From: Dehalococcoidia bacterium
GTDB taxonomy: Bacteria; Chloroflexota; Dehalococcoidia; Lucifugimonadales; UBA1127
Direction of reading: 5' to 3'
Length of the DNA stretch: 36,282 nucleotides
Assembly (NCBI GenBank): GCA_029936935.1
Contig: JAPYRQ010000018.1
Span: 1-36,282, forward strand
Numbering within the stretch: position 1 is the first letter of the stretch; each line of letters opens with the position of its first letter. Below are positions 1 through 36,282 of this stretch, one piece after another. The position numbers were made by a program, and so were the translations under genes. The notes under the pieces were generated by a model. It was not told where the DNA came from. It ran no database searches and was given only the letters and a program-made list of their open reading frames with translations.

Positions 1-1059
1 GGTTGAGCCGGTGCGATGGCCAGCTTTGCCAACATTCTCCTCACCTACGATGTACGCTGCGTTGTTCCGGTACGTCGACATCATGTTGTCGTCGTTGTTC
101 ATGGGCATGTAGCCCGGCAGCGTCGTGATGTTGACCGTTGCGCCCACGGCCATCGCAGCGGCACGCAGGCTTCGGTCCACTTTCATGTCTGCATCGGCGA
201 TGGCATCAAGGTTATTGCCTCGCACAAAGGCCTCCAAGCGCACATCGGCAGGCACCGAGTTCACGCTTGCCCCGCCCATGGTGATGATGGGGTGGACGCG
301 CACGGTGTCCTTGTCCTGGAACGTCTCGCGCTGGGCGTGGATGTTGTTGAGGGCCAGTGTCGCCGCGTTCAGAGCGTTAATGCCGCGGTGGGGCGCGCCT
401 CCCGCGTGGGCTGCACGACCCTGGAACTGGATGAACTTGGCAATCATCCCGTTGTTCGTCGATGAGACGGTCAGTTTACCTTCGTCGGTATTGCTGGAAG
501 TGTGTGTCATCATCGCGAGGTCCACGTCATCGAACTCACCGAGGCGAAGGAACTCAGCCTTGCCTGCCAGAAACCCGAGCTTGCCCTGCTGACGGAGCCC
601 GTTGCGGTATTCCACCTCAATGTACTCCTCTGCGGGTACAGCGATGAGGGCGATCCGACCAGTCAGTGCATCCAAGACGCCTGCCGCCTGAAGACCCATG
701 CCGACGCCGAGCATCATGGCAATCTGTGCGTGGTGGCCACATGCGTGGGCTGCTCCGGTGTCTGCATCGGCGTGAGGGTGACCCGGAACCACAAGCGAAT
801 CAAGCTCACCCATGACACCTATCGTCGGGCCGGGGCCTGCACCGCCTTCAAGGTAGCCCTTAATGCCGGTGATGGCGATGCCGCCTCTGCGTGCGACGCC
901 CATGTCCCCAAGGACTTTATCGACAACTGCGGCGGTCTTTGTCTCGCGGAAGCCGGGTTCCGGGTGCTCAAGGATAGTCTTGGCCACCCGCACAAGCTCC
1001 TCTCCCCTGCGATCGATCTCCTCTGATACGCTGCGTTTCAGGTCGTCTCTTGATGGCAT
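1..1059 (-). CDS. M20 family amidohydrolase/peptidase (3' end cut by window)
   Basis: Reading the minus strand from ATG at 1057-1059 gives 353 codons with no stop before the window edge, so the C-terminus is missing. GGGAGG lies just upstream of the ATG and supports this start. The protein looks like the M20 group of aminoacyl and N-acyl amino acid hydrolases (AbgB/IAA-amidohydrolase type). It has a GELDSL segment near residue 85, a HACGHH metal-site segment near 105-110, the PAEE catalytic-glutamate motif, and a GRAAHAGGAPHRG dimerisation-type histidine segment. The usual CGHDxH is CGHHAQ here, so metal binding may differ from textbook members. No signal peptide is seen, so it is probably cytosolic and hydrolyses an amide or peptide bond of an unknown small substrate. 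The lipoprotein gene at 1086-1814 lies 26 bp upstream on the same strand, so the two may share a transcript. Confidence 0.85.
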   Translation of the reverse strand, partial: MPSRDDLKRSVSEEIDRRGEELVRVAKTILEHPEPGFRETKTAAVVDKVLGDMGVARRGGIAITGIKGYLEGGAGPGPTIGVMGELDSLVVPGHPHADADTGAAHACGHHAQIAMMLGVGMGLQAAGVLDALTGRIALIAVPAEEYIEVEYRNGLRQQGKLGFLAGKAEFLRLGEFDDVDLAMMTHTSSNTDEGKLTVSSTNNGMIAKFIQFQGRAAHAGGAPHRGINALNAATLALNNIHAQRETFQDKDTVRVHPIITMGGASVNSVPADVRLEAFVRGNNLDAIADADMKVDRSLRAAAMAVGATVNITTLPGYMPMNNDDNMMSTYRNNAAYIVGEENVGKAGHRTGST

Positions 1060-1085
1060 GGTCGCCTCCCTCGGGTGATTACCGG

Positions 1086-1814
1086 TTACCTCAGTGCCTT
1101 CAACTCTTCAATGGCTTGTCTGATGTTGGGGTCGCTGCCCAAAGATTCTGCGATTCCCAGGTCAATCTCGGCTTCTAGATCCCTGACGAGAACTGTGTAG
1201 GTCAGTGCGCGGTTTACGTAGGCTTGCGCGTACTGCGGGTTTATCCGGATAGCAGGCTCAAGATCCGCCAACGCTTCATCGGCCTGACCGAGTTGGAGTT
1301 TGGCGTTGCCTCTGTTGCTGTAGGCGTCCGCCGTGGGGGCAAGTCGGATCGCTTGGTCAAGGTTAAAAATGGCTTCCTGGTACTCGTCGATCCGAAGGTA
1401 CGCCACCCCCCTGTTGCCGTAAGCCAACGCGAACCCCGGATCGAGGGTGACCGCCTTGTTTAAGTCTTGCAGCCCTCGATCAATCTCGCCGAGTTCAACG
1501 TATGCGGTGCCTCTGTTGGTGTAGGCGCGTGCGTTTTCCGGCTGCAGGTCAATGACCTCGCTGAAGTCCTGGATTGCACGTCGGGGATCACCTAGCGCCT
1601 GGTACACAGAGCCTCGGTTGCCATAGGCTTCAGCGAATTTTGAATCTTGGCGAATCGCCTCATCGTACTTCGGCAGGGCTTCTTCCGGGAGGCCTTGTTC
1701 CTGTAGTTCTACACCAGCGTTGAATTGCTCTTCGGCTTTGCTTAAACCGCTGCTGCATGAGGCCGCAGAGAGGGCAAGAATCAGTATTAAAACAATCAGG
1801 ACATAGCGGGTCAT
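1086..1814 (-). CDS. TPR-repeat lipoprotein
   Basis: This 242-residue protein begins with a short basic N-terminus, a hydrophobic stretch and a lipobox (LSAASC), so it is probably exported and lipid-anchored. The rest is about five to six tandem tetratricopeptide repeats, visible as recurring AYxNRGxAYxxLG and AIxDxxxAIxLxP units up to roughly residue 220. TPR domains bind other proteins, and no catalytic motif is present. I chose ATG at 1814 because AAGGAG lies at ideal spacing upstream; an in-frame TTG 15 bases earlier falls inside that ribosome-binding region. Its partner is unknown. It lies upstream of the M20 hydrolase gene on the same strand with a 26-bp gap, so the two may be cotranscribed. 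Confidence 0.85.
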   Translation of the reverse strand: MTRYVLIVLILILALSAASCSSGLSKAEEQFNAGVELQEQGLPEEALPKYDEAIRQDSKFAEAYGNRGSVYQALGDPRRAIQDFSEVIDLQPENARAYTNRGTAYVELGEIDRGLQDLNKAVTLDPGFALAYGNRGVAYLRIDEYQEAIFNLDQAIRLAPTADAYSNRGNAKLQLGQADEALADLEPAIRINPQYAQAYVNRALTYTVLVRDLEAEIDLGIAESLGSDPNIRQAIEELKALR

Positions 1815-1964
1815 ATAAATCTCCTTCAATCGGAGAGCATGCTATGGCGAGCACCGGTGCCAGTCAAGGAGTGAGGTAATGGAATATTTGCTGTCTGATG
1901 ACTATACTGACCGCATCAGGGGGGTGGGGGAGTGTGGACGATATCCCTACCAAGGAGAAGATCC

Positions 1965-2825
1965 ATGAGTGAAGTAGCACCTAGAGCAGAGAAGGTAGAA
2001 CTTGCAGAACTGCGAGATGCCATCCGCGCGGAGTATGGAGCCGTGGCTATCGACCCCGAGGCGGGTTATCACTTCAATGCCGGGCGAGAACTGCCTGCGA
2101 CGCTAGGTTACAAACGAGAGTGGCTGGATGGCATCCCTGAGGAGTCTATAGCAGCGCTCGTGGGCACAGGCAACCCATTCGCCCTTGGTGCTCTCAAACC
2201 CGGTGAGAACGTGATAGATATGGGCTGTGGTGGCGGCATCGATAGCCTCATTGCAGCCAAGATGGTTTGCCCCACCGGCAAGGTCATCGGCGTGGACATG
2301 ATACCGGAGATGCTAGACCGTGCTCGAGCGGCAGCGGTTAAGACAGGACTCTCTAACGTAGAGTTCATTGACGGAGTAGCCGAGTCGCTGCCCGTGCCCG
2401 ATGGCTGGGCGGACGTGGTCATCTCCAACGGCGTGTTGAACTTGCTGCCGGACAAGGTGGCTGGCATTCAAGACATGTACCGGGCGCTGAAGCCCACCGG
2501 CAGGTTGCAGATAGCCGACATCACGGTATCCAGAGCAGTGCCGGATGCTGCCAAGCTCGACCTCGATTTATGGACGGGGTGAATCGCTGGTGCTCTGCTG
2601 GGTGCAGAGCTTCAGGCGGCTGTGGTGACAGCGGGACTCGTGGACTTTGAAATCACCTGGAAAGAGAACATCTACGCCGGTGCCCCCCCGGAATCGAACG
2701 CAGAGGACTATGGGACACTGGGTATCAACTTCCATGCGAGGAAGCCGGTAAATGAAGCGGAGTGGACGGCAGCGTTGCAGGCATTGTCTTGCGATGCGCC
2801 ACAGGCATGGGCCGAGGTCAATTAG
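1965..2825 (+). CDS. ArsM-like SAM methyltransferase, candidate selenoprotein (TGA at 2580-2582 read through)
   Basis: ATG at 1965 follows AAGGAG at 1952-1957. The frame is open to an in-frame TGA at 2580-2582 (codon 206) and then continues to TAG at 2823-2825, giving 286 residues. Residues 83-91 (VIDMGCGGG) are SAM motif I, followed by VIGVDM, and SNGVLNLLPDK is typical of ArsM-like methyltransferases. The segment around the TGA reads LWTG-[TGA]-IAGALLG. From memory, family members have LWxxC(I/V)AGAL here, so TGA takes the place of a conserved Cys. After it the expected C-terminal motifs continue (AGLVDFEI, and a final beta-rich segment). A perfect hairpin follows the TGA (separate entry). 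The arsenic-binding cysteines of true ArsM are not obvious (GTGNP and SNGVLN instead of Cys-containing versions), so the substrate is unknown. Alternatives are a pseudogene or a sequence error, but the Cys position and hairpin favour selenocysteine. Confidence 0.8.
2580..2610 (+). promoter_or_regulatory. Candidate bacterial SECIS hairpin after in-frame TGA
   Basis: Nine bases after the TGA there is a perfect 7-bp inverted repeat, GCTCTGC at 2592-2598 and GCAGAGC at 2604-2610, closing the 5-nt loop TGGGT. The loop starts 16 nt after the TGA and has G in its second position. Both features match the published general description of bacterial SECIS elements: a stem-loop immediately downstream of UGA with a G among the first loop bases. 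The hairpin lies inside the coding sequence, as bacterial SECIS elements do. Function is inferred. Confidence 0.7.
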
Positions 2826-2858
2826 AGGGACGAAGAGGAAGCACAGGGAGGGGACGAT

Positions 2859-4151
2859 ATGGCTACAAGCACTGGACGAAAGACCTATAACGTTGGTGGA
2901 GTACTGCTGAACCAGCCGTTCAAAATCCGACGACTGGGGCACTTCGGGTTCAACGTCTACAAAATCGATGAATGCCTGGAGTTCTATCGCGACTTCCTGG
3001 GCTTCAAGGTCTCCGACGAGAACGACTTCAAAGCCAACCCTGACCCGAAGATTCAGGAGTGGCTAAAGGACGTGGAGAGCGGCAAGGGTTACTTCATGCG
3101 CTATGGCACGGATCACCACGCATTCGTGTTGTTCAACGCTGCGGCAATGATCGCCATGGCGGAGGGTCGCGCTGCCGAGAACGGCAACTCCACGGAGGGC
3201 ATGACCGGCGCCCACGGCATGAACATCAACCAGATAACGTGGCAGACGGGCACGCTCTCTGAAGTCACGGGCGCGTACCACTACTTCATGGAGCGCGAGA
3301 TTCCCATTATGCGGGTGGGCCGCGATATGCCGGGGAGCAATTGGCACGTTTACGCCTACGACCCCGATGGCCACATCAACGAGCTGTACTACGGCATCGA
3401 GCAGGAGGGCTGGAACGGTCGCAGCAAGCCACGCGATATGTACGACCGCCGTTTCCGCGAGGAGCCCACGTTGCCCCAGATGCCTGAAGAGGACGAGGTT
3501 GATGAGGCCATCGCCAAGGGGACTGATATCCACTCGGGCTATCGCAGCGACGAGCCGCTACCAGCTAACTTCGATGTGGGCGGCGTCCTTCTTGGCAGGC
3601 CTTTCAAGATTACCAAGATTGGCCCCGTGAACCTCTTCGTGAAGGACCTTGGGGCATCGCTGGACATGTACACGGACGGCCTGGGCTTCACCCTCACGGA
3701 GACCGTGGAGTACAAGGGACACAAGGTCGCATTCCTTCGCAATGCTGCTGAACACCACACGTTGGGCCTCTTTCCTGAGGAGCTGCGCAAGGAGCTTGGC
3801 TGGCCGGACGTCTCCACCTGCATGTCCTTCGGTATTGAGCTGGGGAGCTACCAGCAGCTGAAGGACGCTGTCTCCTTCCTGAAAGAGCGAGGCGTGTCGT
3901 TCATGGACCTGCCTGCTGAGCTACACCCCGGCATTGACTACGCGGTGTACGCCCTAGACCCGGAAGGCAACGGCATCATGCTCTACTACTACATGGAACA
4001 GCTTGGCTGGGAAGGCAAACCCCGACCTGTCGAGCTTCGACGTAAGGTCGATGCCGCTGCCAGCACCCACAACGTGGAAGCGTGGCCAGAGGCGCTGGAA
4101 CCGATGTCGGACACGTACGTCGACCAGGTGTTCCAAGGCCCTCTCGGCTAG
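2859..4151 (+). CDS. Two-domain VOC (extradiol dioxygenase/glyoxalase-like) protein
   Basis: The protein has 430 residues and ATG at 2859 follows GGGAGGGG. It contains two vicinal-oxygen-chelate domains. The first (residues about 22-185) starts LGHFGFNVYKIDECLEFYRD and ends DPDGHINELYYG. The second (about 248-395) starts GPVNLFVKDLGASLDMY and ends DPEGNGIMLYYY. Domain 1 keeps a plausible 2-His-1-Glu metal site: His28, His86 or His87, and the Glu of NELYY. In domain 2 the first His is Asn and the Glu is Met, so it probably does not bind metal. This resembles catechol 2,3-dioxygenase-like proteins that cleave aromatic rings, but the substrate cannot be named. It follows the ArsM-like gene by 33 bp and precedes a YciI-like gene, suggesting one catabolic operon. 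Confidence 0.85.
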   Translation: MATSTGRKTYNVGGVLLNQPFKIRRLGHFGFNVYKIDECLEFYRDFLGFKVSDENDFKANPDPKIQEWLKDVESGKGYFMRYGTDHHAFVLFNAAAMIAMAEGRAAENGNSTEGMTGAHGMNINQITWQTGTLSEVTGAYHYFMEREIPIMRVGRDMPGSNWHVYAYDPDGHINELYYGIEQEGWNGRSKPRDMYDRRFREEPTLPQMPEEDEVDEAIAKGTDIHSGYRSDEPLPANFDVGGVLLGRPFKITKIGPVNLFVKDLGASLDMYTDGLGFTLTETVEYKGHKVAFLRNAAEHHTLGLFPEELRKELGWPDVSTCMSFGIELGSYQQLKDAVSFLKERGVSFMDLPAELHPGIDYAVYALDPEGNGIMLYYYMEQLGWEGKPRPVELRRKVDAAASTHNVEAWPEALEPMSDTYVDQVFQGPLG

Positions 4152-4170
4152 CTAGGCGAGCCCTGGACCC

Positions 4171-4192
4171 ACGAGGGCGAACCCTCGACCCA
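4171..4192. repeat. Dispersed palindromic repeat, copy 1
   Basis: CGAGGGC, three bases, then ACCCTCG is followed by ACCCA. The same 22-base unit with 19 identities occurs at 12031-12052, and a related unit occurs inverted at 32311-32332. It lies just after the VOC gene stop codon. It resembles an intergenic REP-type element; a role as terminator or mRNA stabiliser is possible but unproven. Confidence 0.6.
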
Positions 4193-4233
4193 TATTCTTG
4201 TGGTTACCCAAGGATGTTCAAAGGAGTAGCGCC

Positions 4234-4569
4234 ATGTGGTATTTGACGTTCTCGAAACCTGCTGCAACCAGGGAGCAGATTATGCCCCACTTGCAGGAGC
4301 ATCTGGATTGGCAGCGAAAGGCCCATGACTCAGGGGGCATGTTGTACTCTGGCCCTTCAGCCGACTTCTCGATGGGTATCATGCTGCTGCGTGCGGGCTC
4401 TCTCGATGAAGCGAAGCAGACACTGGACTCTGAGCCGTTCCACAAGCTTGGTCTGCGTACCTACGAGATTATTGAATGGGATGTCCATCAAGGGATGGGC
4501 ATCGGCGGGTTCACCTCAGAGAGTCTCGCTTTGCTTGGCCAGGAAAAGACTATAAGGGCCAGCCCTTAA
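4234..4569 (+). CDS. YciI-like (dimeric alpha-beta barrel) protein
   Basis: This 111-residue protein starts at ATG 4234, seven bases after AAGGAG at 4221-4226. The sequence (MWYLTFSKPAATREQIMPHL, then HDSGGMLYSGP, a MGIMLLRAGSLDEAKQ stretch and YEIIEWDV) fits the YciI / muconolactone-isomerase-like ferredoxin-fold family. The pattern of short beta strands around a helix with DEAKQTLDSEPFHK is typical. Such proteins often accompany aromatic or chlorinated-compound degradation genes, as isomerases or lactone-processing enzymes, but many have no known reaction. It sits between the VOC dioxygenase-like gene and the amidohydrolase gene in the same direction. The C-terminal 25 residues (GMGIGGFTSESLALLGQ) are an extension beyond the core fold. 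Confidence 0.7.
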   Translation: MWYLTFSKPAATREQIMPHLQEHLDWQRKAHDSGGMLYSGPSADFSMGIMLLRAGSLDEAKQTLDSEPFHKLGLRTYEIIEWDVHQGMGIGGFTSESLALLGQEKTIRASP

Positions 4570-4667
4570 CCCATATGACCTGACGGTTACCAAAGAGAAT
4601 TGACCAGCGAATCGTCCTTTCCCTTTGGCTTTGCTCGGGGAAGGCTGTAGGAAAAGAGGAGTTGACC

Positions 4668-5573
4668 ATGCGAACCATAGATACCCACGCGCACATCGTG
4701 CCCCAGGACTGCCTGGAGCTGCTGCCAGAACAGTTGGACACCAGAACACTGGTCGGCGACATGACGGACGTTGATGTCCGACTGAAAGAGATGGACGAGT
4801 CCGGCATAGAAGTGCAGGCTCTCTCCGGGTTCCTGGCACTCCTCAACAAGGATGTAGCCACGGCTCGACAGTTCAACGACTCGCTGGCCCGCGTGGTTGC
4901 AGCGCACCCTGATCGGTTTGTTGGTCTGGCCCTCGCGCCGATGGCTGAGCCCGAAAAGGCACCGGCGGAGCTTAATCGCGCGGTGAACGAGCTTGGCATG
5001 GTTGGTGTGGGCATCGCATCGAACATCAACGGAATGAACCTGGACGCCAAAGAGCTTGGCCCCTTCTACGCCAAGGTGCAGGAGCTGGACATCCCCATCT
5101 TCATCCATCCCGCCAACGTGTTGGGTCAGGACCGGTTGGCTGACTGGTATCTCAGCAACTTCATTGGCAACGTGACAGACACCGCTGTGGCCGCTGCAAG
5201 CATCATATTCGGTGGGGTGTTCCAGGCATTCCCCAGACTTAAGATTTATCTTGCCCACGGTGGCGGAAGCTGCCCGTACATCCGCGGTCGATGGGATCAC
5301 GGCTGGCAGGCCCACGAGACCGGCTCCAAGATTACCAAGCCGCCCAGTGAATACATGCGACTCTTCTACTTCGACGCGCTGACACACTCGGCGCAGACGT
5401 TGCAGTATCTGGTGGAGTCGTTCGGCCATGACAAGGTCATGCTTGGCTCCGACTACCCCTTCGATATGGGTGATATCGACCAGGTGGGACACATCAGCAA
5501 AGTGGACTTCCTGACGGACGCCCAAAAGGCAGACGTCATGGGCGAGACCGCGGCCAAGCTATTCAAAATCTGA
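4668..5573 (+). CDS. Amidohydrolase 2 family (ACMSD-like) metal-dependent hydrolase
   Basis: The protein has 301 residues with ATG at 4668 after AGAGGAG; a TTG two codons earlier is less likely. It is a TIM-barrel amidohydrolase of the ACMSD / 2-hydroxy-benzene-decarboxylase group. It shows the N-terminal metal motif DTHAHIVP, IPIFIHPAN in the middle, YLAHGGGSCPY (a metal His), and LGSDYPFDMGD near the C-terminus (the metal Asp). Members decarboxylate or hydrolyse ring-cleavage products and related carboxylates. The position after the VOC and YciI-like genes fits a ring-cleavage pathway, but the substrate is not known. A ~100-bp gap separates it from the YciI-like gene. Confidence 0.85.
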   Translation: MRTIDTHAHIVPQDCLELLPEQLDTRTLVGDMTDVDVRLKEMDESGIEVQALSGFLALLNKDVATARQFNDSLARVVAAHPDRFVGLALAPMAEPEKAPAELNRAVNELGMVGVGIASNINGMNLDAKELGPFYAKVQELDIPIFIHPANVLGQDRLADWYLSNFIGNVTDTAVAAASIIFGGVFQAFPRLKIYLAHGGGSCPYIRGRWDHGWQAHETGSKITKPPSEYMRLFYFDALTHSAQTLQYLVESFGHDKVMLGSDYPFDMGDIDQVGHISKVDFLTDAQKADVMGETAAKLFKI

Positions 5574-5632
5574 GCGAGGATTCGCCTCTTTTGCTATTAT
5601 CTCGGGCTCTTCCCCATGGTAGGTGAACCAAA

Positions 5633-6253
5633 GTGACTTCAGATACAGTGTTGTTTGTTCTTAGCGTCTCCATCGCCTACCTCCTTGGTGCTTTTCCTCC
5701 GGCGTACCTTATTGCCAGAGTTACCAGAGGCATAGACATCAGGGAGTACGGCAGCGGCAATGTGGGGGCGCTGAACGTCTATCGACATGTCGGGCGGCGC
5801 GGCGGAGGCCTGGCCTTCATCCTGGACACGGCAAAGGGTGCAGTGGCCGTCCTCATTCCACGTTGGCTCGGCGCACCAGACATGGCAATGTACATCGCCG
5901 CCATCGTGGTGGTCGTCGGACATAACTGGTCGGTGTTTCTGAGATTCTCAGGCGGCAAAGGCGTAGCCACTGTCTTTGGCGTGACGGTCACGGTGATTCC
6001 CATCCTGGCGATGGTCACCCTCCCTCCAGCCATGTTGTTGATGGTTGTGCTCCGCAGCAGTGTGATGGGAATGGTTGTGGCCTTTATTGCCCTCAACATC
6101 CTGACCATCGTCACCGGGCAGTCGATAGAGACAATCATCGTGTGTCTGATTTTGACCCTGGTGGTCGCGGTGACGCACTTCGGGCGTGAAGCCAACATCT
6201 ACGTCCGCTTGTTCAACCAGAAGCGTTGGAACGCAATGAAGCGAGTCGAATAG
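5633..6253 (+). CDS. plsY: Glycerol-3-phosphate acyltransferase PlsY
   Basis: This 206-residue integral membrane protein starts with GTG at 5633; GGTAGGTGA just upstream is a weak ribosome-binding site. Diagnostic PlsY segments are present: YLLGAFPPAYLIAR at the N-terminus, GSGNVGALNVYRHVG followed by LDTAKG (the first two conserved motifs), and SGGKGVATVFG (the third). PlsY transfers the acyl group of acyl-phosphate to glycerol-3-phosphate, the first acylation in membrane phospholipid synthesis. Several hydrophobic segments are visible, matching the multi-pass family. The usual GAxNVxR has Leu (GALNVYR), a minor difference. PlsX is not in the window, but the FakA-like kinase and DegV protein further along could supply acyl-phosphate from exogenous fatty acids. 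Confidence 0.93.
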   Translation: MTSDTVLFVLSVSIAYLLGAFPPAYLIARVTRGIDIREYGSGNVGALNVYRHVGRRGGGLAFILDTAKGAVAVLIPRWLGAPDMAMYIAAIVVVVGHNWSVFLRFSGGKGVATVFGVTVTVIPILAMVTLPPAMLLMVVLRSSVMGMVVAFIALNILTIVTGQSIETIIVCLILTLVVAVTHFGREANIYVRLFNQKRWNAMKRVE

Positions 6254-6412
6254 CCTAAGGCTATTTTGCTGGCGTGGATTGTGATTGTTCCTGATGCAGG
6301 CTGAAGTCTGACGCCAAATCACCAAACGGCTCAGAGGGGACGTATGGCCCTTTTGTTGGAGCGACGAAAATGGTAAAGTCGCGGGCGAGCCACCAAACAG
6401 CGGAGGATATTG

Positions 6413-6946
6413 ATGCAAGTACCAGCGGCAATCGCCGATGCCCTAGGTAGAGTCAACCTCATTCTCCACAACAACCTGGCTGACCTGACCGCTGAGGAGC
6501 TGGCCAAGGAGCCGCATCCACCCATAGGTTGGTTGGCATGGCACATAGCTCGAGTGCAGGACACCAATATCGCAAACTTGCAGGGGGTAGAGCAGGTGTG
6601 GGTCGCCGAGGGTTGGCACAAGAAGTTCGGGATGCCGGTAGACCCGCGTGACTACAGCCCCGGCCATGTGCAGACGCCGGAGGTGGTGGCTGCGTTCAAA
6701 GCGCCGGACGCTCAGGCCATCCTGGATTACCACGATGCTGTTAGAGCTAGGACGCTTGCGTATCTAGACACGCTTTCTGATGACGACCTTGATCGAGTGC
6801 TGGACGAGCCTCGATTCGATCCACTGCCCACGGTTGGCGTAAGACTGGTCAGCGTGTGCGAGGACAACTTGCAGCATGCCGGGCAACTGGCGTACCTCAA
6901 GGGACTGATGCGCGAGGGTGGCTGGTATCCCAACAGGCCGAAATAA
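6413..6946 (+). CDS. DinB-like superfamily protein
   Basis: The protein has 177 residues. ATG at 6413 follows GGAGG at 6402-6406; the TTG immediately before it is not needed. The sequence has the layout of the DinB/YfiT four-helix bundle: an N-terminal helix, then PHPPIGWLAWHIARVQD (metal-type His), a middle DRVLDEPRFD segment, and a C-terminal EDNLQHAGQLAYLKGLM with the last His of the expected metal triad. DinB-fold proteins include thiol-dependent S-transferases and maleylpyruvate isomerases, but most members have no assigned reaction. The Rieske oxygenase gene follows 38 bp later with its own strong ribosome-binding site, so cotranscription is likely and a role in the same catabolic route is possible. 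Confidence 0.75.
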   Translation: MQVPAAIADALGRVNLILHNNLADLTAEELAKEPHPPIGWLAWHIARVQDTNIANLQGVEQVWVAEGWHKKFGMPVDPRDYSPGHVQTPEVVAAFKAPDAQAILDYHDAVRARTLAYLDTLSDDDLDRVLDEPRFDPLPTVGVRLVSVCEDNLQHAGQLAYLKGLMREGGWYPNRPK

Positions 6947-6984
6947 CAAGCCCAAATAACAAGAAACACAACAGGAGGAGAACC

Positions 6985-8385
6985 ATGCTTAGTAAGGAAG
7001 ATAACGAACTTCTAACCAGGGTAGGCAAGGGCACACCTATGGGTGAACTCATCCGGGAGTACTGGATTCCTGCTCTGCCATCAACAGAGTTCCCCACGCC
7101 GGATGCGCCCGCCAAGCGGATGCGTCTGTTGGGCGAGAACTTGGTGATGTTCCGCGATACCAACGGTGACATCGGTGCATTCCCGGAGGCATGCCCCCAT
7201 CGTGGTGCAAGCCTATACTTCGGTCGAAACGAAGAGTGTGGCCTCCGCTGCGTGTATCACGGTTGGAAGTTTGACGTGAACGGCAACTGCATGGAGATGC
7301 CTTCCGAACCCGACGGCAGCAACTTCAAGGACAAGGTCAAGATAAATAGTTACCCGTGCAAAGATGTGAACCGCATGGTTTGGATCTATATGGGCCACCG
7401 GGAGACTCCGCCGCCGTTCCCTGAATTTGACGTCAACACAATCCCTTACGAGAACGCTCAACCCCCTGTCGTCATGATGGAGGAAGCCAACTTCTTCCAG
7501 AACCTGGAGGGGGATACGGACACCTCCCACCTGGACTGGGATCACGCTCGATTGAAGGCTGAAAGCGGCCCTGTGGGCGAGGGACATATCAGAGGCGTGT
7601 TCAGCCCACAGAAGAACCCGTACGTACAGGCGCAACCGGCAGAGTACGGCGCGTTCTACACCGGACGACGCAAGATTACCGAGGATAAGTACTGGCACCG
7701 CATCAATCAATTCATCTTCCCCATCTTCACGATGGTCGGAGGCGATGGGGAAAGTGCTAGCCTGCGAGCCCACGTGCCGGTGGACGACACCCATTCCATG
7801 TTGATCTCCATGGGTGGAAGTCGCACCAAGCCGCTAACCGAAGAAGACCTGAAGCAAAAGCGTTATACAGACCCCTTCTACCCCACAGGCGGCTACGTGC
7901 AGCGTACCAGCAACCCGCTTACATACTTCCATACGGTGGCCAACAAGGACAATGACTACCATCGGGACTACACGGTAGAGAAGACAGAGATGATGAGCGG
8001 TGTGCCGTTCGTCCACAACCTCCAGGACCGTGCGATGACTGAGCTCATGGCCAGCGAGAACGGCGATGAAGCGATCTATGACCGCTCCAACGAGCATCTT
8101 GGCACCACGGATGGCATGTGCATCATGGTTCGGAAACAGGTGATCGGTGCAGCTAGGGCCCATCAGGAAGACGGTACAGTTCCTCCCAACGTTGATGACG
8201 CAGGGATGAATGCCCGCGTTCGCCACGCTTGTGTCGTTACAACGCTTGACGGCGACTGGATTGCAGATAGCAAGGCACAGCGGGCTGGTGAGGAAGACCA
8301 CACCTGCATCTGCGGCCCGTTGCTGGGAATGGCACCCGGCAGCGTTCCCGGTGAGTTGCCGGCGGAGGCTGGCGCAATAGGCTAG
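6985..8385 (+). CDS. Rieske non-heme iron oxygenase, alpha subunit (phthalate 4,5-dioxygenase-like)
   Basis: ATG at 6985 follows AGGAGG and gives 466 residues; upstream in-frame sequence belongs to another gene and is not used. The Rieske [2Fe-2S] site is Cys70-Pro-His72 and Cys89-x2-His92 (CVYHGWKF). The mononuclear iron site follows as NLEGDTDTSHLDWDH, with Asp179, His182 and His187. This matches the phthalate-type single-component oxygenase alpha subunits, which hydroxylate or O-demethylate aromatic and related substrates using electrons from a reductase. No reductase or ferredoxin gene is in the window, so electrons must come from elsewhere. It is closely similar to the second Rieske gene (8953-10230, minus) over the first ~120 residues. 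A strong terminator follows the stop codon. Confidence 0.92.
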   Translation: MLSKEDNELLTRVGKGTPMGELIREYWIPALPSTEFPTPDAPAKRMRLLGENLVMFRDTNGDIGAFPEACPHRGASLYFGRNEECGLRCVYHGWKFDVNGNCMEMPSEPDGSNFKDKVKINSYPCKDVNRMVWIYMGHRETPPPFPEFDVNTIPYENAQPPVVMMEEANFFQNLEGDTDTSHLDWDHARLKAESGPVGEGHIRGVFSPQKNPYVQAQPAEYGAFYTGRRKITEDKYWHRINQFIFPIFTMVGGDGESASLRAHVPVDDTHSMLISMGGSRTKPLTEEDLKQKRYTDPFYPTGGYVQRTSNPLTYFHTVANKDNDYHRDYTVEKTEMMSGVPFVHNLQDRAMTELMASENGDEAIYDRSNEHLGTTDGMCIMVRKQVIGAARAHQEDGTVPPNVDDAGMNARVRHACVVTTLDGDWIADSKAQRAGEEDHTCICGPLLGMAPGSVPGELPAEAGAIG

Positions 8386-8397
8386 TCACAGAAAATC

Positions 8398-8438
8398 AAA
8401 AGAGGCCGGTGTGATTGACCACACCGGCCTCTTTTTTG
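8398..8438. terminator. Bidirectional intrinsic terminator
   Basis: AGAGGCCGGTGTG at 8401-8413 pairs perfectly with CACACCGGCCTCT at 8420-8432 around a 6-nt loop. A T-run follows on the plus strand and A-rich sequence precedes it, so it also works on the minus strand. It separates the convergent Rieske gene (+) and the VOC gene (-). Confidence 0.9.
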
Positions 8439-8453
8439 TTGAGCTTGTAAGCG

Positions 8454-8909
8454 TTACTCCAACGGCATGATCTCTATGGTCAGCCCGTTGGGGTCCTTGA
8501 AGTAGAGTGAACCGGCAATCTCTCTGAAATCGATAGTGTGCTCTGTCAGGCTGCGGACTGCGTCGGACTTCTGGCCCGCCGTCATCCCGGTGGCGATGTG
8601 CATCATGCCGCCGACTCACTCCGGTGCTGGATTCTGCAACCGGGGCACGTGGGGGAAATCAAAGAACGATAGCCTGACGCCCCCACCGATGCTGACGTTC
8701 ATGTGCGTCGATTCCTCAACGTCGTGGTTGGAGGTCACCTGCACCACAGGCATTCCTAGCACATCGTTGTAGAACTCCGCCGTAGCCTCCAGGTCTTTGG
8801 AGAAGACGGCGATGTGGTTCATACCTTGAGACGTGTCATTCTGCCCGTTCGCCGGGATCCAACGTCGCAGGCTTTCCTGTCGCTCGTCAATACCCTTGCT
8901 TGTTGTCAT
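8454..8909 (-). CDS. Small VOC/glyoxalase-like protein, possible selenoprotein (TGA at 8616-8618 read through)
   Basis: ATG at 8909 follows GAAGGAGG. The first 97 codons encode half of a vicinal-oxygen-chelate protein: MNHIAVFSKDLEATAEFYNDVLGM with the metal-ligand His32, ending RLQNPAPE. An in-frame TGA at 8616-8618 (codon 98) follows, and then the same frame continues as VGGMMHIATGMTAG to the family's closing segment LYFKDPNGLTIEIMPLE, which carries the metal-ligand Glu, and stops at TAA 8454-8456. The whole protein would be 151 residues, a normal length for the family. Thus the TGA splits an otherwise intact gene. Selenocysteine is one explanation, supported by a hairpin after the TGA. I do not know a conserved Cys at this position, so a sequencing error, a GGA-to-TGA mutation or a recent pseudogene are also possible. 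Confidence 0.65.
8588..8618 (-). promoter_or_regulatory. Possible SECIS-like hairpin after in-frame TGA
   Basis: On the minus strand the bases after TGA can fold with GG/CC pairs (8611-8612 with 8589-8590), GGC/GCC (8607-8609 with 8592-8594) and GAT/ATC (8602-8604 with 8595-8597), interrupted by one C-A mismatch and a 2-nt bulge. The 4-nt loop GCAC begins with G about 14 nt after the TGA, slightly closer than usually described for bacterial SECIS elements. This is weaker than the other two candidates. Confidence 0.35.
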
Positions 8910-8952
8910 GATGCCTCCTTCCACGTCCGCCTACTTGGATGCTGTATAAGGG

Positions 8953-10230
8953 CTAGGAGATTACGTTGATCTCCTTCAGCACCTCTGCGTCCTGGTCAAA
9001 CATAACGTCTCGTGGCAGGACTGCGCTGCTGGAGCGTAGCTGATAGTGCTCCGGGTGAGAGGTGGAAGCTGGCTCTATGCCCTCCTCAAGCTCCCGTGCT
9101 GCTCTGATAAGCTGCCGACGCATCGCGATGATGGCGGTGTCACTGGTGCCAAGGTGTTCGTAGCTCCGGTCGACCACTGAACCCATCGTCTCAATCATTG
9201 CAGCGTCCTCGACGCGCCCGGTGCCCCGTGGCAGTCCGGCATAGGTTTTCGTCTTCTGCATCTCACGGTCGATTAGGTAGTCATTCCCCAGATTTGCTTT
9301 GCCTATCCACTTGCCCGGCTCCAGGTTACGGCAGGCTCTGATCTCATACTTTTCTGAATCTAGCATCGGGCGCAGCGGATGCCAGTGGCTCAAGAACACC
9401 CACGTTGAGTCGTCGTCGCGCGGCACCCACATACGGCACCGGACAAAGGAGTTCTCGCCCGTGCCTGGCTCCCGTGGCGTCATGGTGTAGAAGGGGAACA
9501 TCCACTGGGTGATGCGCCAGTAGTAGCTATCGGCCTCTGCCGGACGGCGTGCTCCGATGAGCAGCCCATAGTCCATGTCCTTCACGAAGAAGTGGGCCCA
9601 ACGCTCGTTGTACATGAACCTACCACCCGATGTGGTGGCTGTTGGCGCGATAGCCTGGGCGTCCAGGTTGCTGTGCAGGAACGATGCGTGGACGGTATCG
9701 ATCTCGCCTTCAACGGCCTGAACGAAGTTGGATTCATAGATGAACTTCGCAAACCCCCGGTTCTCCTCCGGCAGGTGCATCCACTCGAAGTCTGGCATCT
9801 CCGGCATTACCTCCGCCGGGCCCATGTACACCCAAACGAAGTTCGATTGCTCTCTGGTGGGATATGCGGTGATCTTCACTTTGTCTTTAAAGTTGCTTTC
9901 GGCGGGCTCTGACGGCATGTCGACGCAATCGCCGTTGATGTCGAACTTCCACCCGTGGTAGACGCAGCGCAACCCGCACTCTTCGTTGCGACCGAAGAAC
10001 ATGCTTGCTCGACGATGCGGGCAGTAGTTGTCGATAATGCCGACGTCGCCGTTGGTGTCTCGGAACGCGATAAGGTCCTCGCCCATGAGTTTGACGCGAA
10101 TGGGTGGGCAGTCGGGCTCCGGTAGCTCCTCAGACATGAGCGCTGGAAACCAGAACCGCCGTAGATAGGTACCCATCATCGTGCCAGGGCCAACCCGACA
10201 CATCAATTCGTTTTCTTCTTGTGTAAGCAT
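8953..10230 (-). CDS. Rieske non-heme iron oxygenase, alpha subunit (second copy)
   Basis: ATG at 10230 follows GGGGAGG and gives 425 residues; a longer frame upstream runs through a dispersed repeat and is not coding. The Rieske site is Cys70-Pro-His72 and Cys89-x2-His92, the same positions as in the other Rieske protein of this window. The mononuclear iron site is VEGEIDTVHASFLH, with Asp178, His181 and His186. The family is the phthalate 4,5-dioxygenase-like oxygenases acting on aromatic compounds. The two proteins share long near-identical N-terminal blocks (for example GRNEECGLRCVYHGWKF) but diverge in the catalytic domain, which suggests duplication followed by change of substrate. The small VOC gene follows 43 bp downstream on the same strand, so the two are probably cotranscribed. 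Confidence 0.92.
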   Translation of the reverse strand: MLTQEENELMCRVGPGTMMGTYLRRFWFPALMSEELPEPDCPPIRVKLMGEDLIAFRDTNGDVGIIDNYCPHRRASMFFGRNEECGLRCVYHGWKFDINGDCVDMPSEPAESNFKDKVKITAYPTREQSNFVWVYMGPAEVMPEMPDFEWMHLPEENRGFAKFIYESNFVQAVEGEIDTVHASFLHSNLDAQAIAPTATTSGGRFMYNERWAHFFVKDMDYGLLIGARRPAEADSYYWRITQWMFPFYTMTPREPGTGENSFVRCRMWVPRDDDSTWVFLSHWHPLRPMLDSEKYEIRACRNLEPGKWIGKANLGNDYLIDREMQKTKTYAGLPRGTGRVEDAAMIETMGSVVDRSYEHLGTSDTAIIAMRRQLIRAARELEEGIEPASTSHPEHYQLRSSSAVLPRDVMFDQDAEVLKEINVIS

Positions 10231-10316
10231 TGTTTTCCTCCCCTGTTGTGGTGTGAGGCTAGTCCTCGATAGAAGCATCGTCAAGGCGTCATTTCGCTGA
10301 GTGTGCCCTTGCCATC

Positions 10317-10353
10317 GAAATTCTGGACACCGGCTTTCACCGGTGTGACAATG
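10317..10353. repeat. Dispersed palindromic intergenic repeat
   Basis: TTCTGGACACCGGCTTTCAC continues with CGGTGTGACAATG, so ACACCGG and CCGGTGT form a hairpin. It resembles the widespread intergenic repeats of the form CTGGATTCCGGCTTTCGCC. A related copy lies at 20774-20857. It sits between the amidase stop and the Rieske start. Confidence 0.6.
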
Positions 10354-10369
10354 CCTTCCCTTTTCGTAG

Positions 10370-11776
10370 CTACAGAACTGGTCGCTGTGTGTGCCAGTCC
10401 GTTCGGGCCTGGTATGCGCCACCAATCTGGAAGAGCGTTGCCTCGTCGAAGGGCCGACCCACAAGCTGCAAGCCCACAGGCAGGCCGCTATCGGTGAACC
10501 CGCAGGGTATCGACATCGCAGGCACGGCGGCTAGGTTGAACGGCCCACGGTGGGCGCGGATGCCGAAGAACTGCCGCATGACGGCGTCCTTGCTGTCCAG
10601 GCCTGTGTCCGTGGCGATAGGCGGTGCCGGTTGCGACTGCGCGGGGGTTACTAGCACATCGACGCCTTCCAACGCTGCCAAGACCTGTCGTCGCATGATG
10701 ACGCGGAATCGCATCGCCTTCTGGTACAAGTGCGCTGGCATGAGGCTGGCTGCCAGCAATCGACGGCGTGTGGCGAAGTCGTATTCAGCGGCGTGGGCTG
10801 CCAACCGTTCGCGATGGACGTAGGCGGCGTCTACGTCTGCTACACCATTGGAGAGCAGCCCACCCTGGGGGAACAGCGGGATAGAGGCTTCCACTACCTC
10901 CGCGCCAGCCTCTCGCATGACGGTTACCGCCTCCTCGCACCGCTGTTGTACTTCGCTGTCTACCATGCCGTCGCCAATGGCCTCACGTATCACGCCGACG
11001 CGCTTACCTTTCAGTGATTCCAAAGGCTGGTAACTTGGCGGTGACTTGTGGGACGTGTATGCATCGTTGGGATCAAACCCAGCGATGGCCGCGAACACCG
11101 TGGCGCAGTCTTCTACCGTGCGCGTCATGGGGCCCGCCTGATCCATCGACCAACTCATTGGCAGAATACCGTGTCGACTCACCCGACCCCACGTTGGGCG
11201 AAGGCCCGTGATGCCGCACCATGATGCTGGGCCGCGGATGGAGCCTGACGTGTCCTCACCGATGGCTGCGGCGCACATGGATGCTGCTACCGCAATGCCC
11301 GAACCGCTGCTGGACTGACCTGGTTGCCGATCCGTGTCCCAGGGGTTGCGGGGCACGCCGTATGGGTGGTTGATGCTGCCGCCCAGGGCGAACTCGCTCA
11401 GGTTGAGCTTTCCTAACAGCACCACGCCTGATTCGCGTAAGCGAGCTACTACAGTGGCGTCCGCCGTTGCCACATCCTTGAGGATGCTGGAGCCTGCGGT
11501 GGTTGGCAGTCCCTTGGCGTCCATCTGGTCTTTGACGGCCATCGGAATGCCGTGAAGGGCGCCGACTCGGCGCCCGTTGCTTATCGCAGACTCCGCTTCT
11601 CGCGCCGATGCAAGTGCACCTTCGGCGTCGATGGTGATGAATGCGTGGAGTCGCTCGTCCAACGATGCGATGCGGTCGAGGTACGCTTGAGTCAACTCAA
11701 CAGGGCTGAGTTTCTTCGCATCAAGGAGTCCGGAAAGCTCTGCGACCGATGCATGAATGAGGTCGTCGTTCGCCAT
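10370..11776 (-). CDS. Amidase-signature family hydrolase (GatA/AtzF-like)
   Basis: The protein has 468 residues with ATG at 11776. The amidase signature is complete: the catalytic Lys82 in GIPMAVKDQMDAKG, a Ser-rich loop at about residues 155-160 (GQSSSGSG), and the nucleophile Ser179 in GEDTSGSIRGPASWCG, forming the Ser-cisSer-Lys triad. Such enzymes hydrolyse carboxamides; GatA uses the same fold in tRNA-dependent amidation. GatB is absent nearby, and the SIRGP variant with a small GatC-like partner resembles catabolic amidases (allophanate hydrolase or biuret hydrolase-type neighbours), so I favour a catabolic amidase over a tRNA amidotransferase. The GatC-like gene ends one base before this start, so the two are translationally coupled. 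Confidence 0.88.
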   Translation of the reverse strand: MANDDLIHASVAELSGLLDAKKLSPVELTQAYLDRIASLDERLHAFITIDAEGALASAREAESAISNGRRVGALHGIPMAVKDQMDAKGLPTTAGSSILKDVATADATVVARLRESGVVLLGKLNLSEFALGGSINHPYGVPRNPWDTDRQPGQSSSGSGIAVAASMCAAAIGEDTSGSIRGPASWCGITGLRPTWGRVSRHGILPMSWSMDQAGPMTRTVEDCATVFAAIAGFDPNDAYTSHKSPPSYQPLESLKGKRVGVIREAIGDGMVDSEVQQRCEEAVTVMREAGAEVVEASIPLFPQGGLLSNGVADVDAAYVHRERLAAHAAEYDFATRRRLLAASLMPAHLYQKAMRFRVIMRRQVLAALEGVDVLVTPAQSQPAPPIATDTGLDSKDAVMRQFFGIRAHRGPFNLAAVPAMSIPCGFTDSGLPVGLQLVGRPFDEATLFQIGGAYQARTDWHTQRPVL

Positions 11777-11777
11777 G

Positions 11778-11966
11778 TTATGCCTCTTCCTGAAACCAGA
11801 AGACGGAGGCGGGCTCTGTGGTGTCCAGGTCAGGATGATCGAGGGCGGACAGCGCTTCGTTTACGGCGTTCACGCGGTGGGCCACTTCAGGCAGGTCAGC
11901 GGGGTCCGCAGGAAGTCCCAGCGATTTGAGCATGGATCCAATCTCTTCAGGAGTGAGGTCTGGCAT
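11778..11966 (-). CDS. GatC-like small protein paired with amidase
   Basis: This 62-residue protein has ATG at 11966 after AAGGGAG. It begins MPDLTPEEIGSMLKSLGL, has a two-helix layout, and ends ALDHPDLDTTEPASVFWF, which matches the GatC/AtzG pattern of a helix pair followed by an extended tail that wraps around the amidase (the normal GatC tail has EPA-type motifs). It is shorter than GatC of the amidotransferase (about 95 residues), closer to the small partners of catabolic amidases. Its stop is one base from the amidase start at 11776. It probably stabilises the amidase. Confidence 0.75.
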   Translation of the reverse strand: MPDLTPEEIGSMLKSLGLPADPADLPEVAHRVNAVNEALSALDHPDLDTTEPASVFWFQEEA

Positions 11967-12030
11967 GGTTTTCTCCCTTGAGCAGGGTTTCGTTGTGGCG
12001 GCATGCTATCGCCGCTGCTGCCGAGCGTCA

Positions 12031-12052
12031 ACGAGGGCTCGCCCTCGACCCA
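12031..12052. repeat. Dispersed palindromic repeat, copy 2
   Basis: CGAGGGC and GCCCTCG form a perfect hairpin with no more than two bases in the loop region, followed by ACCCA. It matches the unit at 4171-4192 at 19 of 22 bases. It sits in the 302-bp gap between the divergent GatC-like gene and the MMPL gene. I see nothing else in that gap. Confidence 0.6.
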
Positions 12053-12268
12053 AGCTACCTGTGGGCTACAGTATGGTTTGACCCCGGTAAACCGGGACAA
12101 GCAGGCTCACTGCGAACCAGAGGCAAAGGTCATATGCTCCATTCATTAGGGTGGAGTCGGAATTTAGGCCTCGCCACATATGGCCTGAGCGATGACACTG
12201 TGTAGCTGATATCATTGGTGAAGAGTTGGTAAAGGCCCAGCCCATTCCAGCCGCAGAGAGCCACAGAG

Positions 12269-14923
12269 ATGGGAACACGGACGCTCACAGACAGGATTGC
12301 AGGACACATGGACCGCTATTCCGGGTGGTTCATCCTGGCCGTTGGCATCGTGACACTGCTGCTCATCATCCCCATGGTTTTGATGTCGCCCGACGAGTCG
12401 GCGTCCGACAACCCCGGCGGACAGGTGTACGAGGTTGCAGACATCATTGAAGCCACGCTGCCACCACGGATACACTCGGCGGGCTTCATCGTTGAAGCGC
12501 GAGACGGCGATATCCTGATGCAGGCACCACTGTTCGAGCTATACACCAACTCCCGGAAGCTCCAGGAGACCGATGCCCTGGGTCAGCTCAACCCGCCTGG
12601 TCTGCCGGAACAACCGTACCTGTACAACGGCTTCGATACCGATCGACAGCGCCCGATTATTGGCACGTTCAGCATCGCAGACGCCGTGCAGGACGCCCTG
12701 ACCAGCTTCGGCATGTCTCTTGAGCAGGCAACGGACGACCAGGTCAAAGTGGCCCTGTCCGCCATCCTGGCCGACCCTCGTTTCCTGTTCCTGAAGGAGA
12801 ACCTGTCTCAGGGCAAGCAGATGGAACGGCGAGCGGTGCTGGGGCAGGAGATCGATTACTGGACATCGCCGGCACTGCTGACGTTCTTCATTGCCGATAA
12901 CGAGAAGCTGGGCGGCGGCGGTCTGTCCATCGGAACCACCAGCGACCCTGTAACCGAGGGGAAGCAGCATCTGAACCGGAAAGTGCAGGCCCTCTTCCGT
13001 GGCGATGAGGAGCACTACGAGCTATGGGGAATTGCTATAGACGCTGGCCTGGAGATCGCCGACGAGGTGAGCACCGCAGTCCCCTTCATCTTCGCCACGT
13101 TCGTCATGGTGCTGATAGTCGTGGGCGTCAGCTTGCGGTCGGGCCGCGTGGTGGTGCTCACCGCTATCGGTCTGGTGGCAATGATTATCTGGCTGAAAGG
13201 GCTGTCGAATCTGGTGGGACTAAAGTCGTCAACCACCCTTGATTTCATTGTGCCTATCGCCATGATCTCCCTGGGTGCCGACTTCGTTATCCATGCCGTG
13301 AACCGCTATCGTGAGGAAACCCCTCATGCGGCGAGTGCTCGGCTTGCCTTCAGACTTGGTATGAGCGGCGTCATCGTGGCGCTTACCCTGGCGATGCTCA
13401 CCGACTCCGTGGCGTTCCTGGCCAACACCACAGCGTCCATCGAGACGGTAACAGGCTTCGGCATAGGCGCGGGCCTGGCCATTGTGGCCGCGTTCATCAT
13501 TCTTGGTCTCACAGTGCCTTTGGTGTTGATGCGCCTCGACGCTCGCAGAGAACAGGGCGATTCGTCAGATTCACCAAAGCCTCTTGCAGAATCTCCCCAG
13601 TCAGCAAAAGACGCGAGCGTCCCTCAAGGTCGCTTGACCATGTGTGTGGTAGGGCTGGCGCGACGTCGCTACATCGTGCTGCCGCTGGTGGCTGCGTTCA
13701 CCGTGCTGGCGACCTTCTACGCCTTCAAGCTTGAAGCATCGTTCGAAGTGAAGGATTTCTTCAGGTCGGACTCTGATTTCGCGATGGGTCTGGACAAGCT
13801 GGACATGCACGTTGGCGATTCCGGCGGCGAGCCTGCCATCACCTACATCCAGGGCGACCTGACGGATCCGGCGGCGCTGCAGGCCATCCAGGACTTCATG
13901 GTGCGCCTGGGTGATAGCCCCATGGTGGCCAAGAACGAGGAGGGTGGAGCTACCTTGAACGGACGGCCCATCTTCGCGGTGCTCAACCAGGTCATGCAGT
14001 CGGACTACGCTCGCGAGCAGATAGAGGCGACGACTGGCGTGGCCATCGGCGGCGATGTGGTGGACTTCGTGTACGGCGGGCGTGTTTGGCAGTGGCCCAA
14101 CTCCCAGGAGCAGCTTACGGCGATCTACGACTACGCGATGGTCAGCGGCGTGCCGCTGAGCCCCACTCGCGATGCCTATGACCACCTGGATGTGGCCGAG
14201 ACCATCTATCTTGACCCAACAAGCGCGGGGTTGGACGCTACGACTATCACCGTTGGCATTCCCGGCACCAAGAACCAGGAGATCACCGTGGCCTCACGAG
14301 ACATCATGTTGGCGGAGATTGCACGGCTTGAAGCCTCGTCGGCTATTGCGCGGGCACAGCTCGCTGGCTCGCCATACACCCGTCAATCATCACTGGACGC
14401 AACGACGGAGGGTCTGCAGCAGTCGTTGCTGGTTGCCGTGGTGCTCTGCCTGCTGGTGGCTGTAGTCGCGATGCGCTCGGTTCGCTACGGCGTCGTCACG
14501 ATTATCCCCATTGGGCTTGTAGTGGCGTGGCTCTACGCCTTCATGTACCTCTTCGGGTTCGGGTTGAATTTTGTCACAGCCACCATCGCAGCGGTGTCCG
14601 TAGGCGTCGGCATCGACTACGCCATACACATGACGCAGCGGTACCGGGAGGAGTTGGCGAGGAGCGACGACGCCTACCACGCGCTAGGTAGAGCGGCCCA
14701 TGGAACAGGCGGCTCACTGATAGCCTCTGCAGCTACAAGCATCCTGGGGTTCACCATCATGGCTTTTGCGCCCATGCCTATGTTCTCCTCCTACGGCATA
14801 CTGACAGCGGTGATGATCTTCCTGGCGGTAACGGCGTCATTGCTGGTGCTGCCGTCGCTGCTGCTGCTCGTAACGCCAAGGGCAGGGCGAGACCCTGCAC
14901 CCACAATACCTGCGGATACCTAA
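12269..14923 (+). CDS. MMPL/RND-family membrane transporter
   Basis: The protein has 884 residues. After a cytosolic start there is TM1 (WFILAVGIVTLLLIIPMV), a large extracytoplasmic loop to about residue 265, a five-helix block (265-425), a linker, a second TM near 470-490 (YIVLPLVAAFTVLATFYAF), a second loop and a final five-helix block (715-875). This duplicated 1+5 TM layout is the RND/MMPL pattern. Each block has the matching motif GxDxxIHxxxRYREE: LGADFVIHAVNRYREE and VGIDYAIHMTQRYREE, whose Asp could carry protons. Members export lipids, hopanoids or other hydrophobic compounds using the proton gradient. The cargo is not known here. A small lipoprotein gene follows 8 bp later and is likely cotranscribed. 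Confidence 0.88.
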   Translation: MGTRTLTDRIAGHMDRYSGWFILAVGIVTLLLIIPMVLMSPDESASDNPGGQVYEVADIIEATLPPRIHSAGFIVEARDGDILMQAPLFELYTNSRKLQETDALGQLNPPGLPEQPYLYNGFDTDRQRPIIGTFSIADAVQDALTSFGMSLEQATDDQVKVALSAILADPRFLFLKENLSQGKQMERRAVLGQEIDYWTSPALLTFFIADNEKLGGGGLSIGTTSDPVTEGKQHLNRKVQALFRGDEEHYELWGIAIDAGLEIADEVSTAVPFIFATFVMVLIVVGVSLRSGRVVVLTAIGLVAMIIWLKGLSNLVGLKSSTTLDFIVPIAMISLGADFVIHAVNRYREETPHAASARLAFRLGMSGVIVALTLAMLTDSVAFLANTTASIETVTGFGIGAGLAIVAAFIILGLTVPLVLMRLDARREQGDSSDSPKPLAESPQSAKDASVPQGRLTMCVVGLARRRYIVLPLVAAFTVLATFYAFKLEASFEVKDFFRSDSDFAMGLDKLDMHVGDSGGEPAITYIQGDLTDPAALQAIQDFMVRLGDSPMVAKNEEGGATLNGRPIFAVLNQVMQSDYAREQIEATTGVAIGGDVVDFVYGGRVWQWPNSQEQLTAIYDYAMVSGVPLSPTRDAYDHLDVAETIYLDPTSAGLDATTITVGIPGTKNQEITVASRDIMLAEIARLEASSAIARAQLAGSPYTRQSSLDATTEGLQQSLLVAVVLCLLVAVVAMRSVRYGVVTIIPIGLVVAWLYAFMYLFGFGLNFVTATIAAVSVGVGIDYAIHMTQRYREELARSDDAYHALGRAAHGTGGSLIASAATSILGFTIMAFAPMPMFSSYGILTAVMIFLAVTASLLVLPSLLLLVTPRAGRDPAPTIPADT

Positions 14924-14931
14924 GGCGGTTC

Positions 14932-15291
14932 ATGGGAATGACCAAGCGTCGGTTCTTAATCGCAATCATAGCGATAGCCGCTTTGGCTGCAATGGCGTGC
15001 GACTCGGGGCATCGATTCACCATCATCAATGAGACCGACGATGAGGCGGTGTACATGTGGGACGGAGTCCGTGAAGGCAAGTTGGACGCAGGAGCTACCC
15101 AACAACCCGGGCTTGTTTATCAATACGGTGATGGTGGTCAGCCCGTGCGACACACCTTCCAGGCGCTGGACATTGCTGGCAATCTTATCTGCGAATCGAT
15201 ACGTACTGAAGAGCAGTTCAAGCTTCAGGATTGGACGATGCGTATCATCGATGCCAAAGAGTGTGGTGAACCTTTTAGAGGAGCGCAATAG
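14932..15291 (+). CDS. Small lipoprotein of unknown function
   Basis: This 119-residue protein has a basic N-terminus (MGMTKRRF), a hydrophobic signal segment and a lipobox LAAMAC at residues 18-23, so it is probably a lipid-anchored exported protein. The mature part is short, with conserved-looking RFTIINETDDEAVYMWDG, and has two further cysteines. I do not recognise a family. ATG 14938 (second Met) is an alternative start. It begins eight bases after the MMPL transporter and probably shares its operon, so it may help that exporter. Confidence 0.7.
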   Translation: MGMTKRRFLIAIIAIAALAAMACDSGHRFTIINETDDEAVYMWDGVREGKLDAGATQQPGLVYQYGDGGQPVRHTFQALDIAGNLICESIRTEEQFKLQDWTMRIIDAKECGEPFRGAQ

Positions 15292-15317
15292 TTGGCTAAA
15301 GCCCCTAAGGGGTGGGG

Positions 15318-16622
15318 TTACTCGTAAAGGGGTAGCGTGCCTCGCTCAAGGTCGTCGCCCACCTTGTCGATGATCATATCCAACATCTCCATGTCCCACT
15401 CGGTCACAAAGGTGATGGCCGTGCCGTCGGCCTCCATGCGGGCGGTCCTGCCGATGCGGTGGATATACTCTTCCATGTTCTGAGGCATGTCGTAATTGAT
15501 GACGTGGGAGACCTCCGGGATGTCCAGGCCTCGCGCTGCCACATTGGTGGCCACCAGCACCTTCAACCTGCCCTCTTTGAACGATTTCATGACGCCGCTT
15601 CGCTGTGACTGGGTCATGCCGCCGTGGATGCCTTCAACAGAGATGCGGTCACGTTGCAGCGATTGCACCAGCCTGTCCACGCCTATCTGCGTCTTGCGGA
15701 ACAGTAGGGCCTTGCCGCCGTTGAGTTGCGTCTGCAGGAAGCTTGAAAGGCCTCTGACTTTGTCCTTGTCCCAGACCTCAAAGTAGACCTGCTTCACCTT
15801 TGGCGCCGTCTCAACTTCGCCGCCGACTTGAATCCACTCAGGCGATTGGAGGTGTCGATGGACGATTCGGCGCACCGTTGCGTGCATGGTGGCTGAGAAC
15901 AAGGACGTCTGACGCGCCTTGGGGGTCTGTCGAAGGATGCGCTCGATGTCGGGTAGGAAGCCGATGTCCAGCATCTCGTCGGCCTCGTCCAGAACAATCA
16001 TGTTGACGTTGCCCAACGACAGTGTCCTGCGACTGAGGTGATCGAGCAGCCTGCCTGGTGTGCCGACGACGATGTGTGCGCCGTGTTCCAGGGCTGTTAT
16101 TTGTGTGGTGATGGTCTGTCCGCCGTAGCAGGCGACCACTCGGAGCTTCTTGAACTCGCTGAGCTTGGCTATCTCGTCGCGAACCTGCACGGCAAGCTCA
16201 CGGGTCGGGGCCAGCACAAGGCCCTGTACGCGCTGTTTGTTCACATCGACACGTTCCACCATGGGTATGCCGAAGGCGGCGGTTTTGCCGGTTCCGGTCA
16301 TTGCCTGGGCGACTACGTCCGTCCCCGTCAGCATCGTGGGGATGCATTGTTCCTGCACGGGCGAGGGATTCTCGTAGGCCATGTTCTTGAGGGCACATGC
16401 CATGTCGTAGCTGACAGCCAGGGAACCGAAGTAGTATGCGCCGTCTGCTGCCGCTTCAACCTCGGGTCGAGCCTGCGGAGTCTGCTGGCGTGGAGGTCGT
16501 TGTTGGCTGGGCGCGGCTTTGGTCTCTTGAATATCGTTGGGTTTAGTCCCAGACACACCGGCGGTATTACTCGCTGCAACATCACCGGCTTTAGTCCCAG
16601 ACACACCCGAGGGTTGATTCAC
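15318..16622 (-). CDS. DEAD-box ATP-dependent RNA helicase
   Basis: The core from about residue 65 carries all helicase motifs: Q-motif region (MAYENPSPVQEQCIPTML), motif I AMTGTGKTA, Ia PTRELA, Ib TPGRL, II DEAD, III SAT, and in the second RecA domain V ARGLDIPEV and VI HRIGRTAR. It unwinds RNA in an ATP-dependent manner, for example in ribosome assembly or mRNA decay. The N-terminal 60 residues are Pro/Gln/Ser-rich. GTG at 16622 is the first standard start but has no ribosome-binding site, and the frame stays open and similarly Pro/Gln-rich up to about 16904 (see next entry). The C-terminal basic tail usual in RhlE/CsdA types is absent, and the low-complexity region is at the N-terminus instead. 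Confidence 0.9.
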   Translation of the reverse strand: MNQPSGVSGTKAGDVAASNTAGVSGTKPNDIQETKAAPSQQRPPRQQTPQARPEVEAAADGAYYFGSLAVSYDMACALKNMAYENPSPVQEQCIPTMLTGTDVVAQAMTGTGKTAAFGIPMVERVDVNKQRVQGLVLAPTRELAVQVRDEIAKLSEFKKLRVVACYGGQTITTQITALEHGAHIVVGTPGRLLDHLSRRTLSLGNVNMIVLDEADEMLDIGFLPDIERILRQTPKARQTSLFSATMHATVRRIVHRHLQSPEWIQVGGEVETAPKVKQVYFEVWDKDKVRGLSSFLQTQLNGGKALLFRKTQIGVDRLVQSLQRDRISVEGIHGGMTQSQRSGVMKSFKEGRLKVLVATNVAARGLDIPEVSHVINYDMPQNMEEYIHRIGRTARMEADGTAITFVTEWDMEMLDMIIDKVGDDLERGTLPLYE

Positions 16623-16904
16623 CGGCGCATTTGCCGGACGTTGAGGGCGACGCGGTTGTGGCGGGCTTGGGGGCCTGGTACCTTGTGCCGGGGCAGCCTG
16701 TTGTGATCTGCCCTGCCCGTTTGGGCGTTGCTGAGGTCGAGGTGCCTGTTGAGGCCTCTGTGTTTGCGTGGTCGCTTGGGGCGTAGGAGAAGCTGCCTGA
16801 GCCGCTTCGGGCTGTGTTTCTTGTTTAGACTTTCGACCCCACCAGAGGAAACCTCGACGTTTCTTTTGCTCTGGCTGCGGGGTAGTGGGGATATCGGATG
16901 TTAT
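16623..16904 (-). other. Probable N-terminal extension of the DEAD-box helicase (ATA start?)
   Basis: The helicase frame is open upstream of GTG 16622 for 94 more codons with the same Pro/Gln/Ala-rich character, including RGFLWWGRKSKQET. No ATG, GTG or TTG is in frame. An ATA at 16902-16904 lies eight bases after AGGAAAGG (16913-16920), which looks like a true ribosome-binding site. The extension would therefore begin at ATA or the base at 16902 is an error for ATG. The remaining gap 16905-17187 shows nothing I can identify. Confidence 0.5.
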
Positions 16905-17187
16905 GACGGTGTCCTTTCCTGGTGCCGGGAACTCTGGGGTGGCAGGAGGGCTTCAAACGTGATGGGCCTTGATGGAGCGGAGAGGTATCCTGTGATGCGT
17001 TTCCGCGGGTCTCTTGATGAAGTCTGTCCTGGCGCATTGCACCTATGTTCTATTGTCGTGTGAAAACGATGTTTTGGCAAGGCGCGTAACGCCCCTACGC
17101 GAGGCATGAAGCTTGACTCCCTACCTGGCCGTCGTACAATAGCGAAGGCCAAACCCGTATCTACACTACACCTGTGAGGCATGACTA

Positions 17188-18522
17188 ATGGGAGCTACTG
17201 AGACCCTTGCACGATTCGCCCTGAATACACCCTCTTCGGCAATTCCGGATCCAATCCTCCACGAGGGGAAGCGGTGCATCATCAACTATTTGGGCGTGGC
17301 ACTGTACGCCTCCGCAGACCCATCCATGCAGATTCTCACAGGCCTGTTTGAGGAAGAGGGCGGCAACCCGCAGGCGGCCCTCATCGGTAGCGACATGCGC
17401 ACCAGCCTCCAAAACGCGGCGTTGGCCAACGGCTACCTGGCCCATCTTGAGGACTACGACGACACACACTTCCCAACGGTCATCCACCCCTCTGCACCCA
17501 CAATCCCCGCTGCGATAGCGGTAGGCGAGCGACAAAATGCGTCTGGCCTCGATGTACTGACGGCCACGGTGTTGGGCGTTGAGGCGTGCTGCCGCATCGG
17601 CCTCTCGGTGCACCCGCACCACTACAATGCAGGCTGGCACATCACAGGAACCTGCGGCGTCTTCGGCTCCGCCGTGGCAACAGGTCGATTACTTGGCCTG
17701 GACGAAGGACAGATGATCAACGCCCTCGGCATCGCAGGGACACAGGCGGCAGGAGTCCGTGAGACCTTCGGCTCCATGTCCAAGCCCTTCCACGCCGGGC
17801 GCTCTGCCCAGAGCGGCGTACTGGCTGGCCTGCTGGCGGGTCGCGGGTTCACGTCCACATCAGAAATCCTTGAGGGAAGACGCGGCTTTGCTGCGGTGCT
17901 CTCGACCGCTTCCGACATGGCGCAGGTGACCGATGCTCTTGGCGAGCGATGGGAGTTGCCAAACAACGGCCTGAAGCCCTACGCATGCGGCGTGGTGAGC
18001 CACCCGCTTATCGATGCCATGATTACTATGCGTAACACCCACGGCGTGAAAGCTGAAGACGTGCTTGCCATCACGGCCAACGTTCAGCCTCTGGTGCTGG
18101 AGTTGATGGACAGGCAGCACCCACGCATCGGGCTGGAAGGCAAGTTCTCGCACCAGCACTCCATGGCTGTGGGGCTTGTTGATGGCGGCGCATTCCCCGC
18201 TCAGTACACCGATGAACGGGTGTTGGATCCGACCATCATCGCGTTGCGAGATAAGATCAAGGCCACCGTTGACCCCAAGATGCCTGAGGACGCTGCCGAG
18301 GTGACCGTCATGCTGAAAGACGGCCGCTCCATCACGGAGAAGGTCGACCACGCCACCGGAGCTCCGGAGAACCCCTTGTCTGACGCACAACTTAAGGACA
18401 AGTTTCGTAACCTGGTCGGCAGGGTGTTGTCCAAGGATCAGGGGGAGAAGCTGTTGGCGAGGCTTTGGGACATCGATAAAGTGGAGAACGTCGGCGAGAT
18501 CATGGCGCTGGCCCGGCCCTAG
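17188..18522 (+). CDS. MmgE/PrpD family protein
   Basis: The protein has 444 residues with ATG at 17188; GTGAGG lies 14 bases upstream, so the ribosome-binding site is weak. It shows the MmgE/PrpD pattern: an N-terminal LEDYDDTHFPTVIHPSAPTIP, a TCGVFGSAVATGRLLGL segment, a GTQAAGV stretch and KPFHAGRSAQSGVLA, followed by the KPYACGVVSHPLIDA motif near residue 265. Family members include 2-methylcitrate dehydratase and cis-aconitate decarboxylase. Close homologs in this clade often have no proven reaction, so I do not assign one. It stands alone between the helicase (divergent) and the VanZ-like gene (convergent, three bases from its stop). Confidence 0.85.
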   Translation: MGATETLARFALNTPSSAIPDPILHEGKRCIINYLGVALYASADPSMQILTGLFEEEGGNPQAALIGSDMRTSLQNAALANGYLAHLEDYDDTHFPTVIHPSAPTIPAAIAVGERQNASGLDVLTATVLGVEACCRIGLSVHPHHYNAGWHITGTCGVFGSAVATGRLLGLDEGQMINALGIAGTQAAGVRETFGSMSKPFHAGRSAQSGVLAGLLAGRGFTSTSEILEGRRGFAAVLSTASDMAQVTDALGERWELPNNGLKPYACGVVSHPLIDAMITMRNTHGVKAEDVLAITANVQPLVLELMDRQHPRIGLEGKFSHQHSMAVGLVDGGAFPAQYTDERVLDPTIIALRDKIKATVDPKMPEDAAEVTVMLKDGRSITEKVDHATGAPENPLSDAQLKDKFRNLVGRVLSKDQGEKLLARLWDIDKVENVGEIMALARP

Positions 18523-18525
18523 TTG

Positions 18526-19413
18526 TTATATGTGCAACCACGCGCCGAACAACCAGGCTCCGCCGGCCATTGCCCATGTACCGAACCACACCATCTCGTC
18601 GTCTGGTATCACGTCCAGACCAAAGACGGCTAGGGGGATTGCGAAGACCACGCCCACACTCAGCGTCGGAGCTATGACCAGCTTCAACTGCGCGTACAGG
18701 CTGGTGCACCGGCCTAAAGCAATCCACGCAGCAACCGCTAGGAACGGCAATATTGCCAGCAACGCCTGCGGCTCGTGCACCAATGACCGCTGCACATCCG
18801 ACGTAGCCAACGCGTCGAGCGAGTACCCGTTTGCCGACCCCGCTGCAATCCACATCGATACCACCCACGCCACGAACGCCGCTTGCAGCAGTATCCCTAC
18901 GTTGAAGAAAACGCGACCCGACTCCACCCATCGCCCGTGGAAGACATGGTCGGTGCTTACTACGGCGGCGCGCGTCAGCAACACCGTCATCAACCCACCG
19001 ATGGCGTCGCGACCGATGTCTTCTATCGACGCTGTCCTGCCGGACACGAAGCTCTGGTGTACTTCGTCGATGACGCCGTAGACCATTGCCACGCCAAACG
19101 CTGTTCCAACGACCACTGGCCATCGCCAGGTGAAGGTGCTGCTAATGGCCAGGTAGGTGAGGCCCGTCAGGATGCCAAACGCGGTTCCGTGGAATATCCA
19201 CTGGATGCTCCACTTTGGGAAGATACCCAGGAACTTGGACGCGGAGCCAATACTCTCCGGCGACGAGTTCTGGGAGATGTAGAAGATGAGGCCCATCCAC
19301 GCAGCCACCGCACTCCAGGCACCTATCGATAGCGGGACGCGGTAGGTGTGGAGCGCATCTTTGATGCTGGGGTCTGGGCGGTTGAGTGAGGTCAACTCGA
19401 TTTGCTCCACCAC
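18526..19413 (-). CDS. VanZ-like integral membrane protein, coupled to reductive-dehalogenase-like gene
   Basis: The protein has 295 residues with a GTG start at 19413. The first half is a VanZ-like domain: AWMGLIFYISQNSSPESI in TM1, then HGTAFGILTGLTYLA, and the characteristic DEVHQSFVSGRTASIEDIGRDAIGG. The second half has four or five further hydrophobic segments not typical of VanZ, so it is about twice the size of a VanZ domain. VanZ-like proteins have no proven general reaction. The start lies inside the last 22 bases of the upstream reductive-dehalogenase-like gene, in a different frame, so the two are translationally coupled. It could be a membrane partner of that enzyme, but this is only an inference from position. 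Confidence 0.75.
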   Translation of the reverse strand: MVEQIELTSLNRPDPSIKDALHTYRVPLSIGAWSAVAAWMGLIFYISQNSSPESIGSASKFLGIFPKWSIQWIFHGTAFGILTGLTYLAISSTFTWRWPVVVGTAFGVAMVYGVIDEVHQSFVSGRTASIEDIGRDAIGGLMTVLLTRAAVVSTDHVFHGRWVESGRVFFNVGILLQAAFVAWVVSMWIAAGSANGYSLDALATSDVQRSLVHEPQALLAILPFLAVAAWIALGRCTSLYAQLKLVIAPTLSVGVVFAIPLAVFGLDVIPDDEMVWFGTWAMAGGAWLFGAWLHI

Positions 19414-20561
19414 CAGCTTGGGGCTTTACGCTTATCGGCACCAAGCCAGTTGTTGATCGCAAGCATCAGCCTGCGTAACTGCGTAGAAGCTAGTCTCAAC
19501 CACACTCGATTGCCTACTTTGGTGAAGTCGCGGTTGTAGGGGCAACCCCGGATGCAGATGGAACACTCGGCGTTCTGATTGGCCCAAAACCCAAAGCACC
19601 TCTCGGCATCCGTCGTCCACTTCACTACTCCCTGGATGTTCGATTGGTTGTGCACCTCACTCGATGGCGAGCCAAACGCAATGGCCTTGGGTGGGCAAGC
19701 GTCGGCACACTTACGGCAGCCGTTGCAGAACGCTTGGACGCCCAGACTTCGTGGCGAGTCATGGTCGAGAGGAAGGTCGGTGAATATCTTGCTGATGCGC
19801 ACCCTCGGCCCAAACTCCTTGGTGATGAGCAGCCCGTTTCTGGCGTACTCGCCCAGGCCGGCCTTGATGGCGTAGGGAATGGAGAGGGCTGTGTCGTTCT
19901 GGCTGGGGACGGCGCGGTAGCCCAGGTTCTGGATGTATTGCGCAAGGGCAAGGAGGACAGCTGCGTCTTGCGAGTAACCAAGGCCTGTAGCCGCGCCGCT
20001 CAACGCCGATGGCACGGTGGCGATGAGGCTCTGATCCATCTTCTTAGCAATGACAATGACGTTCGGGAGGTCTGTCGGCAGATCTGCGGGCTTTGCCGTG
20101 CCTTGCTTCCGACTGTACCTGTGGGAGTACACCCAGCGTTCATCGTAGTCGGTGACGCCAATCAGGTCTGCGCCAAAGAGAGCCGCAACACGTTTGAACT
20201 CCCTGGTGGTGGCTGCGGTGTCATCCACGGCAACTTTGGCATCAGCCGGTGGTTCCTGGAGGGTGAACGTGTCCAGAAATCCCTCGCGTCGGTCCTCATC
20301 TTCCTTCAACCCCGTGAAGATGTCAGACACGTGCCATGCGGCGTTGCGCAGGGCGTAGTCGCGTTGGGTGAAGCCGTCCACCGGACGGACATCGCCGGAA
20401 GGGTCACCGTAGGACCGGAAGAACCGCTCCGATTTCTCACTCCGCACCGTCTCGTCCCAATTGGCACGATTGAAGATATCATCGCGCTGGCTGAACCGCT
20501 GAAAATTCGGCAGCACTGGCAACACGATAGGTTCACGGTCGTTTCCTGGGCCTTCGCTCAT
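19392..20561 (-). CDS. Reductive-dehalogenase-like corrinoid iron-sulfur protein (no Tat signal)
   Basis: ATG at 20561 gives 389 residues. The sequence follows the reductive dehalogenase (RdhA) plan: NFQRFSQRDDIFNRANWDE and FTQRDYALRNAAWHVSD at the N-terminus, a cobalamin-type domain with YIQNLGYRAVP and AGLGEYARNGLLITKEFGP, then KIFTDLPL, and two ferredoxin-like cysteine sets: FCNGCRKCADACPP, and a second set with ERC, ten spaced residues, then CSICIRGCPY. RdhA removes halogens by reduction, and epoxyqueuosine reductase QueG is its relative. The FTDLPL motif and second cluster layout favour RdhA over QueG. There is no twin-arginine signal, so it should be cytosolic, unlike respiratory RdhA; a catabolic role is possible. 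No ribosome-binding site precedes the start, which lies 12 bases after the tRNA terminator. Confidence 0.8.
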   Translation of the reverse strand: MSEGPGNDREPIVLPVLPNFQRFSQRDDIFNRANWDETVRSEKSERFFRSYGDPSGDVRPVDGFTQRDYALRNAAWHVSDIFTGLKEDEDRREGFLDTFTLQEPPADAKVAVDDTAATTREFKRVAALFGADLIGVTDYDERWVYSHRYSRKQGTAKPADLPTDLPNVIVIAKKMDQSLIATVPSALSGAATGLGYSQDAAVLLALAQYIQNLGYRAVPSQNDTALSIPYAIKAGLGEYARNGLLITKEFGPRVRISKIFTDLPLDHDSPRSLGVQAFCNGCRKCADACPPKAIAFGSPSSEVHNQSNIQGVVKWTTDAERCFGFWANQNAECSICIRGCPYNRDFTKVGNRVWLRLASTQLRRLMLAINNWLGADKRKAPSWWWSKSS

Positions 20562-20573
20562 GGGGGTAGCATA

Positions 20574-20602
20574 ACAAAAAAGCCCCCTCACTGAGGGGGC
20601 TT
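20574..20602 (-). terminator. Intrinsic terminator of tRNA-Asp
   Basis: On the minus strand AAGCCCCCTCA and TGAGGGGGCTT (20592-20602 and 20580-20590) form an 11-bp inverted repeat followed by a T-run at 20575-20581. It lies after the tRNA and directly before the start codon of the reductive-dehalogenase-like gene, so that gene depends on read-through or its own undetected promoter. Confidence 0.85.
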
Positions 20603-20620
20603 CTTGTTTGCTCTGTTTTC

Positions 20621-20697
20621 TGGCGACCCCGACGGGATTCGAACCCGTGATCTTCGCCGTGACAGGGCGATATGTTGGGCCACTACACCACGGGGCC
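20621..20697 (-). tRNA. tRNA-Asp (GTC)
   Basis: On the minus strand the acceptor stem GGCCCCG pairs with CGGGGTC (one G-T). The anticodon stem TCGCC/GGCGA closes the loop CTGTCAC, giving anticodon GTC for aspartate. The T-arm ACGGG-TTCGAAT-CCCGT is perfect and the 3' CCA is encoded (20621-20623). A promoter lies just upstream and a terminator follows. Confidence 0.97.
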
Positions 20698-20708
20698 GCG
20701 CACTACCT

Positions 20709-20738
20709 ATCGTAGCTGTCGCATAGGGAGAGTGTCAA
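20709..20738 (-). promoter_or_regulatory. Sigma-70-type promoter for tRNA-Asp
   Basis: On the minus strand TTGACA (20733-20738) is separated by 18 bases from TACGAT (20709-20714). The mature tRNA begins about 12 bases after the -10, which fits a short processed leader. Confidence 0.75.
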
Positions 20739-20773
20739 GGGAGTTGGCACCCGGAAAGCGGCTTCACCGCATT

Positions 20774-20857
20774 CTCGTCATTCCGGCGGAGGCCAGAATC
20801 TAGGCTCTGGTATCCCATCATTCCTGGACACCAGCTTCCACTGGTGAGATGAGCGCT
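20774..20857. repeat. Dispersed palindromic intergenic repeat, long copy
   Basis: The stretch includes CATTCCGGCGGAGGCCAGAA at 20779 and CTGGACACCAGCTTCCACTG at 20824, two halves of the common intergenic repeat of the form TCATTCCxGCGxAGGCxGGAATC / CTGGATxCCxGCTTxCxC. The second half matches the unit at 10317-10353. It sits between the thioredoxin-like gene and the tRNA promoter. I see no gene in it. Confidence 0.65.
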
Positions 20858-20880
20858 TTTCCCATGGGTACTGGGAAAAG

Positions 20881-21603
20881 CTACTGGCCCTTCTCCATCT
20901 GCTCCCGCTGCCACGCGTAGTCCACTTTGTCGTCGTAGAACTTGTCTGGGTGCTCAACAGCCCAAATCTGCTTACGGATGTTGAAGTTGTCTGGCTCAAT
21001 CGCCACACCCTCGCGCCATGCGGCCATCGCCTCGTCCGTCTTGCCGTCCTGGTAGAGCGCCAGGCCACGGCGGAAGTGCTCCAACGCCTCGGGGTGCTTG
21101 ATGACCTTCTCGGCTTCAGCTTCGGAGAGCGTCGACAGCTCATCGAGGGATGGTTCTGCCCCCCAAGACTCCGCCAGCGCGAGGTGCTCCGGCCTGTGGA
21201 TATCGAAGCCACCGCGCTTGATGTAGCGCACCGTACCCTGCTCGTCCACGAAGACGGCATTGGGGATGGCTTTGCAGCCCAGCGCCTGACCAACACGGTT
21301 TTCAGCGTCCACCACTGTGGTGAAGGTTGTACCAGCTTTGTCCGTGTAGCGTGTGGGTAGGTCCGGGCCCTGGGCATCAACTGCTATGGAAAGGAACTCC
21401 ATACCCTGGGGGTTGTGCTTCTCGTAGTACTCCTGCCAGACCGGCAGTTGTTCACGGCAGGCTCACCATGACGCCCACATGAACAGGATGTGCTTCTTGC
21501 CCCGGAAGCTGGCCAGCGATACTTGCTCGCCAGTCAGACTTGGGAGCGTGATGTCAGGAATCTGATCGCCCACGTCAATATAGGCTGCTGGCTGTGTAGC
21601 CAT
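20881..21603 (-). CDS. Thioredoxin/TlpA-like protein with C-terminal TPR-like region, candidate selenoprotein (TGA at 21463-21465 read through)
   Basis: ATG at 21603, after AAGGGGGG, opens a 240-residue frame with a single in-frame TGA (codon 47) before TAG at 20881-20883. The protein starts GDQIPDITLPSLTGEQVSL, typical of the AhpC/TlpA-type thioredoxin fold, then HILFMWASW-[TGA]-ACREQLP. The redox site WAxWCxxCR of TlpA proteins thus has TGA in place of the first Cys. Cys49 and the CREQLP tail match the family; only one residue lies between, giving UxC rather than CxxC. The cis-proline segment KAIPNAVFVDEQG follows. Residues about 170-235 form a TPR-like tail (GLALYQDGKTDEAMAAWREG). A SECIS-like hairpin follows the TGA (separate entry). 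No signal peptide is visible, so it is probably cytosolic. A conventional annotation would call only a truncated ORF from 21402. Confidence 0.85.
21426..21465 (-). promoter_or_regulatory. Candidate bacterial SECIS hairpin after in-frame TGA
   Basis: On the minus strand CTGCC (21443-21447) pairs with GGCAG (21433-21437) around the 5-nt loop GGTCT. The loop starts 20 nt after the TGA and begins with GG. Two more pairs can form below an AA/GA internal loop. The spacing and loop Gs match the general description of bacterial SECIS elements. Confidence 0.65.
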
Positions 21604-21662
21604 GCTGTTCCCCCCTTGAAGTGATTGGTGTGTGTCAGGCCGACGGCCTGCTTTTAGAATGC

Positions 21663-21890
21663 TCAGCCAAGGCCATGGTACCCAATGACCACTTCTTCGC
21701 CGATGAGCATGACGGGGGTGATGGGTTCACCGTTGGAGAGCTTGAGCAGCGCCTCTTTGGCGCCTTCAACCTCGTCGATGTCGATCTTGGTATATGTCTT
21801 GCCTTCATCGTCCATCTCTGACATTGCTGCGTCAGAGTAGCTGCAATCCTTTTGCGTGTAGATAGTTATCGTTGCTGTTTCCTGGGTCAC
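21663..21890 (-). CDS. Glutaredoxin-like protein (CSYS motif)
   Basis: This 75-residue protein begins with GTG at 21890 after GAGGTG. It has the glutaredoxin/NrdH-like fold: beta strand ITIYTQ, an active-site segment DCSYS with Cys16 and Ser19 (the second redox Cys is Ser, so it is monothiol), a helix, TYTKIDIDEVEGAKE, the cis-Pro segment ITPVMLIGEEVVIGYHGLG. It may pass electrons or bind a metal, but the usual glutathione/NrdH determinants are not all clear. The candidate selenoprotein gene follows 59 bases downstream on the same strand, so the two may form one redox operon. Confidence 0.75.
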   Translation of the reverse strand: MTQETATITIYTQKDCSYSDAAMSEMDDEGKTYTKIDIDEVEGAKEALLKLSNGEPITPVMLIGEEVVIGYHGLG

Positions 21891-22090
21891 ATCCGCACCT
21901 CAATTACCTGGTTTCTTACTGGGTATGATACCTATCGGCGTCAAGAGGTGCAAAGTTCCCTCTCCTGCGCCTATACATGAGCGCGATAAGAGACCTGGAA
22001 ATCACAGGGAAACCCTCCGATAATTGAGTAGCTACACCCAGAAAATATGATGATAATTTAGTGGTAATCACCTAATTGTGAACCGATATA

Positions 22091-22119
22091 TTGACGAATA
22101 ACATGAGAAATACTATTAT
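22091..22119 (+). promoter_or_regulatory. Sigma-70-type promoter in AT-rich gap
   Basis: TTGACG (22091-22096) is separated by 17 bases from TATTAT (22114-22119). It lies in the AT-rich stretch 21950-22170, which is clearly less GC-rich than the rest of the window, and drives the small gene at 22171. I see nothing else in this gap. Confidence 0.65.
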
Positions 22120-22170
22120 TGATTTAGAGAACATCTCTTAATTTATATTAGATTATTGGAGGTCATCGCC

Positions 22171-22407
22171 ATGATGAACACAATGCCTTACCTGCTCTCT
22201 TCTACTACTGATGACCTTCTGCGTGCTACGCGCAAGTTGGAGCAGGCGACAAAAGAGTCGTGGAGCATGAACTGGTCACAGTTTGCTTTGCAGTGTCCCC
22301 ACAAGGTGGTGGTCAACTCAACCTTCGTTTTGAATAACTCGCTGGAATCCATCCACCGCTATGTGGAAGCCCAACACGCCCTTGCGAAGGGCAAGTCCAA
22401 GAGGTAG
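22171..22407 (+). CDS. Small hypothetical protein
   Basis: ATG at 22171 follows GGAGG at 22158-22162 and gives 78 residues. A clear -35/-10 pair lies 50-80 bases upstream. The protein is mainly helical (TDDLLRATRKLEQATKESWS, SLESIHRYVEAQHALAKG), has one Cys and ends in a basic Lys/Arg tail. I do not recognise it with confidence; the helical layout weakly resembles phasin-type or nucleoid-associated small proteins. The MerR-like regulator follows 40 bases later in the same direction, so it may be cotranscribed. Confidence 0.65.
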   Translation: MMNTMPYLLSSTTDDLLRATRKLEQATKESWSMNWSQFALQCPHKVVVNSTFVLNNSLESIHRYVEAQHALAKGKSKR

Positions 22408-22446
22408 TATTGTCACTCGCACAGGCACGTTAACCCCAGCTTTTGT

Positions 22447-22755
22447 ATGAATTACGTGAATGTCTGTGCCTCACAACTTATGACTGAAGATCGTAACGTA
22501 GGAAAATACCCCGTGAGCGTGGCCTCAAACCTCACGGATGTCGCCGAACATCGCCTAAGGGCGTTTGAGACGGCTGGTTTGTTGGAGCCTCAAAGAACAG
22601 AGGGTGGCACCAGACTCTACTCGGACGCTGACCTAGAATTGATTCAGAGGATTGCTGAGTTGGCTGATAAAGGTATCAACTATGCAGGTATCCGCGAGGT
22701 CCTGGAAATCATCGGTGACGATGAGGAGACCGGAGAAGCTTCGGACTCAGAATAG
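22447..22755 (+). CDS. MerR/HspR-like transcriptional regulator
   Basis: The protein has 102 residues from ATG at 22447; ATG 22480 is an alternative, and neither has a clear ribosome-binding site. Residues about 20-80 form a winged helix of the MerR/HspR type: YPVSVASNLTDVAEHRLRAFETAGLLEPQRTEGGTRLYSDADLELIQRIAEL, with the typical GLLxPxRTxGGxRxYS wing. No metal-binding Cys pair is evident and the tail is acidic, which fits HspR-like heat-shock repressors better than metal-sensing MerR. It may regulate the upstream small gene. A strong bidirectional terminator follows. Confidence 0.8.
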   Translation: MNYVNVCASQLMTEDRNVGKYPVSVASNLTDVAEHRLRAFETAGLLEPQRTEGGTRLYSDADLELIQRIAELADKGINYAGIREVLEIIGDDEETGEASDSE

Positions 22756-22780
22756 ACGCGCACAAGGTTGAACAAACTAA

Positions 22781-22817
22781 AGAGAAAGCCCTCCGATAAG
22801 TCGGAGGGCTTTCTCTT
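22781..22817. terminator. Bidirectional intrinsic terminator
   Basis: AGAGAAAGCCCTCCGA (22781-22796) and its perfect 16-bp complement (22801-22816) enclose the loop TAAG. It lies between the convergent MerR-like and YHS genes and serves both. Confidence 0.9.
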
Positions 22818-22822
22818 TGAAA

Positions 22823-23029
22823 CTACATATCCATCTTCTTTTCGCCAGAGAGATAGGCTACCGGCTCTTTGGCGAATGCTACCCTGCAGCCTGGCCCGCA
22901 GAAGTAGTACACGGTTTCGCCAAACATGTGGGTGCCGCCGGGGGACTTCTTCACGCCCACAGTCATGCCGCAGACCGGATCTAACGCCGTCTCGTTTTTA
23001 CCGAATAATCCGAGAATCTTTGGACTCAT
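22823..23029 (-). CDS. YHS-domain protein
   Basis: This 68-residue protein has ATG at 23029 after GGAGGAAG. The YHS domain is seen as DPVCGMTV near the start and YYFCGPGCRVAFAKEPVAYLSG at the end, with three cysteines that can bind metal. Such domains are found in heavy-metal ATPases and small metal-handling proteins. It lies 111 bases downstream of the copper ATPase gene on the same strand, so a role in copper binding or detoxification is probable. Confidence 0.88.
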   Translation of the reverse strand: MSPKILGLFGKNETALDPVCGMTVGVKKSPGGTHMFGETVYYFCGPGCRVAFAKEPVAYLSGEKKMDM

Positions 23030-23064
23030 TGTCTTCCTCCTATACTTTTTCTGCCTTGCCGCCG

Positions 23065-23097
23065 TTTGATCCTTCTACAGGCTCAGGATGAACGAGG
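23065..23097. repeat. Dispersed intergenic repeat
   Basis: The run TTCTACAGGCTCAGGATGAA matches the widespread intergenic unit TTCGACAGGCTCAGGxCGAA known from many bacterial genomes. It sits between the YHS and CopA genes and holds no gene. Confidence 0.5.
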
Positions 23098-23140
23098 CTT
23101 GATACTGGGTTAACTATCTGCTTCGTCAGCAAGAAGTGGC

Positions 23141-25645
23141 TCAACCGCCTGGCTTGAAACGCTTTAGTCGCAGTGAGTTGGTGATGACGGACACGGAACT
23201 GAATGCCATTGCTCCCGCCGCCAGCATGGGATTCAGGAACCCAAGTTCACCGAACATGAACTCCAGACCGCTTGGCACGCCGTTCCCCCACGTAGTGAAC
23301 ACCGGATAGAACGCACCTGCTGCGATGGGGATCAGGGCCGTGTTGTAGAAGAATGCCCAGAACAGGTTCTGTCGGATCGTGCGAATGGTTGCGCGACTCA
23401 AGTTGAACGTGGTCAACAGACCATGCAGGTCGCCGCGCAGTAGCGTCACGCCTGCCGATTCCATCGCTACGTCGGTGCCTGTGCCCATCGCGATGCCGAT
23501 GTCCGCCTGGGCCAGCGCGGGTGCATCGTTGATGCCATCGCCCACCATTGCCACGGCCAGTCCCTCGGCTTGCAGCTCCTTGATTTTCACCGACTTGTCC
23601 TGTGGCATCACGTCAGCCACTATGCGGTCGATGCCTACTTGCTTCGCGATGGTCTCCGCCGTTTTACGATTATCGCCCGTTAGCATCACCGGTTCCATCC
23701 CCATCGCCCGGAGCTTAGCCATGACCTCTGCCGCTTCCGGCTTGATGGTGTCTGCGATGGCGACGATGCCAATCAAAGTGTCATCTGCGGCGATGTACAC
23801 CGGCGTCTTGCCGCTTGTTGCCAGGGCTTCTGTTTCAGCAGCGGTCTCTCCCAACCCAACATTGCGCGATGCCATCATGACGCTGTTGCCAATGGCGATC
23901 ATGGTGCTGCCAACCTTGGCGACGATGCCCTGACCGGAAATCGCTTCGAAGTCGGTTGGCTGTTCAAGCTCGATGGTGCGCTCTTCGGCTGCCGTGACCA
24001 GCGCTTCACCCAGGGCATGCTCGGAGCCTCGCTCTGCGGACGCGGCCAGTCGAAGCACTTCGGCTTCGGTGACACCTATCGGGATGATGTCCGTCACGGA
24101 TGGTTTGCCGACCGTCAGCGTGCCGGTCTTGTCGAGCACGATGGTTTGGATTTCACCCGCTCGCTCCAGTGCTTCCGCGCTCCGTATAAGCACGCCGTTT
24201 GCCGCGCCGATGCCCGTGCCAACCATGATGGCCGTTGGTGTGGCCAATCCCAGGGCGCAGGGGCAGGCGATGATGAGCACTGCTACGAACGTGAGCATGG
24301 AGTAGGTCAACGAGGGCGATGGTCCAAACGTGAACCAGAGTATGAATGCCAGAGAAGCTACGCCGACGACTATAGGCACAAAGTAGGATGCCACCAGGTC
24401 GGCCATCTTCTGGATAGGTGCTTTGGAACTCTGGGCCTCTTCAACCAATCGAATGATTTGGGAAAGCGCAGTGTCTGTGCCCACCTTGCCCGCGCGGAAT
24501 GTGAAGCTGCCGGTCCTGTTGGTGGTTGCGCCGAAGACATGGGCTCCAGCTGCCTTCTCCACCGGGAGACTCTCGCCCGTGAGCATGGACTCGTCTACCT
24601 CAGAGGCGCCGTCGATGACCGTGCCGTCTACGGGGATATTTTCACCAGGTCTGACAACAATGAGGTCGCCGACAAATACTTGCTCAACGGGGATGTCTTC
24701 TTCCTTCCCATCGCGCAAGACCCGCGCCGTCTTGGCTTGCAGCCCCATGAGTCGGCGTATGGCTTCGGAGGTCTGGCCCTTCGCCTTCGCTTCAAGATAT
24801 CGCCCGAGTAGGATGAGACCAATGATGATGGCAGCAGTATCGAAGTAGACTGCCGATTCCACGCCTCGCGCTTCAAAGAAACCCGGAAATACGGTCACAG
24901 CAGCACTGAACGCGTACGCGGTGCCCGTGCCTATCGCGATGAGCGTGAACATGTTGGACGTGCGGTGGCGAACGGCGCCGAGGCCTGAGGTGAAGAAATC
25001 CCAGCCAGTCCAGAAGATGACCGGCGTTGCCAGTGACCAGAGAGTGTAGTGGTTTTGCAGGAAGTCCGGCATCCAGGGAAACAGGTCCTCCAGCGTCCCC
25101 ATCAGGATCACCAGGCCAAGGGTCAACGAGACCGCCAGCTTGTTCCGAAGCTCACGTACCTCGTGGGTCTTGGACAACCGCTCGATCTCCTCTTCGTTCG
25201 TGGTACCGTCGCCAACCACCCCTGACATGATGTAACCGGCGTCCTCCACGGCCTTGCGAAGTGAATCCAGCGAGACCACACCCGGCATGAACTCTACAGA
25301 GGCCTTTTCCGTGGCAAGGTTGACCTGGGCTTTCTGCACTCCGGAAACGCCACTAAGCGCATGTTCCACGTGCATGATGCATGCGGCGCAGGTCATCCCA
25401 CCAATGGTGATGCTGGTCTTCTCCATAGGGACACTCTGGCCCGCGGCCTCAACTGCGGCGCTTAACGCGTCAGGCGTGGGCGGGTTCTTCGATGACACTG
25501 CCAGTGTGGCTTCGGCGGTTACCAGGTCCACGTGAGCGCTCTCCACGCCAGGAACGCCCCGCAGCGCCTGGGCAACACCTTCCGCACTGGCGTCGTCCGT
25601 CAGCCCTATGATGGGGAGTATCAATGCATTTTGTGTTGTCGTCAT
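23141..25645 (-). CDS. copA: Copper-translocating P1B-type ATPase
   Basis: The protein has 834 residues with ATG at 25645. Two heavy-metal-associated domains lie at the N-terminus. The first (residues about 5-70) lacks the CxxC pair (it reads GLTDDAS) and the second (about 78-142) has GMTCAAC with Cys86 and Cys89. The ATPase core has eight membrane segments, the CPC metal site in [13 protein letters not shown] near residue 460, the phosphorylated Asp in DKTGT near 502, a TGES phosphatase motif, and [16 protein letters not shown]. It exports monovalent copper, probably from the cytosol. CsoR is upstream and the YHS protein downstream on the same strand, consistent with a copper-induced operon. 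Confidence 0.93.
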
Positions 25646-25671
25646 AACTGTTTCCTTTGGCCTGGGCCTAA

Positions 25672-25938
25672 CTACTTGTTTGAGAGTGCGTACAACTCTT
25701 CCAGTTCCTGGATGACCTCTTCTGCGTTCCCTTCTTTGATGGCATCTATCACGCAGGAGTGCAGGTGGCCGTCCAGGAGGACGCCCTCCATCTTCTCCAC
25801 AGCCTTCCGCACTGCATACAACTGCTTCAGGATGTCTACACAGTACTGTTCTGCCTGCACCATTTTTCTGATGCCTTCCAGGTGACCCTGGATATAGTTG
25901 AGTCGTTTTAACGCTTCGTCTTTTGGTGCTGTCAACAT
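25672..25938 (-). CDS. csoR: CsoR-family copper-sensing repressor
   Basis: ATG at 25938 follows AAGGGG and gives 88 residues, the normal CsoR length. An earlier in-frame ATG at 25959 lies inside the palindrome proposed as operator and is less likely. The sequence [33 protein letters not shown] has the first metal-ligand Cys, and [10 protein letters not shown] supplies the His and second Cys, so the C-H-C copper site is complete. Copper binding releases CsoR from DNA and allows transcription of the exporter. The copA gene begins 26 bases downstream on the same strand. Confidence 0.92.
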
Positions 25939-25957
25939 GCCTGTTCCCCTTTTACCC

Positions 25958-25980
25958 ATACCCCCCGGAAGGGGGTCTAC
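25958..25980. promoter_or_regulatory. Probable CsoR operator
   Basis: TACCCCC (25959-25965) and GGGGGTCTA (25971-25979) form a GC-centred inverted repeat around CGGAA. CsoR operators are described as TAC-flanked G/C-tract palindromes. It lies 20 bases upstream of the csoR start, where autoregulation of csoR-copA-YHS would act. Confidence 0.65.
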
Positions 25981-26080
25981 AGGTATACTACTCCGCAACA
26001 AATGCCCGGTCAAGAAAGTGCGAGGAGAGTGTGGTGAACACCAATATATTAATCGTGCGGGTCGTGTAGAATATCCGACG

Positions 26081-26833
26081 ATGATTCTTGACTACGAACT
26101 CGCCACATTCATTGCGATTATTGCAATCGTTCTCGTTGCAGGCACTATAAAAGTGACCCTTGGCGTCGGCTTTGCGCTGGTTGCCACGCCACTGCTGTTG
26201 CTGGTCATGGATGCCGATGCAGTGGTGGCGTTCATCGCCCCGTTGATCTTCCTGCAGGACATCATCATCCTTCGACAGACCTGGAAGCACGTCCCCTGGC
26301 GCAGTGCAATATTCCTGGCCATCTCGGCCATCATTGTGGCCCCTTTTGCAGCGCTCCTGCAGACGGAGTTGGATCCTGACACTCTTCAGGTAACCATATC
26401 TCTGATTATCATCTCTGCCGGTGTCATCCTTCTGTCTGGCGTGAAGTTCTCCATCAAGAATGAAACGAGCGCATTGATAGTGGCAGGCGGAATCAGCGGA
26501 GCATTATTCCCATTGGCAGGCATATCCGGGCCTCCGGTGGCCCTGCTTCTTGTGAACCAGCGATGGGAAATGACTACGATGCGCGCCGTCCTTGCTGCCT
26601 TCCTGGTTGTGCTGGAAGCAGTGACTATCATCACCTTCGCTTTGCAGGGCGTAGTGGACGGCGAATCTTTGGCCCTTGATGCGATGATGCTCCCGGTGTT
26701 GGCAGTAGCGGTGGTGTTTGCAACCATCCTCTTGAGGCACATCGATTCGGATCGTTACCGGAAGGCAGTGACCGGTGTGATTGTGTCGTCTGCAGCGCTG
26801 GGTCTGATCAGCCTTATCGTCAGTTCCCTATAA
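26081..26833 (+). CDS. TauE/SafE family membrane permease
   Basis: ATG at 26081 gives 250 residues, and the longer open frame upstream overlaps the csoR region and is not used. The protein has about eight hydrophobic segments in two similar halves, starting FIAIIAIVLVAGTIKVTLGVGFALVATPLLLLVM, with a GGISGALFPLAGISGPPVALLL segment in the second half. This is the TauE/SafE (DUF81) pattern; members export sulfite, sulfonates or other anions, and the cargo here is not known. No clear ribosome-binding site is visible. It diverges from csoR, so it may share the copper control region, but this is unproven. Confidence 0.82.
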   Translation: MILDYELATFIAIIAIVLVAGTIKVTLGVGFALVATPLLLLVMDADAVVAFIAPLIFLQDIIILRQTWKHVPWRSAIFLAISAIIVAPFAALLQTELDPDTLQVTISLIIISAGVILLSGVKFSIKNETSALIVAGGISGALFPLAGISGPPVALLLVNQRWEMTTMRAVLAAFLVVLEAVTIITFALQGVVDGESLALDAMMLPVLAVAVVFATILLRHIDSDRYRKAVTGVIVSSAALGLISLIVSSL

Positions 26834-27021
26834 CGCGCGCCTATTCGGAAGCTCGCTCCGTGGTACACTTGGGACAGGTGCAATTTCCCCAGCGCTATCC
26901 TTAATACTGATTCCTCCGTTTTACTTCATGACCCTATCCACGGATATGGTGTGGATATCGGAAGGAACCGTCCGTATTATTCCAATGTTTTACTCCACAA
27001 AGGCACCAGGAGGCGAAGCCT

Positions 27022-29370
27022 GTGAGCCCAAAGCGACGTTCAGAACAACCCCGAGAAGTCCCTCTACTGGTGCGACGCGACATTGTCGTGTTCCCGAATG
27101 CCGTGGCCCAGGTCATGGTGTTCCGCGCGTCCTTCCAAAAGGTCATCGACGATGCGATGGCAAATGACCGCGTCATTGCTGTGGTTGGACGGAGGAATGT
27201 CCGGCAACGGGAGTTCCTGCCGAGCGATCTTTATGAGACAGCCACCCTCGCTACCATCTCCCGCGTGCTGCGGATGCCTGACGGCTCTGCCAGCGTAGTG
27301 CTGGAGGGTTTCCGACGGGTGCACATCGATGAAGTCACCTCCACAGAACCCTTCTACAAGGCAATGGTCACGCCGTTGGACGAACCCCGTAGCCGCTCGC
27401 TGAAGTCAGAGGCTGCCATGCGTGTAGTCGTCGACCTCTTTGGCGAGGTGTCCAGAAGCTCGCAATCGGTTGGTGAAGACGACTACATCTCGGCGCTGAA
27501 CGCCACGAACAACGGGACCCTTGCAGACTTGGTGGCTAATGCACTGCAACTCAGCATCCCCCAATCACAGGAAATACTTGAAGAGCTGAGCCCAACCAAG
27601 CGGTTGGATCTGGTTCACCGCATGCTCGCACGGGAAATGGAAGTCCTGAAGCTGCAGACCAAGATGCAGGCTGAAGTGCAGGCAGAGATAGAGAAGACTC
27701 AACGTGAACACATATTGCGTGAACACCTGCGGGTGATTCAGCAGGAGCTTGGTGAGGTGGACCCCACGCACAAGGAAGCGCTGGATATACGCACCAAGAT
27801 TGAAGAGTCCGGAATGCCTGAGGACGTTCAGAAGAAGGCGCTGGAAGAGATGGAGCGGTTGGCGCTCATTCCCAGCATGTCGCCGGAGTCTGCGGTTCTG
27901 CGCAACTACCTGGACTGGTTGGTTGCCCTGCCGTGGGGCGAGGCTGAAGCCGACAACCTGGACACGGTGAACGCTGCAAAGGTCCTGGATGAGCACCACT
28001 ACGGCCTCACCAAGGTCAAGGAGCGCATACTGGAATACATGGCTGTGCGCAAGCTTTCTGAAGGGAAGCTCCACACGCCGATACTCTGCTTTGTTGGCCC
28101 TCCCGGCGTCGGCAAGACATCCTTGGGTAAGTCTATAGCAGAGGCACTGGGCCGCCCGTTCGTTCGGATGAGCCTTGGCGGCGTCAGAGACGAAGCGGAG
28201 ATCAGAGGCCACAGGCGCACCTACGTGGGTTCGCTGCCTGGCAGGATCATTCAGACCATGAAGCAGGCCGGCGCGGTCAACCCGGTGTTCGTCCTGGACG
28301 AACTCGATAAAGTGGGAGCCGACTTCCGTGGCGATCCTTCATCGGCGTTGCTGGAAGTCCTTGACCCTGAGCAGAACCACGCCTTTAGTGATCACTACTT
28401 GGAAATCCCTTACGACCTCTCGAAGGTGCTCTTCATCGCCACGGCAAACGTGCTGGATACGGTGATCCCTGCACTGCGAGACCGACTTGAAATCATTGAG
28501 CTTCCGGGCTACACGGAAGAAGAGAAGATCAAAATCGCCCAGCGGTTCCTCGTGCCCAAGCAGACCCATGAGAACGGGTTGGATGAGCACAAGGTCGACT
28601 GGGGATCTGAGGCGCTACGGAAGCTGGTTCGTGGATACACCCATGAAGCAGGAGTCCGAAACCTGGAGCGAGAGATTGGCAGCGTGTTCCGCAAGGTAGC
28701 CAAGACGGTAACCGATGGCAAAAAGCCACCTGCGCGGATCAATACGGGCTACCTGACAAAGGCGCTGGGGCCCGAGCGGTATTCCTGGGGTGCGGCAGAG
28801 GCCGAGGATGAGGTTGGCGTTGCCACCGGGGTTGCCACAACGGCCGTTGGCGGCGATGTCCTTGCTGTAGAGGTCACACTTATGGACGGTAAGGGAGACC
28901 TGATGCTGACGGGGTCTCTGGGCGATGTCATGAAAGAGTCCGCCCAGGCAGCATTGAGTTACACTCGGGCGCGGTCAGAGAACTTGAAACTACCGCCAAA
29001 AGTATTTGAGAAGCACAACATCCATATCCACCTCCCATCGGGTGCAGTCCCCAAGGACGGCCCCTCCGCCGGAGTGACTCTGGTTACGGCGTTGGTGTCC
29101 GCTTTGGGTGGCCGAGCCGTGCGCAAGGACGTGGCAATGACCGGTGAGGTCACGCTACGAGGCCGTGTGTTGGAAGTCGGCGGCATCAAGGAGAAGGTAC
29201 TGGCCGTGCATCGTGCCGGCATCAAGACCTTCATCCTGCCCAAGAAGAACGACAAAGATTTGCTGGATGTCCCGGCCCAGGTGCGAAAGTCGCTGACCTT
29301 CGTGCCTGTGGACACCGTGGATGAAGTACTGGCAGTGGCTCTCGTGCCCCAATCACCTGCCCAACCCTAG
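27022..29370 (+). CDS. lon: ATP-dependent protease Lon
   Basis: The protein has 782 residues with a GTG start at 27022 after AGGAGG. Domains in order: N-terminal substrate-binding region (RDIVVFPNAVAQVMVFR), a coiled-coil linker (EIEKTQREHILREHLRVIQ), the AAA+ module with Walker A GPPGVGKTSLGKSIA near residue 360 and Walker B VFVLDELDK near 418, and the C-terminal protease with catalytic Ser in PKDGPSAGVTL near 681 and Lys in the GGIKEKVLAVHRAGIK segment near 723. It degrades misfolded and regulatory proteins in the cytosol. A short segment before the protease domain (VGVATGVATTAVGGD) is the usual variable insert. The CvpA-like gene starts 10 bases later and is likely cotranscribed. Confidence 0.95.
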   Translation: MSPKRRSEQPREVPLLVRRDIVVFPNAVAQVMVFRASFQKVIDDAMANDRVIAVVGRRNVRQREFLPSDLYETATLATISRVLRMPDGSASVVLEGFRRVHIDEVTSTEPFYKAMVTPLDEPRSRSLKSEAAMRVVVDLFGEVSRSSQSVGEDDYISALNATNNGTLADLVANALQLSIPQSQEILEELSPTKRLDLVHRMLAREMEVLKLQTKMQAEVQAEIEKTQREHILREHLRVIQQELGEVDPTHKEALDIRTKIEESGMPEDVQKKALEEMERLALIPSMSPESAVLRNYLDWLVALPWGEAEADNLDTVNAAKVLDEHHYGLTKVKERILEYMAVRKLSEGKLHTPILCFVGPPGVGKTSLGKSIAEALGRPFVRMSLGGVRDEAEIRGHRRTYVGSLPGRIIQTMKQAGAVNPVFVLDELDKVGADFRGDPSSALLEVLDPEQNHAFSDHYLEIPYDLSKVLFIATANVLDTVIPALRDRLEIIELPGYTEEEKIKIAQRFLVPKQTHENGLDEHKVDWGSEALRKLVRGYTHEAGVRNLEREIGSVFRKVAKTVTDGKKPPARINTGYLTKALGPERYSWGAAEAEDEVGVATGVATTAVGGDVLAVEVTLMDGKGDLMLTGSLGDVMKESAQAALSYTRARSENLKLPPKVFEKHNIHIHLPSGAVPKDGPSAGVTLVTALVSALGGRAVRKDVAMTGEVTLRGRVLEVGGIKEKVLAVHRAGIKTFILPKKNDKDLLDVPAQVRKSLTFVPVDTVDEVLAVALVPQSPAQP

Positions 29371-29379
29371 GAGGATGCT

Positions 29380-30273
29380 GTGAACTGGTTAGATATCGTC
29401 ATCATCGTAACCATGGGCATTGCGGCGCTCATGGGCTATAAGACCGGCGTCATCAAAGGATTTCTCAGCATCATCGGTATCATCGTCGGTGTAGTGCTGG
29501 CAGGACAGTTCGGCGACACCGTTGGCGACAAGATGACCTTCATCGACAACCCTGACGGCGCGACGATTGCCGGGTATGCGGTAGTGTTTGGCGCCGTGTT
29601 CATAGGCGCATTGATTGCCGCCAGTGTTCTGCGTAAGCTTCTAGACTTCATCCTGCTGGCTTGGGTGGACAATCTGGGTGGCGCAGCCCTGGGCATCGGC
29701 GCATCGGCCATTGTATGGACGGGTGCCATTGCTGCTGCAGGCTCGTTCCCCGTTGGCTTTTTGAATGATGCCGTCGAAGGATCGAAGTTGGCTCCTGACC
29801 TGGCAGACAAGGTACCCTTCGTCCTTGACCTGCTTCCGGAGGAGTACAGCGATGTCCTCTCCTTTGTTGAGGGCACCGATCTACCTATCCCAACGGTGAG
29901 TTTGTCTGGCGTTGAAGTGAAGGAAGCATCCGCTAGCGGGATTACGCTGGGTGTGACGCTTTCCATCGACAACCCTAACCGCTTTGGCGCTAGCCTCTCG
30001 GATATCGAATATGAGATCTACCACAATGAGGGCGGCACTCGGACTCTCTTAGCTGCTTCTTCCCTGCGCGACATCCGGATGGATGCCAACGCGGTCACGG
30101 ATATTGAGCTTGAATGGGTAATCGATACTGCAGAGGCGCTCGACTCAGCCAGCACGATAAGGAGCATTATTGCTGGTGAGAGCGTGGATGTGACCATCAA
30201 GGGCGAGGTGATTGCAAAGTTCTTGTCGATCACTGTGCCCGTCCCCTTCAGCTTTGATACGCAGATAGTGTAA
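29380..30273 (+). CDS. CvpA-like membrane protein fused to a LEA14/WHy domain
   Basis: GTG at 29380 follows TAGGAGG that overlaps the lon stop; the product has 297 residues. The first ~160 residues are CvpA-like: MNWLDIVIIVTMGIAALMGYKTGVIKGFLSIIGIIVG and three more hydrophobic segments. From about residue 170 the protein becomes soluble and beta-rich, with SGVEVKEASASGITLGVTLSIDNPNRFGASLSDIEYEIY, the LEA14/WHy (water stress and hypersensitive response) pattern with its NPN motif. CvpA proteins affect membrane stress tolerance, and LEA14/WHy domains are linked with stress or lipid binding, so the fusion suggests an envelope-stress role. Lon upstream fits a stress operon. This fusion is unusual to me. 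Confidence 0.8.
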   Translation: MNWLDIVIIVTMGIAALMGYKTGVIKGFLSIIGIIVGVVLAGQFGDTVGDKMTFIDNPDGATIAGYAVVFGAVFIGALIAASVLRKLLDFILLAWVDNLGGAALGIGASAIVWTGAIAAAGSFPVGFLNDAVEGSKLAPDLADKVPFVLDLLPEEYSDVLSFVEGTDLPIPTVSLSGVEVKEASASGITLGVTLSIDNPNRFGASLSDIEYEIYHNEGGTRTLLAASSLRDIRMDANAVTDIELEWVIDTAEALDSASTIRSIIAGESVDVTIKGEVIAKFLSITVPVPFSFDTQIV

Positions 30274-30380
30274 CGCCACAGAGGGCTCGGACTTGCGGCC
30301 CCTCAAGGAACCTGAGAAGATAGTTCTACCTGGTAGAACAACCAATGGCACAGCGGGCGAGGCTCGCAGGAGCGTGAAAC

Positions 30381-30596
30381 GTGTTCGGACTATTTAGAGG
30401 CGGTCTCGGCGGACCTGAACTCATCGTGATTTTGTTCATCGTGCTGTTGCTCTTTGGCAGCACTCGATTGCCGAAGCTGGCAGGCTCTATGGGCAAAGCC
30501 ATCAAGGAGTTTAAGAAGACCGCGAACGGGGCGTTGGATGACCCCGCTCCCAAAACTACGACACGGAAGTCACGAGCCAAGACTCCAAAGTCGTAA
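30381..30596 (+). CDS. tatA: Sec-independent translocase subunit TatA
   Basis: This 71-residue protein begins GTG at 30381 after AGGAG. It has the TatA layout: a short start, TM helix [14 protein letters not shown], the hinge [20 protein letters not shown] amphipathic helix, and a charged C-terminal tail. TatA forms the pore that exports folded proteins with twin-arginine signals. No TatB or TatC lies here. The reductive-dehalogenase-like protein in this window has no Tat signal, so the two are not linked. Convergent with degV, with a terminator between. Confidence 0.92.
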
Positions 30597-30622
30597 ACGC
30601 CCTCAACCACCAATAGAAATTA

Positions 30623-30666
30623 AAACGCCCCGCTATCCTTGATACGTTCAGGAAGGCGGGGCGTTT
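30623..30666. terminator. Bidirectional intrinsic terminator
   Basis: AAACGCCCCGC (30623-30633) pairs with GCGGGGCGTTT (30656-30666) around a 22-nt loop that can itself pair TCCT with AGGA. It lies between the convergent tatA and degV genes. Confidence 0.85.
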
Positions 30667-30694
30667 GCTATTCTCGAATACATCGCTATTGCGA

Positions 30695-31537
30695 CTAGGG
30701 CTCCTTCGCCTTCAACACAGCAACCCCCAGCGACCCCGGCCCCAGGTAGGTACCCAACACCGGCCCAAACCTGCTGACTACTATGTCTGCTTCCGGTACC
30801 TGCTGCGCCATGGCGTCTGCAATGATAGAGGCGTCATCCGCTGAATCACTCGACATAACACCCACGGCTTCAAGCGGCGCCAGCGCTGAGGTGATGGCAG
30901 CTATACGCTCCAGCCCCTTGGCGCGGGTTCGTACTTTCTCAACGGGGTGGGCAACACCCTCGTGCAGGGTGAGGATGGGTTTGATGCGTAAAAGCGAACC
31001 GAGCAGCGCCTGGGCCTTCCCGATTCGACCACCCTTTTCAAGGTACTCCAGCGTCTCCACCACACCGTAGAAGCTCGCCCGTTCTGAGGCGCTATGGGCT
31101 TCTGCAACGACTTCTGCCAGCGAAGCGCCGCTCTGTGCGACCTTAGCAGCAGCGACGGCGATGAGTCCCAGGGCCAGCGAGGCCTGCAGCGTATCAACGA
31201 CTTCAATGACATCGCTGGCCAGCTCGGTCACAGCTAATTGCGCCGAGTTTACCGTGCCGCTGACTTTGGACGAGATATGCACAGAGACAATGCCGTCTGC
31301 GTCTTTGAGGAGTTCTTGGTACGCCTCCATGAACACGCCCACCGCGGGCTGCGATGTCTTTGGCAGTTCAGATCTGGAGACCAGCCGTTGATAGAACTCG
31401 TCGGCCTGGATGGTGACCCCGTCCAGGAACTGGTCATCGCCGAAGTGCACGTTGAGTGGCACCACAGTAATGCCCATCTCCTGAGCAAGAGCCGGAGGCA
31501 GGTCTGCCGTGCTATCCGTTACGATTCTGACGGCCAT
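30695..31537 (-). CDS. DegV family fatty-acid-binding protein (FakB-like)
   Basis: The protein has 280 residues, starting ATG at 31537 after AAGGAGC. It shows the DegV pattern: VRIVTDSTADLPPALAQEMGITVVPL, the KTSQPAVGVF segment with the fatty-acid-phosphate-site residues, the ISSKVSGTVNSAQLA motif, and the GGRIGKAQALLGSLLRIKPIL segment. DegV/FakB proteins hold a free fatty acid while the kinase FakA phosphorylates it, giving acyl-phosphate for phospholipid synthesis. A FakA-like gene lies about 800 bp upstream on the same strand, and PlsY is elsewhere in the window. Fatty-acid preference cannot be told from sequence. Confidence 0.9.
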   Translation of the reverse strand: MAVRIVTDSTADLPPALAQEMGITVVPLNVHFGDDQFLDGVTIQADEFYQRLVSRSELPKTSQPAVGVFMEAYQELLKDADGIVSVHISSKVSGTVNSAQLAVTELASDVIEVVDTLQASLALGLIAVAAAKVAQSGASLAEVVAEAHSASERASFYGVVETLEYLEKGGRIGKAQALLGSLLRIKPILTLHEGVAHPVEKVRTRAKGLERIAAITSALAPLEAVGVMSSDSADDASIIADAMAQQVPEADIVVSRFGPVLGTYLGPGSLGVAVLKAKEP

Positions 31538-31638
31538 AGGTTGCTCCTTAAAACAGTGAGAGACCGAAAGGTGTACAAAAGGTGTGGAGTAGATTATATA
31601 TCACTGCGCAAGAGGTAAGGGCGTAAGGTGCAGTCGCG

Positions 31639-32259
31639 CTACTTGAACGTCCCCAAAACACGATAAGTATTGCTGGTGGTCGCCACAACGTCCACATCCC
31701 AGCCAAGCGTGTCCAAACGCTTGCCAAGCTCTGCCAGGTCATGGTTGACCTTGATGATGGTGAACTCGCGACCGTCCGTCAGATGACGGGTGTCGCCGCC
31801 ACCCCCGGGGCCGACTGCGTGGCTGTCCACGATGAGGACACGGCCGTTCGGTTTGAGGGACTTCGCAATGAGGCCCCAAAACGCCTCGAATCGCTCCATC
31901 GGTACGTGGGAAAGCCAGAACGCTGCGAAGACGAGGTCGTACGTGCCAGGCAGTTCAAGGTTGAAGATATCCGCTGTCACGCGGGAGACGCGTGGGTCGC
32001 TGATTCTATCGACGCTTATGGCATGCATCTCAGGCGAGGAATCGACCGCCGTGATGGAATCTGCGTAATCCAGCAGTCGCTTCGTCCAGAGCCCTGAGCC
32101 GGATGCCATCTCCAAACATGAGCCAACGTGGGGGCAGTCTTTCATGATGGTGTTTGCCAGGTTCTCCCAATGCTCCTGGTCATAGACCTGTCCGTCATAG
32201 TCGCCAGCTAATTCGCGGTAGAAGTCGATCTGTTCCTTGATCAAAGACTCGGTATCCAT
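31639..32259 (-). CDS. SAM-dependent class I methyltransferase
   Basis: ATG at 32259 follows AGAAGGA and gives 206 residues. SAM motif I is CLEMASGSGLWTKRLLDY (near residue 50), followed by SITAVDSSPEM (the acidic residue of motif II), then DIFNLELPGTYDLVFAAFWLSHVP and LKPNGRVLIVDSHA. The N-terminal helix LIKEQIDFYRELAGDYD is typical of UbiE-like enzymes. The substrate is not known. It lies between degV and the FakA-like gene on the same strand, though intergenic gaps of about 70 and 100 bases, and a dispersed repeat upstream, suggest it may be a separate insertion. Confidence 0.85.
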   Translation of the reverse strand: MDTESLIKEQIDFYRELAGDYDGQVYDQEHWENLANTIMKDCPHVGSCLEMASGSGLWTKRLLDYADSITAVDSSPEMHAISVDRISDPRVSRVTADIFNLELPGTYDLVFAAFWLSHVPMERFEAFWGLIAKSLKPNGRVLIVDSHAVGPGGGGDTRHLTDGREFTIIKVNHDLAELGKRLDTLGWDVDVVATTSNTYRVLGTFK

Positions 32260-32310
32260 AATGTCCTTCTCTAATTTCAATCGTTAGATGAGGGTAAGGC
32301 CACCGCAGCA

Positions 32311-32332
32311 TGGGTCCAGGGCGTCGCCCTGC
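32311..32332. repeat. Dispersed palindromic repeat, inverted copy 3
   Basis: On the minus strand the unit reads CAGGGCG-AC-GCCCTG and then GACCCA, closely similar to the repeats at 4171-4192 and 12031-12052. It lies directly after the stop codon of the FakA-like gene, so in two of three cases this repeat follows a gene end. Confidence 0.55.
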
Positions 32333-33963
32333 TATTCGATGGAGACCAGGTAGTGGTAGTGGGGTTGGCCGCCGTGTATGGCCTCAACCTCCGTGCCGGG
32401 GTGGGCGGTCCGCAGGCCCTCCACCGCATCGTTGGCTTCCTCTTCTGAGATATCGTCGCCCCAGTAGAGCGTGACCAGTGATCCAGCTTCGGGAGCAGCG
32501 GCATGTACCAACGATATCAGGGCATCGTGATGCGAGGCTGCAGTCTCAACCAGCTTTCCTTCCAGCAGACCCATGACCTGCCCGCTCTGCACCTGTGCCC
32601 CGTCCACCTGGGCGTCACGCACCGCTGTGACTACCTCGCCACACAGCAACGTAGATACGCTGCGAGTCATGGTTTCGGCGTTGTCCTCGATGCTTTCTTC
32701 CGGCGAGTACGCCAGCATCCCGGCGATGCCCTGTGGCAGCGTCTTGCTGGGGACAACGAGCACTGGGATGGTCGCTAGCTCTGCCGCCTGCTGCGCTGCG
32801 GGCACCACGTTGGAGTTGTTCGGCAGGAGTATCGCGGAGTCGACATGGAGGGCGTCGATGGCGTCCAGCAACTCCTGGCAACTGGGGTTCATGGTCTGCC
32901 CTCCGTTCACGATGACCCCCACGCCCAGGCTGCGGAAGACGGCTTCCAAACCTGATCCCTGCACTACGGCCACCACACCCAGCGGGGATGAGGGGAGTTC
33001 GTCGTGGTGCGCGGCTTGGAACTCCTGGTGTTGGGCGTCCATGCTCTCGATCTTGATTTGATCAACAACCCCCCACGACTTCGAAAGCTCCACCAGGGCG
33101 TCTGGTTCTAGGGTGTGGGCGTGGACGCGGACGAGAGTCTCGTCGCCAATGACCACAGTGGATTCTGCCATCACGCTTATGCGCTCCCGAAAGTCGTCGG
33201 GGTCCAACCCCTGGCCGCTGATGACGAACTGAGTGCAGAAGCCATAAACCTCTGATTCAATCGAGTCCAGAAAGCTGGGGTCGACGTGTCTTGTGACCTC
33301 GTTCAGCTCCAGAACCACGTCCGAAAGATCATCGCCCCGCAGCGCTCGCAGTGCACCTTCAAGGATCAACGCAAAGCCCTCGCCTCCGGCGTCGACAACA
33401 CCCGCGGCTTTGAGCACGGGCAACTGCGATGGCGTCTGGGCAACCGCTTCCCGACAAGCTTCTAAAGCCTTGCCAAGGACGGCAGTGATGTCGGCGTCAG
33501 GCGATTTGCTTGATGCTTGCATCGCTTCCGCGCTCATGCGAATGACGGTCAGCATTGTGCCCTCAACCGGGTTGCTGACGGCACGGTAGGTATCGATGCC
33601 ACCCTCGATGAAGGCAGTAGCCACAAGCGAAGCATCGGCGTTGGCATGTCCATCGAAGGTGCGGGCCAGGCCTCGAACGAACTGAGAGAAGATGACGCCG
33701 CTGTTTCCCCTGGCTCCAAGGAGAGCGCCGTGGGCTGCCGCATTGGCGACTTCACTGAGCGAGGAGCCGGGGACGGTTTTTGCCTCATCGACAACGGCAC
33801 GAAGGGAGAGGAGCATGTTGGTGCCTGTATCGCCATCGGGGACAGGAAAGACGTTCAGGGCGTTGATAGCCTCAACGTTGGCTTCCAGCACCTGAGCGCC
33901 GGCGGAGAGCATTGTGCGCAGTCCGTCTCCGTCCAACCTCATCACCAATGATGATTTGTCCAT
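32332..33963 (-). CDS. FakA-like DAK2-domain fatty acid kinase
   Basis: ATG at 33963 after GGAGG gives 543 residues. The N-terminal DAK2 domain starts with ANVEAINALNVFPVPDGDTGTNMLLSL, whose Asp43 and Asp45 coordinate Mg-ATP, then AHGALLGARGNSGVIFSQF. The middle region has the HTLEPDALVELSKSWG motif, and the C-terminal third is a DegV-like part. This is the YloV/FakA layout: with FakB (DegV) it phosphorylates fatty acids. Divergent rpmB with DAK2 genes is a common Gram-positive arrangement (rpmB-yloU-yloV). yloU is not seen here. Confidence 0.9.
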   Translation of the reverse strand: MDKSSLVMRLDGDGLRTMLSAGAQVLEANVEAINALNVFPVPDGDTGTNMLLSLRAVVDEAKTVPGSSLSEVANAAAHGALLGARGNSGVIFSQFVRGLARTFDGHANADASLVATAFIEGGIDTYRAVSNPVEGTMLTVIRMSAEAMQASSKSPDADITAVLGKALEACREAVAQTPSQLPVLKAAGVVDAGGEGFALILEGALRALRGDDLSDVVLELNEVTRHVDPSFLDSIESEVYGFCTQFVISGQGLDPDDFRERISVMAESTVVIGDETLVRVHAHTLEPDALVELSKSWGVVDQIKIESMDAQHQEFQAAHHDELPSSPLGVVAVVQGSGLEAVFRSLGVGVIVNGGQTMNPSCQELLDAIDALHVDSAILLPNNSNVVPAAQQAAELATIPVLVVPSKTLPQGIAGMLAYSPEESIEDNAETMTRSVSTLLCGEVVTAVRDAQVDGAQVQSGQVMGLLEGKLVETAASHHDALISLVHAAAPEAGSLVTLYWGDDISEEEANDAVEGLRTAHPGTEVEAIHGGQPHYHYLVSIE

Positions 33964-34069
33964 GACATCCTCCACGGTGGGTGCTATTCAGCTTGCCCAA
34001 GGGAAAAGCCTATGGTACAGTAATCGTTAGTCTTCATCCAAGCGAAACACCATTGTAAAAGGGCAGAAC

Positions 34070-34261
34070 ATGGCGAGTTGTCAGGTATGCGGTAAAGTCG
34101 GAAGCTCCGGCCACAATGTTAGCCATGCGAAACGGCGAACGAACACTCGTTGGTTGCCCAATGTGCATCGCGCAACAATGGTGATAAACGGACAGCGTCA
34201 GCGAGTCAAGGCCTGTACACGTTGCATCCGTAGTCAGTACAAGTCCGCCAAGGTTAAGTAA
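34070..34261 (+). CDS. rpmB: Ribosomal protein L28
   Basis: The protein has 63 residues with ATG at 34070. It shows the L28 pattern CQVCGKVGSSGHNVSHAKRRTNTRWLPNVHRA and ends KACTRCIRSQYKSAKVK. Two CxxC pairs (CQVC and CTRC) form the zinc-binding (C+) type. It is a structural component of the 50S subunit. Its start is divergent from the FakA-like gene by 106 bp. A GC-rich CCGG repeat follows the stop but lacks a clear T-run, so no terminator is assigned. Confidence 0.95.
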   Translation: MASCQVCGKVGSSGHNVSHAKRRTNTRWLPNVHRATMVINGQRQRVKACTRCIRSQYKSAKVK

Positions 34262-34323
34262 CCCCGGCGGAACCCCCGGAGTTCTCTTCAAGCACATGTA
34301 CACCACCCTGGTAGTCGTGTGCC

Positions 34324-35001
34324 CTAAATACTGGGGATGCTTTCACGCAATCGAGCAACAGCCTCAGCCACGCTCTCACGATCGTTGTAGATAGCAGAAC
34401 CCGCAACCAACACCGTAGCCCCTGCCTCCACCACTTGCGCCACCGTGTTCACGTTTATGCCGCCATCCACCTCTAGCTCCGCGTCCAGAGAAAGCTCGTC
34501 TAGCAACGCGCGCAGCTTACGGACCTTGGGCACCACCGACGGGATGAATTTTTGGGCAGGGAAGCCCGGGTTCACCGTCATAGCGAGTACCAGGTCAACG
34601 TCCGAAAGTACCTCTTCGATGGCACTGATCGGCGTTCCGGGGTTCAGCGCGACGCCTGCACGGACGCCGGATTCCTTGATCTGATTGATGACGCGATGCA
34701 GGTGTGTACACGCCTCGACATGCACCGTCAGGATCGATGCCCCTGCTTTGGCGAAGTCCGGAATGAGCTGGTCTGGTGATGTGATCATGAGGTGGACATC
34801 CAGCGGGATGTCCGTCCTTGCCCGGAGAGCATCGACGACAAGAGGGCCAAAGGTGAGCGTGGGGACAAAGTGTCCATCCATCACGTCTACGTGGATGTAA
34901 TCCGCACCTGCTGCCACTGCCATGTCCACCTGTTCACCATAGGCTGCCGGGTCTGCCGAAAGGATGGATGGTGACAGTTTGATGCGGGCAGTTTCCGGCA
35001 T
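34324..35001 (-). CDS. rpe: Ribulose-phosphate 3-epimerase
   Basis: ATG at 35001 after AGGAGAG gives 225 residues; a longer upstream frame lacks a ribosome-binding site. The TIM-barrel signatures are present: KLSPSILSADPAAYGEQV, DYIHVDVMDGHFVPTLTFGP with metal-site His and Asp, LDVHLMI, ALNPGTP, MTVNPGFPAQKFIP and LEVDGGIN. It interconverts ribulose-5-phosphate and xylulose-5-phosphate in the pentose phosphate pathway in the cytosol. It lies convergent with rpmB. Confidence 0.95.
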   Translation of the reverse strand: MPETARIKLSPSILSADPAAYGEQVDMAVAAGADYIHVDVMDGHFVPTLTFGPLVVDALRARTDIPLDVHLMITSPDQLIPDFAKAGASILTVHVEACTHLHRVINQIKESGVRAGVALNPGTPISAIEEVLSDVDLVLAMTVNPGFPAQKFIPSVVPKVRKLRALLDELSLDAELEVDGGINVNTVAQVVEAGATVLVAGSAIYNDRESVAEAVARLRESIPSI

Positions 35002-35107
35002 GATTACTCTCCTGTGGCTACAGACGTCTTTCACTAGAGGCACAGATATGATACAACATGACGTGCTCTAGCTCCCATTACACATAAGGAAAGTTGGCCT
35101 CACCGCT

Positions 35108-35971
35108 TTGTCTCCCGCAATCTTCGCAGTATCGGCCGGGCTGTTCTTCGCCCTCTCATCTATCTATACAAGATGGGGTCTGGAGCGGGCCAGCAGCGGA
35201 TCTGCCGTCCTGATTACCGCCCTTGCGAACGTTGTAATTTTCTGGCCGCTGTTCCTCATCTTCGCTCCCTTCGAAAGCATCTCAAGTTGGGCTGTGCTCG
35301 CCTTCATCGGAGCAGGCGCTTCTGGGCCGTTCCTTGGCCGCTTGTTACTTTTCACCGGCATGGCCAGGGTGGGCGTTTCCGTAGCCACTCCCCTGTACAA
35401 CATCCAGGTGCTCTTTGCCGTGATTGGCGGCGTTATCTTTTTCAATGAGACGCTGACTCCCTTTGTGGGCCTGGGCACGGTGGTGTTGCTGAGCGGTGTA
35501 GCAATGCTGAGCCTGGACGCCTCCGGCGGGAACAAGGATCAGCCGAGACGCCTTAAAGACCTGGCATTTCCGCTGGCCTCTGGATTCTTCTTCGCTGTCT
35601 CCTTCATGCTCAGGAAATGGGGTTTGGAGATCAAGCCGGAAGTGTACCTGGGTCTGGCGATGATGGCCTCCACGTCATTCTTCACTGCCTTTGTCGTCGG
35701 GCCGATTCAAGGGAAGCCGCTATCCTTTCCCAAAGGCCATCCCCTGGTGATGTTTGCGATTGCGGGACTCCTGACGAACGTGGCGCAGCTGTTCAGTCTT
35801 AACGCCATCCTGAAAGGCGATCTTGTGGTGGTCATTCCGCTGCAGAACACGCAGCCGCTCTTTGCGTTGTTGTTCACCGCGTTGTTCCTGCGAAAGCTTG
35901 AACGAATCACTAAGGTGGTGGTCGCTGGGGCGATGCTGGTGGTAGCTGGGGCGGTGTTGGTCAACTTCTAA
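35108..35971 (+). CDS. EamA (DMT superfamily) transporter
   Basis: The protein has 287 residues and about ten hydrophobic helices in two EamA repeats. The start at TTG 35108 follows AAGGAAAG at a rather long distance. First repeat: AIFAVSAGLFFALSSIYTRWGLERASSGSAVLI, then GASGPFLGRLLLFTGMARVGVSVATPLYNIQVLFAVIGGVIFFNE. Second repeat: LAFPLASGFFFAVSFMLRKWGLEI and LNAILKGDLVVVIPLQNTQPLFALLFTALFLRKLERIT. Drug/metabolite-type transporters carry small solutes such as amino acids, and the cargo cannot be told. A strong terminator follows. Confidence 0.85.
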   Translation: MSPAIFAVSAGLFFALSSIYTRWGLERASSGSAVLITALANVVIFWPLFLIFAPFESISSWAVLAFIGAGASGPFLGRLLLFTGMARVGVSVATPLYNIQVLFAVIGGVIFFNETLTPFVGLGTVVLLSGVAMLSLDASGGNKDQPRRLKDLAFPLASGFFFAVSFMLRKWGLEIKPEVYLGLAMMASTSFFTAFVVGPIQGKPLSFPKGHPLVMFAIAGLLTNVAQLFSLNAILKGDLVVVIPLQNTQPLFALLFTALFLRKLERITKVVVAGAMLVVAGAVLVNF

Positions 35972-35990
35972 CAGGAAGCGAATCACATAA

Positions 35991-36032
35991 AAAAAGAACC
36001 CCGTCCCAATGCTTCGGGACGGGGTTCTTTTT
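35991..36032. terminator. Bidirectional intrinsic terminator
   Basis: AAAAAGAACCCCGTCCC (35991-36007) pairs perfectly with its 17-base complement at 36016-36032 around an 8-nt loop, with A-run and T-run ends. It serves both the EamA gene and the convergent hydrolase. Confidence 0.92.
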
Positions 36033-36043
36033 ATCCTGCTGAC

Positions 36044-36282
36044 TTAGCTAAGGTGCTTGCCAAAGAAGGTGAGGGTCCTGGGCCAGGCGTCCTCAGATGC
36101 TTCCTTGTTGTAGCTTCCACGGTCATCGCAGAAGAAGCCGTGACCGGCGCCCTTGTAGATGTGGAATTCCCCATCTTTGCCGGCACCTTTAAGAGCCGCT
36201 TCAATCTTGTTGACATGGGCAGGCGGAATTCCAGCGTCGTCTTCCCCAAAGAATCCGATGACGGGGCAGGCAACCTTGGAAG
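36044..36282 (-). CDS. Dienelactone hydrolase family protein (C-terminal part)
   Basis: The minus strand from the right edge to TAA at 36044-36046 encodes the last 79 residues of an alpha/beta hydrolase. CPVIGFFGEDDAGIPPAHVNKIE contains the catalytic Asp region, and FHIYKGAGHGFFCDDRG contains the catalytic His. This is the dienelactone hydrolase pattern; the nucleophile Cys and N-terminus lie outside the window. Such enzymes open lactone rings in chlorocatechol breakdown, but many have other ester substrates. Confidence 0.88.
   Translation of the reverse strand, partial: SKVACPVIGFFGEDDAGIPPAHVNKIEAALKGAGKDGEFHIYKGAGHGFFCDDRGSYNKEASEDAWPRTLTFFGKHLS

Follow-up and report, generated by a model that had tools for sequence, protein, structure and literature searches.

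A predicted selenocysteine-containing, ArsM-like methyltransferase clade of Chloroflexota lacking two of the three ArsM arsenic ligands

Results

The locus and its reading frame

The window analysed here, i.e. the whole 36,282-nucleotide stretch of contig JAPYRQ010000018.1 from a Dehalococcoidia bacterium (assembly GCA_029936935.1), carries close to its start a methyltransferase gene with an in-frame TGA, the features of which are as follows.

1952..1957, + strand: Shine-Dalgarno-type ribosome-binding site AAGGAG, 7 nt 5' of the ATG at 1965 (read directly)
1965..2825, + strand: Sec-containing ArsM-like SAM methyltransferase, 286 aa plus TAG (translation, profile matches, homologs, structure model)
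2166..2168, + strand: codon 68, Thr, at the position of the CmArsM arsenic ligand Cys72 (phmmer alignment to 4kw7/5eg5)
2430..2432, + strand: codon 156, Gly, at the position of the CmArsM arsenic ligand Cys174 (phmmer alignment)
2580..2582, + strand: in-frame TGA, predicted Sec206, at the position of the CmArsM arsenic ligand Cys224 (direct reading, phmmer alignment)
2592..2610, + strand: predicted bSECIS hairpin, 7-bp stem 2592-2598/2604-2610, loop UGGGU 2599-2603 (folding, homolog comparison)

When 1965-2825 is translated with TGA as a residue, a single internal TGA is found, at codon 206, ahead of the TAG stop at 2823-2825. Its context is LWTG-[TGA]-IAGALL, the motif reported in the initial annotation, the further claim of which, that the frame continues in phase past TGA 2580-2582 into family-typical C-terminal motifs, is borne out by translation and by the homologs.

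A glyoxalase/dioxygenase-superfamily gene (2859-4151, 430 aa) begins 33 bp downstream, its product being distant to HpaD and catechol 2,3-dioxygenase, and an amidohydrolase gene lies further downstream (4662-5573). Recurrence of these two genes near homologs was not found, and none of the genes out to 8 kb from the methyltransferase gene recurs beside most homologs. Elsewhere in the window lie two convergent genes for Rieske oxygenases with a LigXa-type C-terminal domain (PF19301; 6856-8385, + strand, and 8953-10464, − strand) and a tRNA gene (20624-20697, − strand), the sole Rfam match in the window.

Codon 206 in homologs

A contig scan with the single protein returned three loci only, so the comparison was carried by genome searches, i.e. 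of 393 genomes of the class, the matches in which were read directly, and of genomes of the phylum, from which further loci were also read. The clade to which the window gene belongs has the motifs FHFHTG, AGTGNPF, ISNGVxNL and LWSG-U-IAGALL; the classical ArsM rows have GCGNP, ISNCVINL and GCIAGAL, with Cys in all those read. Codon 206 is TGA in 46 aligned clade rows, one of which (L014) is from a Gemmatimonadetes MAG, and Cys in two clade rows within the class set (L059 and L064); other Chloroflexota genomes add five TGA rows and three clade Cys rows (L163, L166 and L167). In the rows read from the class and the phylum, codon 206 stands for Sec or Cys and for nothing else, in agreement with the earlier proposal that TGA stands in place of a conserved Cys. 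In a tree made with column 206 masked, L059 and L064 are nested well inside the Sec rows and, by the simplest reading, Cys would have replaced Sec in both.

The nearest homolog (L088) is 62% identical to the window protein. In a sister Dehalococcoidia genome (L015, genome G337) only the first 109 codons are present: at L015:5328 the DNA jumps from window position 2292 to 4497, the Sec half and the next, glyoxalase-like, gene being gone. Either genuine loss of DNA or a misassembly could explain this jump, which shows at most that the gene is losable. Viral contigs gave no match to the window protein, and phages gave distant methyltransferases only.

The SECIS hairpin

The hairpin reported in the initial annotation, with a 7-bp perfect stem, a TGGGT loop and the right spacing, is exact (GCTCTGC 2592-2598, TGGGT 2599-2603, GCAGAGC 2604-2610), with 16 nt from TGA to loop. 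The published rules for bacterial SECIS elements specify a loop of 3-9 nt, a stem of 4-16 bp, a G within the first two loop positions, a distance of 16-37 nt from UGA and an MFE of at most -7.5 (PMC13188914); the hairpin agrees with every one of them, having a 5-nt UGGGU loop with G at position 2, 7 bp, a 16-nt distance and -11.9 kcal/mol. The 19-nt hairpin has z -3.4, with 0/200 shuffles equalling it; against protein-preserving codon shuffles the window sequence alone has a modest excess of stability (z -2.0, p 0.043). This single-sequence energy test is weak on its own, and it is the comparison of homologs that is decisive.

All seven stem pairs form in 39/46 Sec rows versus 0/17 Cys rows, and under protein-preserving shuffles the Sec rows have a mean z of -1.31, compared with -0.03 in the Cys rows. 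The stem Ala codon at +4 is GCT in 40/43 rows and that at +8 is GCA in 40/41, whereas in the rest of these genes GCT and GCA account for 12% and 12.5%, respectively, of Ala codons; the Ala codon at +2, outside the stem, is GCC in 39/46. Because the rows share ancestry, raw p-values for this codon bias are inflated and the counts are treated as descriptions. Compensated stem changes occur in L038 (CTAC/GTAG, which costs an Ala-to-Val change) and in L070 (C-G replacing U-A). Formal covariation analysis gives two pairs, a count that 8/500 shuffles reach; the stem varies so little that double changes are rare. Where codon 206 is TGA, synonymous sites hold the hairpin constant; where it is Cys, the hairpin is gone. 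Three Sec rows (L042, L046 and L162) have, instead of the common form, a shifted stem with a 3-nt loop, e.g. ACTCCTC-GTG-GAGGAGT.

Selenocysteine machinery

The source genome (2.05 Mb, 94.6% complete) has the full set of selA, selB, selC and selD, with scores of 555 bits for selA, 341 bits for selB (above cut-off), 380 bits for selD and 70.8 bits for tRNA-Sec. The selD gene (G000:C99:11065-11988) has one in-frame TGA of its own, and SelD of this genome is therefore probably itself a selenoprotein. Across the class, SelB is above cut-off in 31/41 Sec-carrying genomes, and is below cut-off or not found in both Cys-carrying genomes, G051 (96% complete) and G222 (72%). The 10/41 Sec-carrying genomes without SelB over the cut-off are mostly incomplete, yet also include G041 (94%) and G114 (93%).

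The selenoprotein reading put forward in the initial annotation is thus supported by the homologs, the sel genes and the conservation of TGA alike, and decoding of UGA 2580-2582 as selenocysteine appears close to certain. A sequencing error, i.e. the doubt that resequencing might reveal TGC, is excluded, since dozens of genomes assembled independently of one another keep the TGA. That TGA is read as some other amino acid, via an altered code or leaky readthrough, is extremely unlikely: support for such a reading was not found in this analysis, and the full Sec machinery and the SECIS hairpin argue against it, as does the finding that Cys is the only other residue at this codon.

Fold and family assignment

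Pfam profiles, including PF13847, match above cut-off and identify a SAM methyltransferase. The best NCBIfam matches are to the ArsM group, although the score against NF008823 (222.7 bits) is below the curated cut-off of 263. UbiE/COQ5 methyltransferases (PF01209) have the SAM-binding core in common with the window protein, but their match is weaker than that of the ArsM families. By sequence, the PDB yields CmArsM and a further arsenite methyltransferase, 5evj, and a fold search places ArsM entries first (Z 26.9); CmArsM, CrArsM and human AS3MT (4fr0, 6cx6, 5evj and 8xt7) have the same fold (Z 20-27) at about 30% identity. The description "ArsM-like" in the initial annotation is hence right by both sequence and fold.

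The SAM motifs lie within the first 205 codons, which, along with the 3' loss in the sister genome L015, could be taken to mean that translation truly ends at the TGA, or that the TGA arose by nonsense mutation, the 3' part being a relic. However, the AlphaFold model (pLDDT 85.5, pTM 0.86) has a helix at 213-222 and strands at 226-234 and 252-259 after the TGA; in this model the post-TGA part completes the methyltransferase fold, and a product stopping at TGA would miss the last core strands. Together with retention of TGA, downstream motifs and hairpin over dozens of genomes from many families, this makes a true stop very improbable. It was on conservation that a nonsense mutation, a sequencing error and recoding to a different residue were discarded. 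Overall, we are highly confident that the gene is full length, with Sec decoded, and that its product has an ArsM fold from which the arsenic site of ArsM is missing, a statement that implies no substrate.

Loss of the arsenic ligands

In the phmmer alignment with CmArsM, Sec206 falls on Cys224, Gly156 on Cys174 and Thr68 on Cys72, 5eg5 being a C72A mutant in which the Ala aligns with Thr68. Almost all clade members have Thr or Val at the Cys72 position, and every one read has Gly at the Cys174 position, where classical ArsM has Cys. Cys72, Cys174 and Cys224 are reportedly conserved among ArsM enzymes (PMC5552862), and the CmArsM study describes C174A and C224A as giving no arsenic methylation and C72A as having lost arsenite methylation (PMC3877260). 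The alignment shows that, of the three residues with which ArsM binds arsenic, the clade has lost two and keeps only that at the Cys224 site, as Sec206. By its fold, then, the Sec protein is ArsM-like, whereas its set of ligands is not that of an arsenite methyltransferase; arsenite methylation, which was not claimed outright in the initial annotation, is unsupported because two of the three ligands are missing.

The source genome has a second ArsM (L095, G000:C15:3126-3707) with GCGNP, SNCVVNL and TGCISG motifs, which scores over the NF008823 cut-off. A selenium-boosted true arsenic methyltransferase, in which arsenic is held by Sec206 with small-molecule thiols, or as DMAs(III) by one ligand, nevertheless has several points in its favour: the closest characterised structures are all ArsM/AS3MT; a Sec arsenite methyltransferase with a UxxG motif is already catalogued (PMC13188914); and DMA(III) is described as bound by one cysteine in the CmArsM study (PMC3877260). 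Set against these are the clade-wide substitutions at the Cys72 and Cys174 positions, the inactivation of CmArsM by C174A and C224A, the three-Cys ArsM already present in the same genome and the sub-threshold NF008823 score, and we regard such an enzyme as rather unlikely.

Gene context of the clade

Genes for rhodanese, ArsR-rhodanese, metallo-beta-lactamase-rhodanese or sulfide:quinone reductase (SQR)-like proteins lie within 5 kb at 15/47 clade loci versus 0/14 classical ArsM loci, a difference with a Fisher p of 0.013 that is only indicative because the loci share ancestry. In 11 clade loci such a gene is within 400 bp, and in several it is 24-52 bp upstream on the same strand as the Sec methyltransferase gene. 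At L111, L136 and L137 an ArsR-rhodanese gene on the opposite strand is followed by an MFS gene, a metallo-beta-lactamase-rhodanese gene and, 40-52 bp on, the Sec methyltransferase gene. SQR-like flavoproteins are encoded at L135:2039-3268, L127:1447-2700, L088:2688-3917 and L143:2569-3726, the one at L088, the nearest homolog, being two genes from the Sec methyltransferase; their matches to NF049943 (type III SQR, selenoprotein subtype) are well below cut-off.

The link to sulfane-sulfur chemistry is a lead. Sulfur detoxification, in which Sec206 would take sulfide or sulfane sulfur from rhodanese/SQR partners for methylation to methanethiol or methyl persulfide, accords with this context and is a tentative possibility. 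It is tempered by the absence of the context at most loci, the window included, where the neighbours are not sulfur genes, as well as by the relatedness of the loci and the low scores of the SQR-like matches.

Discussion

The combined loss of ligands, presence of a three-Cys ArsM in the same genome and sulfur-gene context of the clade make a substrate other than arsenite likely. In the mechanism that we consider the most likely, SelB and Sec-tRNA would bind the hairpin at 2592-2610 and decode UGA 2580-2582, all of the necessary parts being present, so that a class I SAM-dependent methyltransferase belonging to the ArsM branch is made at full length; by alignment, Sec206 occupies the site of the essential arsenic ligand Cys224. 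Arsenite would probably not be held in the ArsM fashion, given the two ligands missing clade-wide; instead, the Sec206 selenolate would hold or activate one soft acceptor, one-handed, beside SAM, and the acceptor would then be methylated. As to its identity, a sulfide or persulfide species is conceivable, if short of probable, while a mono-coordinated arsenical such as DMAs(III) and another soft metal(loid) or chalcogen are each somewhat unlikely. The composite picture, of a widespread Chloroflexota Sec-methyltransferase clade that has abandoned arsenic and whose lone selenolate methylates sulfide/persulfide or another soft one-handed substrate in partnership with rhodanese/SQR detoxification genes, is speculative.

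The kind of enzyme is known: a Sec arsenite methyltransferase (ArsM, PRK11873/NF008823) has been listed in one review with the motif UxxG, citing Fomenko et al. 2007 (PMC13188914), and is also listed in a second (PMC9312934). The window protein is likewise an ArsM-like methyltransferase with Sec in UxxG (U-I-A-G), but it falls below the NF008823 cut-off and is without the Cys72 and Cys174 ligands of CmArsM. The fusion selenoproteins NF041537 (ArsM/AhpD), NF041536 (ArsM/DUF2284) and NF047649 (methyltransferase/UXPK-star) have the UxxG motif in common with it and match over the methyltransferase part with 229, 207 and 204 bits, respectively. These scores are far below the cut-offs of 510, 575 and 460, and the window protein is without the second domain or second Sec; membership of these families was rejected on score and architecture (286 aa, one TGA). 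No NF047649 match over cut-off was found in 301 genomes of the phylum. The deep-Sep main text does not mention the family to which the window protein belongs. What appears to be new is a clade of Sec forms that keeps neither of the remaining arsenic ligands and has a frequent sulfur-gene context.

Ordinary annotation would end such genes at the TGA and might label them arsenite methyltransferases. Since the clade occurs in dozens of genomes, arsM counts made by homology in arsenic-cycling surveys may include enzymes without an arsenic site. The pairs of Sec and Cys forms, in which a SECIS element is gained or lost, constitute a clean comparison supplied by nature, and because it retains only the Cys224 equivalent, in Sec form, the enzyme allows a direct test of what this residue does.

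Follow-up and report, generated by a model that had tools for sequence, protein, structure and literature searches.

In the stretch of DNA analysed here (the window, 36,282 nt from a Dehalococcoidia bacterium), a gene for a TlpA/ResA-like protein was found in which, judging from the comparison of sequences, the UGA at codon 47 is very probably read as selenocysteine (Sec). A disulfide-oxidoreductase mechanism is proposed for the product with rather less assurance, as the likelier of the functions considered. The frame, its conservation, the covariation of the SECIS element, the Sec machinery, the fold and the gene neighbourhood were all computed, and the features are collected in Table 1. The reading frame runs on the minus strand from an ATG (21601-21603) to a TAG (20881-20883), and the only internal stop is the TGA. 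The protein reads MATQPAAYIDVGDQIPDITLPSL...ILFMWASW-U-ACREQLPVWQ...KAIPNAVFVDE..., so that the redox motif is WASW-U-A-C-R. It had originally been predicted, from the letters of the window, that the TGA stands at the first redox Cys, that a start codon and a ribosome-binding site lie upstream, and that the frame continues to the cis-Pro motif of the family; the analysis bore out all three, and the Pro of the IPN motif (P114) was invariant in 35 homologues.

Table 1. Features of the selenoprotein gene and of its neighbours in the window
Feature	Position	Strand	Basis
Coding sequence of the candidate selenoprotein, 240 aa with Sec at codon 47 and a TAG stop	20881..21603	-	Frame, homologues, purifying selection
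Shine-Dalgarno-like AAGGGGGG, purine-rich	21610..21617	-	Sequence
In-frame TGA predicted to be read as selenocysteine, first redox position of UxC	21463..21465	-	Homologue conservation
Cys49 (TGC), putative resolving Cys of UxC	21457..21459	-	Invariant in 35 homologues
AhpC-TSA/Redoxin domain (TlpA/ResA-like thioredoxin fold), aa 11-128	21220..21573	-	Pfam, predicted structure
TPR repeat, aa 173-206, then family motif IRKQIW..HPxxF...DxxWQ	20986..21087	-	Pfam, C-terminal alignment
Bacterial SECIS apical hairpin CTGCC-GGTCT-GGCAG (RNA CUGCC-GGUCU-GGCAG), 5 bp, loop GGTCT	21433..21447	-	Covariation at synonymous sites
Glutaredoxin-like gene, 75 aa, CSYS motif, GTG start	21663..21890	-	PF00462, 9.8e-9
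MerR regulator	22447..22755	+	Domain match
YHS-domain small protein	22823..23029	-	Domain match
Heavy-metal P-type ATPase (HMA + E1-E2 ATPase)	23141..25645	-	Domain match
4Fe-4S protein, weak match to reductive dehalogenase subunit	19392..20591	-	PF13486, 1e-5

Relatives were collected by a scan of the genomes of about 85,000 species with an alignment of the last 75 residues only, so that the redox site itself was not used in the query. Seventy-one loci were returned, five of which were unreadable at the redox codon (the contig ends earlier in four, and the frame is unclear in L124). The redox-position codon was TGA in 66 of the 66 readable loci, which is far beyond chance, and Cys was found at this position in none of them. 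The carriers belong to at least five bacterial phyla (the carriers being from Chloroflexota, Thermomicrobiales, Bacillota, Armatimonadota, Planctomycetota and others). The residue between Sec and Cys was variable among these 66 relatives (R in 31, G in 20, A in nine, V in three, S in two and Q in one). In 400 genomes of the phylum, searched separately, all strong homologues with a readable site had TGA as well, the sole strong match without a stop (G294) being a fragment that begins after the redox site. Eight orthologues were found when 151 genomes around a Bacillus carrier were searched, and all eight had TGA. The long sister proteins discussed below likewise have TGA at the redox site. Gly, Arg or a bare stop at residue 47, which the original prediction had named as signs against it, did not appear in the alignment of homologues. 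Plasmids and viral contigs were both searched, and no relatives were found in them.

Were the TGA a genuine stop, or a lesion in a pseudogene, whatever lies past it would be a remnant or a re-initiation product, and an open reading frame of 173 residues with a downstream ATG (20881-21402) is indeed available for this. Such a reading is considered highly improbable in view of the TGA kept at all 66 loci across phyla, the covarying hairpin described below and the strong purifying selection past the TGA. In a comparison of the window gene with a 95%-identical gene of an uncultured Dehalococcoidia bacterium (L055), dN/dS was 0.073 before the TGA and 0.033 after it, with 57 synonymous versus 10 non-synonymous changes in the latter part.

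Two relatives were irregular. L067 (3491-4216) reads LPIWQ, lacks the G of the SECIS loop and has an in-frame stop past the redox domain; it may be a decaying copy or an assembly error. L122 (Bacillus sp. FJAT-27251, near 3595) has a second in-frame TGA at a conserved Trp position a few codons before Sec (MUSSWURC), where the near-identical gene L120 has Trp. Some copies of the family may thus be decaying or misassembled.

The GG-loop hairpin which the original prediction had placed after the TGA is real, and covariation across 65 sequences supports it strongly. In the window gene a hairpin with G in its loop follows soon after the TGA, as in bacterial SECIS elements; it starts 15 nt past the TGA and its loop GG lies 20 nt past it. 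An identical GGTCT lies 18 nt after the TGA of E. coli fdhF, which was compared here. No SECIS-type match was obtained in Rfam. In single-sequence folding, the hairpin of the window itself had an unremarkable energy (z of -0.45 and -0.69); as this gave no significance, covariation was used instead, and the evidence for the SECIS element is therefore comparative. The closing pair (columns 19-33) was CG in 49 of the 65 aligned sequences, UA in 11 and UG in five, and was never broken (C-A), with a Fisher p of 4e-9 that is not corrected for kinship; none of 500 shuffles equalled it. One of these columns falls on the first position of a Leu codon and the other on the third position of a Gln codon, and therefore switches between C-G and U-A leave the protein unaltered. 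On a maximum-likelihood protein tree, about eight changes were counted for the UA state, of which at least seven are forced by well-supported branches. When all column pairs of the 54-nt region were compared, the strongest covariation was at 18-34 and 19-33. In addition, the Leu codon of the stem was CTG or TTG in 66 of 66 genes, while these two codons made up 43% of the Leu codons in the remainder of these genes. The pair beneath the closing pair, columns 18 and 34 (window 21448 and 21432), covaried most of all (G-C, C-G and U-A), and they also held an A-G mismatch in about 15 rows, the window among them.

The original prediction would have been undermined by a missing sel system. The window genome was found to encode a tRNA-Sec(UCA), with the anticodon tca, together with SelA (555 bits), SelB (341 bits) and SelD (380 bits); its SelD (L051) has an in-frame TGA of its own. 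Among 37 carrier genomes, SelA was detected in 36 and tRNA-Sec in 36, and at least one of the two in every genome. SelB was dropped as a marker of co-occurrence in the 400-genome search of the phylum, where every genome gave weak matches to other GTPases. The tRNA-Sec model RF01852 was positive in 129 of the 151 genomes around a Bacillus carrier. A suspicion that it had matched tRNA-Ser in Bacillaceae was abandoned and the tRNA-Sec result was kept, because SelA agreed: among 30 non-carrier genomes checked, the four without tRNA-Sec were the four without SelA. Presence and absence have little power in this group, since Sec is so common there. Decoding of the TGA as a standard residue (Trp or Gly, under a variant genetic code), or through a suppressor, is given even less weight than a true stop. 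Nothing specific favours it, apart from the TGA at a Trp position in L122, and it is opposed by the adjacent upstream glutaredoxin-like gene, which uses TGA as a normal stop, by the alignment of the site with the redox Cys of TlpA/ResA, and by the Sec system of the carriers.

In five Bacillota (Terrihalobacillus, Paenisporosarcina, two Planomicrobium and Gracilibacillus), the gene order is selB-selA-selenoprotein, with the gene 66-120 nt behind selA and selB preceding selA. The identities of SelA and SelB at the Bacillota loci were confirmed by NCBIfam in examples, and the Bacillota copies all form one clade (100/99). Three further peroxiredoxin-like ORFs whose active-site codon is TGA (TSGU, TGGU and GGNU) were also noticed in the window genome (L003, L004 and L007; C49, C63 and C56 of G000), which looks selenoprotein-rich.

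The structure prediction that had been suggested as a check gave a confident ResA fold with a helical tail (AlphaFold2 with 35 sequences, pLDDT 91.9, pTM 0.90). Residues 8-150 of the model matched ResA 4nmu with Z of 19.3 (1.9 A over 139 residues) and the DsbE-like 3gl3 with Z of 18.9. The Pfam match to AhpC-TSA had an E-value of 1.8e-19. TPR_2, as one repeat, was matched by 25 of 35 members; the window protein (8.1e-6) is just below Pfam's whole-protein cut-off. Invariant residues in the 35 homologues were W43, S45, W46, U47, C49, R50 and P114 in the redox domain and R210, K211, Q212, W214, P219, F222, D228, W231 and Q232 in the tail. A thioredoxin fold with a Pro at the cis-Pro position is thus present, and P114 is presumably in the cis state. 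Reading of the N-terminus of the window protein revealed no apparent hydrophobic signal segment or membrane anchor, and a cytosolic location is therefore likely.

The main alternative keeps Sec and assigns it to a peroxidase of the peroxiredoxin or glutathione-peroxidase kind, in which Sec47 would reduce hydroperoxides and be recycled via Cys49. The Pfam domains AhpC-TSA and Redoxin span both groups, GSHPx was weakly matched by 11 of 35 members, peroxiredoxins were found at Z of 16-18 in the structure comparison, and the other Sec peroxiredoxin-like proteins of the window genome are consistent with it. The best structural matches were ResA and DsbE, however, and the PxxxT/SxxC pattern of peroxiredoxins is not kept, as the catalytic Thr/Ser at -3 is not conserved, position 44 holding A, G or S, and W43, S45 and W46 are invariant instead. 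A peroxidase is accordingly regarded as unlikely, with perhaps a quarter of the weight. For the preferred disulfide oxidoreductase, we infer the insertion of Sec in the cell, the direction of the redox reaction, its substrate and the roles of the partner and tail as follows. SelB and tRNA-Sec would translate UGA 47 as Sec, directed by the hairpin. The selenolate of Sec47 would attack a substrate disulfide or a similar oxidised bond, and Cys49 would resolve the intermediate to give a Sec-Cys selenenylsulfide. In the clade of the window this bond would probably be reduced by the upstream glutaredoxin-like protein and, in clades having one, alternatively by the CGPxGC tail that the protein itself carries. 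The TPR tail probably serves to dock a partner protein.

The glutaredoxin-like gene ends 59 nt upstream of the selenoprotein gene and is probably its partner in the same operon. In nine relatives this small gene, with a C-x-Y/F-S site, is conserved 62-166 nt upstream. Other conserved neighbours (dehydrogenases etc.) were considered as partners and set aside, as they look like lineage synteny. A C-terminal CGPxGC tail (CGP[DE]GC), possibly a built-in redox pair, is present in 37 relatives (e.g. L075, L087 and L092) and in none of the nine bearing the glutaredoxin-like gene, a pattern that kinship may explain since the tails are mostly of one clade. Both the glutaredoxin-like neighbour and the tail are limited to some clades, and it is reasonable to suppose that the former in trans and the latter in cis share the job of reducing the Sec-Cys bond.

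The original prediction had called the architecture unusual. The UxC spacing, with its invariant Cys49, and the TPR-like C-terminus on which this was based are real; the novelty was overstated, as UGC-motif Prx/TlpA-like selenoproteins have been on record since the GOS survey of 2008, the table of which lists 46 'Prx-like (UGC-containing)' selenoproteins (PMC2398784). Later tables name the group 'UGC-containing Prx-like' (PMC9312934) and 'UGC-containing TlpA disulfide reductase family' (PMC13188914). For the entire pfam00578 group, the GOS table also gives 855 Cys homologues (PMC2398784). These are likely to be ordinary CxxC relatives. By the tabulated descriptions, the group shares with the window protein the pfam00578/TlpA thioredoxin fold and Sec at the first redox position, followed by one residue and Cys. 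The window protein has UAC rather than the literal Sec-Gly-Cys, and Gly occurs in the 20 relatives counted above. The TPR tail, the glutaredoxin-like neighbour and the linkage to the sel operon are not mentioned in the passages of these sources that describe the group (PMC2398784, PMC9312934, PMC13188914).

A closer likeness is to NF041054 of NCBIfam (WAxxUGC_long, ResA-like WAxxUGC motif-containing protein), with which the window family shares the TGA-encoded W-x-S-W-U-x-C-R motif and a related C-terminus with xRQxW. Members of NF041054 have a long N-terminal extension, whereas the match of the window family begins at model position 83. The window protein (145.5 bits) and other members of its family (136-151 bits) fell below the cut-off of 300 bits, and L032, a true member, scored 569 bits. 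With ResA, TlpA and DsbE (CcmG) the protein shares the fold (Z of about 19 to ResA over 139 residues), the cis-Pro position and the Arg after the second Cys. Unlike them it has UxC for CxxC, with Sec47 in place of the first Cys and Cys49 in place of the second but one residue nearer, an added TPR tail and no apparent signal peptide or anchor. Its kind is thus already known, and the window protein is a shorter sister variant of the NF041054 type. The variant is marked by the variable UxC, the TPR tail, the conserved neighbours and the lack so far of a Cys form, and is apparently selenium-only. No curated NCBIfam model covered the window family above its cut-off.

In many families of bacterial selenoproteins there are also Cys homologues, so that Sec looks optional. 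Selenium seems indispensable to the present family, because its relatives in at least five phyla all keep the TGA. A tentative proposal, which we hold as possible rather than probable, is that the family exists only as a selenoprotein, with no natural Cys form and a UxC site that demands selenium chemistry; that one clade has a dedicated glutaredoxin and another the CGPxGC tail; and that in some Bacillota, where the gene would be co-transcribed with selB-selA, the protein is perhaps a client responsible for the retention of the Sec system there. Being widespread, with an unusual U-x-C spacing, links to selA and selB and Sec at all readable loci, the family offers a direct test of the abilities that set Sec apart from Cys. 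The window gene will be broken up or cut short by gene callers that take TGA for a stop. Elsewhere in the window, the YHS-domain protein, the P-type ATPase and the MerR regulator together look like a metal-efflux cluster.
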